Assembly (NCBI GenBank): GCA_022703375.1
Contig: JAKLDS010000004.1
Location: 1-64,000 of the forward strand
Reading direction: 5' to 3'
Length of the DNA: 64,000 nt
Source: Deltaproteobacteria bacterium
Lineage (GTDB): Bacteria; Desulfobacterota; Syntrophia; Syntrophales; Smithellaceae
This document shows, piece by piece, positions 1 through 64,000 of this stretch. Below the pieces are notes generated by a model. That model was given only the letters and a program-made list of their open reading frames with translations, did no database searches and was not told the DNA's origin. A program made the position numbers and the translations under genes. The number at the start of each line of letters is the position of its first letter. The stretch's first letter is position 1.

Positions 1-640
1 TTCTATCTCCTGTAAGAAGTCCATAGACGCTGATGGCAGTCAGAGGATTGCCATCTTTCCCGCATATAGCGTTACCATGAACCTCTCCTATTATTGTTAT
101 AGCGCCCGAAGTTATTCCATTAGTCCGGACATTGGCCTTTTCCGTGCGCGTTGCGGGATCATATGGCCCCAGGCGCGAATCATAGCTGTCAATAATGGCT
201 CTGGAGGAAATCTGGATACTTTCAACGGCAAAGACATCCTGACTGAACCTGATGCTTTCGATTGCAAAGGCGATTTTTTGCTTCGCCTCCATTGCAGTTC
301 CTTCATTGACAATCCCCGTAGATTCCACAAATGTTCTTTTATCAATCTGGGTAACATCAACTTTCAGATGGAATTTACTGCCGTTGGATAAAGTAAATGT
401 CTGGTTATTGAGATCAGCAATCGGTTGTGTAACACCGGCAATGTTGGCATTATTGATAACCATTGTTGCATACTGCCGGCCCGCCTGAGCGAGGTAATAT
501 GCTTTTTCCCGGTTACTGACAAACACCCCGGTAAATGAAGATGAGGAAAAAAAGTAAAGTATGCCGGCGCCCAATATTGCGGTAATAACCATGCCGATAA
601 TTATTGTAACAATCGCCGCCCCGGCGGAATTATTTTTCAT
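1..640 (-). CDS. PilX-like minor pilin assembly protein, partial (C-terminus beyond window)
   Basis: An open frame runs from an ATG at 638-640 to the window edge without a stop, giving 213 codons of a longer protein. The start follows a GGGGAGAAAG ribosome site. The N-terminus is a short polar stretch (MKNNSAGA) followed by a hydrophobic helix at about residues 8-32. The helix lacks the Gly|Phe-x3-Glu prepilin cleavage site of the three upstream genes, as is usual for PilX-type proteins. The segment REKAYYLAQAG at about residues 44-54 is typical of PilX N-terminal domains. It is the last gene of the fimT-pilV-pilW-like set seen here, and a pilY1-type gene could follow outside the window. The family call is inferred from the N-terminus and gene order. 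The C-terminal half is not recognised. Confidence 0.75.
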   Translation of the reverse strand, partial: MKNNSAGAAIVTIIIGMVITAILGAGILYFFSSSSFTGVFVSNREKAYYLAQAGRQYATMVINNANIAGVTQPIADLNNQTFTLSNGSKFHLKVDVTQIDKRTFVESTGIVNEGTAMEAKQKIAFAIESIRFSQDVFAVESIQISSRAIIDSYDSRLGPYDPATRTEKANVRTNGITSGAITIIGEVHGNAICGKDGNPLTAISVYGLLTGDR

Positions 641-721
641 CTTTCTCCCCTGTTACGTCATTTTCGTTTCTTTTAAATGATACTTGAATACTTTCATCAT
701 AATTAATAATTTCTTCACAGC

Positions 722-1237
722 TTATGTTCCCGTTAATATATTAAAAGAAGGAGCCACCCGGGCTTTAAATTCAGCTGGCGTAGTTTCGTACCCCGTTATT
801 ACAATATTGACTTCGATTATTCTGGTGTTCGCCGAAAAGGCAGTTGCTGACACGTTATAATTATCATAATAGGCCAGGGAAAAATTACTGACTTTATCAG
901 TCAGGGTAAAACCATCGAACAGCAGATTGTTGCCGGCGCCCGCCCAGGACAAGGTATGGTTTACCGCCACCGCGTCCTTGTAGGAGGTGAATGTTATACT
1001 GGTGGCAGTTGCGGCGGCGAGAGAGACTGTTTTAACATTGTTCAGCTCTTTTTGTATTTTGGTAATGGCGATTTGCCCTTTTTGCATTGTCTCATTGTTA
1101 ACACTGGCAAAGAAATAGCTGTTAACCAGATAGACGCCGGACATACCGACTAAAGCGGCCACAATGCCAATCAGCAGCAGCGATATGATAATTTCAACCA
1201 GCGTAAAGCCATTTTTATTTATTTTTCTGCTCATCAT
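722..1237 (-). CDS. PilW-like minor pilin (type IV prepilin-like protein)
   Basis: This 171-residue protein starts with a short basic leader (MMSRKINKNG) and then FTLVEIIISLLLIGIV, a class III prepilin signal. The leader peptidase PilD would cut after Gly10 and methylate Phe11, and Glu at +5 of the mature protein is present. The rest is a small globular domain with no recognisable catalytic motif. Third position in a minus-strand set of four pilin-like genes matches PilW in the fimU/fimT-pilV-pilW-pilX minor pilin operons that prime type IV pilus assembly. A type II secretion pseudopilin (GspJ-like) is the alternative. It starts four bases after the upstream gene stops, with only a weak GAG ribosome site, which suggests translational coupling. 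Confidence 0.8.
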   Translation of the reverse strand: MMSRKINKNGFTLVEIIISLLLIGIVAALVGMSGVYLVNSYFFASVNNETMQKGQIAITKIQKELNNVKTVSLAAATATSITFTSYKDAVAVNHTLSWAGAGNNLLFDGFTLTDKVSNFSLAYYDNYNVSATAFSANTRIIEVNIVITGYETTPAEFKARVAPSFNILTGT

Positions 1238-1241
1238 ACTC

Positions 1242-1682
1242 TCATTGCGTAACTATCAGGGTCAGTAATATGGTTAATGTTTCCCCCGCATCATTTTTTA
1301 TGCTTACCTTCAAAATATTTTGCGGGTCACCTGTGTCAATTGGCGCTTCGGCATTGCCGACAAATTTTATAAAATCATTATTAACCAATGTATAGGCGCC
1401 ATAGCCGGCAGGCGGCTCTTGTTGCGATGCCGGATCGCTGATCTTTGTTTTAATGCCGGCCAAATTAGTCTTATAGTTTAAATTATAATCCGTGAAGATG
1501 TTTTCCATGACTTTCTGCAGCCTGAACGTATCTCTGGAGCGGTTCAACAGGGAAGAGCTTTTCGTGTACGACGTATTAGAGTACGTAAACATCATCACCG
1601 CCAGTATCCCCGCCATTACTATTGTAATGATGACTTCAATCAGAGTGAATCCTTTATTATTTTTTCGGCAAAATTGTTTCAT
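1242..1682 (-). CDS. PilV-like minor pilin (type IV prepilin-like protein)
   Basis: This 146-residue protein has the prepilin leader MKQFCRKNNKG followed by FTLIEVIITIV, with the expected Glu at mature position 5 and an N-terminal hydrophobic helix. Cleavage by prepilin peptidase after Gly11 and export to the inner membrane are expected from the family. The start ATG overlaps the upstream fimT-like stop in an ATGA arrangement, so the two are translationally coupled. Its size and position match PilV or GspI minor (pseudo)pilins. The C-terminal part is family-unspecific, so the exact subclass rests on gene order. Confidence 0.8.
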   Translation of the reverse strand: MKQFCRKNNKGFTLIEVIITIVMAGILAVMMFTYSNTSYTKSSSLLNRSRDTFRLQKVMENIFTDYNLNYKTNLAGIKTKISDPASQQEPPAGYGAYTLVNNDFIKFVGNAEAPIDTGDPQNILKVSIKNDAGETLTILLTLIVTQ

Positions 1683-2218
1683 GGGATAAATCCTGTATTT
1701 TGTGTAACTGTAATTGTCCGGGAGGAAGTCCCATCGCTGATATTAATAGTTGCATTTCCAGTCAGGGGAATGCCCGCTGCATCAACCGGGGTTCCCCATA
1801 CATTGTAAGTGATAGCCGTTCCAGCTCCAGTTGTAATGGAAACTCCGTCCGGAAAATTATGCGTCGGCGAATTTTCACCCGGCAAATTAGTAGTCGCGTT
1901 AACTCGATCTTTCTGCAAAGTATAGGAATTAGCGGAAAGCGATATTCCCCAGGTGGTATTATTAACACCATAAGTTGTATCGGCAGCGGACAATGCACGA
2001 AACTGGGCATAATGCAGATGCGCTTTTAATATCTCTGTCTCGGAAGCAACCCTGTAAGGAGTAGTTGAAGTAAAACGTGATACGGCAATTACGCCGATAA
2101 CGGCGACAATAAAAATAACGGCGATAATCTCTATTGCCGAAAATCCGCCCGGATGTTTTCTGATCGTTTTATAATATTTAATATTCATCATGTTTACGTC
2201 CGACGGTAAGATTATCAT
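1679..2218 (-). CDS. FimT/GspH-type minor pilin, first gene of the minor pilin operon
   Basis: This 179-residue protein has the prepilin motif GG|FSAIEIIAVIFIVAVIG, giving Phe+1 and Glu+5 in the mature protein, and then a GspH/FimT-like beta-rich domain that includes a Tyr-Arg-Val-Ala-Ser region. The leader is 24-25 residues from the first ATG. In-frame ATGs at codons 10 and 11 would give a more usual 14-15 residue leader. A GGAGG lies 13 bases ahead of the first ATG, which is long, so the start is uncertain. It heads a four-gene minus-strand operon of minor pilins. A T2SS GspH pseudopilin is the alternative, but no other T2SS gene is in view. Confidence 0.8.
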   Translation of the reverse strand: MIILPSDVNMMNIKYYKTIRKHPGGFSAIEIIAVIFIVAVIGVIAVSRFTSTTPYRVASETEILKAHLHYAQFRALSAADTTYGVNNTTWGISLSANSYTLQKDRVNATTNLPGENSPTHNFPDGVSITTGAGTAITYNVWGTPVDAAGIPLTGNATINISDGTSSRTITVTQNTGFIP

Positions 2219-2289
2219 GTTTAAATATTTTCCTCCAGCCGGAACTGCGATTATATTTTGGGGTGAGAACAGATTATGCCTTATTAATT

Positions 2290-2319
2290 ATTATATCGGC
2301 GCTGCAACACAAAAATCAA
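2290..2319 (-). promoter_or_regulatory. Candidate sigma-70 promoter of the minor pilin operon
   Basis: On the minus strand TTGATT (2314-2319) and a perfect TATAAT (2290-2295) are separated by 18 bases. Transcription would start near 2283, about 65 bases ahead of the fimT-like start. No RpoN-type GG/GC element was seen here. Confidence 0.5.
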
Positions 2320-2363
2320 GCTGAATACCAGAAGCAATTGTAATGAAACCTACCTCCTTTAGC

Positions 2364-3257
2364 TTATCCTGTGGGGACATGGCGCCGCAGATAGCTGTTA
2401 AATTCTTTTTCGTAATTATTCATAATTAATGTCAGATAATTTATGCTTTTTTCGATAGACATCAGATAAAGATTTCCCTCTATGCCGCACCTTTGCCGGA
2501 AATGGTTCTCCAGATAATGATTGATATCCTTCATATCCGTATATAGTTTCTGCCGCACCGATTCATAATAATCTACGGCATGGATCAGCAAATCCTTTTC
2601 GCTGTTGAAACAGGCGATGTTCGCCTTTTTAAATTCATGATACAGGAATATCAGTCTTTCCAGATAATAGCGGTCGGCCAAACGCCCCAGCAAATTGGCG
2701 GCATAAAGCACTTTTGCCGGCATTTCCGCAAAAGTGTCCGATAATTTAGTTACTTCATCTTTTGAATACTCCGCCGAACTCAGCAGAATTTTTTCAAACT
2801 TTTTCCCGGAATTATGTAAAAACGGTTTACCTTTTACGTAAAGTTTGATGAATTTAACCGTTCTTTTAATGTAGTCATCTGTTGACAGTTTATTTAATTC
2901 CAGCTTATCTTTTTCATGCAGGAAAAAACCGGCATCATTCATCAATGAACCGACAAGAATAATACCAATCTCCTCCGCGGAATATTTATTTCCTGCCAAA
3001 GCTGCGCCGTGCAAAATTCTGGCTGCAGAGAGGAAACAGCCGGCTGTGCTTAAAAAATCATGATAGCGGGAACTGCTGCCGCGATAGCCGGAATATTCAC
3101 CGCGAAATAGTTTTTCGACATCATGGAAAACAGATTTCAGATGAGCGCCATTATAATCGGGAGCGATTGCTGTTATAATTTGCTGAGCTTCGGCAAAAAT
3201 AGCCTGCGGATCTTTCATGTTAATAATTTCACTTAACTGGTTTTTCCTTGATCTCAT
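2364..3257 (-). CDS. HD/PDEase-like domain protein with degenerate metal site
   Basis: This 297-residue soluble protein is all-helical in appearance. Residues about 65-110 resemble the start of an HD phosphohydrolase domain: SRYHDFLSTAGCFLSAARIL aligns with the YHNxxHTxxV helix of the superfamily. Further on, GSLMNDAGFF sits where the HD dyad (LxHDxG) is expected. The second His of the first motif is Ser and the HD dyad reads Asn-Asp, so metal-dependent hydrolysis may be lost or altered. A GGGAG lies 9 bases before the ATG. It follows the phosphatase gene on the same strand by 21 bases, so the two are probably co-transcribed. The family call is an inference from these motifs, and no substrate can be named. 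Confidence 0.5.
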   Translation of the reverse strand: MRSRKNQLSEIINMKDPQAIFAEAQQIITAIAPDYNGAHLKSVFHDVEKLFRGEYSGYRGSSSRYHDFLSTAGCFLSAARILHGAALAGNKYSAEEIGIILVGSLMNDAGFFLHEKDKLELNKLSTDDYIKRTVKFIKLYVKGKPFLHNSGKKFEKILLSSAEYSKDEVTKLSDTFAEMPAKVLYAANLLGRLADRYYLERLIFLYHEFKKANIACFNSEKDLLIHAVDYYESVRQKLYTDMKDINHYLENHFRQRCGIEGNLYLMSIEKSINYLTLIMNNYEKEFNSYLRRHVPTG

Positions 3258-3278
3258 TTGCCGCGTCTCCCGTTCTCA

Positions 3279-3950
3279 TCAAGTCTGGTAAAATTTCATT
3301 TCCGTCAACTCCACACAAGTCAGTTTTCCGCCGTAAGCCGCTCCCGTATCTATGCCTATTTTATATCTATCAACCAGCGGCTGTTTAAAGGGGGTGTGTC
3401 CGAAAACAATCAGCTTGCCAAACTGATGAGATTTGTCAATAAATTCATCCCTGATCCACAGTATATCTTTTTTCTTTTGTTCAGAAAGCGGAATTCCCGG
3501 CCGCAAACCGGCATGGACGAAGATAAAATTATCCTGCTCATAAGTAAGCTTTAAAGAATGGAAAAATTCGATATGGTCCTCCGGTATATTTATTCTGACT
3601 CCTGCCGCCGTTCTCGTCAGGCCATAGGAAAACGCGGTTACATTGCCGCCGTTCATGAAGAATTTTTCTTCATTAAGTCTTTTTACATAATAGTCCAGCA
3701 GCATCTCTTCATGATTTCCCAGAAGGCAAACCACATTCTTTACTTGTTCTCTGATGTTTATGACACAATCAACAACCGCCTTGGAATCAGGGCCACGATC
3801 AATGTAATCGCCGATAAAAACTAGAGTGTCACGCTCCGGCTTGATGTTGATCAGGGACATCATTTTATCCAGCTGATCAACGCAACCGTGAATATCGCCT
3901 ATGGCAAATAACTTATTCAAAGAGAGCTTCCCCCATCGGCGTAATGACAT
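3279..3950 (-). CDS. PPP-family metallophosphatase (PrpA/ApaH-like serine/threonine protein phosphatase)
   Basis: This 223-residue protein carries the PPP-family signatures in order: GDIHG (residues about 18-22), GDYIDRGPDS (about 47-56), GNHE (about 79-82) and later HAG and GHTP. These residues bind the two catalytic metals and the phosphate. Bacterial members remove phosphate from Ser/Thr/Tyr/His residues or cleave diadenosine polyphosphates, and sequence alone does not separate these activities. The ATG at 3950 has AGGA directly against it, which is poorly spaced. A TTG at 3918-3920 with GGGGGA eight bases upstream would start two residues before the core (LNKLFAIGDIHG) and may be the true start. 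It is linked to the HD-like gene downstream. Confidence 0.85.
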   Translation of the reverse strand: MSLRRWGKLSLNKLFAIGDIHGCVDQLDKMMSLINIKPERDTLVFIGDYIDRGPDSKAVVDCVINIREQVKNVVCLLGNHEEMLLDYYVKRLNEEKFFMNGGNVTAFSYGLTRTAAGVRINIPEDHIEFFHSLKLTYEQDNFIFVHAGLRPGIPLSEQKKKDILWIRDEFIDKSHQFGKLIVFGHTPFKQPLVDRYKIGIDTGAAYGGKLTCVELTEMKFYQT

Positions 3951-4056
3951 TCCTGATTATGGAAAAAGTATACAATCAGGAGATATGTGTCAACTGAAAA
4001 GACGAAATATTTTAGCATGAGTTATTCCGGGTAAACCACTGAGGGTAAAAATACAT

Positions 4057-4089
4057 AAAAAAAAGGGCGTCAGTAATTAACTGCGCCCT
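4057..4089 (-). terminator. Rho-independent terminator of tRNA-fMet
   Basis: On the minus strand AGGGCG pairs with CGCCCT across a 14-base loop and is followed by eight T residues. It lies 10 bases past the 3' end of the tRNA gene. Confidence 0.85.
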
Positions 4090-4099
4090 GCTGATTATT

Positions 4100-4176
<77 letters not shown>

Positions 4177-4197
4177 ATATTCTGCAAAATCGTGGCT

Positions 4198-4226
4198 TTT
4201 AGACCACTATCTCTGTATTTTGTCAA
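4198..4226 (-). promoter_or_regulatory. Candidate sigma-70 promoter of tRNA-fMet
   Basis: On the minus strand TTGACA (4221-4226) and TCTAAA (4198-4203) are separated by 17 bases, about 22 bases ahead of the mature tRNA 5' end. Confidence 0.6.
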
Positions 4227-4230
4227 GGAG

Positions 4231-5082
4231 TTATTTCTTATCTGTTATGTATCCCATAAACCGGTAAATTAGTTTGGCCGCCATAAAATCCGGCGCCACC
4301 ATTCCCGGCAACGGCGCGAGTTCCACAACGTCGAAACCCCGTACCCGGCAATTTTGCGCCACCGTTTTCAAGATACTCAGGATGTCTTTCCAGTAAAGTC
4401 CGCCCGGCTCCGGAGTCCCCGTTGCCGGCATTATCGAGGGATCAAAAACATCGAGATCAATACTGACAAAGACATCGCCGCTTAAATCTCTGCTGATTGT
4501 TTTTACCGATGTTTTATTTTCCAATACATAATCAGCCGAATATGATTTGATTTTACTCTTTGGTAAGAATTCGGCTTCTTCTATTGTCATGCTTCTTATT
4601 CCCACCTGAACAAGTGGACAAACTTCCGCAATTCTTCTGGCTACTGAGGCGTGACTGTAGGGACTTTTCTGATAGCTTTCCCGCAAATCAGCATGCGCAT
4701 CCAATTGCAACACCTTCAGTTTGGGGTATTTCTCCCGCACCGCCTGCACCGCACCGAAACTTATGCTGTGCTCTCCGCCCAACATTACTGGTATTTTATC
4801 CAGGGCGACTATCCGGGCGATTTCTTTACGCACGGCATTAACCATGTATTGGGGACCGCGCGCGTCTATCTCCAGGGGCAAAACGGTATGAATGCCCGCC
4901 CGATATGTTTCCTTCTTCAGTTCCTCGTCATAGAGCTCCATATTAGTGGATGCCTCAATAATCGCCTGCGGACCGCGCCTGCTTCCCGGCTGATATGTTG
5001 AAGTCAAATCATAAGGAACGGGAATAATCACAAAACGGGCATCTTTTAACGAATGCTCAGGATAAATGCCGCCGTAATTCAT
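4231..5082 (-). CDS. speB: Agmatinase / ureohydrolase-family protein
   Basis: This 283-residue protein carries the ureohydrolase metal-binding motifs in order: GGEHS (residues about 102-106), DAHADLR (about 125-131) and SIDLDVFDPSIMPATGTPEPGG-type sequence near residue 205, where the Asp residues bind the Mn pair. The family hydrolyses agmatine to putrescine and urea. The TGTPEPGG segment fits agmatinase better than arginase or formimidoglutamase, but the substrate is not proven. The ATG at 5082 is preceded by GGGAGGATTCTAAA and is preferred over two upstream in-frame starts at 5100 and 5118. No biosynthetic arginine decarboxylase gene lies next to it. Confidence 0.88.
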   Translation of the reverse strand: MNYGGIYPEHSLKDARFVIIPVPYDLTSTYQPGSRRGPQAIIEASTNMELYDEELKKETYRAGIHTVLPLEIDARGPQYMVNAVRKEIARIVALDKIPVMLGGEHSISFGAVQAVREKYPKLKVLQLDAHADLRESYQKSPYSHASVARRIAEVCPLVQVGIRSMTIEEAEFLPKSKIKSYSADYVLENKTSVKTISRDLSGDVFVSIDLDVFDPSIMPATGTPEPGGLYWKDILSILKTVAQNCRVRGFDVVELAPLPGMVAPDFMAAKLIYRFMGYITDKK

Positions 5083-5261
5083 TTTAGAATCCTCCCTCAT
5101 TGATATTTTTATAATCATTTTAAGAAGGGCGTCTCTAACATAACCGCAAAAAGATGTCCAGTTATTCCCGGTTGCTATTCTTCGGGAAATTTCTCTTGCA
5201 AAAGCGCCTAAAAGCCATTATAAATCCGTGCAGACATTGAATCTCAGCATCAGGAGTAATC

Positions 5262-6587
5262 ATGAGGAAATACAGTTATCACATAACGTTTGCTATAGCA
5301 GCTATTATCATCGCTATTTTCGGTTTTCTTTATTTCGCCAATTATCTGGAACTGGAGAAACCGGCCATTAAATTAAATCAGGACATCAGCGCTATCGGTA
5401 AGCAGAAGCAACTAGCCATTACTTTCACTGATGGAGAAAGCGGCCTTTCTCAATTGACGGTGGAAATTATTCAGGATAATAAAGGCCGGATTATTTTTTC
5501 CGAAATAATTCCCGCTCGCGGCGTCAAGCTTAAAGATGCCTCGTTGACAATTGACACAGCGGTTCTCAAATTACACGACGGCCCGGCATCAATCAATATC
5601 ACAGCAAAAGATTACGCACTTTTTAAAAATCAGTCAATTATATCGCAGACCGTCAAGATTGACACTTTACCACCGCAGATAAATTTGCTCAGCACAATTA
5701 ATAATGTCAATCAGGGCGGCTCCTGTTTTGTCGCTTACCGGATATCCAAACCGGCAATCACGACTGGCGTTTATATTAACGATTATTTTTCCCCCGGTTT
5801 TACGACAATTACTGATAATAAGCCGACTACTGTCGCATATTTTGCCATACCGTTGGACGCTTCCCGGACAAATACAAAAATTACTGTTTTCGCCCGCGAC
5901 AACGCGGGAAATGAAACCATTGCCGCCCTCCCCTTTCAAATCAAAGAGAAGAAGTTTCGCGCTGATAAAATGAACCTGAGCGATAATTTTTTGCAGCAAA
6001 AAATGCCGGAATTTCAGGCGATGGTTCCTGAGCTCCAGGGAAAAACTCCTCTGGAAGTTTTTATCTATATCAACGGTAAAATGCGCAATGATAATTTTCA
6101 GATTATTCAAGAAATATGTCAGAAATCAGCGGCAAAAAAATTCTGGGAAGGCACTTTTCTGAGAATGCCCAAAGCCAAGCCAATGGCTCTATTCGGCGAT
6201 AAGAGATCATATATCGTCAACAATCAGATTGTTGCCCACTCCGTTCATCAAGGCGTAGATCTGGCTTCTACTGCCAGCGCTCCCATTGAAGCTGCCAATA
6301 ACGGATTGGTTCTGTTTGCCGCTCCGCTTGGTATTTACGGCAATTGCGTGATTATTGATCACGGTCTGGGATTACTCAGTCTTTACAGCCATCTCTCCGT
6401 CATTAGTACAAAACCGGGAAAAATGGTAAAAAAGGGGGAATTTCTCGGACATTCCGGCAAAACCGGCCTGGCGGGTGGAGATCATCTTCACTTCAGCATC
6501 ATTGCCGGCGGCCAGTTTGTTAATCCTCAGGAATGGTGGGATCCGCACTGGATTAACGATAATATAACCGGAAAAATGATTTTCTGA
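5262..6587 (+). CDS. Membrane-anchored M23 (LytM/MepM-type) metallopeptidase
   Basis: This 441-residue protein starts with one hydrophobic segment (residues about 8-26), a signal anchor or uncleaved signal. A long beta-rich periplasmic region (about 30-300) follows, then a C-terminal M23 domain. The zinc ligands are visible as HQGVD (His and Asp), a second catalytic pair as HGLG and YSH, and the HLHF motif near residue 409. Members cut peptidoglycan cross-link peptides or act as divisome regulators. An AGGAG lies 6 bases before the ATG. It stands alone, convergent with rapZ and divergent from the agmatinase gene. The large N-terminal region is not a typical OapA or LysM domain and is unassigned. 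Confidence 0.87.
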   Translation: MRKYSYHITFAIAAIIIAIFGFLYFANYLELEKPAIKLNQDISAIGKQKQLAITFTDGESGLSQLTVEIIQDNKGRIIFSEIIPARGVKLKDASLTIDTAVLKLHDGPASINITAKDYALFKNQSIISQTVKIDTLPPQINLLSTINNVNQGGSCFVAYRISKPAITTGVYINDYFSPGFTTITDNKPTTVAYFAIPLDASRTNTKITVFARDNAGNETIAALPFQIKEKKFRADKMNLSDNFLQQKMPEFQAMVPELQGKTPLEVFIYINGKMRNDNFQIIQEICQKSAAKKFWEGTFLRMPKAKPMALFGDKRSYIVNNQIVAHSVHQGVDLASTASAPIEAANNGLVLFAAPLGIYGNCVIIDHGLGLLSLYSHLSVISTKPGKMVKKGEFLGHSGKTGLAGGDHLHFSIIAGGQFVNPQEWWDPHWINDNITGKMIF

Positions 6588-6599
6588 TTCTCATAAATT

Positions 6600-6735
6600 G
6601 ACGACCTCATAAAAAAGCTCTCCCGCATTCGCGGGATTTCACGCCGGCAAGGCGTACATGGTTCGACAGGCTCACCATGACAGGCAATTGGCGTTGAGCC
6701 CACCCTGAGCTTGACGAAGGGTCGCAACACCGACG
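6600..6735. repeat. Dispersed-repeat-type sequence between convergent genes
   Basis: This stretch holds a CCCGC-attc-GCGGG hairpin and then segments of the type GTTCGACAGGCTCACCATGA and CCCTGAGCTTGACGAAGGG. The two segments are imperfect inverted copies of one another. Phrases of this kind recur as short dispersed repeats in many proteobacterial genomes (remembered pattern, not searched). Spurious frames across them read HGEPVEP and VMVSLSNH. No gene is supported. The element fills the gap between the convergent M23 and rapZ genes. Confidence 0.6.
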
Positions 6736-6779
6736 GATGCAGTGCAACGCAGCATATGGGCTTTTGACGTGGCCGTTAA

Positions 6780-7646
6780 TCAGCTTTTGTTTATATCCCT
6801 GTGATAAACATTCGCAATGTAATTCATCTGTGCGAAATGGGTGCAAAATTCGTTGGCCATAACCACTGAACGATGTCTGCCACCGGTGCAGCCGAAAGCA
6901 ATATTCACCCTGACCTTGCCTTCTTTTTCGTAAAGGGGAACAATGTAATCCATCAGGCTCAGCATTCTGGTCAGAAATTCCCTGCTTTCCGTATTTGTTA
7001 AAACATAATCACGCACAGTATTGTTGTGGCCGTCAAAATTTTTCAAATCTTCAATAAAATAAGGATTGGGTAAAAACCGTACGTCGAAAACCAGATCGGC
7101 ATCCGCCGGCAAGCCGTAACGATAACCGAAAGACAACACATTAATAACAATCTTTTTATGACCGGAGGCTGGCAGATAACCGCGTTGCACCGCATCTTTG
7201 AGCTGGTGGACGTTAAATGATGTGGTATCTATTATTCTATCCGCCATCTTCTTTACTACGGATAACTTTTCCCTTTCCATCATTATGCCATCCATGATGG
7301 AACCTGTTTCGCAAAGCGGATGGGAACGTCTTGTTTCACTGAATCTGCGCAACAGAGCGTCGTCGGCTGCATCTAAAAAAAGGATTTCAATTTTGAATCC
7401 CTTGTCTTTGAGCCGGTTGAAGATGCGGTGATTTTTTGTGAGAAAACTTCTTTCCCGCAAATCCATCACCATTGCCACTTTTTTAATATCCGGCGATGAA
7501 AACATGGTGATTGTAAGAAATTTGGGAAGCAGGACTACAGGAAGGTTATCAACGCAGAAAAAACCGATATCTTCCAGGGCGCGCAACGCGGTGCTTTTGC
7601 CCGAACCGGAAAGGCCGGTAATTATGACAATTCGCGGATTTTTCAT
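6780..7646 (-). CDS. rapZ: RNase adapter RapZ / P-loop nucleotide-binding protein
   Basis: This 288-residue protein has a Walker A motif GLSGSGKST near the N-terminus, the FCVDNLP segment, and a C-terminal domain ending with the CTGGRHRSV signature of the RapZ/YvcJ family. In E. coli RapZ controls GlmS through small RNAs and RNase E, while in Gram-positives YvcJ binds nucleotides and UDP-GlcNAc. The ATG at 7646 is preferred because the upstream candidate at 7673 is a TTG that adds nine non-conserved residues. It is the last gene of the hprK-ptsN-hpf-rpoN group on this strand. The expected ptsH or PTS IIA-Man genes do not follow it, since convergent M23 and repeat sequence do. Confidence 0.93.
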
Positions 7647-7734
7647 TGTGCAACCCCAATTCTGAAAACGCAACGGAGGGTCTGATACCCCGTGGCAAGC
7701 TCATCGAATATATTTCTAAAGCTTGCTTTGCATT

Positions 7735-8217
7735 TCATATCCGTGGTTTATCCATCTCGATTATTTTTTTTACTGCTTTTTTTAGCAGATTTTTATTTAA
7801 ATATCCAGAAGATGGAATTCTCAGGCTAATTATTGGAACTTCCAAACCGAGAATTATTTTCTTTCCTGCAACCATGGAAGAACGGACATTTTCAGTCCTC
7901 TGTGCTTCAATTATTGCCGCCAGCACTGTGGATTTTTTCACTTTTTTTGCTGCAAGTAACTTTCTTACCGCAATAATACCGGTTTTGTCTGTATGTAGTA
8001 AATTTCTAATTTTGGAATGGCCGCAGGCGGTTAGTTTGCCATTACGATTGCGGCAAACCAGAGCCAGATCATCAGCAACCCAGAAATGATCATCACTAAT
8101 CAGATCAAGCGCTGCCGTTGTTTTACCGATACCACTGACGCCGGTGATTAAGAGGCCTTTGCCGTACGCTTCCAGCAACACACCGTGTAGACTTGTCCGA
8201 TTCTGTTTTTCCCTCAT
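7735..8217 (-). CDS. hprK: HPr kinase/phosphorylase catalytic domain protein (short form)
   Basis: This 160-residue protein corresponds only to the C-terminal catalytic half of HprK, which is about 310 residues in Firmicutes. Visible elements are LHGVLLE with the conserved His (residue about 11), the P-loop GVSGIGKT (about 26-33), VADD (about 48-51) and the C-terminal GLEVPIISLRIP segment that corresponds to the HprK signature region. It would phosphorylate or dephosphorylate Ser46 of an HPr protein, linking energy state to regulation. It lies 27 bases after ptsN and is followed by rapZ, in the usual proteobacterial PTS-Ntr neighbourhood. No HPr gene is in this window. The ribosome site is weak. 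Confidence 0.85.
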   Translation of the reverse strand: MREKQNRTSLHGVLLEAYGKGLLITGVSGIGKTTAALDLISDDHFWVADDLALVCRNRNGKLTACGHSKIRNLLHTDKTGIIAVRKLLAAKKVKKSTVLAAIIEAQRTENVRSSMVAGKKIILGLEVPIISLRIPSSGYLNKNLLKKAVKKIIEMDKPRI

Positions 8218-8244
8218 TGCCGCTTTATGAATGAAAAAAACTTT

Positions 8245-8712
8245 TTAGACTATACAGGCGTCATCCTGATCAATAATCAGCTTGTACAAATCATCTTGCG
8301 ATTTGGCTTCCAGTAATGCCTTACGGAAATTATCCATTTTCAGCATTTTTGATATTTTAGCCAGAGCCTTTAAATGTTTTCCCGCGGAATTTTCCGGGGC
8401 CAGAAGCAAGAAGAAAATATGCGCCGGTTTGCCATCCATGGATTCAAAATCAACACCTTCGTGGCTGCGGCCGAAGGCAACAATTAAATCATTAATATTA
8501 TTTATTTTGCCATGAGGAATGGCAATTCCCTGGCCGATGCCTGTCGAACCCAGTTTCTCTCTTTGCAACAGCACCTGAACTACTGCTTCCTGATCCAGCT
8601 TAATTCCAGATTGAATAATAATATCAACCAGCTCAGCCAGGACTGCCTTTTTTGTCCTTGCCTTGATATCGGCGTTGACCAGCTCTTTTTTCAATAAATC
8701 AGCTAATTGCAT
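8245..8712 (-). CDS. ptsN: PTS IIA-Ntr regulatory protein (PtsN)
   Basis: This 155-residue protein has the PTS EIIA type-2 fold signature GIGQGIAIPHGK with the phospho-accepting His67, and the later LLAPENSAGKHLKALAKIS segment. PtsN is the terminal acceptor of the nitrogen PTS and regulates potassium transport and sigma-54-related functions in proteobacteria. No sugar-transport EIIB or EIIC partners are present. The ATG at 8712, with AAAGGCG upstream, removes a non-conserved 22-residue extension and leaves a 13-base gap after hpf. Its position between hpf and hprK is standard. Confidence 0.92.
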   Translation of the reverse strand: MQLADLLKKELVNADIKARTKKAVLAELVDIIIQSGIKLDQEAVVQVLLQREKLGSTGIGQGIAIPHGKINNINDLIVAFGRSHEGVDFESMDGKPAHIFFLLLAPENSAGKHLKALAKISKMLKMDNFRKALLEAKSQDDLYKLIIDQDDACIV

Positions 8713-8725
8713 AAAATTGACGCCT

Positions 8726-9259
8726 TTAACTATTTGTTTCAACCAGCGTATAATTACCGTCATCCCGGCGATAGACAATGCTGACGTTTTCCGAAGAAGA
8801 ATCGCGGTAAATTACAAACATATTATTGCTTTCTTCCATTTCCATGACTGCTTCGTCAATAGACATCGGTTTGAGCACTACTTTGCGAGTTTCCATAATG
8901 CGGCTTGCCACGGATTCGTAATTTTGCTCTCTATCCCCGCCCTTAACCTCACCATGTCGGATACTTCTTGGTTTATGATCTCTTATTCTTTCTCTTTGTT
9001 TTTTCAGCTGTTTCTCTATTTTAACAATACAACTGTCCACTGCCAGATGCATATCTTTTGCTTCTTCCTTGGCATTGACGTTCAAACCGTTGGCAGTGAG
9101 ATTGATTTCCGCAAAGTTCCTGAATTTCTCAGTGGAAAGGATGATATGCGCTTCGGCGGGCATATCCAGATATTTCTTCAACTTCAGAATTCTTTCTTCC
9201 GCATACACTTTCTGCCAGTTTTCACCTTCGCCGTTTCTGAAAGTTACCGAAATTTTCAT
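8726..9259 (-). CDS. hpf: Ribosome hibernation-promoting factor, long form
   Basis: This 177-residue protein has two domains. Residues 1 to about 105 form the ribosome-binding HPF/YfiA domain, and residues about 120-175 form the C-terminal dimerisation domain with SIDEAVMEMEESNNMFVIYRD-type sequence. The length marks it as long HPF, which pairs 70S ribosomes into 100S dimers without a separate RMF. This differs from the short Hpf of E. coli that sits at the same place beside rpoN. A strong GGAGGAATAAAC ribosome site precedes the ATG. A gap of about 160 bases separates it from rpoN. Confidence 0.93.
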   Translation of the reverse strand: MKISVTFRNGEGENWQKVYAEERILKLKKYLDMPAEAHIILSTEKFRNFAEINLTANGLNVNAKEEAKDMHLAVDSCIVKIEKQLKKQRERIRDHKPRSIRHGEVKGGDREQNYESVASRIMETRKVVLKPMSIDEAVMEMEESNNMFVIYRDSSSENVSIVYRRDDGNYTLVETNS

Positions 9260-9421
9260 GTTTATTCCTCCCTGATTTTATTATACTTATCCGTCACAAA
9301 CTTTACACTGATTCGCAATCAACCTTCGGCAACAAACGCCAGTTGGTATAAAGATGTAAAAAGCAAATGTCAATCTGTTTTTTAACATCATATTAATAAT
9401 CGCCATCCTCAAAGAAGGACT

Positions 9422-10900
9422 TTAAAAATATTTCTTCCTTTTCGACGACGGCAATATACCCATCATCTCTCTATATTTGGCAATGGTACGCCTGGCAATA
9501 TCAATCCCCTTTGTTTTCAGCAGGTCAACTATTTCACAATCGCTGTATGGTTTTTTGGGATCCTCCAGCGCCACTATTTTTTTGATTTCCTCTTTGACAC
9601 TTTTCGAAGCGATATTGTCGCCGCTGGTTCTCGCAATAGAACTGCCGAAAAAATATTTCATTTCATAAATGCCGCGCGGAGTATGCATATACTTGCTGGT
9701 CACAACCCGGCTGATTGTCGATTCATGCATTTCCACGTCGTCGGCAACATCGCGCAGAACAAGCGGTTTAAGAAAATCAATGCCTTTATCAAAAAATTCC
9801 TTCTGAAATTTAACGATACTTTCCGCAACTTTATAAATTGTTTTTTGCCGCTGCTGAATACTTTTAATAAGCCAGGTGGCTGATTGCACTTTTTCTCTAA
9901 TATACTTTTTTCCATTTTCCTCAGCATCGCTTTTCCCTTCATGTCCGCACAAACCGGCCATTACTTCGCGGTAAAAATTGCTTATCCGCAATCGCGGCAA
10001 TCCGTCGTCGTTGAGGATAACTTTATACTCATCCCCTGTTTTCACTACATATACATCGGGTATAATGGACTGTACCTTATCTTCAAAAAACCGGCTGCCG
10101 GGTTTGGGATCCATGTTGCTGATTAAGAGGATTGCTATCTCGACATCGCGCAGAGGAACTTTCATTTTACGGGCAATATGGACATAGTTCTTCAATTCCA
10201 GATCTTTCAGATAATCCCTGATGATAGCTTCAATGATTGAATTTTTCACACCCAACAGTCTTGCTTGAATCAGCAGGCATTCCTGCAAATTGCGGGCTGC
10301 TATCCCCGCCGGATCGAATTCCTGAATTCTTTGCAAAACCGCTTCCACAAAATCCGGTGCAACATCTTCCAAACCGGCGATTTCTTCGATTGTCGCACAC
10401 AGGTACCCATTCTGATCCAGATTGCCGATTATCTGGCTGCCGATGCGTATTTCATCTTCGGTGAAAGGCGAAAGCTTCATTTGCCACATCAAATGATTGG
10501 TTAAGGACTGGCTCTCCGAAAGCATATTGTCCCAGGCCGGGGCATCACCGTCTTTATGCTCATAACTGACGCCGACCGGACCGTAATCTTCCAGGTAACT
10601 GCTCCAGTCAAATTCTTCGCGTCCATCGCCCTCACCGGTCAGCTCTTCTGTTCGTTCAACAGCCTTGTTGTCTTCTTTTTCGATTGACTGGACATCTTCG
10701 GCAACTTCGGAATGAATTTCTTCTTCGGTTCCTTCCTCCGGCAAAGTTTCTTCCAACAGAGGATTTTCTTCCATTTCCTGATTAATTGTATCCACCAATT
10801 CCAAGCGGGAAAGCTGCAGCAGTTTTATGGCCTGCTGGAGCTGGGGGGTCATTATCAGTTGTTGAGAAAGCCTTAAATTTTGTTTTAATTCAAATGCCAT
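9422..10900 (-). CDS. rpoN: RNA polymerase sigma-54 factor
   Basis: This 492-residue protein shows the whole sigma-54 layout. Region I is Gln/Leu-rich (RLSQQLIMTPQLQQAIKLLQ, residues about 10-29). An acidic region II (about 45-95) follows, then the core-binding and HTH regions, and the RpoN box ARRTIAKYRE near residue 470. It directs transcription from -24/-12 promoters and needs bacterial enhancer-binding proteins. It sits directly after lptB and before hpf, as in E. coli and most proteobacteria. I saw no convincing sigma-54 promoter inside the window, so its targets are elsewhere. Confidence 0.97.
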   Translation of the reverse strand: MAFELKQNLRLSQQLIMTPQLQQAIKLLQLSRLELVDTINQEMEENPLLEETLPEEGTEEEIHSEVAEDVQSIEKEDNKAVERTEELTGEGDGREEFDWSSYLEDYGPVGVSYEHKDGDAPAWDNMLSESQSLTNHLMWQMKLSPFTEDEIRIGSQIIGNLDQNGYLCATIEEIAGLEDVAPDFVEAVLQRIQEFDPAGIAARNLQECLLIQARLLGVKNSIIEAIIRDYLKDLELKNYVHIARKMKVPLRDVEIAILLISNMDPKPGSRFFEDKVQSIIPDVYVVKTGDEYKVILNDDGLPRLRISNFYREVMAGLCGHEGKSDAEENGKKYIREKVQSATWLIKSIQQRQKTIYKVAESIVKFQKEFFDKGIDFLKPLVLRDVADDVEMHESTISRVVTSKYMHTPRGIYEMKYFFGSSIARTSGDNIASKSVKEEIKKIVALEDPKKPYSDCEIVDLLKTKGIDIARRTIAKYREMMGILPSSKRKKYF

Positions 10901-10930
10901 TTCATTATTCCAACTAATTTACAATAATAA

Positions 10931-11653
10931 TCACAGAACAAAATCTTCGCCGAAATAAAATTTCCTGGCCAGTTCACTTGCGGCAATAACATCAGGATTG
11001 CCTTCAACAAGAATTGCCCCTTCATTAACAATATACGCCCTGTCGCAACAGGAAAGCGTCTCCCGCACATTATGATCTGATATAATGATTCCTATTCCTT
11101 TATTTTTCAGTTTACCAATGATTTTTTGAATATCGGCAACCGCCAGCGGATCAATGCCGGCAAAAGGCTCGTCCAAAAGAATATATTTGGGTGACGTAAC
11201 AAGCGCTCTGGTAATTTCCACCCGTCGTCGCTCACCTCCGGAAAGGGAATAGGCGTGGTTCTTAGCCAGGGCAGTGAGATCAAGCTCGGCCAGCAGCTCT
11301 CCGAGCCTCTCGCGTCTTTCTTCCTCATGCAAATCGAGTGTTTCCAGAATAGCCAGGATATTCTCTTCCACTGTCAGCTTGCGAAAGATAGATGGTTCCT
11401 GCGGCAGATAGTTAAGACCCCTTCTTGCCCTCTTATACATCGGATAGCCGCTGATATCCTCGCCATCGAGGAAAATCATCCCCTCATCAGGCTTTACCAA
11501 ACCGACTATCATATAAAAAGTCGTGGTTTTCCCTGCACCGTTGGGCCCCAGCAATCCGACCACTTCTCCCGGCGAAATAGCCAAATCAATCTGATTTACT
11601 ACCTTTCTTTTATGATAAATCTTAACTAAGCCCTTCGCTGATAAATTACCCAT
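10931..11653 (-). CDS. lptB: LPS export ABC transporter ATP-binding protein LptB
   Basis: This 240-residue ABC ATPase has Walker A GPNGAGKT (residues 36-43), a Q-loop region LPQEPSIFRKLT, the signature LSGGERRRVEI and Walker B YILLDEPFAGIDP. The LSGGERRR and LNYLPQEPSIFRKL stretches are typical of LptB. It drives LptFG to extract lipopolysaccharide from the inner membrane and pass it along the LptCA bridge. It lies three bases after lptA, and lptA and lptC are upstream, so the operon order is lptC-lptA-lptB-rpoN. No lptF or lptG is in view. Confidence 0.96.
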   Translation of the reverse strand: MGNLSAKGLVKIYHKRKVVNQIDLAISPGEVVGLLGPNGAGKTTTFYMIVGLVKPDEGMIFLDGEDISGYPMYKRARRGLNYLPQEPSIFRKLTVEENILAILETLDLHEEERRERLGELLAELDLTALAKNHAYSLSGGERRRVEITRALVTSPKYILLDEPFAGIDPLAVADIQKIIGKLKNKGIGIIISDHNVRETLSCCDRAYIVNEGAILVEGNPDVIAASELARKFYFGEDFVL

Positions 11654-11656
11654 ATT

Positions 11657-12214
11657 TTATTTCTTCACTTCATCCTTGTCTTCCGGGTAAACTTCCATCC
11701 AGACTTGTTTGCCTTCACACCTTTCAACTGTTCCGCGATCTTCATTAAGATAAATAATTACCTTGCATCCTTTTACCGTATTTCTGTTTTCTTTTAAAAC
11801 CGGATTTCCCGTCATGACAATCTGACCGGTATCCTGATAATAAACTGCCTCATCGCCTGTGGCAATTCTTTTCAGTTGAGTTACCACAACATTCCCCTTG
11901 GCTTCAATTCTATCCAGATCTCCGGTGCCTTCAATTCCTTTTGGTCCTATTTTCTCTTTCTTAACAGCTTCTTTCTTGTAATACAAAGTCAGTTTGTCTG
12001 TTTGCAGAACAACATCGCCCTGCTTGGCTACAGCATGCCCGGAAAAAACAACCATCTTCGTTTCGTTATAGGCATCCATTTTGTCCGAGGTAATTTCTAT
12101 GGGCTCTTTTTTGTTGAATTTATTTTTAACAGGTGAATTATCCCGGGCATCGGCGATAAAAGCTGCAAACAATATTATCATTAAAGCAATCAAATATATT
12201 TTTTTTCTGTTCAT
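11657..12214 (-). CDS. lptA: LPS transport periplasmic protein LptA
   Basis: This 185-residue protein begins with a signal peptide (hydrophobic residues about 5-22, ending near ADA). The OstA/LptA domain follows, with PIEITSDKMDAYNETKMVVFSGHAVAKQGDVVLQ-type repeats that form the beta-jellyroll bridging inner and outer membranes. Its length fits LptA (about 170-190 residues). It is placed between lptC and lptB with gaps of 12 and 3 bases. The Lys/Glu-rich C-terminus (EDKDEVKK) is normal for this family. Confidence 0.92.
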   Translation of the reverse strand: MNRKKIYLIALMIILFAAFIADARDNSPVKNKFNKKEPIEITSDKMDAYNETKMVVFSGHAVAKQGDVVLQTDKLTLYYKKEAVKKEKIGPKGIEGTGDLDRIEAKGNVVVTQLKRIATGDEAVYYQDTGQIVMTGNPVLKENRNTVKGCKVIIYLNEDRGTVERCEGKQVWMEVYPEDKDEVKK

Positions 12215-12226
12215 TGTATTTTTCGC

Positions 12227-12790
12227 TTATTTAATATTCGCCTTTATTGCCGAACTAAGATTCAGTTCCCCGGTATTCATGTAAAGAGTCAAACCCACAC
12301 CTTTAATTTTCATGGTTTTGCTCTCCATCATCACGGGAGCTTCCGTATAAAACTTTTTTTCCGCATCGCTGTAATTCAAATGATCAGTGGTAAAACGATC
12401 TCCCGTCTCCGATACGATAACGACATTACCGCTAATTTCAATGTTTTTCTTATCAGTCAGCATTTTGCCTTTATCACCGGTCATCGTATAAATCTTTTTT
12501 TCCTCGGTCGTTAATTTAATCTGAACTTTATCGAACAGAGCATAATTCTCCTTTTTGTAATATTTGGCTGTCTGAGCTTTAACTTCCCATTTGGAATTGC
12601 CTTCTCCGACTTCCGTGAAAACAAAATCCCTGATTTGCAGATCAACCTGGTCGGGCAATATTTTCAACAGTGCCGACGCCTTGTTTTGGGCAGTTTTTAT
12701 TGCCATAAATACAGCAATTGTCAACACGACCAAAAAAATACATATAGATGATATAATTATCTTTTTTTTACTGAATTTAATATTTTTCAA
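12227..12790 (-). CDS. lptC: LPS export protein LptC
   Basis: This 187-residue protein has one N-terminal membrane helix (residues about 9-29) and an LptC/OstA-like periplasmic domain (about 45-185). Typical stretches are TKYYKKENYALFDKVQI-like sequence, MTGDKGKMLTDKKNIEISGNV and the closing VGLTLYMNTGEL. It accepts LPS from LptBFG and hands it to LptA. The start is a TTG (12788-12790). The upstream ribosome site GGAAAGAAG is moderate, and no ATG lies nearby in frame. It is the first gene of the transcript that runs to rapZ. The kdsC gene that usually precedes it is absent. Confidence 0.88.
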   Translation of the reverse strand: MKNIKFSKKKIIISSICIFLVVLTIAVFMAIKTAQNKASALLKILPDQVDLQIRDFVFTEVGEGNSKWEVKAQTAKYYKKENYALFDKVQIKLTTEEKKIYTMTGDKGKMLTDKKNIEISGNVVIVSETGDRFTTDHLNYSDAEKKFYTEAPVMMESKTMKIKGVGLTLYMNTGELNLSSAIKANIK

Positions 12791-12835
12791 TCAATGGACT
12801 TCTTTCCGGCTTGCATTTTGCTTATTTTATAGCAT

Positions 12836-12864
12836 TGAGATTCAAATATGTAAAGATATAATGA
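12836..12864 (-). promoter_or_regulatory. Candidate sigma-70 promoter of the lptC-rpoN operon
   Basis: On the minus strand TTTACA (12859-12864) and TATAAA (12836-12841) are separated by 17 bases, about 46 bases ahead of the lptC start. Confidence 0.6.
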
Positions 12865-13142
12865 ATTTAATGCAGCTAAAAAACAGCTGGCCGGCAGGAA
12901 ATTGATAAGATTTAAAGACAACTTTTCGGCTTTATTTTTATTTGTGAAATAACACCAGATAACAACTGCTCAAATACTTTTCCTGTAACTGATACAGTTT
13001 TATCCAGCATACAGAGGGTAATAATAAAATTATCTGGAATATTTTATGGACATAACATCATTCCTTGCATCTGCGGCAAAAGTCTGCGTAAAAAAGGAAA
13101 CTAAGGAAACTGTGGAAGATGATACCGTTATCTCGTTTTCGT
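12865..13142. other. Intergenic region between lptC and the MltD-like gene
   Basis: No gene is well supported. A plus-strand ATG frame at 13047 (54 codons) runs antisense into the 3' end of the MltD-like gene and has no clear ribosome site. The rest is AT-rich, without a terminator-like hairpin that I could find. Confidence 0.4.
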
Positions 13143-15104
13143 TTATTTTATTATCAGGACCTGACCGGGTATCAATGTGTCATCAGCCGATAGCTTGTTC
13201 ATGTCCATAATTCTGGCCACACTGATATTATTCTTTCTGGCGATGATGGATAAATTTTCTCCTCGAGTTACAATATGCTTATTATTTCCCAGCTTTTCCA
13301 GATCAACGGCGTTAAGCGTTTGATTAGCTATCTGCATTTTCTTTTTCGAGCTTCTATCTTCACTTTTTTCTTCGCTGTTAATGGCTTCCGCACCGGATAA
13401 CTTCAGCTTCTGTCCAACTCGGATAGAATTGCTTTTTAAATTATTCAGTTCTTTTATCTGGGCAGGAGAAATATCAAATTTCTTTGCTATTAATAAAATA
13501 GAGTCCCCTTTTTTAACTTTGTAAATCTGTCCCGCTGTCAACGGCTGGTTTTGTTGGACTTTTGCTGTTTTAACCTGCAGCTTACCTTTCACCACTCTGG
13601 TTTGACGAATGATGGGAATCCTGATTTTTTGACCTGCAACCAGGCCTTTTTTAGCGCTCACTCTATTATACGAAATTATCGAAGAAGATGAAACTCTGTA
13701 TTTTTTGGCAATACTGGCAATTGTATCACCCTTTCTTACGCGATGTCTGACAAAGACTGTTCGGACAGATGCAAAATGCGGCTTTTCACTTTCCGGTATC
13801 TCGGCCGCCACCATATTAAATCGGCTTAACAAATCGGCGGGAATTTTTAAATCATATTCCCTGTCCGGAGTTATCCGGTATCTCAATTCGGTATTCAGGC
13901 TGGTAAGCAGATCCTCGGATACTTCCAGTTTGGCGGCAATATCCTGGAGCTTCATTATCCTATTAACCTTAACTTTCTCATACTGCTTTTGTTTTTCAGC
14001 AACACCGGCCAGATCCATCCCGTATTTACCGGGATTTTTAATAATATGAAGAGTTGCCAGAAAACGGGGAACATAGCGCGCCGTTTCCCGCGGCAATTGA
14101 TTGTAAAGGTCCCAGAAGCGATCGAAGTAATTGACATGCTGCCTTGATATGACTCGCATTACCCTTCCTTCGCCGCAGTTATAAGCTGCCAGCACTGTCA
14201 TCCAGTCGCCAAACATGCTGTGTAATTCTTTTAAATAGGCGATTGCTGCATGGGTTGATTTTTCTGCATCCATCCGTTCGTCAATCCACTCGTCGCGGCT
14301 CAGGCCGAATTTATAACCGGTTGACGGAATGAATTGCCAGAGTCCCAGAGCCCGGGCGCTGGAAAGTGCGGATATCTTAAATCCGCTCTCTACAAGCGGC
14401 AGCCAGGATAGTTCTTCCGGCAGGCCGGCCTTTCTTAATTCCTGAACCATCATCTCACGGTATATGCCGGAACGCTGATAGGAAGAAATAAAAAACTCTC
14501 TTTCATAACCTTGAAAAGAGCGAATTTCCTTTTCCACATCTGAATTCATAACCAGCGGTATTTCGCTGGCTTTACCGCTGGCCACCGTCTGCCTCGCCGA
14601 ATAAATGGCCAGGACTCGCCGCGAAATCAAGAGGCGTAAATCATCTTTCTGTCTTGCTATTTCTATATCGCCGTCAGTATCGAGAATCAATGCATAAGCT
14701 CTGTCCAATGTATCGAGAGCGTCTTCCACGTCTCCTTTTTCCCAGGAGCTATCCGCCAATTCCAACAGATCGAGCGCCCTCTCCATCATGTCCTGCTCTT
14801 CTTCTTTCTCTTTTTGCGCTTCACTGTCGTCTTGATTTTTTGTGTCTGCCGTGTTTTGTTTTTCCGCCTGATGTGCTACCGGCTTCTTTTCATCACCGGC
14901 TTCGTTTTGCTGCATTCCCGCCTGCGCCAGAACCAGATTGTTAACGATAACTGCTTCTGCCTTGTTATTTTCCTGTTGATCAGACGACAAAGATTCCTGT
15001 GATAATTTATCCGATTTGCTGTCCGCAATACTCAGCAGAGGTAATATGAGCATTACAAAAAGGATAACCGACCACACCAGAAAATAATTTTTCTTTTCTA
15101 TCAT
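13143..15104 (-). CDS. MltD-like membrane-bound lytic transglycosylase with three LysM domains
   Basis: This 653-residue protein has an N-terminal hydrophobic segment (about 8-26), then a Gln/Lys/Glu-rich linker (to about 110) and a helical region. A family-1 lytic transglycosylase (SLT) domain lies at about 215-330, with catalytic Glu239 in LPLVESGF and the following ALGLWQFIPSTG and AYNCGEGRV motifs. Three LysM peptidoglycan-binding domains follow (about 450-495, 520-565 and 605-650). It cleaves glycan strands in the periplasm to form anhydro-muropeptides. No lipobox Cys is seen, unlike E. coli MltD. The ATG at 15104 has AAGGAG eight bases upstream. The TTG at 15110 would be too close to it. 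Confidence 0.9.
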   Translation of the reverse strand: MIEKKNYFLVWSVILFVMLILPLLSIADSKSDKLSQESLSSDQQENNKAEAVIVNNLVLAQAGMQQNEAGDEKKPVAHQAEKQNTADTKNQDDSEAQKEKEEEQDMMERALDLLELADSSWEKGDVEDALDTLDRAYALILDTDGDIEIARQKDDLRLLISRRVLAIYSARQTVASGKASEIPLVMNSDVEKEIRSFQGYEREFFISSYQRSGIYREMMVQELRKAGLPEELSWLPLVESGFKISALSSARALGLWQFIPSTGYKFGLSRDEWIDERMDAEKSTHAAIAYLKELHSMFGDWMTVLAAYNCGEGRVMRVISRQHVNYFDRFWDLYNQLPRETARYVPRFLATLHIIKNPGKYGMDLAGVAEKQKQYEKVKVNRIMKLQDIAAKLEVSEDLLTSLNTELRYRITPDREYDLKIPADLLSRFNMVAAEIPESEKPHFASVRTVFVRHRVRKGDTIASIAKKYRVSSSSIISYNRVSAKKGLVAGQKIRIPIIRQTRVVKGKLQVKTAKVQQNQPLTAGQIYKVKKGDSILLIAKKFDISPAQIKELNNLKSNSIRVGQKLKLSGAEAINSEEKSEDRSSKKKMQIANQTLNAVDLEKLGNNKHIVTRGENLSIIARKNNISVARIMDMNKLSADDTLIPGQVLIIK

Positions 15105-15215
15105 CAACAATACTCCTTAATAATGTCTGATTTTTCCGTCCGCCATTTTTCGCAAAGGCAGCAATAAGCCAATTTAATGTTATTTTATATCATACTTTTT
15201 CTTTTTTCCCAAAAT

Positions 15216-16308
15216 TTAATTCATCAGATAACCCTGAATGAATTCATCAATATCACCGTCCAACACTTTAGCCGGATTGCTGTTTTCCAGATTAGTCCTA
15301 TGATCTTTGACCATTTTGTAGGGATGCAAAACGTATGAACGAATCTGGCTGCCCCAGGCAATATCCTTTTTCAGCTTGTTTTCTTCATCCATTTTTTCAT
15401 TTTTCTGCTGTAGTTCACGCTCGTAAAGCCTTGATTTCAGGTACTTCATAGCCATCGCTTTATTCTTATGTTGAGAGCGTTCATTCTGGCACTGAACAAC
15501 AATATTAGTAGGCAGGTGAGTAATGCGCACGGCAGAATCAGTCTTGTTGACATGTTGTCCGCCCTTGCCCCCGGAACGAAAGGTGTCAATACGTAAATCA
15601 TCATCCTTGATTTCAATTTTAATTTCATCATCAACTTCCGGATAAACATAAACGGAAGCGAAAGAGGTGTGGCGGCGAGCAGAAGCATCAAAAGGAGAAA
15701 TTCTCACCAGACGATGGATACCGATTTCGGCTTTGGCAAATCCATAAGCATATTCTCCTTCCAGAGTGAATGATACGCTTTTTATTCCGGCTTCATCACC
15801 GGGCAGGCAATCTATAATGCTAGCAGCAAAACCTTTTTGCTCCGCCCAGCGCAGATACATGCGCAACAGCATTTCCGCCCAGTCCTGCGCTTCCGTACCG
15901 CCGGCACCAGCATGAATGGAGACGATGGCGTTCATCGGATCCTGTTCGCTCGCCAGCATCATCTTTAGCTCTTCCTGGCGTACTGAGGTATTTAGCTGCT
16001 CCAGTTCCTCACTGATATCATCCAGCACCTGCTCGTCTTTTTCCTCCTGAGCAATAGCCCACAATGATTCAATGTTATTAATTTCCTTATGATATTTCTT
16101 CCATTTATCCAGAGAATTGAGCAGCTTTGTTTTCTGTTGCAATATGTTGCGCGCCTTTTCCTGATCATCCCAAAAATCTTTCTTCAGACATAATTCTTCC
16201 AGATCTCTTATTTTCAGTTCCAGTTCCGGAACGTCAAAGACAGCCCCCGATGTAATTAATTCTCTTTTTTAAATCATTTATTTTTTCCTGCATGTTTTCC
16301 ATCAACAT
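15216..16308 (-). CDS. prfB: Peptide chain release factor 2, expressed by programmed +1 frameshift
   Basis: The gene is in two frames. ORF1 starts at ATG 16306-16308, seven bases after GGAGG, and encodes 24 residues ending ...IGGCL at an in-frame TGA (16234-16236). A +1 shift on CTT-TGA-C continues into 339 further residues beginning DVPELELKIRDL. The total is 363 residues, against the usual ~365 for RF2. The shifted frame has the RF2 stop-recognition motif SPF (in SPFDASARRHT) and the catalytic GGQ (in SGGKGGQHVNKTDSAV). RF2 releases peptides at UGA and UAA, so its own level controls the shift. The start lies inside the 3' end of lnt, overlapping by 35 bases. Confidence 0.95.
16233..16248 (-). 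promoter_or_regulatory. prfB autoregulatory +1 frameshift site
   Basis: On the minus strand the site reads GGG-GGC-TGT-CTT-TGA-C. It has a Shine-Dalgarno-like G run, three bases' spacing by the TGT codon, the slippery CTT, and a TGA followed by C, which is the weakest termination context. It matches E. coli AGG-GGG-TAT-CTT-TGA-C in spacing. Confidence 0.93.
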
Positions 16309-17851
16309 TGATGAACCTCCTTTTCAAATCCCCCAAAATAAAAAATATGACTACAAGACAACTTATCAATACCAGAATATCACCAGTAACAGAATAAATT
16401 GTGGGCACAGCAACGAACCGGACTTTACCATTTAAGGCGGTCTTTTCAAATATTTTTGTTTGCGCAATAATCCGGCCGGCCGGATCAACAATACCGGATA
16501 TTCCCGTATTGGCGGCACGCACCAGATACATGCGTGTTTCCACCGCGCGCAGCACCGCCATGGAAAAATGCTGATACGGGGCCGAAGTACGACCAAACCA
16601 GGCGTCATTCGTAATGGTCAGCAGCAATCTTGCTCCATCTCGTTTATACATCCTCGCCGCTTCCGGCAGAATCGCTTCATAACAGATGAGGATTCCTATT
16701 TTCTGGCGAGCCATCTGTAAAGACTGATAGCCCTCACCCACGGCAAAATCTCCCATACCGGCAGTTAATTTGCCGATAAAGGGAAACCAGTTACGCAGCG
16801 GCACATATTCTCCATAGGGAACGAGATGGACTTTATCGTACTTTCCGGCAATTGCTCCTTCCGGCGATATCAGATATGCGCTGTTGTAATATGCCTTTTC
16901 CCGCTTTTTTGTCACGTAACTGGGTGAACCGAATAAAAACCAGCTTTTTGTCGTGGTCGCTATTTCATTTATCTGTTGCTGCATCGGGCTTTCATCCTGA
17001 AAATAAAAAGGAATGGCTGTCTCCGGCCAGACAATCAGGCTATGCGGTGCCGGCATATTTCCCAAAGAAAGCTTCTTGTAAATATTAACGGTTTCTTTCT
17101 GATAATTTCCATCCCATTTGACGGATTGATCAATATTACCCTGTACCAGATAAACATCGGTGCCGGAAAATTTTTCAGAGATTCTGTAAACGTGGTTCAC
17201 CCGCAGATAGCCATAACAATAAACAATCAGCATAATAAAAGCGACGGCCACTGCCGCCGCCACTTCCCTTTTCGATTTTTTTATCACTAAATTACAGACA
17301 ACTGCATTCACCAACACTATAATAAATGACATTCCGTAAACTCCGGCAATGTCGGCAAACTGAATGAAATAAAAATTCAGATATTGTGAGTAGCCCAGGT
17401 TTTCCCATGGGAAACCAGTCAACAATTGTGATTTTAAGTATTCCAGGGAAATCCAGAGAAGCGGGGCCAGAAGGTATAACGGCATTTTTCCCCGCAGATA
17501 AACAATACCCAAAGCAAAAAAAGCAATATACAGGCTTAAATAAGCCGCCAGCAGCAGCATGATGACTACGCCCAGAAAATAAGGCAGATGTCCGTAATTA
17601 ACAACAACATAGACAATCCAGTAAATTAATCCGATATTAAAAACAATGCCGCAGATAAAACCTGCCAGGAATGCCTGCCTTAAAGAAGTTGCAGAATTGA
17701 GCGCCAGAAAAAGAGGGATAAGGGCAATCCAGGCCAGATAGCCGCTACCATATTTCGGAAAAGAAAGAAATAACAAGACACCCGAAGCCAGAGCCAGAAA
17801 ATAATAATTCCATTTGCTGTTATTGATTTTTTCACAATTTCCTGTCTTCAA
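16274..17851 (-). CDS. lnt: Apolipoprotein N-acyltransferase
   Basis: This 525-residue protein has about seven hydrophobic segments in its N-terminal 220 residues and one near the C-terminus (about 490-512). They surround a periplasmic nitrilase domain. The catalytic triad is readable: Glu in VWPETAIPFY, Lys in YDKVHLVPYGEYVPLR and Cys in ILICYEAILPE. Lnt adds the third acyl chain to the N-terminal Cys of lipoproteins. The start is TTG 17849-17851, overlapping the corC stop (TTGA), with GGGA upstream, and no suitable ATG is near. The corC-lnt pair matches E. coli ybeX-lnt. The 3' end carries the prfB start. Confidence 0.95.
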   Translation of the reverse strand: MKTGNCEKINNSKWNYYFLALASGVLLFLSFPKYGSGYLAWIALIPLFLALNSATSLRQAFLAGFICGIVFNIGLIYWIVYVVVNYGHLPYFLGVVIMLLLAAYLSLYIAFFALGIVYLRGKMPLYLLAPLLWISLEYLKSQLLTGFPWENLGYSQYLNFYFIQFADIAGVYGMSFIIVLVNAVVCNLVIKKSKREVAAAVAVAFIMLIVYCYGYLRVNHVYRISEKFSGTDVYLVQGNIDQSVKWDGNYQKETVNIYKKLSLGNMPAPHSLIVWPETAIPFYFQDESPMQQQINEIATTTKSWFLFGSPSYVTKKREKAYYNSAYLISPEGAIAGKYDKVHLVPYGEYVPLRNWFPFIGKLTAGMGDFAVGEGYQSLQMARQKIGILICYEAILPEAARMYKRDGARLLLTITNDAWFGRTSAPYQHFSMAVLRAVETRMYLVRAANTGISGIVDPAGRIIAQTKIFEKTALNGKVRFVAVPTIYSVTGDILVLISCLVVIFFILGDLKRRFINVDGKHAGKNK

Positions 17852-18684
17852 TTTACTATTTCCCGGTCTTTCTCATCATTTTTTAAGATTTTTACCCTGA
17901 CTTTTTTTATGGTGCGTTCATCTGCCTTTTCAATAGTTAATTCCATCCCCTGCATCTGCAATTTTTCTCCCGGCAAAGGGATTCTCTTGATTTTATGCAA
18001 AATCAAACCACCGATAGTTTCGTAATGCCCTTTTTCAAAATTAACATTTAAGAAGTCTTCCACCTTTTCTATTTCCATCCGGCCTTCGATAATTACAGAT
18101 CCGTCTGCTGATTTTAAAATGCCTTCCGTGCCGGTTTCGACATCATATTCGTCGTCAATCTCCCCGACTATTTCCTCGAGCAGATCTTCAAAGGAAACAA
18201 GGCCTGAGGTTCCGCCATATTCGTCAATTACTATGGCCATGTGGTACTTTTTTTCCTTGAGTTCGTAAAACAATGAATGAATATTCTTTGTTTCCGGAAT
18301 GTAATAAGGTTTGCGCAAACAACCCCAGATATTTTCCCTGGTCATTTGCCTGGACCAGAATTTCAGCAGATCCTTGACATTCAGAATGCCGATAATGTTG
18401 TCAATGGAATCACGGTATACCGGGATGCGGGTATGGCCGGATTCAGCCAGATCCGCAATGATCTTTTCAATTGTTTCTTCCGTACTGATGGCAATGATTG
18501 CCGTACGCGGCACCATAACTTCCCGCACTACAATATTCCTGAATTCCATTATATTCTCGATCATTTCACAGGCTGATGAATCAATGGCTTCCTTTTCCTG
18601 AGCTATTTTCAGTGCATGTCTTATTTTATTTTTATAATATTCCTGATCGTGCCGGAAAATCAGTCTGATAATTTTATCTAGCAA
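17848..18684 (-). CDS. corC: CorC/HlyC-family CBS-domain protein
   Basis: This 278-residue protein has no membrane segments. It has an N-terminal helix region, two CBS domains (residues about 60-180) and a C-terminal CorC/HlyC domain (about 200-270). Family features are [39 protein letters not shown] and [21 protein letters not shown]. The group is linked to magnesium and cobalt efflux and adenine-nucleotide sensing, but its direct biochemical role is not settled. The start is TTG 18682-18684 with GGGAGG seven bases upstream. It precedes lnt with a four-base overlap. Confidence 0.9.
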
Positions 18685-18699
18685 AATTAAACCTCCCTT

Positions 18700-19572
18700 T
18701 TACAATCCACGCAAATACTCCGGTCTGATCCGGTTTAAATCTTTGCGGCTGAGAACGGAACTGATTTTATCAAGCACCATTTCTTTTTGCCGCGGCAAGT
18801 AAGCCTTTACCGGTAAATAATTGGAGGCATGATTGGAAGTAAAATAGCAATCTGTAAAATTGGCATTGCTGATGATGAGCTGTAATTCCCGGATAAACCC
18901 GAACTGATCCGGCAAAACAAATTTACCGGCCATGTAATCATGATAAAGAGGTGACTGAGGCACCAGCATGAGTGTCAGGGCACCGGCATAGTCCGGATCG
19001 ATATCGCTTAAGATGCGCGCCGTATCCAGAGCATGACTGATACTCATTTCGACGCCCCCCAGACCCAATATTACCGTTACAGAAAGGGTAATGCCGGCCT
19101 CTTTGACCCGCCTTGCTGCATCTACGAGATCATGATAATTAACGCCCTTATTGATTTTCTTCAGCAGTTCCTCGTTGCCGGTTTCGACACCAAGATAAAT
19201 TATTTTTAAACCGAGTTTGCGCAATTGTATTAATTCTGCCGTCGTTTTTCTTAAAATGCTTTTAGCGTTGGCATAAGTGCCAATTCTTTTTACGCCTCTG
19301 ATATTCTCGTTAATCAGTTTCAGTATTTCCTCAAGTCGCGCTTGAGGAATTATCAGGGCATCGCCGTCACACAAGAACACTTTTTCACTATATCCGTAAG
19401 ACGCCGCTTCCCGAATATCGTTTTTTATTTTTTCTATCGGCTTTATTTTAAATTTTTTCTCACGATAAGTGCCGCAAAAGGTGCATTTATTATGCGAACA
19501 TCCTAACGTAACCTGCAGCAGGAGACTGTAGGCTTCACTGGGCGGTCTTATTATTATTCCTTCATAATCCAT
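18700..19572 (-). CDS. Radical SAM protein of unknown specificity
   Basis: This 290-residue protein has the radical SAM cluster motif CSHNKCTFC (residues about 25-33, CxxxxCxxC-like spacing with the FC ending). The GTYREKKF segment follows, and further conserved blocks are FLCDGDALI, YLGVETGNEELL and VTVILGLGG. It is a single-domain enzyme without a B12-binding or TRAM domain. A neighbouring substrate gene is not evident, so no reaction is assigned. Proteins of this look are often annotated as coproporphyrinogen-like or Elp3-related, and neither is supported here. The start codon directly abuts the terminal repeat of a MITE-like element, and no ribosome site is visible. Confidence 0.8.
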   Translation of the reverse strand: MDYEGIIIRPPSEAYSLLLQVTLGCSHNKCTFCGTYREKKFKIKPIEKIKNDIREAASYGYSEKVFLCDGDALIIPQARLEEILKLINENIRGVKRIGTYANAKSILRKTTAELIQLRKLGLKIIYLGVETGNEELLKKINKGVNYHDLVDAARRVKEAGITLSVTVILGLGGVEMSISHALDTARILSDIDPDYAGALTLMLVPQSPLYHDYMAGKFVLPDQFGFIRELQLIISNANFTDCYFTSNHASNYLPVKAYLPRQKEMVLDKISSVLSRKDLNRIRPEYLRGL

Positions 19573-19725
19573 ATAATACCAATTCTAAATCAAAGCGCTA
19601 TTTTTTTTGGTGGAGCCTGTCTCGATGAAAATCGGGATCTTCAGCATCCTCAACGTATGTATAATACGCCTCGTCGCTTCCTCCTAGCCGCCTCAACATC
19701 ATCTTTGATTTAGGAATGGTATTAT
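19573..19725. mobile_element. MITE-like palindromic element, 153 bp
   Basis: The ends are 23-base inverted repeats, ATAATACCAATTCTAAATCAAAG at 19573-19595 as read in two parts, and its near-complement at 19703-19725, matching at 21 of 23 positions. No ORF is inside. The core holds the phrase AACGTATGTATAATACGCC. Structure and size fit a non-autonomous miniature transposable element. No transposase source is in the window. Confidence 0.6.
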
Positions 19726-19848
19726 TTTAGAAAAATGGCAGAAGCATAAAAAGCTCAATTTTAATCATGCGCCTTTTCTTCAAACCAAACACCATCGTTT
19801 GTTAATATGCCTAATTATTACCAAAAAATCAAGTTTCACCTGAAACAC

Positions 19849-19880
19849 AAAAAAAGGGAGTCAGTATGTTACTGACTCCC
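19849..19880 (-). terminator. Rho-independent terminator of the tRNA-Val/tRNA-Asp transcript
   Basis: On the minus strand GGGAGTCAGTA pairs with TACTGACTCCC and is followed by seven T residues. It lies 10 bases past tRNA-Asp. Confidence 0.9.
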
Positions 19881-19890
19881 TGTGATTTTC

Positions 19891-19967
19891 TGGCGGGGCC
19901 GATGGGACTTGAACCCACGCCCTCCGGCGTGACAGGCCGGCGTTATAACCAACTTAACTACGACCCC
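19891..19967 (-). tRNA. tRNA-Asp (GTC)
   Basis: This 77-nt cloverleaf has acceptor GGGGTCG pairing with CGGCCCC, anticodon loop CTGTCAC (anticodon GTC), a standard T arm and an encoded CCA. It lies 49 bases after tRNA-Val on the same transcript. Confidence 0.96.
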
Positions 19968-20016
19968 AAAAAATCATTTATCTTTTGTGCTGATTTCCAT
20001 AAATCAGCAATTTATC

Positions 20017-20092
20017 TGGTAGGCGGGACAGGACTTGAACCTGTGGCATCCACGGTGTAAGCGTGGCGCTCTTCCAGCTGAGCTACCCGCCC
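20017..20092 (-). tRNA. tRNA-Val (TAC)
   Basis: This 76-nt cloverleaf has anticodon loop CTTACAC (anticodon TAC) on a CCACG/CGTGG stem, an encoded CCA and a wobble G1-T72 pair at the acceptor end. It is the first tRNA of a two-gene transcript with tRNA-Asp. Confidence 0.96.
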
Positions 20093-20116
20093 GCAACGCC
20101 TGGAAACAGTTTGAGG

Positions 20117-20145
20117 CTTCTAGCAACATTGCAATTTATTGTCAA
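20117..20145 (-). promoter_or_regulatory. Candidate promoter of the tRNA-Val/tRNA-Asp transcript
   Basis: On the minus strand TTGACA (20140-20145) and TAGAAG (20117-20122) are 17 bases apart, about 25 bases ahead of tRNA-Val and just downstream of the lon stop. The -10 is weak. Confidence 0.5.
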
Positions 20146-20159
20146 GCCATAAATAATTA

Positions 20160-22577
20160 TCAGTTCACCGACTGGACATTAACATTGCTTTCCGACGTCA
20201 GTGCGGCGCCAAATTTGTCTTCCCCTTTGACAAAAGCAATATCCAAAACTTCATCTATATGCTCGACAAAAATGATTTCCAGCGCGCTTTGCACGTTATG
20301 TGGCACTTCCGCGATATCTTTTTCATTATCCTTAGGAATAATGACGGTTTTAATATTTCCCCGGTGTGCGGCCAGTAATTTCTCCTTGAGGCCGCCGATG
20401 GGCAGCACCCTGCCCCGCAATGTAATTTCACCGGTCATAGCCAGATCGGCGCGCACTTTTTTCCTCATTAACACTGATGCAATGGAAGTTGCCATCGCAA
20501 TACCGGCAGAGGGACCATCCTTGGGAATAGCGCCTTCCGGCACATGAACATGAACGTCAATTTTCTTATAGAAGTTCTTTGCCAGACCGAATCTTTCCGC
20601 GCGCGCTCTGATATAAGTAAGAGCCGCCTGCACTGATTCCTGCATGACATCACCCAGTTTTCCGGTCATCACCATCTTGCCTGTTCCTTCCATAATGGAT
20701 GACTCAATGGTCAGCAGTTCACCTCCCACTTCCGTCCAGGCCAGACCGATAACCAGACCAACTTCGTCCTTCCCTTCCGTCTCTCCATGCCGGAATTTAG
20801 GCACTCCCAGGTATTTCGGTATGGCGCGGGATGATATTTCCAGCACTTTTTTACCACTGCCGTTGCTGACTATTTCTTTGGCGACTTTGCGGCAGATAGA
20901 AGCTATTTCTCTTTCCAGATTCCGCACCCCCGCCTCCCGGGTATACTGCCGGATAATGCGCAACAGGCCTGTTTTGGTAAATTCAATATTTTCCGGTTTC
21001 AAGCCATTGGCTTCCATTTCTTTTGTGACAAGAAATTTTTTCGCTATCTGCAGCTTCTCCTGCTCTGTATAACCGGCGATGCGAATTACTTCCATTCGAT
21101 CCTGCAGGGGCGCCGGTATTGTCTGCAATACATTCGCCGTAGTAATAAACATGATATCCGACAAATCGTAATCAACATCAAGATAATTGTCATTAAAAGC
21201 TACATTCTGCTCCGGATCAAGGACTTCGAGCAGTGCAGAAGACGGATCACCCCGGAAATCGGACGTCAGTTTATCAACTTCATCCAGGCAAAAAACCGGA
21301 TTATTGGAACCGGCTTTCTTGAGTGATTGAATTATTTTTCCCGGCAGCGCTCCGATATAAGTCCGGCGATGTCCGCGGATTTCGGCTTCATCCCTTACTC
21401 CACCCAGCGAAATCCGGGCGAATTTCCGGTTCGTTGCCCTAGCCACCGATTTTGCTATTGATGTTTTCCCCACACCGGGAGGCCCCACCAAACATAAAAT
21501 CGGACCCTTATTTTTTTTAACCAGCGACTGGACAGCCAGATACTCGATGATGCGCTCTTTAACTTTTTTCAGACCGTAATGATCTTCTTCCAGCATGGCT
21601 TCCGATTCCTTGAGAGTGTACTTGTTTTCCGTCTTATCGCCCCAGGGCATATCCAGAATCCAGTCAATATAATTTCTTACTACTGTCGCTTCGGCTGACA
21701 TGGGAGCCATCATTTGCAGTTTTTTGATTTCCTGCCGGACTTTTTTCAATGCTTCTTCGGAAAGTTTCTTCTGTTTGAGCCTCTTTTCCAGCTCGTTAAC
21801 CTCATTGCGGAAATCATCCTTTTCACCCATTTCCTTTTGAATAGCCCGCATCTGTTCATTGAGATAATAATCCTTCTGGGTTTTCTCCATCTGCTTTTTA
21901 ACGCGTCTTTTAATTTTTTCTTCAACCTGCAGAATTTCGATTTCCGACAGCATCAGGGAGTAAATAGCCTCCAGCCGTTCACTGATGTTGATTATCTCCA
22001 TTATTTTCTGCTTGTCTTCCAGCTTGACATTGAGATGAGTAACAACGACATCGGCCAGTTTGGAGGCCTCTTCAATCGCCGCAATCGTCCCCATCATTTC
22101 CACCTGAATTTTCTTACTCAACTTCAAATAGAGTTCGAATGATTCCTTGATGCTGCGCATCAGCGCCTGTTTTTTGACATCGTTATGATCGTCATAATCT
22201 TCCATCTCTTTTACTTTGACGAGAAAGAAATCTTCGTTGCGCAGGTATTCCTTTATCTCGCCGCGCATCTTGCCTTCGACAAGCACCTTGACCGTCCCAT
22301 CGGGCAGTCTTAACAATTGAATAATTATGCCGATAGTCCCGATATTATAGATGTCTTCCTGCAGTGGATCATCTTTTTTGGCATTTTTCTGCGCCACCAT
22401 GAAAATGCCCTTTTCATATTTCATGGCTGATTCCAGCGCGGCTATTGATTTTTCGCGACCGACAAACAACGGCACTATCATGTGCGGAAAGACAACAACA
22501 TCCCGCAGCGGCAGCAGAGGAATCACTACTGCTTTTTCATTTTCATCGTTAAATTTATTTTCGTCAAATATAGCCAT
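20160..22577 (-). CDS. lon: ATP-dependent protease Lon
   Basis: This 805-residue protein has the full LonA layout: an N-terminal substrate domain (about 15-210), a coiled-coil stretch (about 215-300), an AAA+ module with Walker [10 protein letters not shown] (about 370) and Walker [11 protein letters not shown], and a C-terminal Ser-Lys protease domain. The catalytic Ser lies in [13 protein letters not shown] and the Lys in [13 protein letters not shown]. It degrades damaged and regulatory proteins in the cytosol. It follows clpX by nine bases at the end of tig-clpP-clpX-lon. I saw no HrcA/CIRCE or sigma-32-type element in the gaps. Confidence 0.97.
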
Positions 22578-22586
22578 ATTATACTC

Positions 22587-23849
22587 TTATGCGGATTCTG
22601 ATTTATTTTCCAATAACAATATCGGTATTTCTTTGTTTAAAACTACATCTTCACTGATAACACATTCTTTGACGTCCCGCCGCGAAGGTATGTCATACAT
22701 CACTTCGAGCATTGTATTTTCCAGAATCGAACGCAAACCACGTGCTCCCGATTTCCGCTCCATCGCCAGCTTTGCTACAGCGCGCAGAGCGCCATCGGTG
22801 AATTTCAAATTGACATTTTCCAGCTGGAACAATTTCTTGTACTGTTTGATGATGGAATCCTTCGGTTCGACCAGTATTTTAATCAAAGCATCTTCATCGA
22901 GGTCTTCCAGAGTGGCGATGACGGGAAGACGTCCGATAAATTCCGGGATTAAACCGAATTTCAGTAAATCTTCCGGACGGACTTCCGCCAGCAGCTCACC
23001 TGACCTTTTTTCCTTCTTGCTTTTTACCTCAGCGCCGAAACCCATGGTATTGACGCCGATACGTTTAGCAATAATGTTTTCCAGATCATTAAATGCTCCG
23101 CCGCAGATGAATAAAATATTTGTTGTATCTACCTGAATAAATTCCTGTTGCGGATGCTTTCGTCCGCCCTTCGGCGGTATATTGGCCATAGTTCCTTCCA
23201 TAATTTTCAAGAGAGCCTGTTGAACTCCTTCGCCGGAAACATCCCGGGTAATGGAAGGGTTGCCTGATTTTTTGGCAATTTTATCTATTTCATCAATATA
23301 AACAATTCCTTTGGAGGCGCGTGTTACATCGTAATCAGCATTTTGCAGTAAACTGAGAATGATATTTTCCACATCTTCGCCCACATAACCTGCTTCCGTC
23401 AGGGTTGTCGCATCGGCAATGGTAAACGGGACATTGAGCATTTTAGCCAGTGTCTTGGCCAGCAGCGTTTTCCCGGAACCGGTGGGACCGATTAAAATCA
23501 CATTACTTTTTTGAATTTCGACGCCGTCAGGGTTTACGTGGGAGAACAACCTTTTATAATGATTATAAACAGATACGGAAAGAATCTTCTTTGTTTTTTC
23601 CTGACCGATAACGTACTGATCCAAAAATTTTTTAATTTCCTGTGGTTCCGGCAGAGAACTTTTGGCGTCCTGCTCGATTGTCTTGGTTTCATCTTCCTCG
23701 ACAATACAGCGACAAAGCTCGATGCATTCATCACAGATATAGGCGGTTGGACCGGCAACAAGCTTTCTTACCTCTGTTTGCATTTTTCCGCAAAATGAAC
23801 AAAAGAGCATTCCCTGCCCCATCCGGTTGTCTTTACTTTTTTTAATCAC
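22587..23849 (-). CDS. clpX: ATP-dependent Clp protease ATP-binding subunit ClpX
   Basis: This 420-residue AAA+ unfoldase has the N-terminal C4 zinc finger (CSFCGK ... CDECIELC, residues about 17-46). Walker [16 protein letters not shown] (about 125), Walker [11 protein letters not shown] and a sensor-2 region GARGLR follow. It unfolds substrates and feeds them to ClpP. The start is GTG 23847-23849 with AAGGAG nine bases upstream. An ATG nine codons later lacks a ribosome site. It lies between clpP and lon, in the standard order. Confidence 0.97.
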
Positions 23850-23862
23850 TATCAGCTGCTCC

Positions 23863-24465
23863 TTATTTTTTTACATTTTCGGGATGTTTTTTAATTACTA
23901 TTTCGTCAATCAATCCGTAATCTTTAGCCTGCTGGCTTGTCATGTAATAATCCCGTTCCGTATCATTCATTATTTTGGCCAGATCCTGTCCGGTCAATTT
24001 TGCCAGCATATTGTTTAATTCCACTTTTAATCTGAGTATTTCCCTGGCCTGGATATCAATATCCGTCGCCTGTCCCTGAAAGCCTCCCAGCGGCTGATGA
24101 ATGAGGATGCGCGAATGCGGCAAAGCGGATCTTTTCCCTTTAGCTCCGGCGGCTAAAAGAAGTGCGCCCATACTGGCTGCCTGCCCCATGCAGACAGTGG
24201 CAACAGGACATTTAATGTATTGCATCGTATCATAAATTGCAAGTCCGGAACTGACATGCCCGCCCGGAGAATTAAGATAAAAAAATATTTCCTTATCGGG
24301 ATCTTCCGATTCCAGATAGAGCATCTGCGCTACAATCAGGTTTGCTACGTTATCATCGATTGCAGTACCCAGAAAGATAATCCGATCCTTTAAAAGACGC
24401 GAATAAATGTCAAACGCCCTTTCGCCGCGTCCATCCTGCTCTACAACCATAGGAATTAATGTCAC
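23863..24465 (-). CDS. clpP: ATP-dependent Clp protease proteolytic subunit ClpP
   Basis: This 200-residue protein is of normal ClpP length. The catalytic Ser98 is in [12 protein letters not shown], His123 in [10 protein letters not shown], and the Asp in the DTERDYYMT stretch. It forms the 14-mer proteolytic chamber that works with ClpX. The start is GTG with GGAGG seven bases upstream, and it overlaps the tig stop by four bases (GTGA), which suggests coupled translation of trigger factor and ClpP. Confidence 0.97.
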
Positions 24466-25787
24466 TTTTCGACCTCCGCACTCATTCCGACTTTTTCAAT
24501 AACTTTTATACTGGCATTTTGTTCGATAAAGTCAAACACCTTTTTCTGCAGTAAATCCGAGCGTAAATTTTCTTTTTTATCTTCTTTCTCATATGCTTTT
24601 TTCAGCAAATCATAATCACGGCCGTGTTTTTTCGCCAAGTCACGGATGTGGCTGTCAATCTCGGCATCGGTAATGGTAAAAGATTCTCTTTCTGATATTT
24701 TTTTCAGGATTAAAAACGAGCGAACTATTTTCACTGCTTCTTCTTTATATTTGTCATGCATTTGAATACTGAATTCAGTTGCGTTTTTTTCATCCATGCC
24801 AGCCTTCGTCATGCGATTGCGTGTATCGGCCATCATGTAATAAATCTGTTTTTCCACCAGCGCAGACGGAGCCTCGAAATCGTTGACCACCAGCAGTTTT
24901 TCCATTATGCTATTCTGCAATCTGCCCTCCGCCAGTTTAACGCTTTCTTCTTCCAGCGATTTACGGACATCATTCTTCAAATCATCGAGCGAGCTGTATT
25001 TATCAAAATTTTTTATAAAGTTTTCATCAATTTCCGGCAGTTTTTTCTCTTTGATATTTTTTATTTCCACATGAAAAACCGCTTCTTTTCCGGCAAATTT
25101 CTTTTCCTGGTAATCCTCGGGAAAATTCACTTTAATATCAGAGGCTTCAGCCTTTTTCATGCCAACCAGCTGCTCTTCAAATCCGGGGATGAATCTTTTC
25201 GATCCTACTTCCAGAAGATAATTATCAGCTTTCATTTCTTTCAGCGATTCACCATCAACGCTACCGGCAAAATCAATCGTGACAAAATCACCTGCAATCA
25301 CGGCCCGATCATCGGTGACTTCCTCCATTGTCGCAAACATTTGTTTAATCTGATTGAGTCTGGACGTCAGATCATCATCGGTAATTGCAATTTTTTCTTT
25401 CTCCAGTTCCATCCCCTTATAGCCCTGCGGCTCAAACTGCGGCTCAATTTCAAAAGAAGCGGAAAACGAAAACGGGGTATTTTCCTTAATTCCTTGCTGA
25501 TCGACATCCGGCTGGGACAGCGGTGACATTTTTCGCTCATCAATGCCCTGCCAATAATACTTATTGATTATATTGGAAATTGTTTCTTCTTCGACATGTT
25601 CTTTGAAATATTTTTCCAGTACCTGGCGCGGAATTTTGCCCGGTCGGAAACCTTTGATTTTTGCTTTTTTGCCGACTTCACGATAGACATTATCCAGCTC
25701 ATCTTTAACTTCATTCCAGGGTATTTCAAATGACAGCTTCTTCCTGACGGGGCTGATATCTTCCATTTTTATTGCTGCTTCGCTCAC
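24462..25787 (-). CDS. tig: Trigger factor (ribosome-associated chaperone/PPIase)
   Basis: This 441-residue protein has the three trigger-factor domains. The N-terminal ribosome-binding domain has the signature [16 protein letters not shown] (about residues 45-60), matching the GFRxGKxP motif. A central FKBP-type PPIase domain (about 155-245) contains [16 protein letters not shown] helical C-terminal chaperone arm follows (about 265-430). The start is GTG with GGAG nine bases upstream. It opens the tig-clpP-clpX-lon operon, 40 bases after tRNA-Leu. Confidence 0.96.
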
Positions 25788-25827
25788 TATATTTATCTCC
25801 TTCGTTTCTGATTTTTTCCCAATTATT

Positions 25828-25914
25828 TGGTGCGAGAGAGGGGAGTTGAACCCCTATCCGCGCAAGCGGGCTGGATCCTAAGTCCAGTGCGTCTTCCATT
25901 TCCGCCACTCTCGC
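25828..25914 (-). tRNA. tRNA-Leu (TAG)
   Basis: This 87-nt class II tRNA has a long variable arm (GCCCGCTTGCGCGGA region), anticodon loop CTTAGGA on a CTGGA/TCCAG stem (anticodon TAG, reading CTN codons) and an encoded CCA. It lies between the promoter at 25935 and tig with no terminator between, so tig may be read from the tRNA promoter. Confidence 0.95.
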
Positions 25915-25934
25915 TCGCTTGTAATTTATTGAAA

Positions 25935-25963
25935 TATATATTCATTACCGCTACAATTGTCAA
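25935..25963 (-). promoter_or_regulatory. Sigma-70 promoter of tRNA-Leu (and probably tig-clpPX-lon)
   Basis: On the minus strand TTGACA (25958-25963) and TATATA (25935-25940) are exactly 17 bases apart, about 20 bases ahead of the tRNA 5' end. Confidence 0.75.
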
Positions 25964-26116
25964 CGCTGATTATTTACCTGACCTGACAGGAAATAAGACC
26001 CGGCATTTCCTGCCGGAGCGCCCATGTAATTGATTATAAGCTTTTATGCAAGGAAAATGTCATTTCTGCTTTTGCCTTCCTCTTAGTCATTACGGTCTTG
26101 ACCAAGCAGGGAAACT

Positions 26117-26641
26117 ATGCGAGGAAAAAACATGCGCAGGAAAAACTCTCATACTGGTCTGCAATCCATCGGCGATATTTTAGGCGCCGCCCTGAAAAGA
26201 AAAGGTCTCGCCTCACAAGTCGAAGAAAATGCCCTGCTGAAGCTCTGGCCTGAAGCGGTAGGCAGACAGATTGCGGCAAAAACACAGGCGGACTGTTTGA
26301 AAAACGGCACGCTTTTTGTCCGGACAACATCGTCAATATGGGTGCAGCAGATGCACTTCGTCAAGGAAGAAATACTACGTAAATTAAATGAACTGGCCGG
26401 TAAAAAAAAGGAAATTAAAGATATCCGTTTTACAGTCGGCTACAAGCCTGTCGCCTGTCAGGAAATTACGCCGGATTATCACCCCGGAAAGCAATTTCTG
26501 AAAGAAAGAGACAAAAGGATGATCGCCAGTTGCACAGATACCCTGAGAGATACTGAGCTGGGAAAAATTCTCGCAAGGGTTATGACTCTGGAAATTGCCC
26601 GCCGCCGCGAGATGGAAAAGAAGCAAGTTCAGAAAAAATAG
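26117..26641 (+). CDS. DciA-like DUF721 protein (predicted DnaB helicase loader)
   Basis: This 174-residue protein holds the DUF721/DciA domain at about residues 15-105, recognised by LKRKGLASQVEENALLKLWPEAVG, GRQIAAKTQADCLKNGTLFVRTTSSIWVQQM-type sequence and a KKEIKDIRFTVG end. DciA is the ancestral loader of the replicative helicase in bacteria that lack DnaC or DnaI. Two starts are possible: ATG 26117 after AGGGA, or ATG 26132 after GAGGA. Its last 62 bases overlap the 3' end of the convergent methyltransferase gene. The basic C-terminal tail (RRREMEKKQVQKK) may be variable. Confidence 0.8.
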   Translation: MRGKNMRRKNSHTGLQSIGDILGAALKRKGLASQVEENALLKLWPEAVGRQIAAKTQADCLKNGTLFVRTTSSIWVQQMHFVKEEILRKLNELAGKKKEIKDIRFTVGYKPVACQEITPDYHPGKQFLKERDKRMIASCTDTLRDTELGKILARVMTLEIARRREMEKKQVQKK

Positions 26642-27380
26642 CTTTCATTTCTCCGGTATATTCTTTATTTTTATCGTAAACCAACAACACCGGCTCTATT
26701 GTGAGCTCTTCCCTGCCACCCACCCTGCCTTCCACCAGAACGAATTCCGCTGGCGATGCGCTGTCGGAAAAAACTTGCTTCATTTTTTTGGGCTCAATTT
26801 TATTTTCGCGCATCCAGCAGACAAGGGAAGCCAGTCTGGTTGCCGGATAAATTATAAATGCCCGTCCTTTCGGTTTCAGAAGATATGACGCCGCTTTTAA
26901 AAATTCCCGCACTGAACCTTTAATTTCATGCCGGGCAATAGACTTCTCCCCGTCCGGATTAATTCTTCCCGAAGCTATTTTCCGGTAGGGAGGATTAAAA
27001 ATGACAGCGTCAAAAGAACGGGCGGCAAATATTTTTCTGATTTCCCGCGCATCACCAATCATTATTTTTATTTGGCCGGAGAAATTGTTTATCTCTACAT
27101 TTTTTTGCGCAAGCTCTGCCAGTTCTTCCTGAATTTCCAGTCCAATCACTTTTATCTGCGGCAGACGGGCCGCCAGAATCAGGGATATTATGCCGCTGCC
27201 GCATCCCAGTTCAATGACTTGTGCTTTTGTTTTCAGAGAAATAAAGTGGGCAAGGAGAATGGCGTCCAGGGAAAAGCGGTAACCCCTTTGTTTCTGGTAA
27301 ATCCGCAAGCGGCCATTGACAATTTCATCAAGAGTTTCTTCACTCATAAAGGTATTAATTTCTTTTTTAGAGGCCGTCAT
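26580..27380 (-). CDS. TrmN6-type SAM-dependent methyltransferase (tRNA1(Val) A37 N6-methyltransferase family)
   Basis: This 266-residue protein has an N-terminal LYQKQRGYRFSLDAILLAHF-like segment typical of TrmN6/YfiC. The SAM-binding motif VIELGCGSGIISLILA lies at about residues 54-69 and the adenine-N6 catalytic motif NPPY at about 126-129. Members methylate N6 of A37 in tRNA-Val or similar substrates. The substrate is inferred from family resemblance. The start ATG overlaps the stop of the DUF1015 gene upstream (ATGA). The 3' end overlaps the convergent dciA-like gene by 62 bases. Confidence 0.82.
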   Translation of the reverse strand: MTASKKEINTFMSEETLDEIVNGRLRIYQKQRGYRFSLDAILLAHFISLKTKAQVIELGCGSGIISLILAARLPQIKVIGLEIQEELAELAQKNVEINNFSGQIKIMIGDAREIRKIFAARSFDAVIFNPPYRKIASGRINPDGEKSIARHEIKGSVREFLKAASYLLKPKGRAFIIYPATRLASLVCWMRENKIEPKKMKQVFSDSASPAEFVLVEGRVGGREELTIEPVLLVYDKNKEYTGEMKAIFSELASFPSRGGGQFPES

Positions 27381-28615
27381 ATTTTGTGGACAAACATTCC
27401 ACTCCTGAGTTTCGGTTCAAACCACGTTGACTTGGGGGGCATAATCGCTCCGGCATCGGCAACCCGCATTACCTGCTCAATCGTTGTGGGATATAAGGAA
27501 AAGGAGACGGCATAACCATCCCTGTCCACAAGCTTCTCCAGTTCCGCCATTCCTCTGATACCACCGACAAACTTAATCCTCTCATCCGTGCGCGGGTCAC
27601 TAATTCCCAGAATGGGAGACAAAAGGCAATCCTGCAATATTGCAGCATCCAACCTTTTTACCGGGTCGGCATCAGCAAAAGCGCCTTGCTTAATCGTCAA
27701 TTTATACCATTCACCCGACAAATACATTCCGAAATCATGGAATTGGCGCGGCAATCTGGACTTGAAGTTCTTTTCTATGACGAATTGGGAAGAAATCATT
27801 TTCAGAAACTCATCTTTACTCAAACCATTGAGGTCCTTCACCGCCCGGTTATAATCCATGACAGACAACTCATTATGGGGAAATAAAACAGCCAGCACCT
27901 TTTCATATTCCTTATCTCCGCCAATATCAGTTTTATCGCCCCTGCGCATTCTGGCTACGGAAGAAGCCGCCGCCGCCCGGTGATGTCCATCAGCAATGTA
28001 AAGAAAGTCTAAAGTAGCAAATTCATTTCTGATTTGTTCTATCTGATTTAAGTCACTGATAAGCCATGCCGAATGGATAATTCCGTCATCCGCCGCAAAA
28101 TTATATTCCGGTGTGCCTGCTGTAATCTCACTAACAATTTTATTTAAGCCGGGATTGGCTTTGTAGGTAATAAATACAGGCCCGGTCTGCGCGCTGACAG
28201 TGTTTACATGATTAATCCGGTCTTCTTCCTTATCCCGCCGCGTCAGTTCATGTTTTTTTATTTTCCCCGCATCATATTCAGCAGCACTCACACAGCCGAC
28301 AATTCCCGTCTGGATCCTTTTGTCCATCTGCTGACGGTAAATATAAAAATGCGGCGTTTCATCCTGAATCAAAAATTTTTCCGCAATCAGTCTGTTAAAA
28401 TTCTCCCGTGCTTTTTGATATATCAGATTATCGCCGTCTTTTATTTCCTCCGGCACATCAATCTCTGATTTTTCGACACGCAGAAAGCTCCACGGCTTTC
28501 CCGCTACTATTTTTCTTCCCTCTTCCCTGCTCATGACATCATAGGGCAATGCTGCAACCTGGGCGACAAATTCGCGGGCCGGACGCACCGCTTTAAATGG
28601 TAAAACTAAAGCCAT
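27377..28615 (-). CDS. DUF1015 family protein
   Basis: This 412-residue soluble protein matches the DUF1015 (COG4198) pattern over its whole length. It begins ALVLPFKAVRPAREFV and contains AALPYDVMSREEGR, the segment KKHELTRRDKEEDRINH and the conserved DGHHRAAAASSVAR. Its C-terminus has a NRAVKDLNGLSKDEFL-like region. The function of the family is not established. It is often next to serine or D-3-phosphoglycerate metabolism genes, but none is here. It overlaps the methyltransferase gene by four bases, forming a two-gene operon. AGGAGAT-type sequence precedes the ATG. Confidence 0.85.
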   Translation of the reverse strand: MALVLPFKAVRPAREFVAQVAALPYDVMSREEGRKIVAGKPWSFLRVEKSEIDVPEEIKDGDNLIYQKARENFNRLIAEKFLIQDETPHFYIYRQQMDKRIQTGIVGCVSAAEYDAGKIKKHELTRRDKEEDRINHVNTVSAQTGPVFITYKANPGLNKIVSEITAGTPEYNFAADDGIIHSAWLISDLNQIEQIRNEFATLDFLYIADGHHRAAAASSVARMRRGDKTDIGGDKEYEKVLAVLFPHNELSVMDYNRAVKDLNGLSKDEFLKMISSQFVIEKNFKSRLPRQFHDFGMYLSGEWYKLTIKQGAFADADPVKRLDAAILQDCLLSPILGISDPRTDERIKFVGGIRGMAELEKLVDRDGYAVSFSLYPTTIEQVMRVADAGAIMPPKSTWFEPKLRSGMFVHKI

Positions 28616-28728
28616 AATTAAATCTCCTGTTGCGCCCCTCCTAACATACTGGCATAATCATGGCAACGCAAAAGTGGATACACTGCACCGCGGGGCAATA
28701 ATTCTGATATTTATTTAAGGATAAAAAC

Positions 28729-29211
28729 ATGAACTATACATATGTTTTCATTCACGGTCTGGAAAGCACATCCCAGGGAACAAAAGGACAATATTTTCGC
28801 CGGCATTTTCCCGCAATGATTATTGAATATTATACCGGCGATTTTAATGCCCGCATGACTAAATTAAATGCCATTCTGTCGGGAAAAAATAATCTAATCT
28901 TAATCGGCTCCAGCTACGGCGGATTAATGGCGTCAGTTTTTGCCGCAAAAAATGAAAACTTGCTGGTTAAAATGATTTTACTGGCTCCGGCGCTGCTGCT
29001 GCCGGAATTTTTTCCCTATCAACATACGGTTATTAATATTCCCGTTGTTATTTATCACGGAACACATGATACTCTTGTTGATCCGCTTATTGTCAGGCAG
29101 ATAGCCGAAAAGATATATCCGGCTCTCGAATATCACAAGGTTGATGATGATCATCCGCTGACGGCGACTTTTCCTCTTCTGGACTGGATTAAAATATTAC
29201 AGATTGGCTGA
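28729..29211 (+). CDS. Small alpha/beta-hydrolase (YqiA/RsbQ-like esterase fold)
   Basis: This 160-residue protein begins with the strand-turn VFIHGLESTS (oxyanion region). It has the nucleophile elbow GSSYGG with Ser at about residue 65, Asp in HGTHDTLVD and His in VDDDHPL near the C-terminus, so a complete Ser-Asp-His triad is readable. The size is small for the fold, as in YqiA/UPF0227 proteins. The substrate is unknown. It precedes the PHA locus and is convergent with the PhaC-like gene. A role in PHA or thioester turnover is conceivable but not shown. Confidence 0.75.
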   Translation: MNYTYVFIHGLESTSQGTKGQYFRRHFPAMIIEYYTGDFNARMTKLNAILSGKNNLILIGSSYGGLMASVFAAKNENLLVKMILLAPALLLPEFFPYQHTVINIPVVIYHGTHDTLVDPLIVRQIAEKIYPALEYHKVDDDHPLTATFPLLDWIKILQIG

Positions 29212-29220
29212 TATTAATGC

Positions 29221-29260
29221 AAAAAAGGGAGGCTGCTTATATATTGCCGCCTCCCTTTTC
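29221..29260. terminator. Bidirectional terminator between convergent genes
   Basis: AAAAGGGAGGC (ending 29233) pairs with GCCTCCCTTTT (starting 29249) in an 11-bp stem with A- and T-runs on both sides. It can serve both the hydrolase gene and the PhaC-like gene. Confidence 0.85.
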
Positions 29261-29281
29261 CCATAGTCTGATATTCTTAAA

Positions 29282-31081
29282 TTAGATTTTAGCGTTATAA
29301 AATTCTCTGACCATTTCCAAAAATTCACTCAGGTGCTTGCGGCTGACAACAAAGATATGGCCGACATTTTTTTCTATCGTCCGGTTCAGCGCAGAGCTGG
29401 TGAATCCGATATTGCCGCAGCCAACCTTCCCCCATTTTTCGTTTGCCACACAGGAACCCGGAGGAGCGATAACATCTCTGGTGCCGCGATATTCAAAAAG
29501 GCAAACGCCGGCCTCGCTGAGAATATCCATATTAACCGGTTTGCCATCGAGCGCGGGATTGGACGAAGGCAGGCAATATGTGCCTTCATAAAGCTGGTTT
29601 TCCAGGAAAAATTTCTCAATCCATTGGCGATGAGCCAGCACAGGAAATTTTGTCCCGTGCGTCAGCCAGTAGAGAAACGGCGCCGCATCCCTGATGTGTT
29701 CGAGCTTTTCCGCACGTCCGTAAAAGCCGACCACGACATTATATTGAACGCCCGGCTGAATATCGTTCATTCCCGCTTCAATAACATGCTGTGGAATATT
29801 AACTGAGCCGAAAAATTCCCTCATCAGATCCGCGTCATAATTATTACGAATCAAGGCGCGCATCGGACCGTGCCCGCTTTCTTCATCATCAAATTTCATC
29901 GGCGAAGCCATTAAGACAACCTTCTTAATATCCATTGGCTTGCCCGCCGCCAGCAGTTCTTCCGCCCGTCTGGCCAGGTAAGGAAGAATAAGTGTTCCGG
30001 CCATGCAATAGGCCATGATATATATTTCCATTTTAGGATGGCGTTTCTTAACAATATCAAGATAAAACTCAGGAAGCGCTTTCCCATAGAAATCAAGTCC
30101 CAGTTCTGTTTCCTCCCAGCCGGGATCACCGTGGTCAACAAGATACATATGATAGCCGTCTTTGATAAGGCCTTCCACTACTGACTTGCCGGTTGCCAGA
30201 TCAAAAATATCCGGTTTGTTAATCAGCGGCGAGGCCATATAAATTACTTTGCCGTTTGGTTTAACTCCCTGCGGCGGCGGATAGTGACGCAATGTAACGC
30301 GATGATTCAATGATCCTTCCACAACTTCATAATGAGAACAACCTATTTTGCCGTAAGTTGTTTTTTCGGAATATTCTTTAATATCATAGGCGTTTTCCGC
30401 AAAGAGATTTTCCAGTCTGTTACGGTTTTCTTCCAGATATTCATTGAAGGAGGTGGCGAGTGTTCCTTCGGGAGCGTATTTGCCAAAGGGCAGCTTTTCA
30501 TTGGCAAAAGGTGTTTCCGTCACCACAACCAATATGCACTTGACCAGTTCCTTCATTGCCTTCAGACGAGTCAGACCAACATTATTATAACCAGCTTCCA
30601 GTTCGGCAAATTCCGCCATATAATTTTCCAGATACTCCTGGCCCTTTTTGGATGTGCATATTTTCAACGCTTTTTCTCTGTCAAATTTGCCGTTTTTAAT
30701 AAAAAATCCCGTCAGGGTATAGAGAAGGCGGGAATAATTTTTATAAATCCAACCGTTGGTATCGGCAATGATATCGGGATTCCTGCCGGAGCCGACAGCC
30801 ATCCGGGCGTGAGCCTTTATCGGTCCTGTAACATACCTGTCCATCAGACTGCTCTGCCAGGCAGCCGCCAGCGACCAGGGACCAAAAACATTAACATCTT
30901 TACTTATTTCCTTAAGCATCTTCTGGTATGCAAATAAACTGCGCACCTGTTGTCCGGCAAGCCTGCTTTTCCATGGTATTCCGACATTAAATCCCTGAAC
31001 ATTGTCTGCCGCCGATACACCGATTATTGACAAAAGATGATCCGGGGTAATTTTCTCCTGCGTCATATCTTCTTTATTCAT
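29282..31081 (-). CDS. Divergent PHA synthase-like alpha/beta-hydrolase (PhaC paralogue)
   Basis: This 599-residue protein is of class I PhaC length. It has a long N-terminal helical part (1 to about 250) and an alpha/beta-hydrolase domain. A Cys nucleophile at 359 (IMAYCMAGTL), Asp536 (RGTRDVIAP) and His575 (VGHIFVV) form the PhaC-type triad. The elbow reads A-Y-C-M-A-G, whereas PhaC enzymes usually have G-x-C-x-G-G, so both flanking glycines are Ala. It might be a synthase with altered specificity, a partner without synthase activity, or a depolymerising thioesterase. The ATG at 31081 has GAGG eight bases upstream and is preferred to the GTG at 31090. It is divergent from phaEC across a 330-bp AT-rich gap. 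Confidence 0.8.
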   Translation of the reverse strand: MNKEDMTQEKITPDHLLSIIGVSAADNVQGFNVGIPWKSRLAGQQVRSLFAYQKMLKEISKDVNVFGPWSLAAAWQSSLMDRYVTGPIKAHARMAVGSGRNPDIIADTNGWIYKNYSRLLYTLTGFFIKNGKFDREKALKICTSKKGQEYLENYMAEFAELEAGYNNVGLTRLKAMKELVKCILVVVTETPFANEKLPFGKYAPEGTLATSFNEYLEENRNRLENLFAENAYDIKEYSEKTTYGKIGCSHYEVVEGSLNHRVTLRHYPPPQGVKPNGKVIYMASPLINKPDIFDLATGKSVVEGLIKDGYHMYLVDHGDPGWEETELGLDFYGKALPEFYLDIVKKRHPKMEIYIMAYCMAGTLILPYLARRAEELLAAGKPMDIKKVVLMASPMKFDDEESGHGPMRALIRNNYDADLMREFFGSVNIPQHVIEAGMNDIQPGVQYNVVVGFYGRAEKLEHIRDAAPFLYWLTHGTKFPVLAHRQWIEKFFLENQLYEGTYCLPSSNPALDGKPVNMDILSEAGVCLFEYRGTRDVIAPPGSCVANEKWGKVGCGNIGFTSSALNRTIEKNVGHIFVVSRKHLSEFLEMVREFYNAKI

Positions 31082-31411
31082 TAACGTCACCTCGTAGGGA
31101 TTTTACTTGTATTATTCTACTCGTCTTTTAATTAAATCTCAATTTATATTTATTATTAAAACTTAATATTCAATTAGTATTTTTAAATACTTAAAAACAA
31201 ATTGACAAATAAAATATTCTATACTAAAAATTATCGCATTGAAAAAGTTTGGCTTCACCGGAAAAAAATATATCCCGGCTTAATTTAAGAAATCATTATT
31301 AATATGCAAATAGCAGATGCCATGCTCATGTCGCCCAATTTATCCTGTTATTCAAAATATGTTGAATGTTTATCATTTTACATAATTATCGTGACAATTA
31401 CGAGGTGAACA
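31082..31411. other. AT-rich divergent intergenic region between phaC-like and phaE
   Basis: No gene is seen. The first 130 bases are strongly AT-rich. Ribosome sites for both flanking genes lie at the edges (GAGGT on each side). A TTGACA at 31202-31207 has a TATACT only 12 bases later, which is too close for a normal promoter. The part nearer phaE holds several TGC/GCA triplets (ATGCAAATAGCAGATGCCATGC, split by spacing) that might be PhaR half-sites. Confidence 0.4.
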
Positions 31412-32437
31412 ATGACTGAAGAAAAAAGCGAAAACACTCAACCCCCATCAAGCTTTGCTCCCTGGCTGAAGTTAACCGGAGAGTTTTGGAATAATTTTCC
31501 GGCACTGCAAGCGTTTTCGGCTTCCGAAAATTCTGAACAAAAAAACGATGCTGCTTCCTTTTTGGCCGCATGGACTAAATTTGCATCGGGTTTTTGGAAC
31601 AATGACTGGATAAAAAACATGTCCGGTAATTCTGAAAATGCAACTCCGGATAATGCTGATCAAAATAAAAACACGGCTAACAATCGTTTTTTAGAGCAAT
31701 GGCAGGCTTCCCTTAATTTTATGAAATCATTTTCCAAAGCGTTAAGCGAACCGGAATCGGCCAATGCCACAATCAAGTCATTGAGCACATTGCCTGATGT
31801 TGTGTTGAAAATGCTTAAATCGGGCTGCGAAGCCGGCATTCAAGTTCAGCAGCAATTGATCGAGAAAGCAGCAAAAATCGGAAAAACCACCGAAGCTTAT
31901 AATTTTGAAAATCTTGATCAGGAAGTATTCAAGGCTTTCAGCGATATTTATGAAAAAGAATTAAGTCAATATCTTCATATCCCTCAGGTGGGTTTGACCA
32001 GGTTTTACCAGGAACGAATTGCTGATCTGATGGATAAGCATAATGTTCTGGAAACAACTTTAGCCGAATTTCTTTCGATACTGTATCTTCCCATGGAAAA
32101 AGCCAATAAGGTCACTCAGGAAAAGCTCGAAAGAATGGCGGAACAGGGAACGCTGCCCAAAGAAAGCAAAGAAAATTATTCTTTATGGGTCAAAGTGCTG
32201 GAAGGGCACTATATGACTCTCTTTAAATCCAGAGACTACACTGACGCCTTGCACAATACTCTCAGCAGGCTGGAAGATTTTGTCATGGCTAAAAACGAAA
32301 CGATGCGTGATTTTTTACAATTTTTCCCGGTACCGACAAACAAGGAAATGGACGATCTCTACAAAGAATTTCACTTATTAAAAAGGCGGGTTAAAGAGCT
32401 GGAGAAAAAATTAAATATACCCATGAATAAGGTTTAA
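31412..32437 (+). CDS. phaE: Class III PHA synthase subunit PhaE
   Basis: This 341-residue, mostly helical protein has no catalytic motif. The N-terminus is Trp/Phe-rich (SSFAPWLKLTGEFWNNF). The middle carries the PhaE-family block ending DLMDKHNVLETTLAEFL, and the C-terminal helix (KEFHLLKRRVKELEKKL) is a coiled coil. PhaE forms a complex with class III PhaC and is needed for its activity on short-chain hydroxyacyl-CoA. It lies 19 bases before phaC. GAGGTGAAC precedes the ATG. Family length is about 320-380 residues. Confidence 0.88.
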   Translation: MTEEKSENTQPPSSFAPWLKLTGEFWNNFPALQAFSASENSEQKNDAASFLAAWTKFASGFWNNDWIKNMSGNSENATPDNADQNKNTANNRFLEQWQASLNFMKSFSKALSEPESANATIKSLSTLPDVVLKMLKSGCEAGIQVQQQLIEKAAKIGKTTEAYNFENLDQEVFKAFSDIYEKELSQYLHIPQVGLTRFYQERIADLMDKHNVLETTLAEFLSILYLPMEKANKVTQEKLERMAEQGTLPKESKENYSLWVKVLEGHYMTLFKSRDYTDALHNTLSRLEDFVMAKNETMRDFLQFFPVPTNKEMDDLYKEFHLLKRRVKELEKKLNIPMNKV

Positions 32438-32456
32438 TTTAAGGAGGCAAGTTTTT

Positions 32457-33731
32457 ATGACGCAAACCAAAATCCCGGTTGACCTCATCCTGGAAAGCCT
32501 GGCGCAAGATGCGGAAAAGGCCCAAAAGAGAGCGACTAAAGCGTCAGATGTTCTGCTGGGCGAACTTCATTCCGATCTCGCTACGACTCCTTACGAAGTT
32601 GTTTATCAGGAAGATCGGATTAAATTAAAACACTATTTCCGTTCGGAAACAGCAGATAAGCTTAAAACCCCTTTACTGACAGTTTATGCGTTGATTAATC
32701 GTGAAACCATGCTCGATTTGCAGCCGGGAAGAAGCGTCGTGCAGAATTTTCTCAACGACGGCATTGATCTTTATATGATTGACTGGGGTTATCCCACCCG
32801 CAAGGACAGCATGCTGACCATTGACGATCATGTCAATGGTTATATGAACAATGTAGTTGACTTTATCCGGGAAAAACATGGCATTCCTAAAATCAATCTT
32901 ATGGGAATTTGCATGGGAGGCAGTTTCAGCGTTATGTACAGCGCGCTGCATCCGGAAAAAATTAAAAATCTGGTTACTACCGTTACTCCCTCAAGCTTTG
33001 ATAATGATAAGGGCCTTTTGCATATCTGGATGAAAGATCTCGATGTTGATAAGATGATCCGGGCCTTCGGCAATATACCCGGTGATTTGATGAACCTGGG
33101 ATTCCTGCTGCTTAATCCGGCGCGTCTCATGATTGACAAGTATGTCGGCTTCATGGAAAACATTGACAATAAGGATTTCGTGGAAAATTTCATTCGCATG
33201 GAAAGATGGATTTTTGATAGTCCTGATGTACCGGGAGAAACTTTCCGTCAATTTGTCGAGGATTGCTATAAGAAAAATCTCCTCATTCAGAACAAAATGT
33301 ATTTAGGCAATAAAAGAGTTGATTTAAAAAACCTTACCATGCCCCTTCTGAATTTCTACGGAAAATTCGATCATCTCGTTCCGCCGGAAGCTTGTGAACA
33401 ATTAACCAAAGCGGTGGGCAGCAAAGATGTTGAGGATGTTTGTCTGGAAACTGGTCATATCGGCATTTACGTCAGTTCCAAATATCAACGGGAGTTCGCT
33501 CCGAAAATAGCCAAATGGCTGAAGGCCAGAGATGAAGAAGATGTGCCGCAGGTAAAAGCCAGAGACGAACAAAAGCCCAAGCTGCCGGCAGCCAGGGGCA
33601 GGAAACAGGCAGCGGCCGGTTCACCGAAAACAAAAGCTGCCAGGTCCGCAACCAGAACTGCCAAACCAAAATCCCCGGCCCCGGCGAAGGGTAAATCGGC
33701 GTTAATGCAAAAAATTGCTGAAGCAATCTAA
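32457..33731 (+). CDS. phaC: Class III PHA synthase catalytic subunit PhaC with basic C-terminal tail
   Basis: The catalytic part is residues 1 to about 358, a normal class III length. It has the elbow GICMGG with Cys152, Asp305 (YGKFDHLVPP) and His334 (ETGHIGIYV), the triad that polymerises (R)-3-hydroxyacyl-CoA. Residues about 359-424 are an extra low-complexity tail rich in Lys, Arg, Ala and Pro (AARGRKQAAAG, KTKAARSATRTAKPKSP, APAKGKS), like histone H1 or PhaF/PhaM-type DNA-binding tails. Standard class III PhaC lacks this tail. AAGGAGG lies upstream. It is co-transcribed with phaE and followed by the GAF gene. Confidence 0.93.
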   Translation: MTQTKIPVDLILESLAQDAEKAQKRATKASDVLLGELHSDLATTPYEVVYQEDRIKLKHYFRSETADKLKTPLLTVYALINRETMLDLQPGRSVVQNFLNDGIDLYMIDWGYPTRKDSMLTIDDHVNGYMNNVVDFIREKHGIPKINLMGICMGGSFSVMYSALHPEKIKNLVTTVTPSSFDNDKGLLHIWMKDLDVDKMIRAFGNIPGDLMNLGFLLLNPARLMIDKYVGFMENIDNKDFVENFIRMERWIFDSPDVPGETFRQFVEDCYKKNLLIQNKMYLGNKRVDLKNLTMPLLNFYGKFDHLVPPEACEQLTKAVGSKDVEDVCLETGHIGIYVSSKYQREFAPKIAKWLKARDEEDVPQVKARDEQKPKLPAARGRKQAAAGSPKTKAARSATRTAKPKSPAPAKGKSALMQKIAEAI

Positions 33732-33749
33732 TCAAGGGAGATAAAAGAG

Positions 33750-34805
33750 ATGACCACACAAAAAGATTATTACCAAAGTTTAAGCAAACTAAGTCGTGAA
33801 TTCGGCACCACCAAAGATCAGGATAAGCTGCTCAATTTGATTGTTACAACGGCAAAAAACACGATGAAAGCAAAGGCAGCCGCTCTTTTCATTATGGATG
33901 AAGAATCTGATTCCAAGGAGAAAAATGCAGCGGTGGCGCAAGTCGGGCTTTCCGATAAATACATCCATGCGGGCGTCGGCCATGCCGGAAAAATTACCCC
34001 CCAACTTCTCAAAGACGGCTATATTTATATCCGTGATGCCACGACCGATCCGCGTTTAATAAATCATGAAGCCAAAAAAGCGGAAGGCATCGGCTCAGTG
34101 CTGACAGTCCCTGTAATGGTGAAAGGTAAAATGCTGGGGATACTTACCCTGTACACAAGCGAAATGCGTAATTTCAGCAAAGATGAAATTGAATTCCTTT
34201 CTATTCTTGCCGAACAGGGAGGCATATCCCTGGAAAATGCCAGTTTAATCAATAAGCTGCGGGAAAACGCTCAGATTTTCCTTGATTTGGCTGCGAATAT
34301 ATCTTCCAGCCTGAACGTTAAAACAATTTTGCAGAAACTGACAGAGGATGTCGCCAAGACTCTGGATATAAAGGCCGCTTCCGTAAGATTGCTTGATGAA
34401 AACAAACAGACATTAAAGCTGGTTGCCAGCTATGGATTAAGTAATAAATATCTGAACAAAGGACCGGTTTCAGCTGAAAAAAGCATAGCCATGGCATTAA
34501 AGGGGAAACCGGTAGTTGTTAATAATGCCTGCGATGATGAGGGAGTGCAATACAAAAAAGAAAAAAAGGAAGAAGGTATCGTATCCATTTTATGTGTTCC
34601 GATTAAATCACAGAATGATGTAATTGGAGTATTACGTCTTTACAGCGACCGGGAAAGAGCCTTCACCGATGATGAAATTATTTTAGTAACAGCCTTAGCT
34701 TATCAGGGCGGTCTGGCAATTCAAAACGCCAGTATGTACCTGATGATTCAGAATGACATGAAAGATTTGCAGGCAAATATTTGGAGCCATAAATCCTGGT
34801 TCTGA
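33750..34805 (+). CDS. Tandem GAF-domain protein
   Basis: This 351-residue soluble protein is made of two GAF domains (about 20-170 and 185-340) with no output domain such as a kinase, GGDEF or HTH. Each half has the GAF pattern of an AALFIMDEE/ASVRLLDE strand, a middle GYIYIRDATTDPR/GKPVVVNNACDDEG segment and a SVLTVPVMVKGKMLGILTLY / SILCVPIKSQNDVIGVLRLY core. Such modules bind small ligands or sense redox state. It sits between phaC and phaJ with gaps of 18 and 51 bases, so it is probably co-expressed with PHA enzymes. Its partner is unknown. Confidence 0.85.
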   Translation: MTTQKDYYQSLSKLSREFGTTKDQDKLLNLIVTTAKNTMKAKAAALFIMDEESDSKEKNAAVAQVGLSDKYIHAGVGHAGKITPQLLKDGYIYIRDATTDPRLINHEAKKAEGIGSVLTVPVMVKGKMLGILTLYTSEMRNFSKDEIEFLSILAEQGGISLENASLINKLRENAQIFLDLAANISSSLNVKTILQKLTEDVAKTLDIKAASVRLLDENKQTLKLVASYGLSNKYLNKGPVSAEKSIAMALKGKPVVVNNACDDEGVQYKKEKKEEGIVSILCVPIKSQNDVIGVLRLYSDRERAFTDDEIILVTALAYQGGLAIQNASMYLMIQNDMKDLQANIWSHKSWF

Positions 34806-34856
34806 TACCATAGACATATCAACTTAAAAATAAAACAGATGAGGAGAATAATTACT

Positions 34857-35288
34857 ATGACTACTGGAAAAACTTTAGAAGAAATCAAGATTGGTGATAT
34901 TGCTGAATTTTCCAAGACAGTGACGGAAACAGACATATATCTTTATGCTGGAATCACCGGTGATTTAAATCCGGCTCATATTAACGACGCTTACGCGAAA
35001 AACACTTTTTTTAGAACCAGAATTGCTCACGGTATGTTGTCGGCAGGCTTTATTTCCGCTGTTTTAGGAATGCAATTACCCGGACCGGGCGCAATTTACT
35101 TAAAACAGGAACTGGCTTTTCTGGCTCCCGTCCGTATCGGCGATACGATTACCGCCCGTGCTGAAGTAATAGAAATCATCCCGGAAAAAAATCGTATCCG
35201 TCTGAAGACTACCTGTACTAATCAGGATGCTGTTGTAGTTTTAAGCGGCGAGGCAACGGTAATGCCTCCTAAAGCCGCGAAGAAATGA
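34857..35288 (+). CDS. phaJ: (R)-specific enoyl-CoA hydratase / MaoC-like (PhaJ type)
   Basis: This 143-residue hot-dog-fold protein has the hydratase-2 motif AGITGDLNPAHIND, with catalytic Asp and His, followed by RIAHGMLSAGF. PhaJ converts trans-2-enoyl-CoA to (R)-3-hydroxyacyl-CoA, the monomer for PhaEC, so it ties fatty-acid beta-oxidation to PHA. The ATG at 34857 has GAGGAG ten bases upstream and is preferred to the in-frame ATG at 34839. It ends the plus-strand pha operon ahead of a terminator. Confidence 0.88.
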   Translation: MTTGKTLEEIKIGDIAEFSKTVTETDIYLYAGITGDLNPAHINDAYAKNTFFRTRIAHGMLSAGFISAVLGMQLPGPGAIYLKQELAFLAPVRIGDTITARAEVIEIIPEKNRIRLKTTCTNQDAVVVLSGEATVMPPKAAKK

Positions 35289-35356
35289 GAAGAATTTGCT
35301 TCCCGGCTCACTGAACTCCTAGCCGGCAATCCGCCTGCCGTATATGTTAATAAAAT

Positions 35357-35393
35357 AAAAAGCCGTCGTTAATTCTTATGCGACGGCTTTTTG
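35357..35393. terminator. Bidirectional terminator after phaJ
   Basis: AAAAAGCCGTCG pairs with CGACGGCTTTTT across a 12-base loop. It serves phaJ on plus and the coiled-coil gene on minus. Confidence 0.88.
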
Positions 35394-35418
35394 TTTCTTT
35401 CTATATTATTTCGACAAA

Positions 35419-35904
35419 TTATTTTTTAACCAGCTCTTTTTTATAATATTTCCCCATTTGTTTCATCAAATCCTGAAACTGCTGAGTCTGATCTTTAACA
35501 ATCTCTGTCAAATTATTAACAACTTCCTGCTGTTCAAAGATATCCTTTTCCGGTTGGTTCCTTCTGTTTTTAATAATATTTTCCTGCGCTTTTACTTTTT
35601 CCTTTAATAATTCGTTTTCCTTCAACAATTCATCATAATCTTCTTTGGCAACAACATCGAACAGAGAAAGGGAAGCCTTAAAGACTTCTTTATAGGCATC
35701 AGTTGCTTTTCTGGCTATTTCTAATATTTCCGGAGTTATCTCTTCAGTTTTTTGTGTTTCCGGCTGATTTAACAGCGAACTAAATAATTTATTTTTACCG
35801 AAACTATCAATGCTGAACCACTTATTCCAGTCTTCCATTTGCTGTTGACTGCGGGCAGCGTTCAGAAAAATCTGACCCCAGAATTCCAATAAGTTTTTAT
35901 CCAT
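35419..35904 (-). CDS. Coiled-coil protein of the PHA locus, function unknown
   Basis: This 161-residue helical protein has an N-terminal aromatic-rich part (LLEFWGQIFLNAARSQQQMEDWNKWF), a middle helix and a C-terminal coiled coil (about 90-155: YDELLKENELLKEKVKAQEN, then EVVNNLTEIVKDQTQQFQDL). The look recalls PhaE or PhaR-type synthase partners and phasins, but I do not recognise a family. A GGGGGG-rich ribosome site precedes the ATG. Its location between phaJ and the phasin-like genes suggests a granule-associated role. This is inference only. Confidence 0.65.
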   Translation of the reverse strand: MDKNLLEFWGQIFLNAARSQQQMEDWNKWFSIDSFGKNKLFSSLLNQPETQKTEEITPEILEIARKATDAYKEVFKASLSLFDVVAKEDYDELLKENELLKEKVKAQENIIKNRRNQPEKDIFEQQEVVNNLTEIVKDQTQQFQDLMKQMGKYYKKELVKK

Positions 35905-36086
35905 TTCATTCCCCCCTGAAAATAATATTTATCAAAAATTATATCAATAAATCCAGCAGAAAGGCAACAAAATCAGTTCGCTGCCCGGAAATTTCAGAGA
36001 TTTAGAGTTTGTGAAGCGTCTGTTATCCCGCCATAATTTGTTGAATACCGGATATGCTTTATTATTTATACGGAAAATGATATTTA

Positions 36087-36120
36087 TCTGCCCGGCTACA
36101 ATACATGAGAGCCGGGCAGA
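36087..36120 (-). terminator. Strong hairpin downstream of the phasin-like genes
   Basis: TCTGCCCGGCT (36087-36097) pairs perfectly with AGCCGGGCAGA (36110-36120). On minus it follows the last phasin-like stop by 27 bases but has only a mixed A/T tail. On plus it is followed by five T residues. It may act as a terminator or as an mRNA-stabilising stem before the coiled-coil gene. Confidence 0.55.
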
Positions 36121-36146
36121 TTTTTGACTAAATGCCGAAACAATAA

Positions 36147-36407
36147 TTATTTAATAGAAAAAACTGATTCAACCTTCTTGAAACTTTCATCTGCCGCCGT
36201 CTTTAAATCAGTGCGACCCTTTTTGTAGGTTTTGATCCAGTCGTTAACGGCCTTCTTACCCTCCTCCGGGATAAGCGCATTCTGTGCCAGAAAAGCACTT
36301 ACTACCTTCTCGGCCTGATCCTGTAACACCACCATAGCCTCGAATGAGTTGTCAAATGCCGTCTTGTTAAAATCAATCATCTGCTTTGCAATTTGTTTTG
36401 GTTCCAT
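36147..36407 (-). CDS. Phasin-like protein, third tandem copy (86 aa)
   Basis: This 86-residue helical protein shares one template with the two genes upstream: xPKQIAKQMIDFNKTAFDNSF, then an LQDQAEKVV helix, then LIPEEGKKAVNDWIKTYKKGR and a DLKTAADESFKKVE end. It stops after the shared core and lacks the tails of the other two copies. Phasins coat PHA granules through amphipathic helices, and the locus supports this reading, although similarity to characterised phasins is weak. AGGAGGAAAATGAA precedes the ATG, and the gap to the second copy is 27 bases. Confidence 0.75.
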   Translation of the reverse strand: MEPKQIAKQMIDFNKTAFDNSFEAMVVLQDQAEKVVSAFLAQNALIPEEGKKAVNDWIKTYKKGRTDLKTAADESFKKVESVFSIK

Positions 36408-36434
36408 TTCATTTTCCTCCTGATAAGTTAATTG

Positions 36435-36941
36435 TTATTTTTTAAGTTTTTTTCCCATTTTACCCGGAATATCGGCTGCACTGAGACCTTTTTTTCTCTT
36501 AGTTGCCTTATCCTTGTTGACAAATACTTCTTTTTCACTTTCTAAGAGAGACGCTCCGGCCATACTCTTAATAGACTTATCCACGACAGCGACGGAGACA
36601 TTTCTGATTTTACGGGCAGCTTCACTGAATTGATTGTCAGTTTTTTCGATGATGTTATAAATAGAATATTCCATATTTTCAGCGCTCTTAATAAAATAAT
36701 CCTCCACATTGTGAAAATTATTATCAACTGCCGCCTTATAATCTTCTATCCCCTTTTTATAGGTTGCGAACCAGTCAGTTAAAGCTTTCTTGCCATCTTC
36801 GGGAAAGAATGTTGCCTTCTCTACAAACAATTGAACCATTCTTTCGGCATGACTCTCCCAAAGATTTATGGCATCAAATGAACTATCAAACGCTGCTTTG
36901 TTGAAATCTATTACTTGCCTGGCAATCGTTTTCGGATGCAT
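36435..36941 (-). CDS. Phasin-like protein, second tandem copy (168 aa)
   Basis: This 168-residue protein repeats the core of its neighbours in residues 1 to about 85 (PKTIARQVIDFNKAAFDSSF, FFPEDGKKALTDWFATYKKG, AAVDNNFHNVEDYF). It then has a second helical region and a basic C-terminus (KKGLSAADIPGKMGKKLKK). The ATG at 36941 with GGAGG eight bases upstream is preferred to the ATG at 36956, which overlaps the preceding stop. The basic tail could bind the polymer surface, RNA or DNA. This is inference. Confidence 0.78.
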   Translation of the reverse strand: MHPKTIARQVIDFNKAAFDSSFDAINLWESHAERMVQLFVEKATFFPEDGKKALTDWFATYKKGIEDYKAAVDNNFHNVEDYFIKSAENMEYSIYNIIEKTDNQFSEAARKIRNVSVAVVDKSIKSMAGASLLESEKEVFVNKDKATKRKKGLSAADIPGKMGKKLKK

Positions 36942-36955
36942 CGTTATCTCCTCCA

Positions 36956-37264
36956 TTATTTTGCTTTGGCTGCTTTTTTCTGGGGTGTCGCTTTAGTTGT
37001 TTCAGCTTCGGCATTGAAATACGCTTCAACCTTTTTATAATTCTTATCCACTGCTGATTTAAACTCGTTGCGCCCTTTCGCATACATCGCTACCCATTCT
37101 TCGATGAGTTTCTTGCCTTCTGCCGGCAGCCATGATGCCTGCTGCAAATAGGTTTGCACCATTTTTCCCGTCTGTTCCTGTAAAATCCCCAGAGAGTTAA
37201 AAGTGTTATCAAACGTTGACTTGTGAAACTCGATAATCTGCCTGGCAATTTTTTTGTTTTCCAT
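36956..37264 (-). CDS. Phasin-like protein, first tandem copy (102 aa)
   Basis: This 102-residue helical protein carries the shared core (KKIARQIIEFHKSTFDNTF, SWLPAEGKKLIEEWVAMYAKGR, SAVDKNYKKVEAYF) followed by a short Ala/Lys/Thr-rich tail (TKATPQKKAAKAK) like that of PHA-granule proteins. GGAGGAGGT precedes the ATG. It lies directly behind a near-perfect promoter and opposite phaR, which usually represses phasin genes. It is the first gene of a three-copy array. Confidence 0.8.
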   Translation of the reverse strand: MENKKIARQIIEFHKSTFDNTFNSLGILQEQTGKMVQTYLQQASWLPAEGKKLIEEWVAMYAKGRNEFKSAVDKNYKKVEAYFNAEAETTKATPQKKAAKAK

Positions 37265-37309
37265 TTTCTACCTCCTCCTTTTTTTATTTTTTTATTGCCT
37301 GTGAGGTAT

Positions 37310-37337
37310 ATTATAGGGATGAATTTCTCGATGTCAA
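37310..37337 (-). promoter_or_regulatory. Near-consensus sigma-70 promoter of the phasin-like genes
   Basis: On the minus strand perfect TTGACA (37332-37337) and perfect TATAAT (37310-37315) are separated by 16 bases, about 45 bases ahead of the first phasin-like ATG. Such a strong core promoter fits an abundant, repressor-controlled granule protein. Confidence 0.85.
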
Positions 37338-37348
37338 TAGATAAATTG

Positions 37349-37359
37349 TTGCATTGCAA
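37349..37359. promoter_or_regulatory. Candidate PhaR operator TTGC-ATT-GCAA
   Basis: This 11-bp perfect palindrome lies 11 bases upstream of the phasin -35 element, between that promoter and phaR. Operators reported for alphaproteobacterial PhaR are of the TGC-N3-GCA kind (from memory). Binding here is an inference. Confidence 0.45.
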
Positions 37360-37480
37360 TATTTTTTTTGTATACTGCTTTCATATTACTTATCAATATA
37401 TTAATTAATATAATCAATATGTTCACAAGTATTAATTACAGTTTTTCTCATCATTTTTTCAATTATAATTCATTTTTTTG

Positions 37481-37509
37481 TTGCATAAATATAAAAATGC
37501 CTATATATC
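37481..37509 (+). promoter_or_regulatory. Candidate promoter of phaR
   Basis: TTGCAT (37481-37486) and TATATC (37504-37509) are 17 bases apart, 21 bases ahead of the phaR ATG. The -35 box contains a TTGCA half of the nearby palindrome, which would allow self-repression. Confidence 0.5.
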
Positions 37510-37530
37510 CTTAAAAAAGGAAGAAATAAT

Positions 37531-38004
37531 ATGGAAAACAAATTACTTTTAAAAAAATATACCAACCGCCGTCTTTATGACACAGAAAAAAGTATTTATG
37601 TGACGCTGGATTACGTAACTAATGTCATCCGTCAGGGAAGACAGATAGTAGTTCTGGACGCCAAAACCGGCGATGATGTTACCGCCTCCATTTTAACTCA
37701 AATCGTTATGGAGGAATCACGCAAAAAAAACTACCTGTTGCCCATACCGCTGCTCTACCTTATTATTCAATACGGTGAAAATATCCTGGGAGAATTTTTT
37801 GAAAAATACCTAGAACACACAATCAAAAATTATCTCTTGTTGAAAGGTTTCACCGATGATCAATTTAAAAAATGGCTGGATTACGGCGCCAATTATTCAC
37901 AGATAAACCCGCAGGGAATACCTAACCTTTCCTCTTTAAAATCACTCTTTGATTTGTTCCCCGGTAACATGAAAGATCAAATCAGCAAAAAAGATGGAAA
38001 ATAA
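37531..38004 (+). CDS. phaR: Polyhydroxyalkanoate synthesis regulator PhaR
   Basis: This 157-residue protein starts with the PHB/PHA-accumulation DNA-binding domain, recognised by LLKKYTNRRLYDTEKSIYVTL (residues about 6-26, split here for length) and DVTASILTQIVMEES. In other bacteria PhaR binds PHA and represses phasin and synthase genes until polymer forms. The C-terminal half is shorter than some homologues. AAGGAAG lies before the ATG. It is divergent from the phasin-like genes, the arrangement expected for direct control. Confidence 0.93.
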   Translation: MENKLLLKKYTNRRLYDTEKSIYVTLDYVTNVIRQGRQIVVLDAKTGDDVTASILTQIVMEESRKKNYLLPIPLLYLIIQYGENILGEFFEKYLEHTIKNYLLLKGFTDDQFKKWLDYGANYSQINPQGIPNLSSLKSLFDLFPGNMKDQISKKDGK

Positions 38005-38075
38005 TTAAATTACCTTGACAATCATCCGGCCTTACCTTAACATCTCGCAAATTTCTCAGGTGTGCGTTAATTGCC

Positions 38076-38486
38076 ATGTATTCAAAAAAGATAGTTATTC
38101 GTTATACGCCCGATATTGTTCAACAACCGATAATCTATCAGTTTACCAAAAAGTATGATTTGGTTTTCAACATTCTCAAAGCAAGGATTTTCCCGCGACG
38201 CGAGGGAGTGATTGTCCTCGAACTGACCGGGTTAAAAGAAAATTTCGACAAAGGTATCCGTTTTTTAAAAGAAATGGGGCTTCATGTAGAACCGCTTGCC
38301 AAAAGCGTCAGCCAGAACACCGAAAAATGTGTTCATTGCGGAGCCTGCACGGCGTTCTGCCCGACCGGAGCGCTCTCCTTTGAAAAACCATCGCAAAAAG
38401 TTCTTTTTGATGCGGAAAAGTGCAATGGTTGCGAGCTTTGTGTTTCCTGCTGCCCGGTGCGCGCCATGGAAATTAATTTATTGTAA
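38076..38486 (+). CDS. NIL-domain ferredoxin, 2x[4Fe-4S]
   Basis: This 136-residue protein has an N-terminal NIL domain (about 1-75; KKIVIRYTPDIVQQPIIYQF, RREGVIVLELTG) as found at the end of MetN transporters. A bacterial-type ferredoxin with two cluster motifs follows: CVHCGACTAFCPTGAL and CNGCELCVSCCPVRAM. Such small proteins are common in anaerobes and have been linked to sulfur and homocysteine metabolism. The direct role is unknown. It follows phaR by 72 bases and precedes the DUF1846 gene by 38, so they may share a transcript. Confidence 0.85.
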   Translation: MYSKKIVIRYTPDIVQQPIIYQFTKKYDLVFNILKARIFPRREGVIVLELTGLKENFDKGIRFLKEMGLHVEPLAKSVSQNTEKCVHCGACTAFCPTGALSFEKPSQKVLFDAEKCNGCELCVSCCPVRAMEINLL

Positions 38487-38524
38487 CCTGATTCAAAAAT
38501 TTTTTCTTCCATACGGAAAATCAT

Positions 38525-40045
38525 ATGCCAGGCTGCAAAGAAGGTTTCGATAACGAAAAATATATCCGGGAACAAACCGCGGAAATTCTGGAGAGGGTAG
38601 CGCGTTTTGACAACAAGCTTTACCTGGAGTTCGGCGGCAAGCTCCTTTATGACTATCACGCTGCCAGAGTCCTGCCCGGCTACGATCCCAATGTCAAAAT
38701 GAGATTAATCAAGGAACTAAAAGACCGGGCGGATATCCTGCTTTGCATTTACGCCGGTGATATTGAGAGAAAGAAAATCCGGGCGGATTTCGGCATCACC
38801 TACGATGCGGACGCCATGAAACTGATTGATGATCTCCGGTCGTGGAATATCGAAGTAAAAGGAGTCGTTATCACCCGCTTTGACAATCAGCCTTCCGCAA
38901 CTCTTTTTAAAAACAAGCTGGAAAGAAGAAATATTAAGGTTTTCACGCACTCTTTTACCAAGGGATATCCTACAAATGTGGACATGATAGTCAGCGATCA
39001 GGGTTATGGCTTTAATGAATATATCCCGACGGACAAACCTCTGGTAATTGTAACCGGCCCCGGACCGGGCAGCGGTAAACTGGCCACTTGCCTGTCGCAG
39101 CTTTACCACGACTATAAAAGAGGCACTAAATCGGGATATGCGAAATTCGAAACATTCCCCATCTGGAATATACCCCTCAAACATCCGGTCAATGTCGCCT
39201 ACGAAGCGGCAACCGCTGATATTCGGGATTTCAACCAGATTGATCCCTTTCATCTGGAAGCCTACGGTAAAAAATCGGTAAATTACAATCGCGATGTGGA
39301 AGTATTCCCGGTATTAAGGCGAATTCTGGAAAAAATTACGGGGCAAGAGTCTTTTTATCGGTCTCCGACAGATATGGGCGTAAACAGAGCCGGTTTTGCC
39401 ATCATTGATGATGAAACCACCCGGGAAGCAGCCAAGCAGGAAATTATTCGACGTTTTTTCCGGTATCGCTGTGAATATGCGATGGGATTTTCCGATAAGG
39501 AAACTGTTCAGCGGGTTGAACTCTTCCTGAATGATTTTAACATCAGCCCGGAAGACCGCTCAGTGGTGAAACCGGCACGGGAAGCAGCCAAAGATGCGAT
39601 GCTGCAGGACAAGGGCAGTGAGGGAATTTACTGCGGAGCGGCAATCCAGCTTGCGGATGGTACTATTATCACCGGCAGTAACTCGCCGCTGATGCATGCC
39701 GCATCCAGTGTTATTATTCATGCCGTTAAACATCTGGCCGATATCCCCGAAAAAATCAAACTGCTGCCGGCCAGCATTACCGATTCCATTCGTAAGCTGA
39801 AAACGGAAATTCTGGACGAAAAAAATGTCAGTCTTGATTTGGAAGAAGCGCTGATCGCTCTCAGCATCAGCGCCATAACGAATCCCGCAGCGGAACTTGC
39901 TTTGGAAAAATTAAAGGAGTTGCAACATTGCGAAATTCACATGACTCACATTCCTACTCCCGGCGATGAGGCGGGCCTGCGGCGGATGGGAGTCAACCTG
40001 ACTTCCGACCCTGATTTTTCCACCAAAAATCTTTTTATATCCTGA
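38525..40045 (+). CDS. DUF1846 family protein
   Basis: This 506-residue protein matches DUF1846 throughout: GFDNEKYIREQTAEILERV near the start, FGGKLLYDYHAARVLPGYDP, the nucleotide-binding-looking TGPGPGSGKLATCLSQLYHDY near residue 185, and FETFPIWNIPLKHPVN. The family is widespread in anaerobes and Firmicutes. The glycine-rich GPGSGK loop suggests nucleotide binding, but no reaction is established. The ribosome site is weak (CGGAAAATCAT). It is convergent with a small membrane-protein gene 11 bases further on. Confidence 0.87.
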   Translation: MPGCKEGFDNEKYIREQTAEILERVARFDNKLYLEFGGKLLYDYHAARVLPGYDPNVKMRLIKELKDRADILLCIYAGDIERKKIRADFGITYDADAMKLIDDLRSWNIEVKGVVITRFDNQPSATLFKNKLERRNIKVFTHSFTKGYPTNVDMIVSDQGYGFNEYIPTDKPLVIVTGPGPGSGKLATCLSQLYHDYKRGTKSGYAKFETFPIWNIPLKHPVNVAYEAATADIRDFNQIDPFHLEAYGKKSVNYNRDVEVFPVLRRILEKITGQESFYRSPTDMGVNRAGFAIIDDETTREAAKQEIIRRFFRYRCEYAMGFSDKETVQRVELFLNDFNISPEDRSVVKPAREAAKDAMLQDKGSEGIYCGAAIQLADGTIITGSNSPLMHAASSVIIHAVKHLADIPEKIKLLPASITDSIRKLKTEILDEKNVSLDLEEALIALSISAITNPAAELALEKLKELQHCEIHMTHIPTPGDEAGLRRMGVNLTSDPDFSTKNLFIS

Positions 40046-40056
40046 TTGCGGAGCAG

Positions 40057-40395
40057 CTATTTTTTGTTCTTTTCCTTGACCTCTTTCACTAATTTACCCA
40101 CCTGACCGGGTACTTCCTTGCCTTTATCTATCAGTTCTTTACCGTCCTTGTAAAACTGTTTGCTTTTATCAACCACCTCTTCCGTTCCCGTTTTTACTTT
40201 GTTTAGCGAATCTTTTACTTTGTCGGGATCTTTAAAATAGAAATAGCCGCCCACGGCCAGGGCTATGATCAGCAAGACCAGGGCTATTTTGATAAACTGT
40301 TTAACAATAAAATATATAATAACCAAAGCGATAAAAATAATTACACCGATCATAAAGGATGGATGAGCTGCAAAAAAATCCTTAACCATATCCAT
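40057..40395 (-). CDS. Small membrane protein with charged helical tail, function unknown
   Basis: This 112-residue protein has two adjacent hydrophobic segments (about 14-34 and 35-53) followed by a 60-residue Lys/Asp/Glu-rich amphipathic tail (DPDKVKDSLNKVKTGTEEVVDK, KELIDKGKEVPGQVGKL). No enzyme motif is visible. Tails of this kind are seen in small stress-related or envelope proteins, but I do not recognise the family. It stands alone between convergent DUF1846 and divergent mtaB genes. Confidence 0.7.
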   Translation of the reverse strand: MDMVKDFFAAHPSFMIGVIIFIALVIIYFIVKQFIKIALVLLIIALAVGGYFYFKDPDKVKDSLNKVKTGTEEVVDKSKQFYKDGKELIDKGKEVPGQVGKLVKEVKEKNKK

Positions 40396-40512
40396 ATTAA
40401 TTATTCCCCCGTGTTCTTGTGCTTTTTTGTTTACCTAGCTCAATTTCAAGATTAAATCTATATTTTGTTTGACTTGACAAACGGCCCCGGGCAAACTAGA
40501 TGTTCACTGATT

Positions 40513-41850
40513 ATGAATCGAATTAAAACACCAGCGGAAACTACAGTCGGTCTGACGACTCTCGGCTGTAAAGTAAACCAGTGCGAAACAGCCGCGCTGG
40601 CCAAGGCAATTCAGGAAAAAGGCTTCCGGCTTGTGCCTTTCAGCTCCGCCGCCGACTATTATATCATCAATACGTGTACCGTAACAGCTTCTTCCGATTT
40701 TCAGGCCAGGCAACTGCTACGGCGGGCATCCCGCCGCAATCCACTGGCTAAGATTATCGTTACAGGCTGCTATGCCCAGCGCGCCCCTCTTGATCTGGCA
40801 GCCCTGGATAACAGCAGCCTCATCATCGGGAATGATTACAAAAATAAGATTATTGACATTTTACAGGAAGAAAAGACATTTTTCCAGAAACGCATGCTGG
40901 TCAATGATATTCGTCAACAGGATAAATTTATCAACCTGCCAGCGGCTGATTCCTATGACCGCACCCGGGCATTTCTCAAAATTCAGGATGGCTGCGATGC
41001 CTTCTGCAGCTATTGCATCATACCGTTGGTGCGCGGCAGAAGCCGCAGCCTGCCGCCTGAACAAGTGCTTAAATCTCTGGAAAACTTCATCAACAATGGC
41101 TATAAGGAAATTGTTCTCACGGGCATTCATCTGGGATTTTACGGTCGCGATCTTAACCCCTCCGCAAGCCTGGCTGATATTTTAAAGCGGATTTACCTGC
41201 TTAAGCCGGATGCCCGTATCCGATTGAGCTCCATCGAACCACTGGAAATCACCGATGACCTGTTGAGTCTTTTAACAAATCATGATATTTTCTGCCCGCA
41301 TTTGCATATTCCGCTGCAAAGCGGTGATGATAAAATACTGAAACTAATGCGCCGCAACTATAATACCCGTTCTTACCGAAGGATTATTGATAAAACATTC
41401 CTGGCTCTTCCCCATGCTGCTGTCGGAACGGACATAATGGTAGGCTTCCCCGGTGAGGGAGATAAAGAGTTCAATAACACGCTGGCTCTGCTGCGGGATT
41501 TGCCCCTTGCCTATCTGCATGTTTTCCCTTATTCGGAAAGACCGCAGACCGCGGCGCAGCAGTTACCGGACAAGGTCCCGGCCCCCGTTAAAAAGGAAAG
41601 GGCTGCGGTCTTAAGGAATCTGGGACTGCAAAAAAAGGAAGAATTCGCCGGGCGTTTTCTGGGGAAAAAATTAAACATCCTGATTGAAAAGACAAAAGAC
41701 AAAAAAACCGGACTGCCGAAGGGCTTCTCGGAAAATTACCTGTCGGTTTTACTGGAGAATAATGATCGAGCGGCGGCAAACATGATAGTTGCTTTGCATA
41801 TTACAAAATTGCAGCAGGGCAGACTTTACGGGAAAACAAGCAATGGATAA
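40513..41850 (+). CDS. mtaB: tRNA t6A37 methylthiotransferase MtaB
   Basis: This 445-residue protein has the methylthiotransferase layout. The N-terminal UPF0004 domain has Cys ligands in TLGCKVNQCET, NTCTVT and VTGCYAQ. A radical SAM core has CDAFCSYCIIPLVRGRSRS (CxxxCxxC), and a C-terminal TRAM-like region lies at about 375-440. The KVNQCET form and NTCTVT fit MtaB (e-MtaB), which makes ms2t6A in tRNA, rather than MiaB or RimO. The ATG at 40513 is chosen, because the frame extends upstream only to a TTG at 40465. The ribosome site is weak. It overlaps rnc by eight bases. Confidence 0.9.
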   Translation: MNRIKTPAETTVGLTTLGCKVNQCETAALAKAIQEKGFRLVPFSSAADYYIINTCTVTASSDFQARQLLRRASRRNPLAKIIVTGCYAQRAPLDLAALDNSSLIIGNDYKNKIIDILQEEKTFFQKRMLVNDIRQQDKFINLPAADSYDRTRAFLKIQDGCDAFCSYCIIPLVRGRSRSLPPEQVLKSLENFINNGYKEIVLTGIHLGFYGRDLNPSASLADILKRIYLLKPDARIRLSSIEPLEITDDLLSLLTNHDIFCPHLHIPLQSGDDKILKLMRRNYNTRSYRRIIDKTFLALPHAAVGTDIMVGFPGEGDKEFNNTLALLRDLPLAYLHVFPYSERPQTAAQQLPDKVPAPVKKERAAVLRNLGLQKKEEFAGRFLGKKLNILIEKTKDKKTGLPKGFSENYLSVLLENNDRAAANMIVALHITKLQQGRLYGKTSNG

Positions 41851-42559
41851 AAAAAGAAAACAAATTCTGCGCGAACTGGAAAAAAAACTTAATTACAGAT
41901 TTCGCGATATTTTTTTGCTGGAGACGGCGCTGACTCATAGCTCCTACATCAACGAAAATCCACAGGCCGGTCTGTCGGATAACGAAAGGATGGAATTCCT
42001 GGGCGATGCCGTTTTGGGCGCCGTTATCAGCGATTTGCTTCTAAAAAAATACGCAAATTTTTCCGAAGGCATGCTTTCTAAAACCCGGGCGGCGGCCGTC
42101 AACGAAAAGCCGCTGGCTCAACTGGCCAGAAAACTTGATATCGGCAGGATTCTGCTTTTGGGTCATGGCGAGGAAATATCCGGCGGCAAAACAAAAGATT
42201 CGCTTCTGGCCAATGCTTTAGAGGCCGTCATAGCGGCAATTTACCTCGATTCCGGTTACAACAGGACAAAAATTATTCTGGAGAAAATTCTCGATCCTCT
42301 GCCCGAAGAAGATGATATCACGACACAATACCTGGACTGCAAAACAGAACTGCAGGAATTCTGTCAGCAGCGATTAAAAACCATACCGGTTTACAGCCTG
42401 ACGGAAACCAGCGGCCCCGACCATGCGAAAATATTTACCGTGCAACTGAAAATTGCCGATATAATACTGGAAACCGGTTCCGGCCGGAGTAAAAAAGAAG
42501 CCGAAAAACAGGCGGCGCAAAAAGCCCTGGAAAAATTGCTCGCCGGGCAAACTCAATAA
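41843..42559 (+). CDS. rnc: Ribonuclease III
   Basis: This 238-residue protein has an N-terminal RNase III domain with the signature NERMEFLGDAVLGAVISDLL (Glu and Asp bind catalytic Mg), a second acidic cluster DSLLANALEAVIAAIY, and a C-terminal double-stranded RNA-binding domain (about 160-232). It processes rRNA precursors and other structured RNAs. The ATG at 41843 overlaps the mtaB stop. The longer reading to 41789 would add non-conserved residues. The order rnc-(radical SAM)-era is common in this lineage, as rnc-era is in E. coli. Confidence 0.95.
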   Translation: MDKKRKQILRELEKKLNYRFRDIFLLETALTHSSYINENPQAGLSDNERMEFLGDAVLGAVISDLLLKKYANFSEGMLSKTRAAAVNEKPLAQLARKLDIGRILLLGHGEEISGGKTKDSLLANALEAVIAAIYLDSGYNRTKIILEKILDPLPEEDDITTQYLDCKTELQEFCQQRLKTIPVYSLTETSGPDHAKIFTVQLKIADIILETGSGRSKKEAEKQAAQKALEKLLAGQTQ

Positions 42560-42560
42560 T

Positions 42561-43634
42561 ATGGAGGCAGCACGAAACAAATCAATGATCATACCAGTTT
42601 TCATTATGAACAGTGGCTGTCCGCACCGCTGCATTTTCTGCAACCAGGAAATAACAGCCGGTAATTTTCCCCGGCAGATAACGGAAGATTTTCTGGTTTC
42701 CGAAGTAAATGCCTATTTAAAATCGCAGAAGCACCGGGCAGCCCATGTGGAAATAGCTTTTTACGGCGGCAGTTTTACGGCAATAGCCGGCGACTATCAG
42801 GAAAAACTGCTTTCGTGGGCTCATGATTTTATTAAAAAAGGGCTGGTGGATTCCTTGAGAATTTCGACAAGGCCGGACTGCATCAGCAGCGATTCCCTGT
42901 TATTGCTGAAGAAATACGGTGTTTCCACAGTCGAGATAGGAGCACAATCCTTCGTTGATGAAGTGCTAGATTTCGCCCGCAGAGGTCATCGCGCCGCCGA
43001 TACCGGCTCTGCCATCATGCTTTTAAAGCAGTGTGGTTTCAAAACAGGAATCCATCTGATGGCCGGCCTGCCCAAAGATACTCGGGAAGGCTTTCTTTTC
43101 TCCGTAAACAAGACAATTGAACTTAAACCTGATACAGTCCGTATTCATCCCGTTTTCGTTCTTCGCGACACTCCTCTGGCAAAGGAATATGAAAGTGGTA
43201 ATTACCGTCCCTTGAGTTTGGCGGAAGCTGTTGATTATTGTGCCTGTGCCCAGGTTGAATTATCGGCATCCGGTATTCGCGTGATTCGCACCGGTCTGCA
43301 CATCACACCGGAGATGAAAGACGGAAACTCCGTTCTGGCCGGCCCCGTTCATCCGTCTTTCGGAGCTCTGGTACGGTCGTCAATCTTTTATCATCAGATT
43401 ACCAAACAGCTGGCTTCTCTGCGTAATAAAGCGGCGGAAATTACTTTCAACGTCGCTTCCGGCGACATTTCCGATTTCCGCGGCTTAAAAAATAGCAATA
43501 TGAGGGCAATAAAAAAGCTTTACCCCGATGCCTGTATCATGATTAAATCAAATCCCGAACAAAAACGTGGAATAATTAGTGTGGAAGTTGACGGAAAATT
43601 TTTCTCTATTGCTGAAATTTCCGGTATTGTATAA
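42561..43634 (+). CDS. Elp3-type radical SAM protein between rnc and era
   Basis: This 357-residue protein has the radical SAM motif CPHRCIFCNQ (residues about 20-29, CxxxCxxC) and Elp3/MiaB-superfamily blocks FYGGSFTAI, STRPDCIS, VEIGAQSF and HLMAGLPKDTREGF. It lacks the acetyltransferase domain of true Elp3. A tRNA- or rRNA-modifying role would suit its neighbours rnc, era and mtaB but is not shown. It starts two bases after the rnc stop with no separate ribosome site, so it is probably translationally coupled. Confidence 0.85.
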   Translation: MEAARNKSMIIPVFIMNSGCPHRCIFCNQEITAGNFPRQITEDFLVSEVNAYLKSQKHRAAHVEIAFYGGSFTAIAGDYQEKLLSWAHDFIKKGLVDSLRISTRPDCISSDSLLLLKKYGVSTVEIGAQSFVDEVLDFARRGHRAADTGSAIMLLKQCGFKTGIHLMAGLPKDTREGFLFSVNKTIELKPDTVRIHPVFVLRDTPLAKEYESGNYRPLSLAEAVDYCACAQVELSASGIRVIRTGLHITPEMKDGNSVLAGPVHPSFGALVRSSIFYHQITKQLASLRNKAAEITFNVASGDISDFRGLKNSNMRAIKKLYPDACIMIKSNPEQKRGIISVEVDGKFFSIAEISGIV

Positions 43635-43657
43635 ATATTTTTTCAGGAGACAGTATA

Positions 43658-44566
43658 TTGTATAAGTCAGGATATATCAGCATCATAGGCCGCCCCAATA
43701 CGGGAAAATCAACATTGCTCAATTGTTTGATCGGCGAGAAGGTTTCCATAATAACGGATAAGCCGCAGACCACCAGAAATAGAATTACCGGCATTAAGAA
43801 TCTGCCGGAGGCGCAGCTTATTTTTCTGGATACACCGGGCATCCATAAAGCCAATACACCGCTCAACCGCGCTATGGTCAAGACTGCGTGCGATACTTTT
43901 TCCGATGCCGACATTCTGCTGCTGCTGGTGGAAGCGAATGCCGCCAATCATCCGGGGGATGCATATTTAATCAACTCTCTTTCCGAAATAAACACCCCGG
44001 TAATTCTGGTAATCAATAAAATTGATCTCATCGCCAAAAACAGGCTGCTGCCGCAAATAGAAAAATTCAGCAGCCTTTATAATTTCCGGGAAATTATCCC
44101 CGTCTCGGCCAAACAAAATGACGGCATTGAAATCCTGCTTAAAGCAGTCGAGAAACTTCTGCCGGAAGGCCCTTCCTATTTTCCATTTGATATTTACACT
44201 GACGCAACGGAAAGATTTATCGCTGCGGAATTTATCCGTGAGAAAATTACATTGCTCACACTCCAGGAAATTCCCTATTCTTCAGCGGTAGAAGTTGATT
44301 CCTTTAAAGAAGATGAGGAAAACAACCTAATTCGCATCAGCGCAACAATTAATGTGGAAAAAGAATCTCAAAAAGCGATTATGATCGGCAAAAAAGGAGC
44401 CATGCTCAAAAACATCGGAACCAAGGCGAGGCTTGACATGGAAGAGTTGTTTGGAGCGAAAGTGTTTCTGCAGCTTTTTGTCCGGGTGCGCAAAGACTGG
44501 ACAACTTCAGAAAAGATGTTGCAGGAATTCGGCTTAATGAAGAGTCCGTCCAATAACCCGGGCTAA
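43658..44566 (+). CDS. era: GTPase Era
   Basis: This 302-residue protein has G1 GRPNTGKST, G3 DTPG, G4 NKID and G5 SAK in its GTPase domain (1 to about 170), and a C-terminal KH domain with IMIGKKGAMLKNIGTKAR (about 232-249). Era helps mature 16S rRNA and assemble 30S subunits. The start is TTG 43658-43660 with GGAG eight bases upstream, and no ATG is near. It follows the radical SAM gene by 23 bases. Downstream lies an insertion-sequence remnant. Confidence 0.95.
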   Translation: MYKSGYISIIGRPNTGKSTLLNCLIGEKVSIITDKPQTTRNRITGIKNLPEAQLIFLDTPGIHKANTPLNRAMVKTACDTFSDADILLLLVEANAANHPGDAYLINSLSEINTPVILVINKIDLIAKNRLLPQIEKFSSLYNFREIIPVSAKQNDGIEILLKAVEKLLPEGPSYFPFDIYTDATERFIAAEFIREKITLLTLQEIPYSSAVEVDSFKEDEENNLIRISATINVEKESQKAIMIGKKGAMLKNIGTKARLDMEELFGAKVFLQLFVRVRKDWTTSEKMLQEFGLMKSPSNNPG

Positions 44567-44614
44567 GAGAGGTGACGATGATCAATCCGCAGTCATGCAG
44601 AACATTGCCCAGGT

Positions 44615-44895
44615 TGATCTTCCCCCGTAAAAACGGACAGCTGGTTAAGAGACACCTCCGGCATTTTCAAAAGCCAGAGGAATTCTGTATTTTAACGCAG
44701 AATGTCGGCGCTGACGATTATAAAAGAGTTCAATGTAATCAAAAAGGCTGGCTCTCGCTTCTGATCGTGTCTTGTAATCTTCAAAACCAACCCATTCAAT
44801 CTTCAGCGAATGAAAGAAACTTTCCATTGCAGCGTTATCCCAACAATTGCTTTTCCGACTCATGCTGCAGGTGATGCCAAAATTGCTCAATACCC
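44615..44895 (-). pseudogene. IS3-family transposase remnant (orfB C-terminus plus one terminal repeat)
   Basis: The minus-strand frame ends with SMSRKSNCWDNAAMESFFHSLK and YNRQRRHSALKYRIPLAFE. These are the final DDE-domain blocks of IS3-type transposases, with the third catalytic Glu in AMESFF. Homology begins at about GVLSNFGI (near 44893). The earlier part of the frame, to 45109, does not look like transposase, so the first two Asp residues and orfA are missing. TGATCTTCCCCC at 44615-44626 resembles an IS3-family terminal inverted repeat. The other end was not found. The element is dead. Confidence 0.8.
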
Positions 44896-45064
44896 CTTGT
44901 CGTCGTCCTTGTGTTTTGATTTTTAAATGATAAGAAAATAGCTTACGGTTGGCAGGCGCTGTTCGTATTGCGCTACAATCTGGGCTTTGACAATTTCCTA
45001 ACAGGCTGTTATGGATAAAGCAAAGGATTGAGAGCTTTGTATGACTATTTAAAACTAACAATTT

Positions 45065-45215
45065 CGTCATTCCGTGCAAACGAAGAGCGACTTTGAGCCT
45101 ACCCTGCATCTGACACGGGGAAATCCAGTACTATCAATGGGCTTCTGGATACCCCCGGCATTCACCGGGCTTTGGGCTGGAGTAAGACCCGGCTCCTGCC
45201 GGGCCAGGTAAGACG
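45065..45215. repeat. Dispersed-repeat-type sequence upstream of der
   Basis: The stretch has the phrases CGTCATTCCGTGC and GGAAATCCAGTACTA near one end and GGGCTTCTGGATACCCCC with a CCCGGCtcctGCCGGG hairpin near the other. Sequences of the form GTCATTCC...GGAATCCAG are frequent short repeats in proteobacterial genomes (from memory). No gene is seen between about 44900 and 45344 besides decayed insertion-sequence material. Confidence 0.45.
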
Positions 45216-45344
45216 ATTAGGGTGATTATGCAATACTCTCAGATTGGGCAGTTCTATTATTATTTCCTTTTACTCAAATTGGCCTATGGTCATTATTTTC
45301 CAGAAAGATAAAACTATTTTTAATTAATTCAATTGAAGGTATCA

Positions 45345-46664
45345 ATGCAGATAAAACCAGTCATAGCTATTGTCGGCAGACCGAATGTCGGGAAGTCAAC
45401 TCTCTTCAACCGCATTGCCGGCAAGCCCAAAGCCATTGTCATTGATGAACCCGGAGCAACGCGGGACCGCAACTATACGGATTGCGTTTGGGAAGGCAAG
45501 GCTTTTACCCTGATTGATACGGGTGGTTTTGAGCCAGCCTCCGAAGAAATGATTCTCGTGCAAATGCGCGAGCAGACCAATCTGGCAATTGAAGAGGCCG
45601 ACGCCATTATTTTTCTGATGGACGGCAAGGAAGGCCTCACCCCATCGGATATGGAAATTGCCAGGCAACTGCGCGGCCGCAGTAAAAATATTTTCTATGC
45701 CGTCAATAAAGTGGATGGCGACCGCCATAAAGAATTACTAAGCGAATTTTACCGGCTGGGAATCGAACAGTTTTATCCTCTTTCGGCGCAGCATGGGCTG
45801 GGCGTTGATGAGATGATGTTTACCATTACGCAGGATTTCCCGGCCAGTGAAGAAAATGAACACGATAAAAATGAACCGGTAAAAATTGCTATTGTCGGCA
45901 AACCCAATGTCGGCAAGTCTTCGCTCGTAAACAGAATTCTTGGCAAGGAAAGAAATATTGCCAACCCCACACCGGGGACAACGCGCGACGCGATAGATTC
46001 ACCCATCAAAGTGCGGGGTAATAATTATCTGTTGATTGATACGGCCGGCATCCGCAAAAAAACTAAAATCAGCCTGACACTGGAAAAATACAGCGTCGTC
46101 CAGGCGCTCAAAACAATAAATCGCTGCGATATTGCGCTCATCCTGATTGACGCGGAGGAAGGCTTAACTGAGCAGGATACGAAAATCGCCGGTCTGGCAT
46201 ATGAACGCGGCAAAGCCTGTATAATTGTCGTCAATAAATGGGATAAAATTGAGAAAGACAATTCTTCCGTGGGCAAATTCTCCGCTGATATTAAAGACAA
46301 ACTGAAGTTTATGGATTTTTCGCCGATTATTTTCGTCTCCGCTTTAACCGGACAACGAGCGCCGAAAATATTTAAGCTGATTGAAGCCGTTTATGAGCAA
46401 TACAACAAACGGGTGACAACCGCACAATTAAACGACCTGATTGAAAAATCAGTCAAGAAAAATCCCCTGCCCCGCGCACAGAACAGACAGCAGCACATTT
46501 CTTACGCAACTCAGGTTGATGTGCAACCCCCGACTTTTGTTTTCTTTGTCAGCAACGTCAAAGGCATGCATTTCTCCTATGAGCGTTACTTAATAAATCA
46601 AATCCGTTCGGCATTTAATTTTGATCTGGTGCCGGTCAAAATCATCTTCCGGAAAAAAAGATAA
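45345..46664 (+). CDS. der: Ribosome biogenesis GTPase Der (EngA)
   Basis: This 439-residue protein has two successive GTPase domains, each with a full set of motifs (GRPNVGKST, DTGG, NKVD; and GKPNVGKSS, DTAG, NKWD), and a C-terminal KH-like domain (about 350-435). Der is needed for 50S subunit assembly. The ATG at 45345, five bases after AAGG, is preferred to the TTG at 45333. An insertion-sequence remnant separates it from era. The consensus promoter of the aro leader begins 15 bases after its stop. Confidence 0.96.
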   Translation: MQIKPVIAIVGRPNVGKSTLFNRIAGKPKAIVIDEPGATRDRNYTDCVWEGKAFTLIDTGGFEPASEEMILVQMREQTNLAIEEADAIIFLMDGKEGLTPSDMEIARQLRGRSKNIFYAVNKVDGDRHKELLSEFYRLGIEQFYPLSAQHGLGVDEMMFTITQDFPASEENEHDKNEPVKIAIVGKPNVGKSSLVNRILGKERNIANPTPGTTRDAIDSPIKVRGNNYLLIDTAGIRKKTKISLTLEKYSVVQALKTINRCDIALILIDAEEGLTEQDTKIAGLAYERGKACIIVVNKWDKIEKDNSSVGKFSADIKDKLKFMDFSPIIFVSALTGQRAPKIFKLIEAVYEQYNKRVTTAQLNDLIEKSVKKNPLPRAQNRQQHISYATQVDVQPPTFVFFVSNVKGMHFSYERYLINQIRSAFNFDLVPVKIIFRKKR

Positions 46665-46679
46665 TGTAAATATTTCTCC

Positions 46680-46708
46680 TTGACAAGAATAAACGGATTG
46701 TTTATATA
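46680..46708 (+). promoter_or_regulatory. Sigma-70 promoter of the aro leader/operon
   Basis: Perfect TTGACA (46680-46685) and TATATA (46703-46708) are separated by exactly 17 bases. Transcription would start near 46715, about 24 bases ahead of the leader ORF. Confidence 0.85.
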
Positions 46709-46738
46709 GCGACGAACGACGAAAGAAGGTTTTTCACG

Positions 46739-46834
46739 ATGGACAGAAAGCTGAATGCAAATATTAATTTTTATGGCTACTGGTTTTATACCTATTATGC
46801 ATCGGTCTGCCCGTCGCGGAGAAGGACTTGTTAA
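46739..46834 (+). CDS. Aromatic-residue-rich leader peptide of the aro operon (31 aa)
   Basis: This short ORF has 31 codons and a TAA stop, with AAGAAGG nine bases before the ATG. Codons 11-20 read NF-YGYWFYTYY-like sequence (residues F11, Y12, G13, Y14, W15, F16, Y17, T18, Y19, Y20). Eight of ten are aromatic, with all three aromatic amino acids represented. It lies between a consensus promoter and overlapping antiterminator and terminator hairpins, and ahead of eight genes for Phe/Tyr synthesis. This is the layout of trpL- and pheL-type attenuators, where slow decoding of the sensed codons favours readthrough. Its end overlaps the 5' arm of the candidate antiterminator. No homologue could be checked. 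Confidence 0.85.
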   Translation: MDRKLNANINFYGYWFYTYYASVCPSRRRTC

Positions 46835-46896
46835 GGTAAAATAAACCAAAACAGCCGTGGGTAGACCGAAAAAGCTGCCCACGGCTTTTCTGTTTT
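46803..46896 (+). promoter_or_regulatory. Transcription attenuator: alternative antiterminator and terminator
   Basis: The terminator is formed by AGCCGTGGGTAG (46853-46864) pairing with CTGCCCACGGCT (46875-46886), followed by TTTCTGTTTT. The competing antiterminator is CGGTCTGCCCGT (46803-46814), inside the leader ORF's last codons, pairing with GTGGGTAGACCG (46857-46868): 12 pairs including three G-T. The two structures share 46857-46864 and exclude each other. A ribosome that finishes the leader covers 46803-46814 and allows termination. One stalled at aromatic codons 11-17 leaves it free. An imperfect 1:2 stem (46741-46747 with 46806-46812) is possible. Confidence 0.8.
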
Positions 46897-46930
46897 AAGG
46901 CCAGGGCGGCGAAAGCACCCTGGCCTTTTT
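46897..46930 (+). terminator. Second, tandem terminator before aroF
   Basis: AAGGCCAGGG (46897-46906) pairs with CCCTGGCCTT (46918-46927), and T residues run to 46930. It directly follows the attenuator terminator and lies 91 bases ahead of aroF. I found no alternative structure that would remove it. Confidence 0.85.
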
Positions 46931-47020
46931 CATGAGACTCAAAGTATGCAAGTGAAACGCAGCAGACTTTGTAAGTCGAATTATCCCGCATAAGCAGGGA
47001 GTTATTTTAAGGAGGAAACA

Positions 47021-48031
47021 ATGATTATAGTTATGAAGAACCACGCTACGGAAAAACAAATTGACGATGTGATCCGCTGGATTGAATCGGTCGGATACAA
47101 GGCTCATCCATCGAGCGGCGTCGAGAGGACAATTATCGGCGCTGTCGGCGATAACCGCGATAAGTCAATTCTGAAATATGCGGAATCTCTGCCGGGTGTT
47201 GAAAAGACCATGCCTATTTTAAAGCCTTATAAACTGCCAAGCCGCGAATCCCATGAAGGCAACAGTATTGTTTCTGTGGGTTCCATACAAATCGGCGGCC
47301 CGGAATTTGTCGTGATGGCCGGCCCCTGCTCCATTGAAAGCGAAGAACAGTTGATGGAAAGCGCCTATGTTGTGCAGAAAGGCGGCGCCCAGATACTGCG
47401 CGGCGGCGCTTACAAACCGCGCACTTCACCTTACAGCTTTCAGGGCATGGAAGAAGAAGGGCTCAAACTGCTGGAGCAGGTCCGCCTGCGCACCAGCATG
47501 CCCGTAGTTACGGAAGTCGTTAATCCGGCCGATGTTGACCTTGTCGAATCCTACGCCGACCTGCTGCAGATTGGCGCGCGCAATGTGCAGAATTTTGCCT
47601 TGCTGAAAAAAGTCGGCCAGTCTCGCAAACCGGTGCTTTTAAAGAGAGGCATGATGACCACTATCGAAGAATTGCTGATGTCGGCGGAATATATTCTCTC
47701 TTCCGGCAATCCGAATGTGATTCTCTGCGAACGCGGTATCCGGACATTCGAAACAGCCACCCGCAACACCTTGGATTTAAGCGCCGTCCCGGTCTTAAAA
47801 GGCTTGACGCATTTGCCGGTCATAGTTGATCCGAGCCATGCCGCCGGTCATTGGAAATTGGTGATTCCGCTTTCCCGCGCCGCTGTGGCGGTAGGCGCCG
47901 ACGGATTAATTGTGGAAGTTCATCCGCAGCCGGAAATGGCAGTATCCGATGGGGCGCAGTCTTTAAAACCGGAAAAATTTTATCAGTTGATGGAAGAAAT
48001 CCGCGCTCTGGCAGCGGCAATCAAACATTAA
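47021..48031 (+). CDS. aroF: 3-deoxy-7-phosphoheptulonate (DAHP) synthase, type I-beta with N-terminal regulatory domain
   Basis: This 336-residue protein has a ferredoxin-like regulatory domain (about 1-70; [20 protein letters not shown]) as in Thermotoga DAHP synthase, where it binds Tyr or Phe for feedback inhibition. A TIM-barrel catalytic domain follows, with [24 protein letters not shown] and [15 protein letters not shown], which bind PEP, erythrose-4-phosphate and metal. It commits carbon to the shikimate pathway. AAGGAGG lies before the ATG. As first structural gene behind the attenuator it is probably controlled both by attenuation and by feedback. Confidence 0.96.
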
Positions 48032-48043
48032 AGGAGATATTAT

Positions 48044-49135
48044 ATGCGGTCGCTGAAAGTCAACCTGGATAAAAAAACACTGTCATCTTACGAAATCCGT
48101 ATCGGCAACGGCATTATTGACAGGGTGGCGTTGCTTATTGCCAAAAACTTCAAAGCCGGCCGACATATAATTATCACGGACAGCAATATCAGACGGCTGC
48201 ACGGAGCAAAGCTTGAGCAAAGCCTGAAGGACGTGGGATTGCATGTGGACATTATCGAATTTCCCGCGGGCGAAGCCGCCAAGAATATCAATACCGTCCT
48301 GCAGATATCGGAAAAGATGCTGCAACTGGGCGCGGACAGGACAACGACGCTTATTGCGTTCGGCGGCGGTGTCACCGGAGATCTGGTGGGTTTTATCGCT
48401 TCAGTTTTTATGCGTTCCCTGCCCTATCTGCAAATTCCCACGTCCCTTATCGCTCAGGTTGACAGCAGCATCGGCGGTAAAACAGCCATTGACCTGCCCT
48501 GCGGAAAAAATCTGCTGGGAACTTTTTACCAGCCGCGAGCCGTCTTTGCCGATTTAAGTTATCTGGAAACATTGCCCCAAAACGAATTCAGCAACGGGCT
48601 GGCGGAAATTATCAAATACGGAATTATTGATGATGATAAAATGTTCCGCACACTGGAAGACAACATGGATGCGATAAAAAACAGGGATACTTCACTGCTG
48701 ATAAAGATAGTGGAAAACTGCTGCCGGATAAAAAAGTCAATCGTCGAAATTGACGAAAAGGAACAGGGGCTGCGGCGTATTCTCAATTTCGGTCACACCC
48801 TGGGCCATGCCATTGAAGCAGAATCGCAATATATGATATCGCACGGCGAAGGAGTTGCTCTGGGAATGATTGCCGCCGCCCGGCTCTCGGAAAATGCCGG
48901 TTATCTGGCCGCGGTGGAAAGGGAACGCATTGAGAACATCATCGGTATGTCCGGTTTGCCCAGCCGGATTCCGACAACGCTTTCAGCCGGGAAAATCATT
49001 GAGCGCCTGAAACTGGACAAGAAAAAAAGAGGTGACAATATTCATTTTGTTTTGGTAAAGAAAATAGGCATGCCTTTTGTCAACGGAGGCATGGATGAAA
49101 ATATTATCGGCACGGTAATCGCAGGATTGCAATAA
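48044..49135 (+). CDS. aroB: 3-dehydroquinate synthase
   Basis: This 363-residue protein has the family blocks GGGVTGDLVGFIASVFMRSLP (about 105-125, NAD and carbaphosphonate site), IPTSLIAQVDSSIGGKTAID and the metal-binding NFGHTLGHAIEAE and HGEGVALGM. It converts DAHP to 3-dehydroquinate using NAD and a divalent metal. It follows aroF by 12 bases with AAGGAGAT ahead of the ATG. Its TAA overlaps the pheA ATG (TAATG), giving coupled translation. Confidence 0.96.
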   Translation: MRSLKVNLDKKTLSSYEIRIGNGIIDRVALLIAKNFKAGRHIIITDSNIRRLHGAKLEQSLKDVGLHVDIIEFPAGEAAKNINTVLQISEKMLQLGADRTTTLIAFGGGVTGDLVGFIASVFMRSLPYLQIPTSLIAQVDSSIGGKTAIDLPCGKNLLGTFYQPRAVFADLSYLETLPQNEFSNGLAEIIKYGIIDDDKMFRTLEDNMDAIKNRDTSLLIKIVENCCRIKKSIVEIDEKEQGLRRILNFGHTLGHAIEAESQYMISHGEGVALGMIAAARLSENAGYLAAVERERIENIIGMSGLPSRIPTTLSAGKIIERLKLDKKKRGDNIHFVLVKKIGMPFVNGGMDENIIGTVIAGLQ

Positions 49136-50211
49136 TGAAAGAGCTGGATAAATTAAGAGCCAATATGAAAGAAAAGGACCGCGAGATAATCCGTTTGCTC
49201 AACGAGCGCGCCGGTATTTCCGTCCAAATCGGCCAGGTTAAAGGACAGGAAGGAATGACTGTTTATGATCCGGCGCAGGAAGCACGTGTGTACAATTATT
49301 TGCAGGAGCTAAATTGCGGGCCGCTGCCGGGCGGATCCTTAAAAGTGATTTTCCGGGAAATCATTTCCGCTTCGCGTGAATTGCAGAAGCCCACCGCTAT
49401 CGCTTTTCTGGGACCGGAAGCATCTTTTTCCCATTTGGCCTGCCGCAATCATTTCGGCGATGCCGCCCGGCTTTTTCCCCAGCCCGGCATTAACCGTGTC
49501 TTCGATGAAGTGGAAAGAGGAACAGTGGACTGGGGAGTTGTTCCCATCGAAAATTCACTGGAGGGATCAGTGAACGTTACTCTGGACAGACTGATTCTGA
49601 CGCAATTGAAAATCAGGGCGGAAATATTTCTCAGAATCAGTCATTGCCTGCTGTCAGCGGCTGGTAATTTAAACGAAATTAAGAAAATATATTCTCATCC
49701 GCAGGGTTTGGCGCAGTGCCAGTTCTGGTTGAAAGCCAATATGCCCAATTGCATCCTGCGGGAAACAGAAAGCACCGCCGCTGCCGCACAAATGGTTCGC
49801 GGCAAAAAAACGGAGGCAGCTATCGGCAGTTCACTGGCGGCAAACAGCTACGGACTGAATATACTGGCGGAGGGGATAGAAGATAATTCTTCCAATACAA
49901 CGCGTTTTCTGGTCATCGGCCACGGCGCCAGCGCCGTTACCGCACGGGATAAAACATCTTTAATATACGCAACGCCTCATTCTCCGGGTTCACTGCATCG
50001 CGCACTCGCGCCTTTCGCCGAACGCGGCATTAATTTGATTAAAATTGAGTCGCATCCGGTAAAAGAAAGGTTATGGGAATATCTCTTCTTCGTGGATATT
50101 GATGGACATATCACCGATGAAACAGTAAAAGGTTGTCTTGCGGAATTGAAAGAGAAAACTACTTTTTTAAAACTGCTGGGTTCTTACCCGCGGGCTGAAG
50201 GTGGATTATGA
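49135..50211 (+). CDS. pheA: Bifunctional chorismate mutase / prephenate dehydratase (P-protein)
   Basis: This 358-residue protein has an N-terminal AroQ chorismate mutase helix bundle (about 1-85; RANMKEKDREIIRLLNERA). A prephenate dehydratase domain (about 88-265) follows, with AFLGPEASFSH, VPIENSLEGSV and the NTTRFLVIG motif containing the catalytic Thr. A C-terminal ACT domain (about 280-350) follows that. In the ACT domain the usual ESRP Phe-binding motif reads ESHP, so feedback inhibition may be altered. It produces phenylpyruvate for phenylalanine. The stop overlaps the aroDE start by four bases. Confidence 0.95.
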   Translation: MKELDKLRANMKEKDREIIRLLNERAGISVQIGQVKGQEGMTVYDPAQEARVYNYLQELNCGPLPGGSLKVIFREIISASRELQKPTAIAFLGPEASFSHLACRNHFGDAARLFPQPGINRVFDEVERGTVDWGVVPIENSLEGSVNVTLDRLILTQLKIRAEIFLRISHCLLSAAGNLNEIKKIYSHPQGLAQCQFWLKANMPNCILRETESTAAAAQMVRGKKTEAAIGSSLAANSYGLNILAEGIEDNSSNTTRFLVIGHGASAVTARDKTSLIYATPHSPGSLHRALAPFAERGINLIKIESHPVKERLWEYLFFVDIDGHITDETVKGCLAELKEKTTFLKLLGSYPRAEGGL

Positions 50212-51785
50212 TTTGCATACCTATTACGGCAGACACTAACAAAGAAGCGCTGCGTGATATCGAACGCAGTTGTCCCATTGCCGATTTTATCGAATTACGC
50301 ATGGATTTGATAGCGAATGGAAAACTGGAAGAACTGATTGCCGCCGCTCGCTCCTGTTCCGGCAGAATCAGGATAATTGTCACGAAAAGAAAAAAAGCCG
50401 AAGCAGCCCCTGCCGGCAAATCACTGAATACCAAGGCGGGAACAACCGATACCACCGGGCAAAAGGTTTCTCTTTTAAAACAGGCCGTCGAACTCGGCGC
50501 CGATTATATTGACATCGAACTGACCGAGGGAAAAGAAAGCATTGAAGAACTGCGCGCCGCCTGTGCCGCCCGCGGCGATAAAACAAAAGTTATTGTTTCC
50601 TACCATAACATTAAAGCAACTCCCTCTCTGGCGAAGCTGAAAAATATTTTTCAGCAGGCCGTTGCCGCCAAAGCTGATGTCGTGAAAATCGTCACTCTGG
50701 CGCAAAACGCCGAGGACAATCTGAAAGTGCTGAGCCTGATACCATATGCCCAAAAATACTCCATTGCCATAATTGCCTTATGCATGGGGGACGAGGGACG
50801 CATCAGCCGGGCCGTAGCGCCTTTTCTGGGCGGCTTTTTGAGTTTTGCCACTCTGGAACAGGGAACACAGTCAGCACCCGGACAGCTGACCGTTCAGGAG
50901 ATGAAGCAAATCAACAAACTGGTCAGGGGAGAACCACTCCCGCGAAAATCCCCGGTTTTTTCTCCGGCAGAGAAACGCCCGCAAAATTACGTACTGCTGG
51001 GCAATCCGGTGCGGCAGAGCTTTTCGCCATTGATGCACAATGCCGCCCTGGAAGAAATGGGCATTGAAGGTAGGTACACCGCCTTTTGTGTCCATGATAT
51101 CGGAGCTGTAATCCGCGGTTTAAGGGGCATGGATATCCGCGGCGCCGGAGTTACCATTCCCTATAAAATAGCCGTCATGGAATACCTTGATGATATTAAT
51201 GACGATGCCCTGAAAATCGGCGCAGTTAACACCATCATCAATAATAACGGACGATTAACCGGATTCAATACGGACTGGCTTGGTTTGCTTCTGACACTGC
51301 AGGAAGCAATGACCATCAAGGATAAAACCTTTGTGATTCTCGGCGCCGGAGGAACGGCACGGGCGGCTGTTTACGGTATTTTGCAGGAGGGAGGAATCCC
51401 TATAATTGCCAACCGCACTCCCGAGAAAGGCAGAATCCTCACCGGAAAACTGAATTGTGAGTTTCATTCTCTCAACGATATAGGGAAAATCAAGGCTGAT
51501 TGCCTGATCAATACGACACCCGTGGGAATGTATCCCCATAACGATAAATCGCCGGTAGTAGCTAAAGACCTGAAAGGCTACAAGTATGTTATGGATGTGA
51601 TTTACAATCCTCTGAAAACCAAAATTTTACTCGACGCCGAAGCCCAGGGCTGCGTTGTTTTTCCCGGCCTGGATATGTTCGTGCATCAGGCCGCCGAGCA
51701 AATTCGCCTCTGGACAGGCCGGGAACCCAACCGGGCACTGATGAAAAAAACTGTTTTAGAAAGGTTAGCTAAAATTGGCTGCTGA
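50208..51785 (+). CDS. aroDE: Fused 3-dehydroquinate dehydratase (type I) / shikimate dehydrogenase
   Basis: This 525-residue protein combines two enzymes. Residues 1 to about 240 are type I dehydroquinase, with FIELRMDL, the catalytic His in VSYHNIKATPS and the Schiff-base Lys in ADVVKIVTLA. After a Pro/Lys linker, residues about 262-525 are shikimate dehydrogenase, with NPVRQSFSPLMHNAAL, Lys in TIPYKIAVMEYLD, Asp in GFNTDWLG and the NADP loop GAGGTARAAVYG. Such AroDE fusions are known in plants and some bacteria and channel dehydroquinate to shikimate. It overlaps pheA by four bases and aroA by 11. Confidence 0.95.
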   Translation: MICIPITADTNKEALRDIERSCPIADFIELRMDLIANGKLEELIAAARSCSGRIRIIVTKRKKAEAAPAGKSLNTKAGTTDTTGQKVSLLKQAVELGADYIDIELTEGKESIEELRAACAARGDKTKVIVSYHNIKATPSLAKLKNIFQQAVAAKADVVKIVTLAQNAEDNLKVLSLIPYAQKYSIAIIALCMGDEGRISRAVAPFLGGFLSFATLEQGTQSAPGQLTVQEMKQINKLVRGEPLPRKSPVFSPAEKRPQNYVLLGNPVRQSFSPLMHNAALEEMGIEGRYTAFCVHDIGAVIRGLRGMDIRGAGVTIPYKIAVMEYLDDINDDALKIGAVNTIINNNGRLTGFNTDWLGLLLTLQEAMTIKDKTFVILGAGGTARAAVYGILQEGGIPIIANRTPEKGRILTGKLNCEFHSLNDIGKIKADCLINTTPVGMYPHNDKSPVVAKDLKGYKYVMDVIYNPLKTKILLDAEAQGCVVFPGLDMFVHQAAEQIRLWTGREPNRALMKKTVLERLAKIGC

Positions 51786-53028
51786 AACACATTTCTCGGA
51801 AAATTGTCCGACAATCAATATACCGGGGTCCAAAAGCCTGACCCAACGCGCGCTGATAACAGCCGCTCTGGCGCGGGATAATTCCTTTATCAGCAATGCC
51901 CTGCTTTCCGAAGATATAAATTATCTTGTTGACGCTTTGCGTGAGTTGGGCGCCCGGATAGTTTTCGCTGACGGTGGATTTTCTGTTTACGGCACCGCAG
52001 GAAAGTTAATCAATTCCGGAAATCCTTTATTTCTCGGTTATAACGGCACCGCTCTGCGCTTTCTTTCCGCCCTGGTCTGCCTGGGTGAAGGCCGGTATCT
52101 GATAACCGGAGAAAAGCGATTATGTGAAAGGCCGGTAGGCGCTCTGGTTACTGCCTTGCAGGGCATGGGTGTTGATATTTCCTGCGCCGGCAATTGTCCG
52201 CCCGTAACAATCAATGCTGCGGGGCTGGCCGGCGGCAAAATAGAACTGAAGGATATTGCAAGCTCGCAGTATGTCTCGGCGCTGCTGCTTTGCGCTCCTT
52301 ACACAAAAAAGGGGATGGAGCTTACGCTCCAGGGTGATATCGTTTCCGCTCCTTATATTGATTTGACCATTGACGTAATGAAGAATTTCGGCGCCGCGGT
52401 AGAAAAGACCGGCCAGCGCGAATATCATGTTCATGCCGGGAAAATATATCAGGGCCGGAAATATTCTGTCGAAGGTGATGCATCAAGCGCCTCTTACTTT
52501 TTCCTGGCCGCCGCGCTGCTGCAAAAAACAATTCGCGTCAACGGCATCAGCCGCAAAAGCAAACAGGGCGATATTCGTCTTCTGCATATTCTGGAGCAGT
52601 CAGGGTGCGAAATAAATTCCGCAGATTCTTGGGTGGAGGTGAGCGGCAAAGAATTGCCGGAGGGAGATTTGATCTTTGATTTGAACGACATTCCGGACAT
52701 GGTGCCGACACTGGCCGTCCTGGCCGCTTTCCGCGCCGGACAGACAGTAATTACCAACGTAGCTCATTTGCGCCTCAAGGAAAGCAATCGTCTGGCCGCG
52801 CTGGTAGCCGAATTCAGCCGCTGCGGTATAAAAGCCGCAGAAACAAACGATGGACTGATTATTAACGGCGGCAGAATAAGGCCTGCCGTTATCGAAACAT
52901 ATAACGATCATCGCATTGCCATGAGTTTTGCCATTGCTTCGCTTATCGCGCCAGGCCTGCAAATTAGCGATAAAAAATGCGTGGATAAATCCTTCCCGTC
53001 CTTCTGGGAGGAGTTGAAAAAGATATGA
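51775..53028 (+). CDS. aroA: 3-phosphoshikimate 1-carboxyvinyltransferase (EPSP synthase)
   Basis: This 417-residue protein has the two-domain EPSPS fold, with IPGSKSLTQRALITAALA near the N-terminus, the LRLKESNRLAAL motif and a closing YNDHRIAMSFAIA block. The PEP-site loop reads GYNGTALR where most enzymes have GNAGTAMR or GNSGT, so the first Asn is Tyr and the Ala/Ser is Asn, while the Gly is kept. This could change PEP or glyphosate affinity. The start is TTG 51775-51777 inside the 3' end of aroDE, with GAAAGG ten bases upstream. It overlaps aroK by four bases. Confidence 0.94.
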   Translation: MAAETHFSENCPTINIPGSKSLTQRALITAALARDNSFISNALLSEDINYLVDALRELGARIVFADGGFSVYGTAGKLINSGNPLFLGYNGTALRFLSALVCLGEGRYLITGEKRLCERPVGALVTALQGMGVDISCAGNCPPVTINAAGLAGGKIELKDIASSQYVSALLLCAPYTKKGMELTLQGDIVSAPYIDLTIDVMKNFGAAVEKTGQREYHVHAGKIYQGRKYSVEGDASSASYFFLAAALLQKTIRVNGISRKSKQGDIRLLHILEQSGCEINSADSWVEVSGKELPEGDLIFDLNDIPDMVPTLAVLAAFRAGQTVITNVAHLRLKESNRLAALVAEFSRCGIKAAETNDGLIINGGRIRPAVIETYNDHRIAMSFAIASLIAPGLQISDKKCVDKSFPSFWEELKKI

Positions 53029-53597
53029 AAATTATTCTGACCGGTTATCGGGCCAGCGGCAAAACAACTGTGGGGAAATTGCTGGCTCTGTTAATGAAAG
53101 TCCCTTTTTACGATTCCGACCATCTGGTAGAGGAAATAGCCGGAACACCGATTAAAAATATTGTGGCGCATCAGGGATGGGAATATTTCCGCAATCAAGA
53201 AACTGAAGTCTTAAGACAGCTCTCGGCTAAAGGTGATTGTGTAATAGCCACCGGTGGCGGCGCAATTCTGGCTGCCACAAATGTTGAGATATTAAAAAAT
53301 ACGGGGCTGCTTATCTGGCTTAACGCACCAATTAACGAAATTGTCGGCAGGCTGAAAACTGATGCACAAAATGATGCGACAAGACCGCCGTTTACAGATG
53401 AAGATATAGAGCAGGAAACCATCATGATTCGGGAAGAAAGGCTTCCCGTATATCAGAAAACAGCTGATATAATAGTAAATACAGCCGGTAAAACCGCCGC
53501 GCAAATAGCGGAAGAGATTTATCATAGATTACAGAAGACAAAAGAAAGAAGTCAGGAGACAGAAAAAAAAGTTAATAGTAAACTTATGTCTTCTTGA
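53025..53597 (+). CDS. aroK: Shikimate kinase
   Basis: This 190-residue protein has Walker A GYRASGKTT (about 7-15), YDSDHLVEE with the shikimate-binding Asp, the IATGGGA loop (about 74-80) and the lid Arg region TRPPFTDEDI. It phosphorylates shikimate for EPSP formation. Its start overlaps the aroA stop (ATGA). The last 20 residues (KTKERSQETEKKVNSKLMSS) are polar and probably unstructured. A 51-base gap then separates it from aroC, the longest gap inside the operon. Confidence 0.95.
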   Translation: MKIILTGYRASGKTTVGKLLALLMKVPFYDSDHLVEEIAGTPIKNIVAHQGWEYFRNQETEVLRQLSAKGDCVIATGGGAILAATNVEILKNTGLLIWLNAPINEIVGRLKTDAQNDATRPPFTDEDIEQETIMIREERLPVYQKTADIIVNTAGKTAAQIAEEIYHRLQKTKERSQETEKKVNSKLMSS

Positions 53598-53648
53598 TAC
53601 TTGATTCTGTATTATACCTTTTGTATTCTGACATCTGGAGGATTATTT

Positions 53649-54725
53649 ATGTCAGGCAACACTATTGGTGAAATATTCCGCGTAACCACATGGGGAGAAT
53701 CGCACGGTGAGGCACTGGGCGCAGTTGTGGACGGCTGCCCCGCAGGCATTAAGTTGTCTCACGCGGACATTCAAACCGCATTGGACCGGCGGCGTCCCTC
53801 TGCCGGTGCGGCTTCAACGGCGCGCAAAGAAACTGATAAGGTGGAGATTCTTTCGGGAGTGTTTGCAGGAAAAACCACCGGCACCCCAATTTCACTCTTA
53901 ATCCGCAATAACGATGCCCGGTCGTCATCTTACAACGAATTGAAGGAAGTTTTTCGTCCCGGCCACGGCGATTTAACCTACTGGCAGAAATATGGTATCA
54001 GAGACTGGCGGGGAGGCGGGCGATCCTCGGGGCGGGAAACTGCGGCACGGGTTGCCGCGGGCGCCATTGCGCAAAAAATCATCGGCGGGGCGGGGATGGA
54101 AATTATTGCCTATACCCGGTCAATCGGCGGCATTGCAATTGATTACCGTAATATTCCGCGAGGAAAACAGTTACACAAGGCCATCCTTAACAACGCGCTC
54201 TATTGCCCTGACAAAAAGGCTTCAACGGCAATGGCATTGAAATTAGCGGCTATTCGTAAAGCAGAAGATACTCTGGGCGGCGTTGCCGAAATTATTGTCC
54301 GGAACTGCCCCGCCGGTTTGGGCGAGCCGGTCTTTGATAAAATGGATGCGGAGCTGGCAAAGGCCTTAATGAGCATCGGTTCGGTAAAGGCGGTGGAAAT
54401 CGGCGCCGGCTTTGCCGTAGCTGATCTGCCGGGTTCCCAGGTTAATGATCAGATGACAAAAAAGGGATTTATCAGCAACAACGCCGGCGGAATATTGGCA
54501 GGTATTACCAACGGGGAAGATATAATTTTACGGGCATACTGCAAACCAGTGCCGTCGTTAGGCAAAGAGCAATTAACAACAGACCAGAAAGGCAATGAAC
54601 GAAAAATAAAAATTGCCGGACGGCACGACGTCTGCGTGCTTCCCCGTATCGTGCCAGTCTGCGAAGCGATGACGGCAATTGTGCTGGCCGATCACTTGCT
54701 CAGGCAGAAGGCAGCCCGGCTATGA
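53649..54725 (+). CDS. aroC: Chorismate synthase
   Basis: This 358-residue protein has the chorismate synthase signatures TWGESHGEALGAVVDGCPAG (about 12-31), the DRRRPS loop, FRPGHGDLTYWQKYG, the DWRGGGRSSGRETAARVAAG block and the RHDVCVLPRIVPVCEAM end. It uses reduced FMN to form chorismate, the last common step. The ATG at 53649 with GGAGG seven bases upstream is preferred to the longer frame beginning at 53601. The start of tyrA overlaps its stop by four bases. Confidence 0.96.
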   Translation: MSGNTIGEIFRVTTWGESHGEALGAVVDGCPAGIKLSHADIQTALDRRRPSAGAASTARKETDKVEILSGVFAGKTTGTPISLLIRNNDARSSSYNELKEVFRPGHGDLTYWQKYGIRDWRGGGRSSGRETAARVAAGAIAQKIIGGAGMEIIAYTRSIGGIAIDYRNIPRGKQLHKAILNNALYCPDKKASTAMALKLAAIRKAEDTLGGVAEIIVRNCPAGLGEPVFDKMDAELAKALMSIGSVKAVEIGAGFAVADLPGSQVNDQMTKKGFISNNAGGILAGITNGEDIILRAYCKPVPSLGKEQLTTDQKGNERKIKIAGRHDVCVLPRIVPVCEAMTAIVLADHLLRQKAARL

Positions 54726-55495
54726 AGGATATCAGTATCGGCATAATTGGCGGCACCGGCGGCATGGGACGGTGGCTGGCCGATTTACTGCAGAAAGGCG
54801 GTTATCAGGTAATAGTCCTGGGCAGAAAGACAAAAATGCCTCTCGACGAACTGACATCATCCTGCGCTGTTGTTGTTGTTTCCGTGCCGATAGCGGCGAC
54901 AGCGGACGTAATCAAACAGGTCGGACCGCTAATGCCCGCCAAATCGCTTTTAATGGATTTAACCTCGCTGAAAAAAGAACCTGTCGAACTCATGCTCGCT
55001 AATTCACAGGCGGAAGTCATCGGCTGCCATCCGCTCTTCGGACCGAACATGGAAAATCCGGCCGGACAAAATATCGTTTTGTGCCAGGCCAGAGGCAATA
55101 AATGGTATGACTGGCTGAAAAAACTCTGGCTGGCAAACGGTTTGCAGGTTCTGGAGACATCGCCGGAAAGACATGATGCCATCATGGCAATTGTTCAGGC
55201 GCTCAATCACCTTAATACTATTACACTGGGACTGGCGCTGGCCGAAACGGCAATTCCCCTTAATGAAATAAAAAAATATTCCACGCCAATATTTCAAACC
55301 AAAGAAGCTATTGTTAAAAAGATATTTACGGAAAGCCCTCTGCTTTACAAAGACATCATTATCCGTAATCCTGATGTCGGGAAAATACTTGATATTTACG
55401 ATAAAGCGCTCGCTGATATCCGCCGGGCAATCCAATCCCGTAACAGCGATGAATTTAAAGATTTGCTGGAAAAAACAGCCAAAATTCTTTTCTAA
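54722..55495 (+). CDS. tyrA: Prephenate dehydrogenase (TyrA family)
   Basis: This 257-residue protein has an N-terminal NAD(P)-binding motif GIIGGTGGMGRWLADLL (about 7-23). The IGCHPLFGPNM segment with the catalytic His lies near residue 101, and the C-terminal half is helical. It turns prephenate into 4-hydroxyphenylpyruvate, or arogenate into tyrosine, and the cofactor and substrate cannot be fixed from sequence. It has no fused chorismate mutase or ACT domain, and the mutase is provided by PheA in the same operon. It is the last gene of the operon. No clear terminator follows. Confidence 0.93.
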   Translation: MKDISIGIIGGTGGMGRWLADLLQKGGYQVIVLGRKTKMPLDELTSSCAVVVVSVPIAATADVIKQVGPLMPAKSLLMDLTSLKKEPVELMLANSQAEVIGCHPLFGPNMENPAGQNIVLCQARGNKWYDWLKKLWLANGLQVLETSPERHDAIMAIVQALNHLNTITLGLALAETAIPLNEIKKYSTPIFQTKEAIVKKIFTESPLLYKDIIIRNPDVGKILDIYDKALADIRRAIQSRNSDEFKDLLEKTAKILF

Positions 55496-55658
55496 TCTTT
55501 TCCTGATATTTCCGATACCTGCCTTTATTTAAAACAAATCGGGCATATCCGGCAATTCATTGCTATTGACGAAAATTGCCCGCAACAATATCTCTTTTTT
55601 ATTTAATTTTACCCGGACATGGTGTATCGTGGATATTACAAATAGTTGAGGCGGTACA

Positions 55659-56426
55659 ATGGAAAATAAAATCAAAAAAAGCGCAGCGCTGATAAAAAAA
55701 GCGCATAACATTGCAGTGTTTACCGGCGCCGGTGTCAGTACGGAATCGGGTATTCCCGATTTCCGCAGTCAGGGCGGGTTTTGGACGAGATTTGATCCTG
55801 ATGATTTCACTATTGATAAATTTTTAAGCTCGGTAGAGACGAGAAAGAGAATGTGGAAAATTCTACAGGAAGAAGTTCTGCTACGAGAGGCTGAACCGAA
55901 TGCCGCTCATCTGGCTATTGCCGAGCTCGAAAAGATGGGCAAGGTAAAATCCGTAATCACACAGAACATTGATAACCTCCACCAAAAGGCCGGCAATAGT
56001 CCCTCCATCATTTTTGAATTGCACGGAAATATGAATTGGCTGATTTGCCTGGGATGCGGGAGACGTTATCCGGTAGAGCTGGCCAAACAATGCGCCACCT
56101 CGGCTGATGACCTGCCGGAATGTCGCAGTTGTTATGGCATCTTAAAGCCGGATTTAACTTTTTTCGGCGAACCATTGCCGGAAAAAGCCTTTCTCAACGC
56201 CATGTTGCACGCACAGGAATGCGATTTGTTCATTGTTATCGGATCTTCCCTTCTTGTCTATCCGGCTGCAGATATCCCGCTTTACGCCAAGAGAGCAGGC
56301 GCAAAAATTGTTATTATCAATATCAGCGAAACCCAGCAGGATGAAATAGCCGATGTTATCATCAACCAGTCGGCCGGCAAAACGATGACGAGAATTATGG
56401 AGCGATTAAAAGAACTGGAGAAGTAA
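55659..56426 (+). CDS. NAD-dependent protein deacylase (Sir2 family)
   Basis: This 255-residue protein has the sirtuin motifs GAGVSTESGIPDFRS (about 22-36), TQNIDNLHQKAG and ELHGN with the catalytic His. The four zinc Cys are in CLGCG and CRSC, and the C-terminal GSSLLVYPA block follows. It removes acyl groups from lysines using NAD; substrate preference is not predictable. Deacylases are often abundant in syntrophic anaerobes that handle reactive acyl-CoA. AGGCGG-type sequence precedes the ATG. It starts 163 bases after tyrA and probably has its own promoter. Confidence 0.93.
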   Translation: MENKIKKSAALIKKAHNIAVFTGAGVSTESGIPDFRSQGGFWTRFDPDDFTIDKFLSSVETRKRMWKILQEEVLLREAEPNAAHLAIAELEKMGKVKSVITQNIDNLHQKAGNSPSIIFELHGNMNWLICLGCGRRYPVELAKQCATSADDLPECRSCYGILKPDLTFFGEPLPEKAFLNAMLHAQECDLFIVIGSSLLVYPAADIPLYAKRAGAKIVIINISETQQDEIADVIINQSAGKTMTRIMERLKELEK

Positions 56427-56499
56427 GAACACGGGAGTCAAAAGACAGGAGACAGGATTCTGGATCCTGGATACTTATTCTAAAGGAGTTTCACGACAA

Positions 56500-57288
56500 A
56501 TGTGTCTTATCCTGTTTGCTTATCAATCCCATCCCTCATACCGCCTGATTGTCGCTGCTAACCGCGATGAATTCTATGAACGGCCGTCTGCCCCCGCCGA
56601 TTTCTGGCCTGTCTGTCCACAGGTGCTGGCCGGACGGGATTTAAAAGATGGCGGCACCTGGATGGGAATTACCAGAGACGGAAAATTTGCCGCAATCACC
56701 AACTATCGCGATCCGGCTTCTCACCGCAGCGGTGTTCCGTCCCGCGGGAAGCTCGTCAGTAATTATCTGTGCGGTAATATGAGCCCCGAAAAATATTTAG
56801 ACAAATTATCCCGACAAATGGATAAATATAACGGTTTCAATCTGCTCATCGGCGATAAGAACGATTTATTCTTTTTATCCAACCGCAGCGGCAGACAACG
56901 GCTCAACACCGGAATTTACGGTTTAAGCAATCATCTGCTCAACACACCATGGCCGAAAGTACGCCACGGCAAAAAAGCATTGTCCGCCGCGATGAATATG
57001 AAAGGCGCCCCGCTGGAAGAAGCTCTTTTCGCTATTTTAGCCGATCGTAAAAAAGCTCCGGAACGCCAACTGCCTTCAACCGGGATTGGTCTGGAATGGG
57101 AACGCCTGCTCTCACCGATCTTCATTAAAAGTCCGACTTACGGCACCCGCTCGTCAACGATACTGTTGGTTGGAAAAAATAAGCACGTTCGATTTGCAGA
57201 AAAGGTATTTGACGGAAAACCTGAACCGTGGGTGGAAAGCATGTTTTCTTTCCGTCTGGAGAATAGTGAAAAATATAGAGGGATTTGA
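56500..57288 (+). CDS. NRDE (TANGO2-like) family protein
   Basis: This 262-residue protein begins MCLILFAYQSHPSYRLIVAANRDEFYERPS (shown in part), with an N-terminal Cys2 after Met and the NRDE motif that defines the TANGO2/DUF833 family. Further family blocks are ILAGRDLKDGGTWMG-like sequence, FAAITNYRDP and YGLSNHLLNTPWPKV. An N-terminal nucleophile-type fold is proposed, and eukaryotic TANGO2 is linked to heme and lipid handling. No bacterial function is established. AAGGAG lies before the ATG. It follows the sirtuin gene by 73 bases. Confidence 0.87.
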   Translation: MCLILFAYQSHPSYRLIVAANRDEFYERPSAPADFWPVCPQVLAGRDLKDGGTWMGITRDGKFAAITNYRDPASHRSGVPSRGKLVSNYLCGNMSPEKYLDKLSRQMDKYNGFNLLIGDKNDLFFLSNRSGRQRLNTGIYGLSNHLLNTPWPKVRHGKKALSAAMNMKGAPLEEALFAILADRKKAPERQLPSTGIGLEWERLLSPIFIKSPTYGTRSSTILLVGKNKHVRFAEKVFDGKPEPWVESMFSFRLENSEKYRGI

Positions 57289-57494
57289 AAGGGATGCCTT
57301 CAAATAGCTTTTCAGCCGGAAACATTTTGGATCGAATCTAAGGCTTGCTTCAGGCGCTTCCCCAACTCGCCTGCGGCTCAGATCCCGATTGTATCGGGAG
57401 AATGGCTGATCTTCCGCTTCGCCTTGATTCGTTTGCCAAAATATTTCCTAATTGCTGCCAAAGCCATTTGATTGCAATTGATTTGGGATCAACG
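57289..57494. other. Intergenic stretch with a CCCGAT/ATCGGG hairpin
   Basis: The frame of the next gene stays open from 57345, but its first 50 codons are not Nudix-like. They cross a CCCGATtgtATCGGG hairpin (near 57393) flanked by GCCTGCGGCTCAGATC-type sequence that looks like a dispersed repeat. No separate gene is supported. Confidence 0.45.
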
Positions 57495-57932
57495 ATGGAA
57501 AAGAAATCAAAAAATGTTTATCCTTCCGTGCCGCGTGTCGGTGTCGGCGCGATTGTTATTCATGAAGGCAAAGTGTTGCTCGTCAAACGCGGTGTGGAAC
57601 CAAGCCGCGGTCTGTGGGCGATTCCCGGCGGAACATTGCATCTTGGTGAAACATTGCAGGATTGCGCCGCGCGGGAAATTTTCGAAGAAACCGGCATTAC
57701 CATACAAGTCGGCAAATGCATTTATGTTTTTGATTACTTTGAACGCGATGAAAAAGGCAAAATAAAATTTCATTTTGTTATTGTAGATTTTACCGGTGAA
57801 TATATCGAGGGAAAAGCGCAAGGTGCTGATGACGCCGAAGAAGCCCGCTGGTTTTCCCCAAAGGAATTGCGGCAATTGCCGGTGGCGAAAAATACATTGA
57901 CGGCACTTAAAGAGATAGGATTTTTGAAATAA
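57495..57932 (+). CDS. Nudix hydrolase (ADP-ribose pyrophosphatase-like)
   Basis: This 145-residue protein has a Nudix box in GGTLHLGETLQDCAAREIFEETGI (seen in part, residues about 50-73), with all Glu ligands present (GE...REIFEETG). The RVGVGAIVIHEGKVLLVKRG start strand precedes it. Members hydrolyse nucleoside diphosphates linked to other groups. The ADP-ribose pyrophosphatase subgroup is the best guess, and a role next to a sirtuin that yields O-acetyl-ADP-ribose is an attractive inference. The ATG at 57495 is preferred, because upstream codons come from a repeat-like stretch. Confidence 0.88.
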   Translation: MEKKSKNVYPSVPRVGVGAIVIHEGKVLLVKRGVEPSRGLWAIPGGTLHLGETLQDCAAREIFEETGITIQVGKCIYVFDYFERDEKGKIKFHFVIVDFTGEYIEGKAQGADDAEEARWFSPKELRQLPVAKNTLTALKEIGFLK

Positions 57933-58026
57933 AGAAGAAAGAATGCAGAAGACAGAATTATGAATTTATAGGTTTACTTATCTGTTCTGGTTTCTGACTC
58001 CCGTCTTATCTTTTTTGGAGGTTCCT

Positions 58027-58770
58027 ATGAAAGTTGTCTATTCCGAAAAATTCAAGGATGTGTATACAACCGATCCCGCGGCGGCGGCCGGCAGAATCGA
58101 AGCAATCGAATTTTCCCTGCAAGGCAAGGTTACTTTTATCGAGCCGCGACCGGCAACAAAAGAGGATATCCTCAAGGTGCATACACCGAATCACGTTCAT
58201 GACGTCGAACGTGAAGGTGTTTATGACATTGCCGCACTGGCTGCCGGCGGTGCGATCATGGCCGCCGAAATCGGTCTTAAGGAACCTTGCTTTGCCGTTA
58301 TCCGTCCGCCGGGACATCATGCATCTGCGAACACTGCATGGGGTTTTTGCTATTTCAACAATATATCCGTCGCCTTGGAAAAATTAAAACGCGAAGGAAA
58401 AATCAAAAAAGCTTTTATTCTCGATTTTGATTTGCACTATGGTGACGGCAATGTCAATATTTTAGGCAGCCGTGGTTACGTGGAAATATTCAATCCTACA
58501 GCACATAACCGTATTGATTATCTGGAAAGTGTGAAAAAAAGCCTTGCGCAAACAGACGCCGGGATGATTGCCGTTTCCGCCGGTTTTGACAATCATGAGC
58601 AGGACTGGGGCGGCCTACTGAAAACGGAAGATTACCTTTACATGGGAAAACTGGTGCGAGAGGCCGCACGGCGCAACTCCGGAGGCTGTTTCGGCATCCT
58701 GGAAGGCGGTTACAACCACAGCGTCCTGGGAAAAAATGTTTTGGCGTTTCTGGAAGGGCTTTCGGTCTGA
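58027..58770 (+). CDS. HDAC-family deacetylase (acetylpolyamine amidohydrolase-like)
   Basis: This 247-residue protein is a short member of the arginase/deacetylase superfamily. It has RPPGHHA (about 97-103, the His-His catalytic pair), FCYFNNISVAL, FDLHYGDGN with the metal-binding Asp and His, SAGFDNHEQDWGG and LEGGYNHSVLG. It would remove acetyl groups from polyamines, lysine or small molecules. The link to the agmatinase elsewhere in the window is only suggestive. GGAGG lies five bases before the ATG at 58027. It is the last of a same-strand run sirtuin, NRDE, Nudix, HDAC. Confidence 0.88.
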   Translation: MKVVYSEKFKDVYTTDPAAAAGRIEAIEFSLQGKVTFIEPRPATKEDILKVHTPNHVHDVEREGVYDIAALAAGGAIMAAEIGLKEPCFAVIRPPGHHASANTAWGFCYFNNISVALEKLKREGKIKKAFILDFDLHYGDGNVNILGSRGYVEIFNPTAHNRIDYLESVKKSLAQTDAGMIAVSAGFDNHEQDWGGLLKTEDYLYMGKLVREAARRNSGGCFGILEGGYNHSVLGKNVLAFLEGLSV

Positions 58771-58836
58771 TAAAGGTTTGCCCTCTCCGTTCTCTTTTAT
58801 CCGGTGAATGCTGCACTATCCTGTGAAAAACATCCT

Positions 58837-59889
58837 TTACTTACTGCGCATCTGTTCCTTCAGTTTCTCTCTGTTCTTAATTGCAGTTGCTACACGGTTG
58901 AGAGCTAAAGAAATATCATCATCCGGTTTTCCCAGCTTCTTATCGGCCTGTTTGTAAAGCGATAAAGCGGCATCCAGATCGCCTCTGCTTTCCGCGCAAA
59001 CACCAAGATTGTAAAGCAGAGCGGTGGAGTTGCCCGCCAGATTGCGCGCTTCACCCCATAATTCACAGGCCATGTCCATTCGCTTTTTGTCTGCATAGGC
59101 CAATCCGCTTTTAAATTTTTCTTTCGCCTGAGGTGATTCAATGCCGTCCGTGGAATCCATTAATTTAATTTCCAGGGTAACGTAGTAAGGGGCAATGTCC
59201 CTGCGCAACTCTTTTTTTACTTTCTCTCTGGCCATATCCAGCAGTTCATTTTCGCCTTTGGCCGGTCGAGTGTCACTGCAGCCGTTGGATTGTTCAGTCG
59301 CCGAAAGATTTCGCGAATATAAAACGCGGCCGGTGGTCACATCAACGAGTTTCGGGGAAACGGCATAAGTCGCCACCCTCTTTACGCAATTCACCTGATA
59401 ATTGCGCCAGGAGATGCAGGCGCCCTGATAAGTTCTGCCGTCTTTATCCCGTCTCTGCTCATAGCGAACGCAGGTGGAACGGTTTTCCCGGTAATTATTC
59501 TCATCACAACTGTTCTCGGTAACAACACCGCTGTAAATTCCCTGGGCGCCAATCAATTTGCCTAATTTAACCGCCGTCTTTTGATCAACGAGACCGCTCT
59601 GGGAAAGTTTCATTTCACTGATTGTTCTGTCCAGCGTCGCCCGGTCAACCAGGGTAAAATAAGGTTTATCATCAATGCCAATGCCTGCCAGAACTCCTTC
59701 CAGTTCCGCGGAAAATTCGCTGCCTCCATTGCCGGTAAAAGGCATTACCGCAACTGCTTTGGTAAGCGATGCTTCATGATATTGCGCCGGCTGCAGCATA
59801 TTTACTTTGATTTTAGTTGCGCATCCCGAAATTATAATTACGGCTGAAAATACTGCAATGGCAACACATAAATTAACAACTTTTTGCAT
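58837..59889 (-). CDS. CsgG-like outer-membrane lipoprotein with C-terminal TPR-like region
   Basis: This 350-residue protein has a lipoprotein signal ending IIISGCATK, so Cys23 would be lipidated. Residues about 40-120 resemble the CsgG/LpoB domain: AVAVMPFTGNG, FTLVDRATLDRTISEM and KLGKLIGAQGIYSGVVTE. Six further Cys lie between about 130 and 215. The C-terminal 100 residues look like one or two TPR units (AKEKFKSGLAYADKKRMDMACELWGEA, ALLYNLGVCAESRGDLDAALSLYKQA, each seen in part). GGAG lies eight bases before the ATG. It follows the FlgT-like gene by 90 bases. The export or peptidoglycan role is unknown. Confidence 0.75.
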   Translation of the reverse strand: MQKVVNLCVAIAVFSAVIIISGCATKIKVNMLQPAQYHEASLTKAVAVMPFTGNGGSEFSAELEGVLAGIGIDDKPYFTLVDRATLDRTISEMKLSQSGLVDQKTAVKLGKLIGAQGIYSGVVTENSCDENNYRENRSTCVRYEQRRDKDGRTYQGACISWRNYQVNCVKRVATYAVSPKLVDVTTGRVLYSRNLSATEQSNGCSDTRPAKGENELLDMAREKVKKELRRDIAPYYVTLEIKLMDSTDGIESPQAKEKFKSGLAYADKKRMDMACELWGEARNLAGNSTALLYNLGVCAESRGDLDAALSLYKQADKKLGKPDDDISLALNRVATAIKNREKLKEQMRSK

Positions 59890-59979
59890 TACTTTTTCTC
59901 CTCTACCCCGATTTCCGGCTGTTCATTTATTACCGAATTCAACTTTCTCTCTTCCGTCGCGGCGGCAACCTGCCATTAA

Positions 59980-61110
59980 TTATTTCTGGTATTCCAGTGT
60001 CAGCGCATAAGGCGAAAAATTAACAACTTTAAAATTGCCCTTTTGCTGAATGCTATTGGCCAGATATAATGTATTTTCCGGATAGCTGATGATAAATTCT
60101 CCCATTTCCTTTTCTTCCACTTCGGAGACCCAGACAATATTCTGGAGTATTGCCTTTACTTCCAGCGTCGTATCAACATCGTCAACACCGCTGATTTTAA
60201 CAGTAACTTTTTTCGTATTGCCTTCGATATATTGAGATACCTTGTCCAACAGTGTGGGCGTCAAGTTCAGAGCAAGTTCTTTCATGGCCTCCGCCGCAGC
60301 GTCTTCCACGCTGTTGGCGATTCCCTTGGCCTGCTCCGTGCCGGCTGTCAGAATTTCCATATTGCCGGTTTTATTATTCTTGGCAATAATCCGGTAGCTT
60401 AACCGGACCGTCACATTGTTGAACGGCATGGACAAGCCATAACCGATATTTTCCCCTTTTTTTGTGGAAATAGTGTAGTCAACTTTGCCGATAATCAGCA
60501 GATTGGATAAAAATTTATACATCATGCTGCGCACTGTTAACGTACTGCCGCTGCGCATTGCTTTCTCTATTGTCGCGGCGTCAATGGCGTGGGTCGGAGC
60601 AACATCCACCACCGTGTATTTCTGCTCGGTGAGCTTGCCAATGATTGTTTCGGAAAGAATATTCGTTTCTTCAAATTCATCGCCCTCACGGCCGGGCTTA
60701 CGCGCGGGTATGAACAGGGCAATGGAGTTGTTCAAAGCCAGCTGGGAAACCGCTTCTTTAGCTCCCGACTGCTCGATGCAGGCGTTGATTTTTACCTGAA
60801 CGCTGTCGGCAGTGTTAATCTGATTTTTCACCGTATAGCTTTTGACTACTCCTTTGGCTTTCGTTTTAACGGCGTCATCAACCAGAGTGAAATTCTGCAC
60901 CAGGCTTTGCGCTTTAATTTCCGTGCCGACAACCTGCTCAATTGCCGCCCATTTCGCACGGGCAATCGCTTCCAGTTTTGCGGAAGGGATATCTTTGTTA
61001 ACAATAGCGGCTTCACCTTCCGAATTAACACATTTCTGCTGGCCCGCAGCTTCGGTTGCCAAACCCAAAACAAGAATCGTCAGTAAAAGAAATAATATAT
61101 TATTTTTCAT
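59980..61110 (-). CDS. FlgT-like secreted protein
   Basis: This 376-residue protein has a signal peptide (about 1-23, cut near AAG/QQK). Residues about 30-110 resemble the FlgT N-terminal domain: EGEAAIVNKDIPSAKLEAIARAKWAAIEQVVG (seen in part) and KGVVKSYTV. The remainder resembles the FlgT middle domain and a beta-rich C-terminal part. FlgT stabilises the Vibrio flagellar H-ring, but no flagellar gene is near here, so a general envelope role with the CsgG-like lipoprotein downstream is more likely. It heads a two-gene set. Confidence 0.7.
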   Translation of the reverse strand: MKNNILFLLLTILVLGLATEAAGQQKCVNSEGEAAIVNKDIPSAKLEAIARAKWAAIEQVVGTEIKAQSLVQNFTLVDDAVKTKAKGVVKSYTVKNQINTADSVQVKINACIEQSGAKEAVSQLALNNSIALFIPARKPGREGDEFEETNILSETIIGKLTEQKYTVVDVAPTHAIDAATIEKAMRSGSTLTVRSMMYKFLSNLLIIGKVDYTISTKKGENIGYGLSMPFNNVTVRLSYRIIAKNNKTGNMEILTAGTEQAKGIANSVEDAAAEAMKELALNLTPTLLDKVSQYIEGNTKKVTVKISGVDDVDTTLEVKAILQNIVWVSEVEEKEMGEFIISYPENTLYLANSIQQKGNFKVVNFSPYALTLEYQK

Positions 61111-61705
61111 GTTCAGACCTCGTTATTACATTAATTTTTTTAAAGTTGAAAAATGGTAACATATATTAAAGACAGATTCAATCTGATGTTATTAATATTG
61201 TAAGGAGTAAATGATTTTTCCGGTTTATTGCACATAAACTGTCCTACTCCGGTAAAGTCGCCTTTTAGGAAGGTTACGGATGAGGAGAACAGGGATGTTG
61301 CGGGAGAACCGGGAGATGTGATTTGGAGAGATTTATGCCGGATGGGAGAAGAAATTAACGCAGAAGTAGGCAGCCCGGATACTTGAAGTATTCAGCCGAA
61401 CATCCCGCCGCCCGATAAGGCGTTATGAAAAGGAGAATTTGGATAAGTCGCTTCACATCACAACTGTGAAAGGACACACCGGGGTTATCGCAACATCGGC
61501 CAGAAGCCGAGGGAAACTTCAGAGTCCGGTAAATTGGTCAAAAATCAACTTTCAAAAAAAGATGCTCAAAGGTCGTTCCCGATTAACTGCTGACTGTCCG
61601 GCAGGCAGTTAATCTTTGCCAGTAAATAAAAAACGGTCTTGCCGGATTGTTTTGCCTGCAACAATTTTTTTCTTGTCGCCAATCGTCAATATCTTCGTAT
61701 TGCTG
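61111..61705. other. 595-bp intergenic region with no assigned gene
   Basis: No RNA gene or protein gene is recognised. An inverted repeat GATTAACTGC (61581-61590) with GCAGTTAATC (61605-61614) forms a perfect 10-bp stem between convergent-looking neighbours. A 52-codon plus-strand frame opens at a TTG at 61228 and ends at 61386. It has coding-like composition but no ribosome site, and might be a gene remnant. Base composition here is more G-rich on plus than nearby. Confidence 0.4.
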
Positions 61706-63049
61706 TTATTGCGCCCCCTTGCTTTTCAGCAATTCCTCCATTTCGGCATCTTTCTCTATCTGGGCAAGTTTGAGCGGCGTATTACCGAAATTATCCCTGG
61801 CGTTGATATCAGCGCCTTGGGCAATCATCATCTCGGCGAGTGTTTTTGCTTTTTTTGCCGCCGCATAATGAATAGGCGTCAGCCCCAATTCCATCGTTGT
61901 TTTTACATCAGCGCCGCTTTCCAGCAAAAGCAGTGCGACATCATTTTTCCCCTTCGCCAGGGCCAACATTAAAGAATTCACTCCCAGAGAACGCGGACTG
62001 GCCGCATTGATTTTTGCGCCCTTCTTCAGCAGTAAAAGAGCTGTTTCTTTTTGTCCGTTGAGCGCGGCCAATTGCAAAGCGGTAAACCCCGAGAGCGTTT
62101 CCTGAGCTTCCATATCGGCGCCTTTGTCCATCAGCATTGCAGCAATTTCCGCAAAGCCTTTATGCGCGGCAATTTGCAAAGGGGTGTAGCCGTAGCCATT
62201 GGCAATGTCTATCTTCCCCGTTCTGATATCAGACTGCACTTCTTTCTGTCTTTTCATCATTGTCGTCATCAGACGCACCGAAACGGCTTTCATGCCGTCT
62301 TTTACAAGAACCAGATTGAATAATTCGTGATTCATCATGGCGCTATTATTCAGGGCATTCACCTCGGCGCCCTGGCTGAGAATTTTTTCCACCATTTGTT
62401 TATTCCCTTTTGATACCGCCAGATGCAGGGCATGAGTGCCGCCAATATCTCTTTGCCGGACATCCGCTCCGTCTTTGAAGGCCCGCTCAAACTTTGCCCA
62501 ATCGCCTTCTTTTATGGCATCGCAAAGCATTCTTAAACCAGCCAAACGAGGAAGGCTGTAGTCGCCGACTTCCCTAATTACATTGATCAGAACTTTATTT
62601 TCCGCGAGGCATTTATAGATACTATTCTTCAGGTCTTTATATTCATTTTTGCTTACCGAGCTATCCTCTTTAGTCCATTTCTCCAGTGTTTCCATTGCCA
62701 GACGAAGTGTTTCCTGATTTTTTTTGTAACGGGCAAGACAGGCTTCATTTATCCTCGCCGGTGAAGTTTCTTTGGCCAAATCGGACAGAAAAGCAGCCAA
62801 ATCACCGGACGCCGAATCTGCCGCCTTCTGAATCAGGGCAGTCAGATTTTTATCCGCCGTATCCGCAAATTTTTCTCCTTCCCGGGGTGAATACTTCTCC
62901 AGAACAGCCGTCTGTTTTTTAATTTCATTTATGGCCAGGAAAGTAATTTGCGCATTTTCCATCAATTCGTTTTTGGTAAAAGCACCTGCGTGAACAATAA
63001 ATAACAGAAGAAAAAGTAAAGCCAGCGGTAAAGATAATTTTTTCTGCAT
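61706..63049 (-). CDS. Secreted ankyrin-repeat protein
   Basis: This 447-residue protein has a signal peptide (about 1-24, cut near HAGA/FTK). A helical N-terminal half (about 25-165) follows, then six to seven ankyrin repeats (about 175-445), recognised by units such as GGTHALHLAVSKGNKQMVEKIL, GYTPLQIAAHKGFAEIAAMLM, GFTALQLAALNGQKETALLLL and GLTPIHYAAAKKAKTLAEMM (each shown in part). It is probably a periplasmic protein-protein interaction module. The ATG at 63049 with GGGGGAG directly upstream is preferred to the frame start at 63079, which would overlap lepA. It lies 26 bases after lepA. Confidence 0.88.
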   Translation of the reverse strand: MQKKLSLPLALLFLLLFIVHAGAFTKNELMENAQITFLAINEIKKQTAVLEKYSPREGEKFADTADKNLTALIQKAADSASGDLAAFLSDLAKETSPARINEACLARYKKNQETLRLAMETLEKWTKEDSSVSKNEYKDLKNSIYKCLAENKVLINVIREVGDYSLPRLAGLRMLCDAIKEGDWAKFERAFKDGADVRQRDIGGTHALHLAVSKGNKQMVEKILSQGAEVNALNNSAMMNHELFNLVLVKDGMKAVSVRLMTTMMKRQKEVQSDIRTGKIDIANGYGYTPLQIAAHKGFAEIAAMLMDKGADMEAQETLSGFTALQLAALNGQKETALLLLKKGAKINAASPRSLGVNSLMLALAKGKNDVALLLLESGADVKTTMELGLTPIHYAAAKKAKTLAEMMIAQGADINARDNFGNTPLKLAQIEKDAEMEELLKSKGAQ

Positions 63050-63075
63050 AACTCCCCCTTTAATATATTTTCCGG

Positions 63076-64000
63076 TCAATCGTTATCGGATTTAAGCACG
63101 GCGAGAAAAGCACTCTGCGGAATGCTCACCGAGCCGATCATCTTCATACGCTTCTTGCCCTCTTTTTGCTTTTCGAGCAGCTTGCGCTTGCGGGTTATAT
63201 CACCACCATAACATTTGGCCGTAACATCTTTGCGGAAAGCCGATATTGTCGAGCGGGCGATGATTTCCGCGCCAATCGCGCCCTGAATGGCTATCTTAAA
63301 CATCTGGCGGGGAATTTCATCTTTCAGGCGGTCGCAGGCCAAAAGCGCGCGGGCGCGGGCCCGTTCCTTGTGGACAATTTGCGATAGCGCGTCCACCTTC
63401 TCGCCGTTGACCAGAATATCCATCAAAACAAGATTGCTTTCGCGGTAATCAATTACATCGTAGTCAAAAGAGCCGTAACCCTGCGTTACCGATTTGAAGC
63501 GGTCGTAAAAATCATAAATGACTTCGGCGAGCGGCATTTCATAACTTATTTCCGCGCGTCCCGGCCCCGGATAATTCAGGACCGAATTACAGCCGCGTTT
63601 GTCCATGCACAATTTCATCACTGCGCCCAGATAGCGCTCCGGCAGCATCATGCTTGCCCTGATGTAAGGCTCCTCACCCAGCGCAATCTCAGCCGGATCG
63701 GGATAATGTGCCGGGTTGTCAACATATTTGACTACTCCGTCTTTCATTGTAAAACGGTAACGGACACTGGGAACGGACAGGATAATTGAAAGGTTGTATT
63801 CCCGCTCGAGGCGCTCCTGCACAATATCCAGATGCAAAAGTCCCAGAAAGCCGCAGCGGAAGCCCTGACCCAAAGCGGCGGAAGAATCTTTTTCGTAAAC
63901 AAAGGAAGCATCGTTGAGTTTGTATTTTTCCAGTGAATCGGCCAGATCCTGATAATCATCGGAGGCAATGGGATAAATCGAGGCAAAAACAACCGGTTTT
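63076..64000 (-). CDS. lepA: Elongation factor 4 (LepA), C-terminal part (5' end beyond window)
   Basis: The open frame enters from the window edge, reading KPVVFASIYPIASDDYQDL, and continues for about 307 residues. It includes SSAALGQGFRCGFLGLLHLDI, SYEMPLAEVIYDFYD, the domain V-like region and the LepA-specific C-terminal domain with KCYGGDITRKRKLLEKQKEGKKR (all shown in part). These are characteristic of LepA and separate it from EF-G. It is a ribosome-associated GTPase acting in back-translocation or 30S biogenesis. The GTPase domain is outside the window. It is the first of two minus-strand genes here, with the ankyrin gene. Confidence 0.96.
   Translation of the reverse strand, partial: KPVVFASIYPIASDDYQDLADSLEKYKLNDASFVYEKDSSAALGQGFRCGFLGLLHLDIVQERLEREYNLSIILSVPSVRYRFTMKDGVVKYVDNPAHYPDPAEIALGEEPYIRASMMLPERYLGAVMKLCMDKRGCNSVLNYPGPGRAEISYEMPLAEVIYDFYDRFKSVTQGYGSFDYDVIDYRESNLVLMDILVNGEKVDALSQIVHKERARARALLACDRLKDEIPRQMFKIAIQGAIGAEIIARSTISAFRKDVTAKCYGGDITRKRKLLEKQKEGKKRMKMIGSVSIPQSAFLAVLKSDND

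Follow-up and report, generated by a model that had tools for sequence, protein, structure and literature searches.

The window, by which we mean the whole stretch of 64,000 nucleotides analysed here, carries a phaC gene, and its product was assigned to the class III PHA synthases. This protein scored 433.3 bits against TIGR01836, the class III PhaC model, over residues 10-358, above the curated cut-off of 365.3, and its gene adjoins phaE (Table 1). The PhaE protein scored 52.4 bits against TIGR01834, under the cut-off of 154.95 for that model. PHA synthases, e.g. 9knj, 5hz2 and 5t6o, were the closest solved structures to the window PhaC, and the match was confined to residues 14-339. Downstream of phaC are genes for a GAF-domain protein and a MaoC-type hydratase, the opposite-strand genes of phasin-like proteins (35419-37264) and a PhaR homologue; the names phasin-like and PhaR are provisional and based in part on position. 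The GAF-domain gene followed phaC in most of the neighbourhoods read, and its product has a conserved C-terminal end, WSHKxWF. The phasin-like protein listed in Table 1 is a possible PhaF-like tether. Further along, an ORF on the minus strand (44645-45109) resembles a transposase fragment, with an integrase-core-like end as judged by eye.

Table 1. Features of the phaC locus, with positions in the window
Feature	Position	Strand	Remarks
602-aa PhaC-like protein	29282-31090	-	TIGR01836 95.9 bits, partial
PhaE subunit gene, upstream of phaC	31412..32437	+	PF09712 57.4 bits, cut-off 25.7
PhaC ORF	32457-33731	+	424 aa, class III PHA synthase
PhaC catalytic core, residues 1-359	32457..33533	+	TIGR01836; AF2 pLDDT mostly >85
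Basic Lys/Ala/Pro-rich linker, residues 360-412	33534..33692	+	hypervariable; predicted disordered
Conserved C-terminal tip KSALMQKIAEAI, residues 413-424	33693..33728	+	amphipathic helix candidate
GAF-domain protein gene, directly 3' of phaC	33750..34805	+	GAF_2 124.6 bits; neighbourhood
Phasin-like protein	36435-36956	-	basic C-terminal tail; net charge rank 2 of 62 window ORFs

PhaC runs on for about 65 residues beyond its catalytic core, which ends near residue 359. The net charge of this tail is about +10 and its pI about 10.6. When the 62 non-overlapping window ORFs of at least 80 aa were ranked by their C-terminal 60 residues, PhaC had the highest net charge (+13) and the lowest hydrophobic fraction (0.10). 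With TIGR01836 ending at residue 358, these values bear out the earlier note, which had described a PhaC with a basic extension of about 65 residues. The tail is bipartite: a hypervariable basic linker of about 53 aa is followed, exactly at the C-terminus, by a conserved tip, KSALMQKIAEAI. The linker is rich in Lys, Ala and Pro; the last 12 residues, which form this tip, are not of the low complexity ascribed to the tail as a whole. AAKP-like motifs had also been claimed; a literal AAKP does not occur in the window tail and was present once in 5 of the 106 PhaC sequences compared.

A frameshift or misassembly as the origin of the tail was ruled out, since third-position GC is alike in tail (0.51) and core (0.48) and the same in-frame end recurs behind differing linkers in 17 genomes of the family (16 phaC sequences and G003). 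The phaC gene of G003 is split between contigs, with the tip match at a contig edge (G003:C182); L149, a record with the same kind of contig edge, reads tail, tip, stop and GAF gene. Such an artefact, or absence of the tail from all relatives together with a failure to bind nucleic acid, had been named in advance as grounds for dropping the reading of the tail; the artefact was ruled out, and most relatives have a tail.

Class III PhaC was detected at E<=1e-60 in 71 of the 155 genomes of the order. From this set 69 PhaC sequences were drawn, the tailless paralogues C52 and C2 of G000 not being counted, and 64 of them had a tail of at least 20 residues past the core. Net charge was +3 or more in 56 of these tails and 0 or below in 3. 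A sample of the phylum gave a PhaC match at E<=1e-80 in 46 of 395 genomes; 18 of the 37 additional sequences carried a tail of 20 aa or longer, and in 15 of these the net charge was +3 or more. Tail composition was compared without the incomplete sequences L027 and L030. Whether such tails occur in other class III PhaC proteins, a check proposed at the outset, is thus answered in the affirmative by the counts for order and phylum. The short canonical enzymes of the 355-aa kind (families f42, f106, f114 and f35) had no tail. Tails are the rule in the lineage of the window PhaC and the canonical 355-aa enzymes are without them. The tail is just 2 residues long in G033 and G068, the PhaC of G033 being 80% identical to the window protein. 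Class III PhaC of family f52 (L116, L122, L123 and L125) has a different, alignable C-terminal stretch, e.g. GKKELFFDNLQGKQGIRDHP.

In genera g1, g4 and g5 of family f1 (Smithellaceae, Syntrophaceae), PhaC ends in [KR]-x-x-L-[IM]-x-[KR]-I-x-[EQ]-A-I, and related forms of the tip were found in families f17 and f10, e.g. KPSLIQVISETL (in G050, RPSLIQVISETL) and KPSLTQVIQETI. The f1 form is called capA (16 sequences) and the f17/f10 forms capB (14 sequences). Tips end in EAI, ETL or ETI behind a disordered linker, and 29 of the 30 tipped sequences have the tip at the very C-terminus, G145 being one residue longer. The tip is under purifying selection. For the 16 capA phaC genes, taken as pooled pairs uncorrected for kinship, pN/pS was 0.21 in the last 10 tip codons, and two core stretches of the same genes gave 0.11 and 0.15. 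Two 12-codon linker stretches gave 0.71 beside the tip and 0.78 beside the core, these being partly misaligned because they were compared without gaps. Conservation extends to the polar positions of the tip (K, Q/D/E, E), which suggests specific docking and not a greasy anchor.

The tip appeared to be confined to PhaC. A joint tip profile, which is incomplete in that it missed the tipped genomes G004 and G021, gave 30 matches (E<=0.05) in 28 of the 155 genomes of the order; 29 were at the ends of phaC frames, one at the G003 contig edge and none in other proteins. The capA profile gave 6 strong matches among 30 relatives, all of them phaC ends (one being the G003 edge), and the next-best match had an E of 0.11 and lay in an 851-aa frame. 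A DNA pattern of tip plus stop codon had 17 matches in the genomes of 84,980 species. Twelve were full-length phaC genes, and one was a phaC tail truncated at a contig edge, with the GAF gene behind it; the remaining four, from unrelated organisms, were stop-to-stop frames 15-19 aa long and were taken as chance. The tip as a motif common to other proteins was rejected at the sensitivity of these profile and genome scans.

AF2 predictions were made separately for one capA and one capB PhaC, from alignments that have most rows in common. The window PhaC had an ordered core, pLDDT below 50 at residues 366-413 and a terminal helix at 413-423 with pLDDT of about 52-53; the capB PhaC, from f10, was disordered at 361-412 and had a helix at 417-424 (pLDDT 58-63). 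On these models the linker is probably disordered. Docking of the tip onto the core of PhaC itself had no support in either model, tip pLDDT being just 52-63. The hydrophobic moment of ten tips was 0.47-0.68. Amphipathicity was weakly above that of shuffled sequences for several of them; 3.7% of shuffles were as high as the window tip, and fewer than 4% were as high for five of the ten.

A tree of 105 sequences was built from the core only, by a quick method with SH-aLRT support only and without L138, which was too short. All 30 tipped sequences fell in a single 47-row clade (SH-aLRT 93), and three tip states required 6 changes on the tree, compared to a mean of 28.4 after shuffling. It is simplest to assume that the tip arose once and was later lost; taken by itself, the tree does not distinguish gain from loss. 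The clade has 17 tipless members (11 from g2, 1 from g6, 2 from f4, 2 from f8/f6 and 1 from f5), and the DNA behind phaC was read for all of them. In G005 (g6) a tip remnant, LPMQKIADAI, stands in frame behind stop codons; a weaker remnant, identified by eye, is a tip-like stretch that runs on in another frame in G001 (g2). No remnant was detected behind phaC in the other 15. As the tip was lost in several lineages, it is dispensable in those lineages.

The 602-aa PhaC-like protein of the window has orthologues in g2 (L181-L185, L190, L196, L089, L090 and L094) with a tail of their own, about 34 residues long and ending in NVVDIKKLQxxK. This tail was present in 10 of 10 complete g2 copies and in none of the 12 non-g2 copies of the family (window, G005, G008, G003, G013, G017, G014, G030, G032, G074, G021 and G034; the G032 copy is partial with its end intact). 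A search of 17 g2 genomes found the NVVDIKKLQxxK tip in 11, always on the 602-aa protein and 10 times at E<1e-9; in G070 the match (1.2e-4) was in a 334-aa frame, the copy being interrupted by an unread base. Other matches had E of about 0.04 or more. Within the family this tip is reciprocal with the PhaC tip, but the pattern amounts to a single evolutionary event, and in G005 (g6) the PhaC tip disappeared with no gain of the NVVDIKKLQxxK tip. The synthase could be organised like SSB or FtsZ, its PhaC tip serving as a code by which a dedicated granule partner recruits it; in g2, where PhaC has no tip, this job would have passed to the 602-aa neighbour with its own linker and different tip. We regard this as unlikely.

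The anatomy described above, in which the tip stays conserved although the linker before it can vary freely, is consistent with a class III PHA synthase that consists of a core, a flexible linker and a docking tip. We would give this explanation about an even chance. With its free carboxyl end in place, the tip would fold as a short amphipathic helix and fit into a groove on a partner, which at the nascent granule might be PhaE, a phasin or another molecule of the synthase. The basic linker of 50-65 residues would act as a spacer and may also keep the enzyme close to acidic granule proteins or to polyanions, its charge perhaps adding contacts with these proteins, DNA or polyphosphate. Tether and tip together could concentrate synthases or hold the granule while leaving the catalytic domain unconstrained, in the manner of the C-terminal tips of SSB and FtsZ behind their disordered linkers. 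The linker has a net charge of -1 in G153 and +1 in G043, both of which are tipped; the tip can thus be kept on a linker that is not basic. Gene neighbourhood gave no lead to the partner, being the same with and without the tip; the GAF-domain gene, for example, is next to phaC in tipped and tipless relatives alike. Alignment columns of PhaE and the GAF-domain protein were compared with tip loss and none tracked it convincingly, the 8 and 10 candidate columns each diverging in 2-3 of 5 lineages. The low confidence of the predicted helix (pLDDT 52-63), the losses of the tip and the weak amphipathicity of several tips count against a docking tip.

The earlier note had likened the tail to histone H1, PhaF and PhaM and proposed that it tethers nascent granules to the nucleoid. 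The tail does share with these proteins predicted disorder, strong basicity and a Lys/Ala/Pro-rich composition, but AAKP is lacking and six tails had no match to histone, HC2 or H1-like models when compared with Pfam and NCBIfam at E up to 10. It also follows the PhaC catalytic core and not a phasin-like granule-binding N-terminal domain of the PhaM/PhaF type. The resemblance is one of composition only. Such a composition fits DNA binding, and the tether interpretation is partly supported in that a long, disordered, basic tail sits on the synthase and recurs in relatives. If the linker bound DNA non-specifically and spread granules along the nucleoid, with the tip secondary, the high frequency of tails with net +3 or more (56 of 64) and the disorder predicted by AF2 could be understood; the DNA-binding domain of PhaF is likewise natively unfolded and Lys-rich (PMC3574117), and a DNA-tethering tail has been proposed for Cobetia PhaC2 (PMC8686332). 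We nevertheless consider this explanation somewhat unlikely. Purifying selection acts on the terminal tip and not on the basic linker, which argues against tethering as the main role, as do the 2-residue tails of G033 and G068. Linker residues are nearly free to change, although binding based on composition would permit that, and the tip is kept in G153 and G043 on linkers with almost no net charge. Furthermore, the phasin-like neighbour also ends in a basic tail and could fill this role.

Other explanations were centred on the tip or on the enzyme. A phasin-like amphipathic helix that inserts in the PHA granule surface or a membrane, helped by flanking lysines, would agree with the hydrophobic moments of the ten tips and the AF2 helix; such an anchor would need neither conserved polar positions nor a fixed distance to the C-terminus, several tips do not clearly exceed their shuffles, and we consider it quite improbable. 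We see little likelihood that the tail is required for synthase activity or PhaE assembly as in haloarchaeal class III PhaC. Haloferax PhaC is reported to depend on its longer C-terminus for activity (PMC2939530), but the canonical 355-aa enzymes need no tail, and G033 and G068 with 2 tail residues and all 11 g2 sequences with no tip keep their genes in place. Very doubtful in our view is a degradation tag, in which the unstructured tail and a terminal -AI signal would let ClpXP or Lon remove free synthase. Its appeal lies in tips that end in EAI, ETL or ETI behind a disordered linker and in the MuA end RRKKAI, listed as a ClpX signal (PMC8138137). The window tip ends in AI without an adjacent basic cluster and relatives have ETL or ETI. 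Ends such as ETL, ETI and DTI are unlike RRKKAI or the end of the ssrA tag, and conservation extends 9-12 residues back, beyond the six-residue MuA signal.

The docking tip on a flexible tether is the explanation we favour, and the analysis suggests that a cellular partner holds the synthase on this tether, as opposed to mere adhesion of the enzyme to DNA. Few model species have shown how PHA granules form and are positioned, and the class III synthases of uncultured syntrophs have been little studied. The selected tip of 12 residues offers a directly testable handle and might also be used as a natural tag with which proteins are brought to PHA granules. Our search of the literature on class III PhaC tails, with subscription journals mostly outside its coverage, found nothing on the tip. 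A selected, PhaC-specific tip seems new, while a basic tail on PhaC and the tether idea have already been published for Cobetia.

Folded core, disordered linker and short conserved terminal tip are also the parts of E. coli SSB and of FtsZ. PhaC resembles them in its fast-changing disordered linker and constrained tip at the exact C-terminus, a likeness of analogy and not of homology. The C-terminal peptide of FtsZ is a short conserved tip behind a disordered linker. E. coli SSB has a 9-residue tip behind a 56-residue disordered linker (PMC7145534). The SSB tip is acidic, whereas that of PhaC is amphipathic with flanking lysines, and the proteins are unrelated.

Among granule proteins, PhaM, PhaF and PhaH are described as tethers that are separate proteins (PMC13052382). 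PhaF of Pseudomonas and PhaM of Cupriavidus have a basic, disordered or histone-like C-terminal region and a granule-binding N-terminus (PMC13052382, PMC3574117), whereas in the window it is the synthase that bears the tail, with a conserved tip at its end. The class III PhaC of Haloferax mediterranei (54.8 kDa) is described as having a C-terminus longer than that of its bacterial counterparts, an extension reported to be indispensable for activity (PMC2939530); the tail of the window PhaC is absent in some near relatives. PhaC2 of Cobetia and Halomonas is, like the window PhaC, a synthase with a basic, disordered C-terminal tail, and the H1-like tail of the Cobetia enzyme has been proposed as a granule-DNA anchor (PMC8686332). 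PhaC2 is a class I enzyme with an extension of more than 300 aa, HC2-like hits, AAKP motifs and a proposed role in nucleoid anchoring, and a conserved C-terminal tip is not mentioned in the text consulted (PMC8686332). The window PhaC is of class III, with a tail of about 65 aa that has no histone-family match and ends in a conserved tip.

Follow-up and report, generated by a model that had tools for sequence, protein, structure and literature searches.

The eight genes of aromatic amino acid synthesis that follow der, from aroF to tyrA, are most likely read only under shortage of aromatic amino acids, by means of a short leader gene and two linked terminators placed in front of aroF in the window (the whole stretch of 64,000 nucleotides analyzed here). 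Sequence and comparison with relatives revealed the leader, its aromatic codon run, both terminators, a set of coevolving alternative helices and the geometry that joins them. Attenuation by a leader with chained terminators is very probably the best explanation for this arrangement; the core attenuation mechanism we regard as highly likely, and the helix that links the second terminator to it as probable. The result offers a testable rule for the switching of amino acid synthesis in a large group of anaerobes, most of them uncultured.

A leader gene rich in aromatic codons precedes aroF

In the window, 356 nt separate the end of der (46664) from the start of aroF (47021), the gap that the original prediction had reported. 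Between era and der, an ORF on the - strand (44645-45109) resembles an IS3-type transposase fragment by eye. The der-aroF gap holds the following elements:

46680..46708, +, sigma70-like promoter, TTGACA at 46680-46685, N17, TATATA at 46703-46708 (sequence)
46724..46729, +, Shine-Dalgarno-like AGAAGG of the leader ORF (sequence)
46729..46755, +, region 1, leader start-codon region, partner of region 2 as anti-antiterminator (folding, swap test)
46739..46834, +, leader ORF MDRKLNANINFYGYWFYTYYASVCPSRRRTC, 31 codons (sequence; conserved in the class, see below)
46769..46798, +, control codons 11-20, F Y G Y W F Y T Y Y, 8 aromatic (sequence)
46803..46822, +, region 2, antiterminator 5' arm, in the last leader codons (folding, swap test)
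46853..46868, +, region 3, antiterminator 3' arm and T1 5' arm (folding, covariation)
46853..46897, +, terminator T1, hairpin 46853-46887, -22.1 kcal/mol, T-rich tail (folding)
46874..46888, +, region 4, T1 3' arm, alternative partner of region 5 (folding, swap test)
46897..46911, +, region 5, T2 5' arm, alternative partner of region 4 (folding, swap test)
46897..46931, +, terminator T2, hairpin 46897-46927, -22.3 kcal/mol, own T tract (folding)
46916-46927, +, region 6, T2 3' arm (folding)

The promoter, the 31-codon leader with its ribosome site and the eight aromatic residues in codons 11-20 had all been predicted, and each stands where it had been placed. A promoter score of >=10/12 was reached upstream of 29/91 homologous leaders versus 1/91 shuffled sequences, and an SD-like motif precedes the leader in 86/91 homologues; ribosome site and ORF are both conserved. 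In the 15 codons that lead up to region 2, the aromatic share across 92 homologues is 50.7% in the leader frame, while the two alternative frames give 14% and 17%; the aromatic enrichment of the leader frame is beyond chance. Phe and Tyr codons occur in all 92 aligned leaders and Trp codons in 87 of them, and aromatic identity is kept across leaders, with F and Y interchanging. By genus, exactly one Trp codon was found in 31/38, at least one in 35/38 and none in 3/38, whereas a random pick among aromatic codons would leave a third of genera without Trp. The last aromatic codon lies 5, 8 or 11 nt from region 2 in 89/92 leaders. With a putatively translated ORF behind a ribosome site and a run of codons for the end products, the element carries two features of ribosome-mediated transcription attenuators, a known mechanism.

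There are two other ways of reading the leader. Tyr/Phe T-boxes and metabolite riboswitches control the same genes in other phyla, yet such an element has next to no likelihood of standing here in place of a peptide-coding leader: the strong aromatic bias belongs to the leader reading frame, and an Rfam search of the leader gave no family at gathering or E<=1, its sole match being a chance microRNA, with no covariance-model match to a T-box or to the amino-acid leader families (Trp_leader, Phe_leader and others). It is also very improbable that the leader peptide itself is the effector, through nascent-chain stalling or as a trans-acting peptide of the kind proposed for peTrpL. A conserved VCPS tail after the aromatic run would suit such a role, but this tail is encoded by region 2, so that RNA pairing explains its conservation, and the aromatic residues swap freely.

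Alternative helices probably connect two terminators

T1, at 46853-46887 with TTTTCTGTTTT, competes with an antiterminator that pairs about 46803-46813 with 46859-46868, plus a few inner pairs. Folding of 46801-46900 gives this antiterminator as the minimum-energy structure (z -3.8); when the 5' part is included in the fold, the terminator wins over it. An antiterminator with its 5' arm in the last leader codons, overlapped by a strong terminator with a T tract, had been proposed from the letters alone, and both were recovered by folding. Their mutually exclusive pairing, likewise proposed, was borne out by folding and by swap tests (below), and it is a further feature shared with ribosome-mediated transcription attenuators, as is the 1:2 anti-antiterminator, here with region 1 upstream of the control codons. 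The proposed architecture was sound in what it described and incomplete in what it left out: T2, the 1:2 anti-antiterminator and helix 4:5.

T2 starts ten bases 3' of T1, inside the interval that the original prediction covered yet unmentioned there. Its 5' arm can pair instead with the 3' arm of T1, and the resulting helix 4:5 (46874-46880 with 46904-46910, and 46883-46888 with 46897-46902) reaches about -22 kcal/mol. T1 and T2 have a CCATGG/CCGTGG core in common.

Conservation of leader and terminators in class Syntrophia

We drew aroF orthologues from genomes of class Syntrophia, a class of one order; relatives with names are Smithella, Syntrophus and other Syntrophaceae/Smithellaceae metagenome genomes (Thermodesulfobacteriota, Syntrophia, Syntrophales in the NCBI taxonomy). 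The leader lies upstream of aroF at 108/110 loci, the exceptions being G059 and a divergent aroF paralogue in G118 (L166, G118:C72), which has degenerate T1/T2-like hairpins and no leader ORF. At two further loci, L078 and L082, aroF stands in another context, without leader. An automatic scan detected T1 and T2 together at 98/109 loci from 19 families, and T2 was recognized by eye also in L020, L026, L029 and L187; the 7/109 loci without a recognizable T2 are L034, L132, L045, L050, L051, L186 and the degenerate L166. Conservation among relatives had been put forward as a check on the prediction, and leader, aromatic run and alternative stems are indeed kept in nearly all of the class.

The position of T2 raises the question of its function. 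That the T2 hairpin or helix 4:5 affects translation or stability of the aroF mRNA, and not termination, is improbable: in most relatives about 20 nt separate the end of T2 from the aroF start, which places it just upstream of the aroF ribosome site, and L045, L050 and L051 lack T2 yet show some 4:5 complementarity, as this reading would have it, but a T tract, the mark of an intrinsic terminator, directly follows the T2 stem in nearly all loci, and in the window the distance from the end of T2 to aroF is 93 nt. The spacer before aroF is longer here than in relatives because of a dispersed repeat at 46929-47005, just 3' of T2, of which the genome holds at least three more partial copies; one of these sits directly 3' of the trp attenuator T2 (C33:25054).

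Coevolution of the alternative helices

We examined covariation in fixed register in alignment A1 (57 sequences). T1 (3:4) and T2 (5:6) together had 94.2% of cells paired and 92 double changes, compared with 28 in shuffled alignments (0/500). The bridging helices 2:3 and 4:5 were paired in 89.6% of cells with mostly one-sided variation, and they covary weakly in this register (13/500 for pairing, 19/500 for the covariation score), while the control helix 3:6 was 74% paired, with no excess over chance in the alignment. The compensatory changes expected in both stems were evident in the terminators, whereas in the 2:3 antiterminator the fixed-register signal was weak and came mostly from one-sided changes.

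Since region 4 carries an insertion or shifts register in several families, we used register-free swap tests, in which duplex energies of native partners are compared with those of partners permuted among 41 genera (5000 permutations). Native partners were stronger for 2:3 (-22.4 versus -21.0, 0/5000), 3:4 (-23.6 versus -20.4, 0/5000), 4:5 (-20.4 versus -18.8, 0/5000) and 5:6 (-21.6 versus -17.4, 0/5000), as well as for 1:2 (-19.5 versus -16.4 kcal/mol, 0/3000); the controls 3:6 (2007/5000), 3:5 and 4:6 were not significant. With one sequence per family, 4:5 gave 25/5000, and both the genus and the family versions of the test remove shared ancestry incompletely. The hairpins 1:2, 3:4 and 5:6 thus alternate with the bridging helices 2:3 and 4:5 as in a his-type domino, and the strength of native partners supports two putative states, 3:4 with 5:6 (terminators formed, off) and 2:3 with 4:5 (terminators disabled, on).

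A simpler scheme would have an ordinary single-terminator attenuator, with T2 as an uncoupled spare, a copy of T1 that reduces leak, and with 4:5 complementarity as a by-product of a common T1/T2 ancestor or of the CCATGG core. The core that the two hairpins share, the weak fixed-register covariation of 4:5 and the formation of T2 at equilibrium even when 2:3 has formed all fit this scheme, which we nevertheless consider unlikely. Shared ancestry predicts that 3:6 should equal 4:5, yet 4:5 is the stronger in 90/98 loci and only 4:5 coevolves: without the shared CCATGG core, 4:5 still gave 0/10000 by genus and 45/10000 by family, as against 9688/10000 for the control 3:6 extension. In the trpE leader of the same genome (GCCGTGAAGA) and in G050 (GGGCGG), extra bases in region 5 complement region 4 and fit region 6 poorly. 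A strong uncoupled terminator would, moreover, block the induced state too.

A proposed switch and its computed geometry

For the coupled, chained arrangement, we modeled stalling with transcripts that end at region 3 and without pairing across the ribosome; equilibrium folding with a ribosome mask up to the end of T1 had always returned T1 and was replaced by this scheme. The computed probability of 2:3 is 0.99 with the A site at codons 11-17, and also 0.99 at earlier codons; it falls to 0.59 when the A site reaches codon 19 and to 0.06 at codon 20, and past that codon it is 0. Because it collapses between codons 17 and 20, the switch point lies where the aromatic run ends. The Trp codon falls within the zone of full stall sensitivity. 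As modeled, this geometry of stalling and passage would suit a ribosome-mediated transcription attenuator. With region 3 held by region 2, regions 4 and 5 are computed to pair in 98/98 loci. Even with a stalled ribosome, T1 is favored over 2:3 at equilibrium, and T2 over 4:5; the choice would therefore have to be kinetic, made during transcription, as in known attenuators.

We propose that the whole aro-pheA-tyrA operon is under a ribosome-mediated transcription attenuator, which would respond with OR logic to the supply of charged tRNA-Phe, tRNA-Tyr and tRNA-Trp. Given an ample supply of all three, the leading ribosome would pass codon 20 and cover region 2, so that T1 (3:4) and T2 (5:6) form and transcription ends before aroF. 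Under shortage of any one of them, the ribosome would stall on codons 11-17, and region 2 would pair with region 3 as soon as region 3 is made; region 4, left free, would pair with region 5 before region 6 exists, both terminators would fail, and the operon would be read. One stalled ribosome could in this way inactivate both terminators, and the gain would be less leak and a wider dynamic range. Without translation, pairing of the leader start codon with region 2 (1:2) should favor T1 and T2. In computed folds without a ribosome, however, 2:3 is preferred to 1:2 when the transcript stops at region 3, so an off state by default is not secured thermodynamically, and the position of region 1 upstream of the control codons, unlike in E. 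coli trp, makes it harder to account for how a stalled ribosome would prevent 1:2.

The probable operon downstream

All eight genes of the aro-pheA-tyrA set claimed in the original prediction were identified with NCBIfam:

47021..48031, +, aroF, 3-deoxy-7-phosphoheptulonate synthase, type Ibeta (TIGR01361)
48044..49135, +, aroB, 3-dehydroquinate synthase (TIGR01357)
49135..50211, +, pheA, chorismate mutase / prephenate dehydratase (NCBIfam)
50208..51785, +, aroDE fusion, 3-dehydroquinate dehydratase / shikimate dehydrogenase (TIGR01093 and TIGR00507)
51775..53028, +, aroA, EPSP synthase (TIGR01356)
53025..53597, +, aroK/aroL, shikimate kinase (best NCBIfam matches, below curated cut-offs)
53646..54725, +, aroC, chorismate synthase (TIGR00033)
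54722..55495, +, tyrA, prephenate dehydrogenase (best NCBIfam matches, below curated cut-offs)

Neighboring genes overlap or sit at short gaps, and a scan for terminators within the set found no clear excess; for these two reasons the eight genes are likely a single operon. Its products are chorismate, the precursor of Trp, together with the Phe and Tyr branches, matched by the F, Y and W codons of the leader.

The same design recurs in the genome and across the phylum

A covariance model built on regions 2-6 matched further leaders in the same genome, before trpE, ilvB, a TrpB-like gene and a LivK-like ABC transporter. The trpE leader MEKKIITVSLNGWWWQNQIQGVVRR (NGWWWQNQ; G000:C33:24923-25052, L193/L259) has tandem terminators and is kept in relatives, and its region 5 motif mentioned above is a perfect complement of region 4. 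The trpE genes of relatives have tryptophan leaders, with tandem terminators in 43/46. In the swap test these leaders gave 38/5000 for 4:5, a weak replication of its coevolution because the control 3:5 also reached 156/5000.

A Val/Leu/Ile-rich leader (KLVVVV) with tandem terminators precedes the acetolactate synthase large subunit gene ilvB (G000:C1:98264-98384, L194). An F/Y-rich leader with one terminator precedes the LivK-like ABC transporter (G000:C54:20289-20376, L195), and further Phe/Tyr-rich leaders with attenuators lie before LivK-like ABC transporter genes at L232, L245 and L252, which suggests that these transporters import aromatic amino acids. Trp-rich leaders (NNWWWQ at G000:C57:8533-8645, L196; NWWWDNY at L239) precede a gene for a TrpB-like pyridoxal-phosphate enzyme. 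At L254 (G225:C18), a DAHP synthase gene is preceded by a Trp-only leader (RGWWWCSIG) and tandem terminators, as would befit a Trp-specific isozyme. At L229 (G039:C42), a Trp-rich leader (SIGWWWAG), also with tandem terminators, lies before a secreted protein that has no NCBIfam match.

Matches at E<=0.001 were found in 184/395 genomes of the phylum, a frequency biased by the model, which favors tandem hairpins; the element is phylum-wide and not local. Among about 50 matches inspected by eye, aromatic leaders preceded DAHP synthase Ibeta in about 13, DAHP synthase Ialpha in 5, and 2-amino-3,7-dideoxy-D-threo-hept-6-ulosonate synthase (ADH synthase) in about 17; in the ADH synthase case that was checked (L212), 3-dehydroquinate synthase II lies alongside. 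Because aromatic leaders precede all three enzymes, the regulatory site seems tied to pathway entry and not to a particular enzyme gene. In a phylum-wide swap test the controls 3:6 (94/5000) and 4:6 (2/5000) were low too, probably through differences in G+C, so this set was not used as proof of 4:5. On balance we lean towards a double-lock domino present throughout the phylum, in which one amino-acid-sensing leader would govern two successive intrinsic terminators through chained alternative helices. A single genome would employ this design for its aro (F/Y/W), trp (W) and probably ilv (V) operons, and the design would persist at the start of the aromatic pathway even when an unrelated enzyme has taken over the first step.

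Comparison with known attenuators

Like the enterobacterial trpL and pheL attenuators (Rfam Trp_leader, RF00513), the aro leader combines an ORF with control codons, 1:2 / 2:3 / 3:4 pairing and an intrinsic terminator before the first gene. Unlike them, it would sense three aromatic amino acids and control the common pathway, has a second, coupled terminator, uses the leader start-codon region as region 1, and is without sequence match to any Rfam family. The his attenuator of Salmonella and E. coli sets A:B, C:D and E:F against B:C and D:E, with the last hairpin alone as terminator. The aro leader is a similar domino chain of alternative pairs; in contrast to his, with its His codons, both 3:4 and 5:6 are terminators and the codons are aromatic.

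For Desulfovibrio vulgaris, of the same phylum, a listing from 2005 gives a putative attenuator before the supraoperon aroA'-aroB'-aroQ.pheA-aroF-tyrA-trp (PMC1173090, Table 7, Merino database). It too precedes an aromatic supraoperon, one that starts with an ADH synthase gene, and its basis is solely a terminator/antiterminator prediction; that paper does not mention a leader peptide, and we found aromatic codons or tandem terminators mentioned nowhere in it. The tandem attenuators of Salmonella mgtCBR likewise place more than one attenuation unit in a leader, with two leader ORFs sensing two signals (PMC3641672), whereas the aro leader has one ORF and two chained terminators.

In the open-access literature we found neither a leader for three aromatic amino acids nor chained tandem terminators described, in keeping with the original prediction, which knew of no described attenuator with all three aromatic codons before a complete aro operon in this group. 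A sensor of three amino acids with coupled tandem terminators therefore appears to be an undescribed variant, and the three-amino-acid attenuator would be an addition to the list in one survey, where the amino acids with known attenuators are restricted to His, Leu, Thr, Trp, Ile/Val and Phe (PMC3766115).
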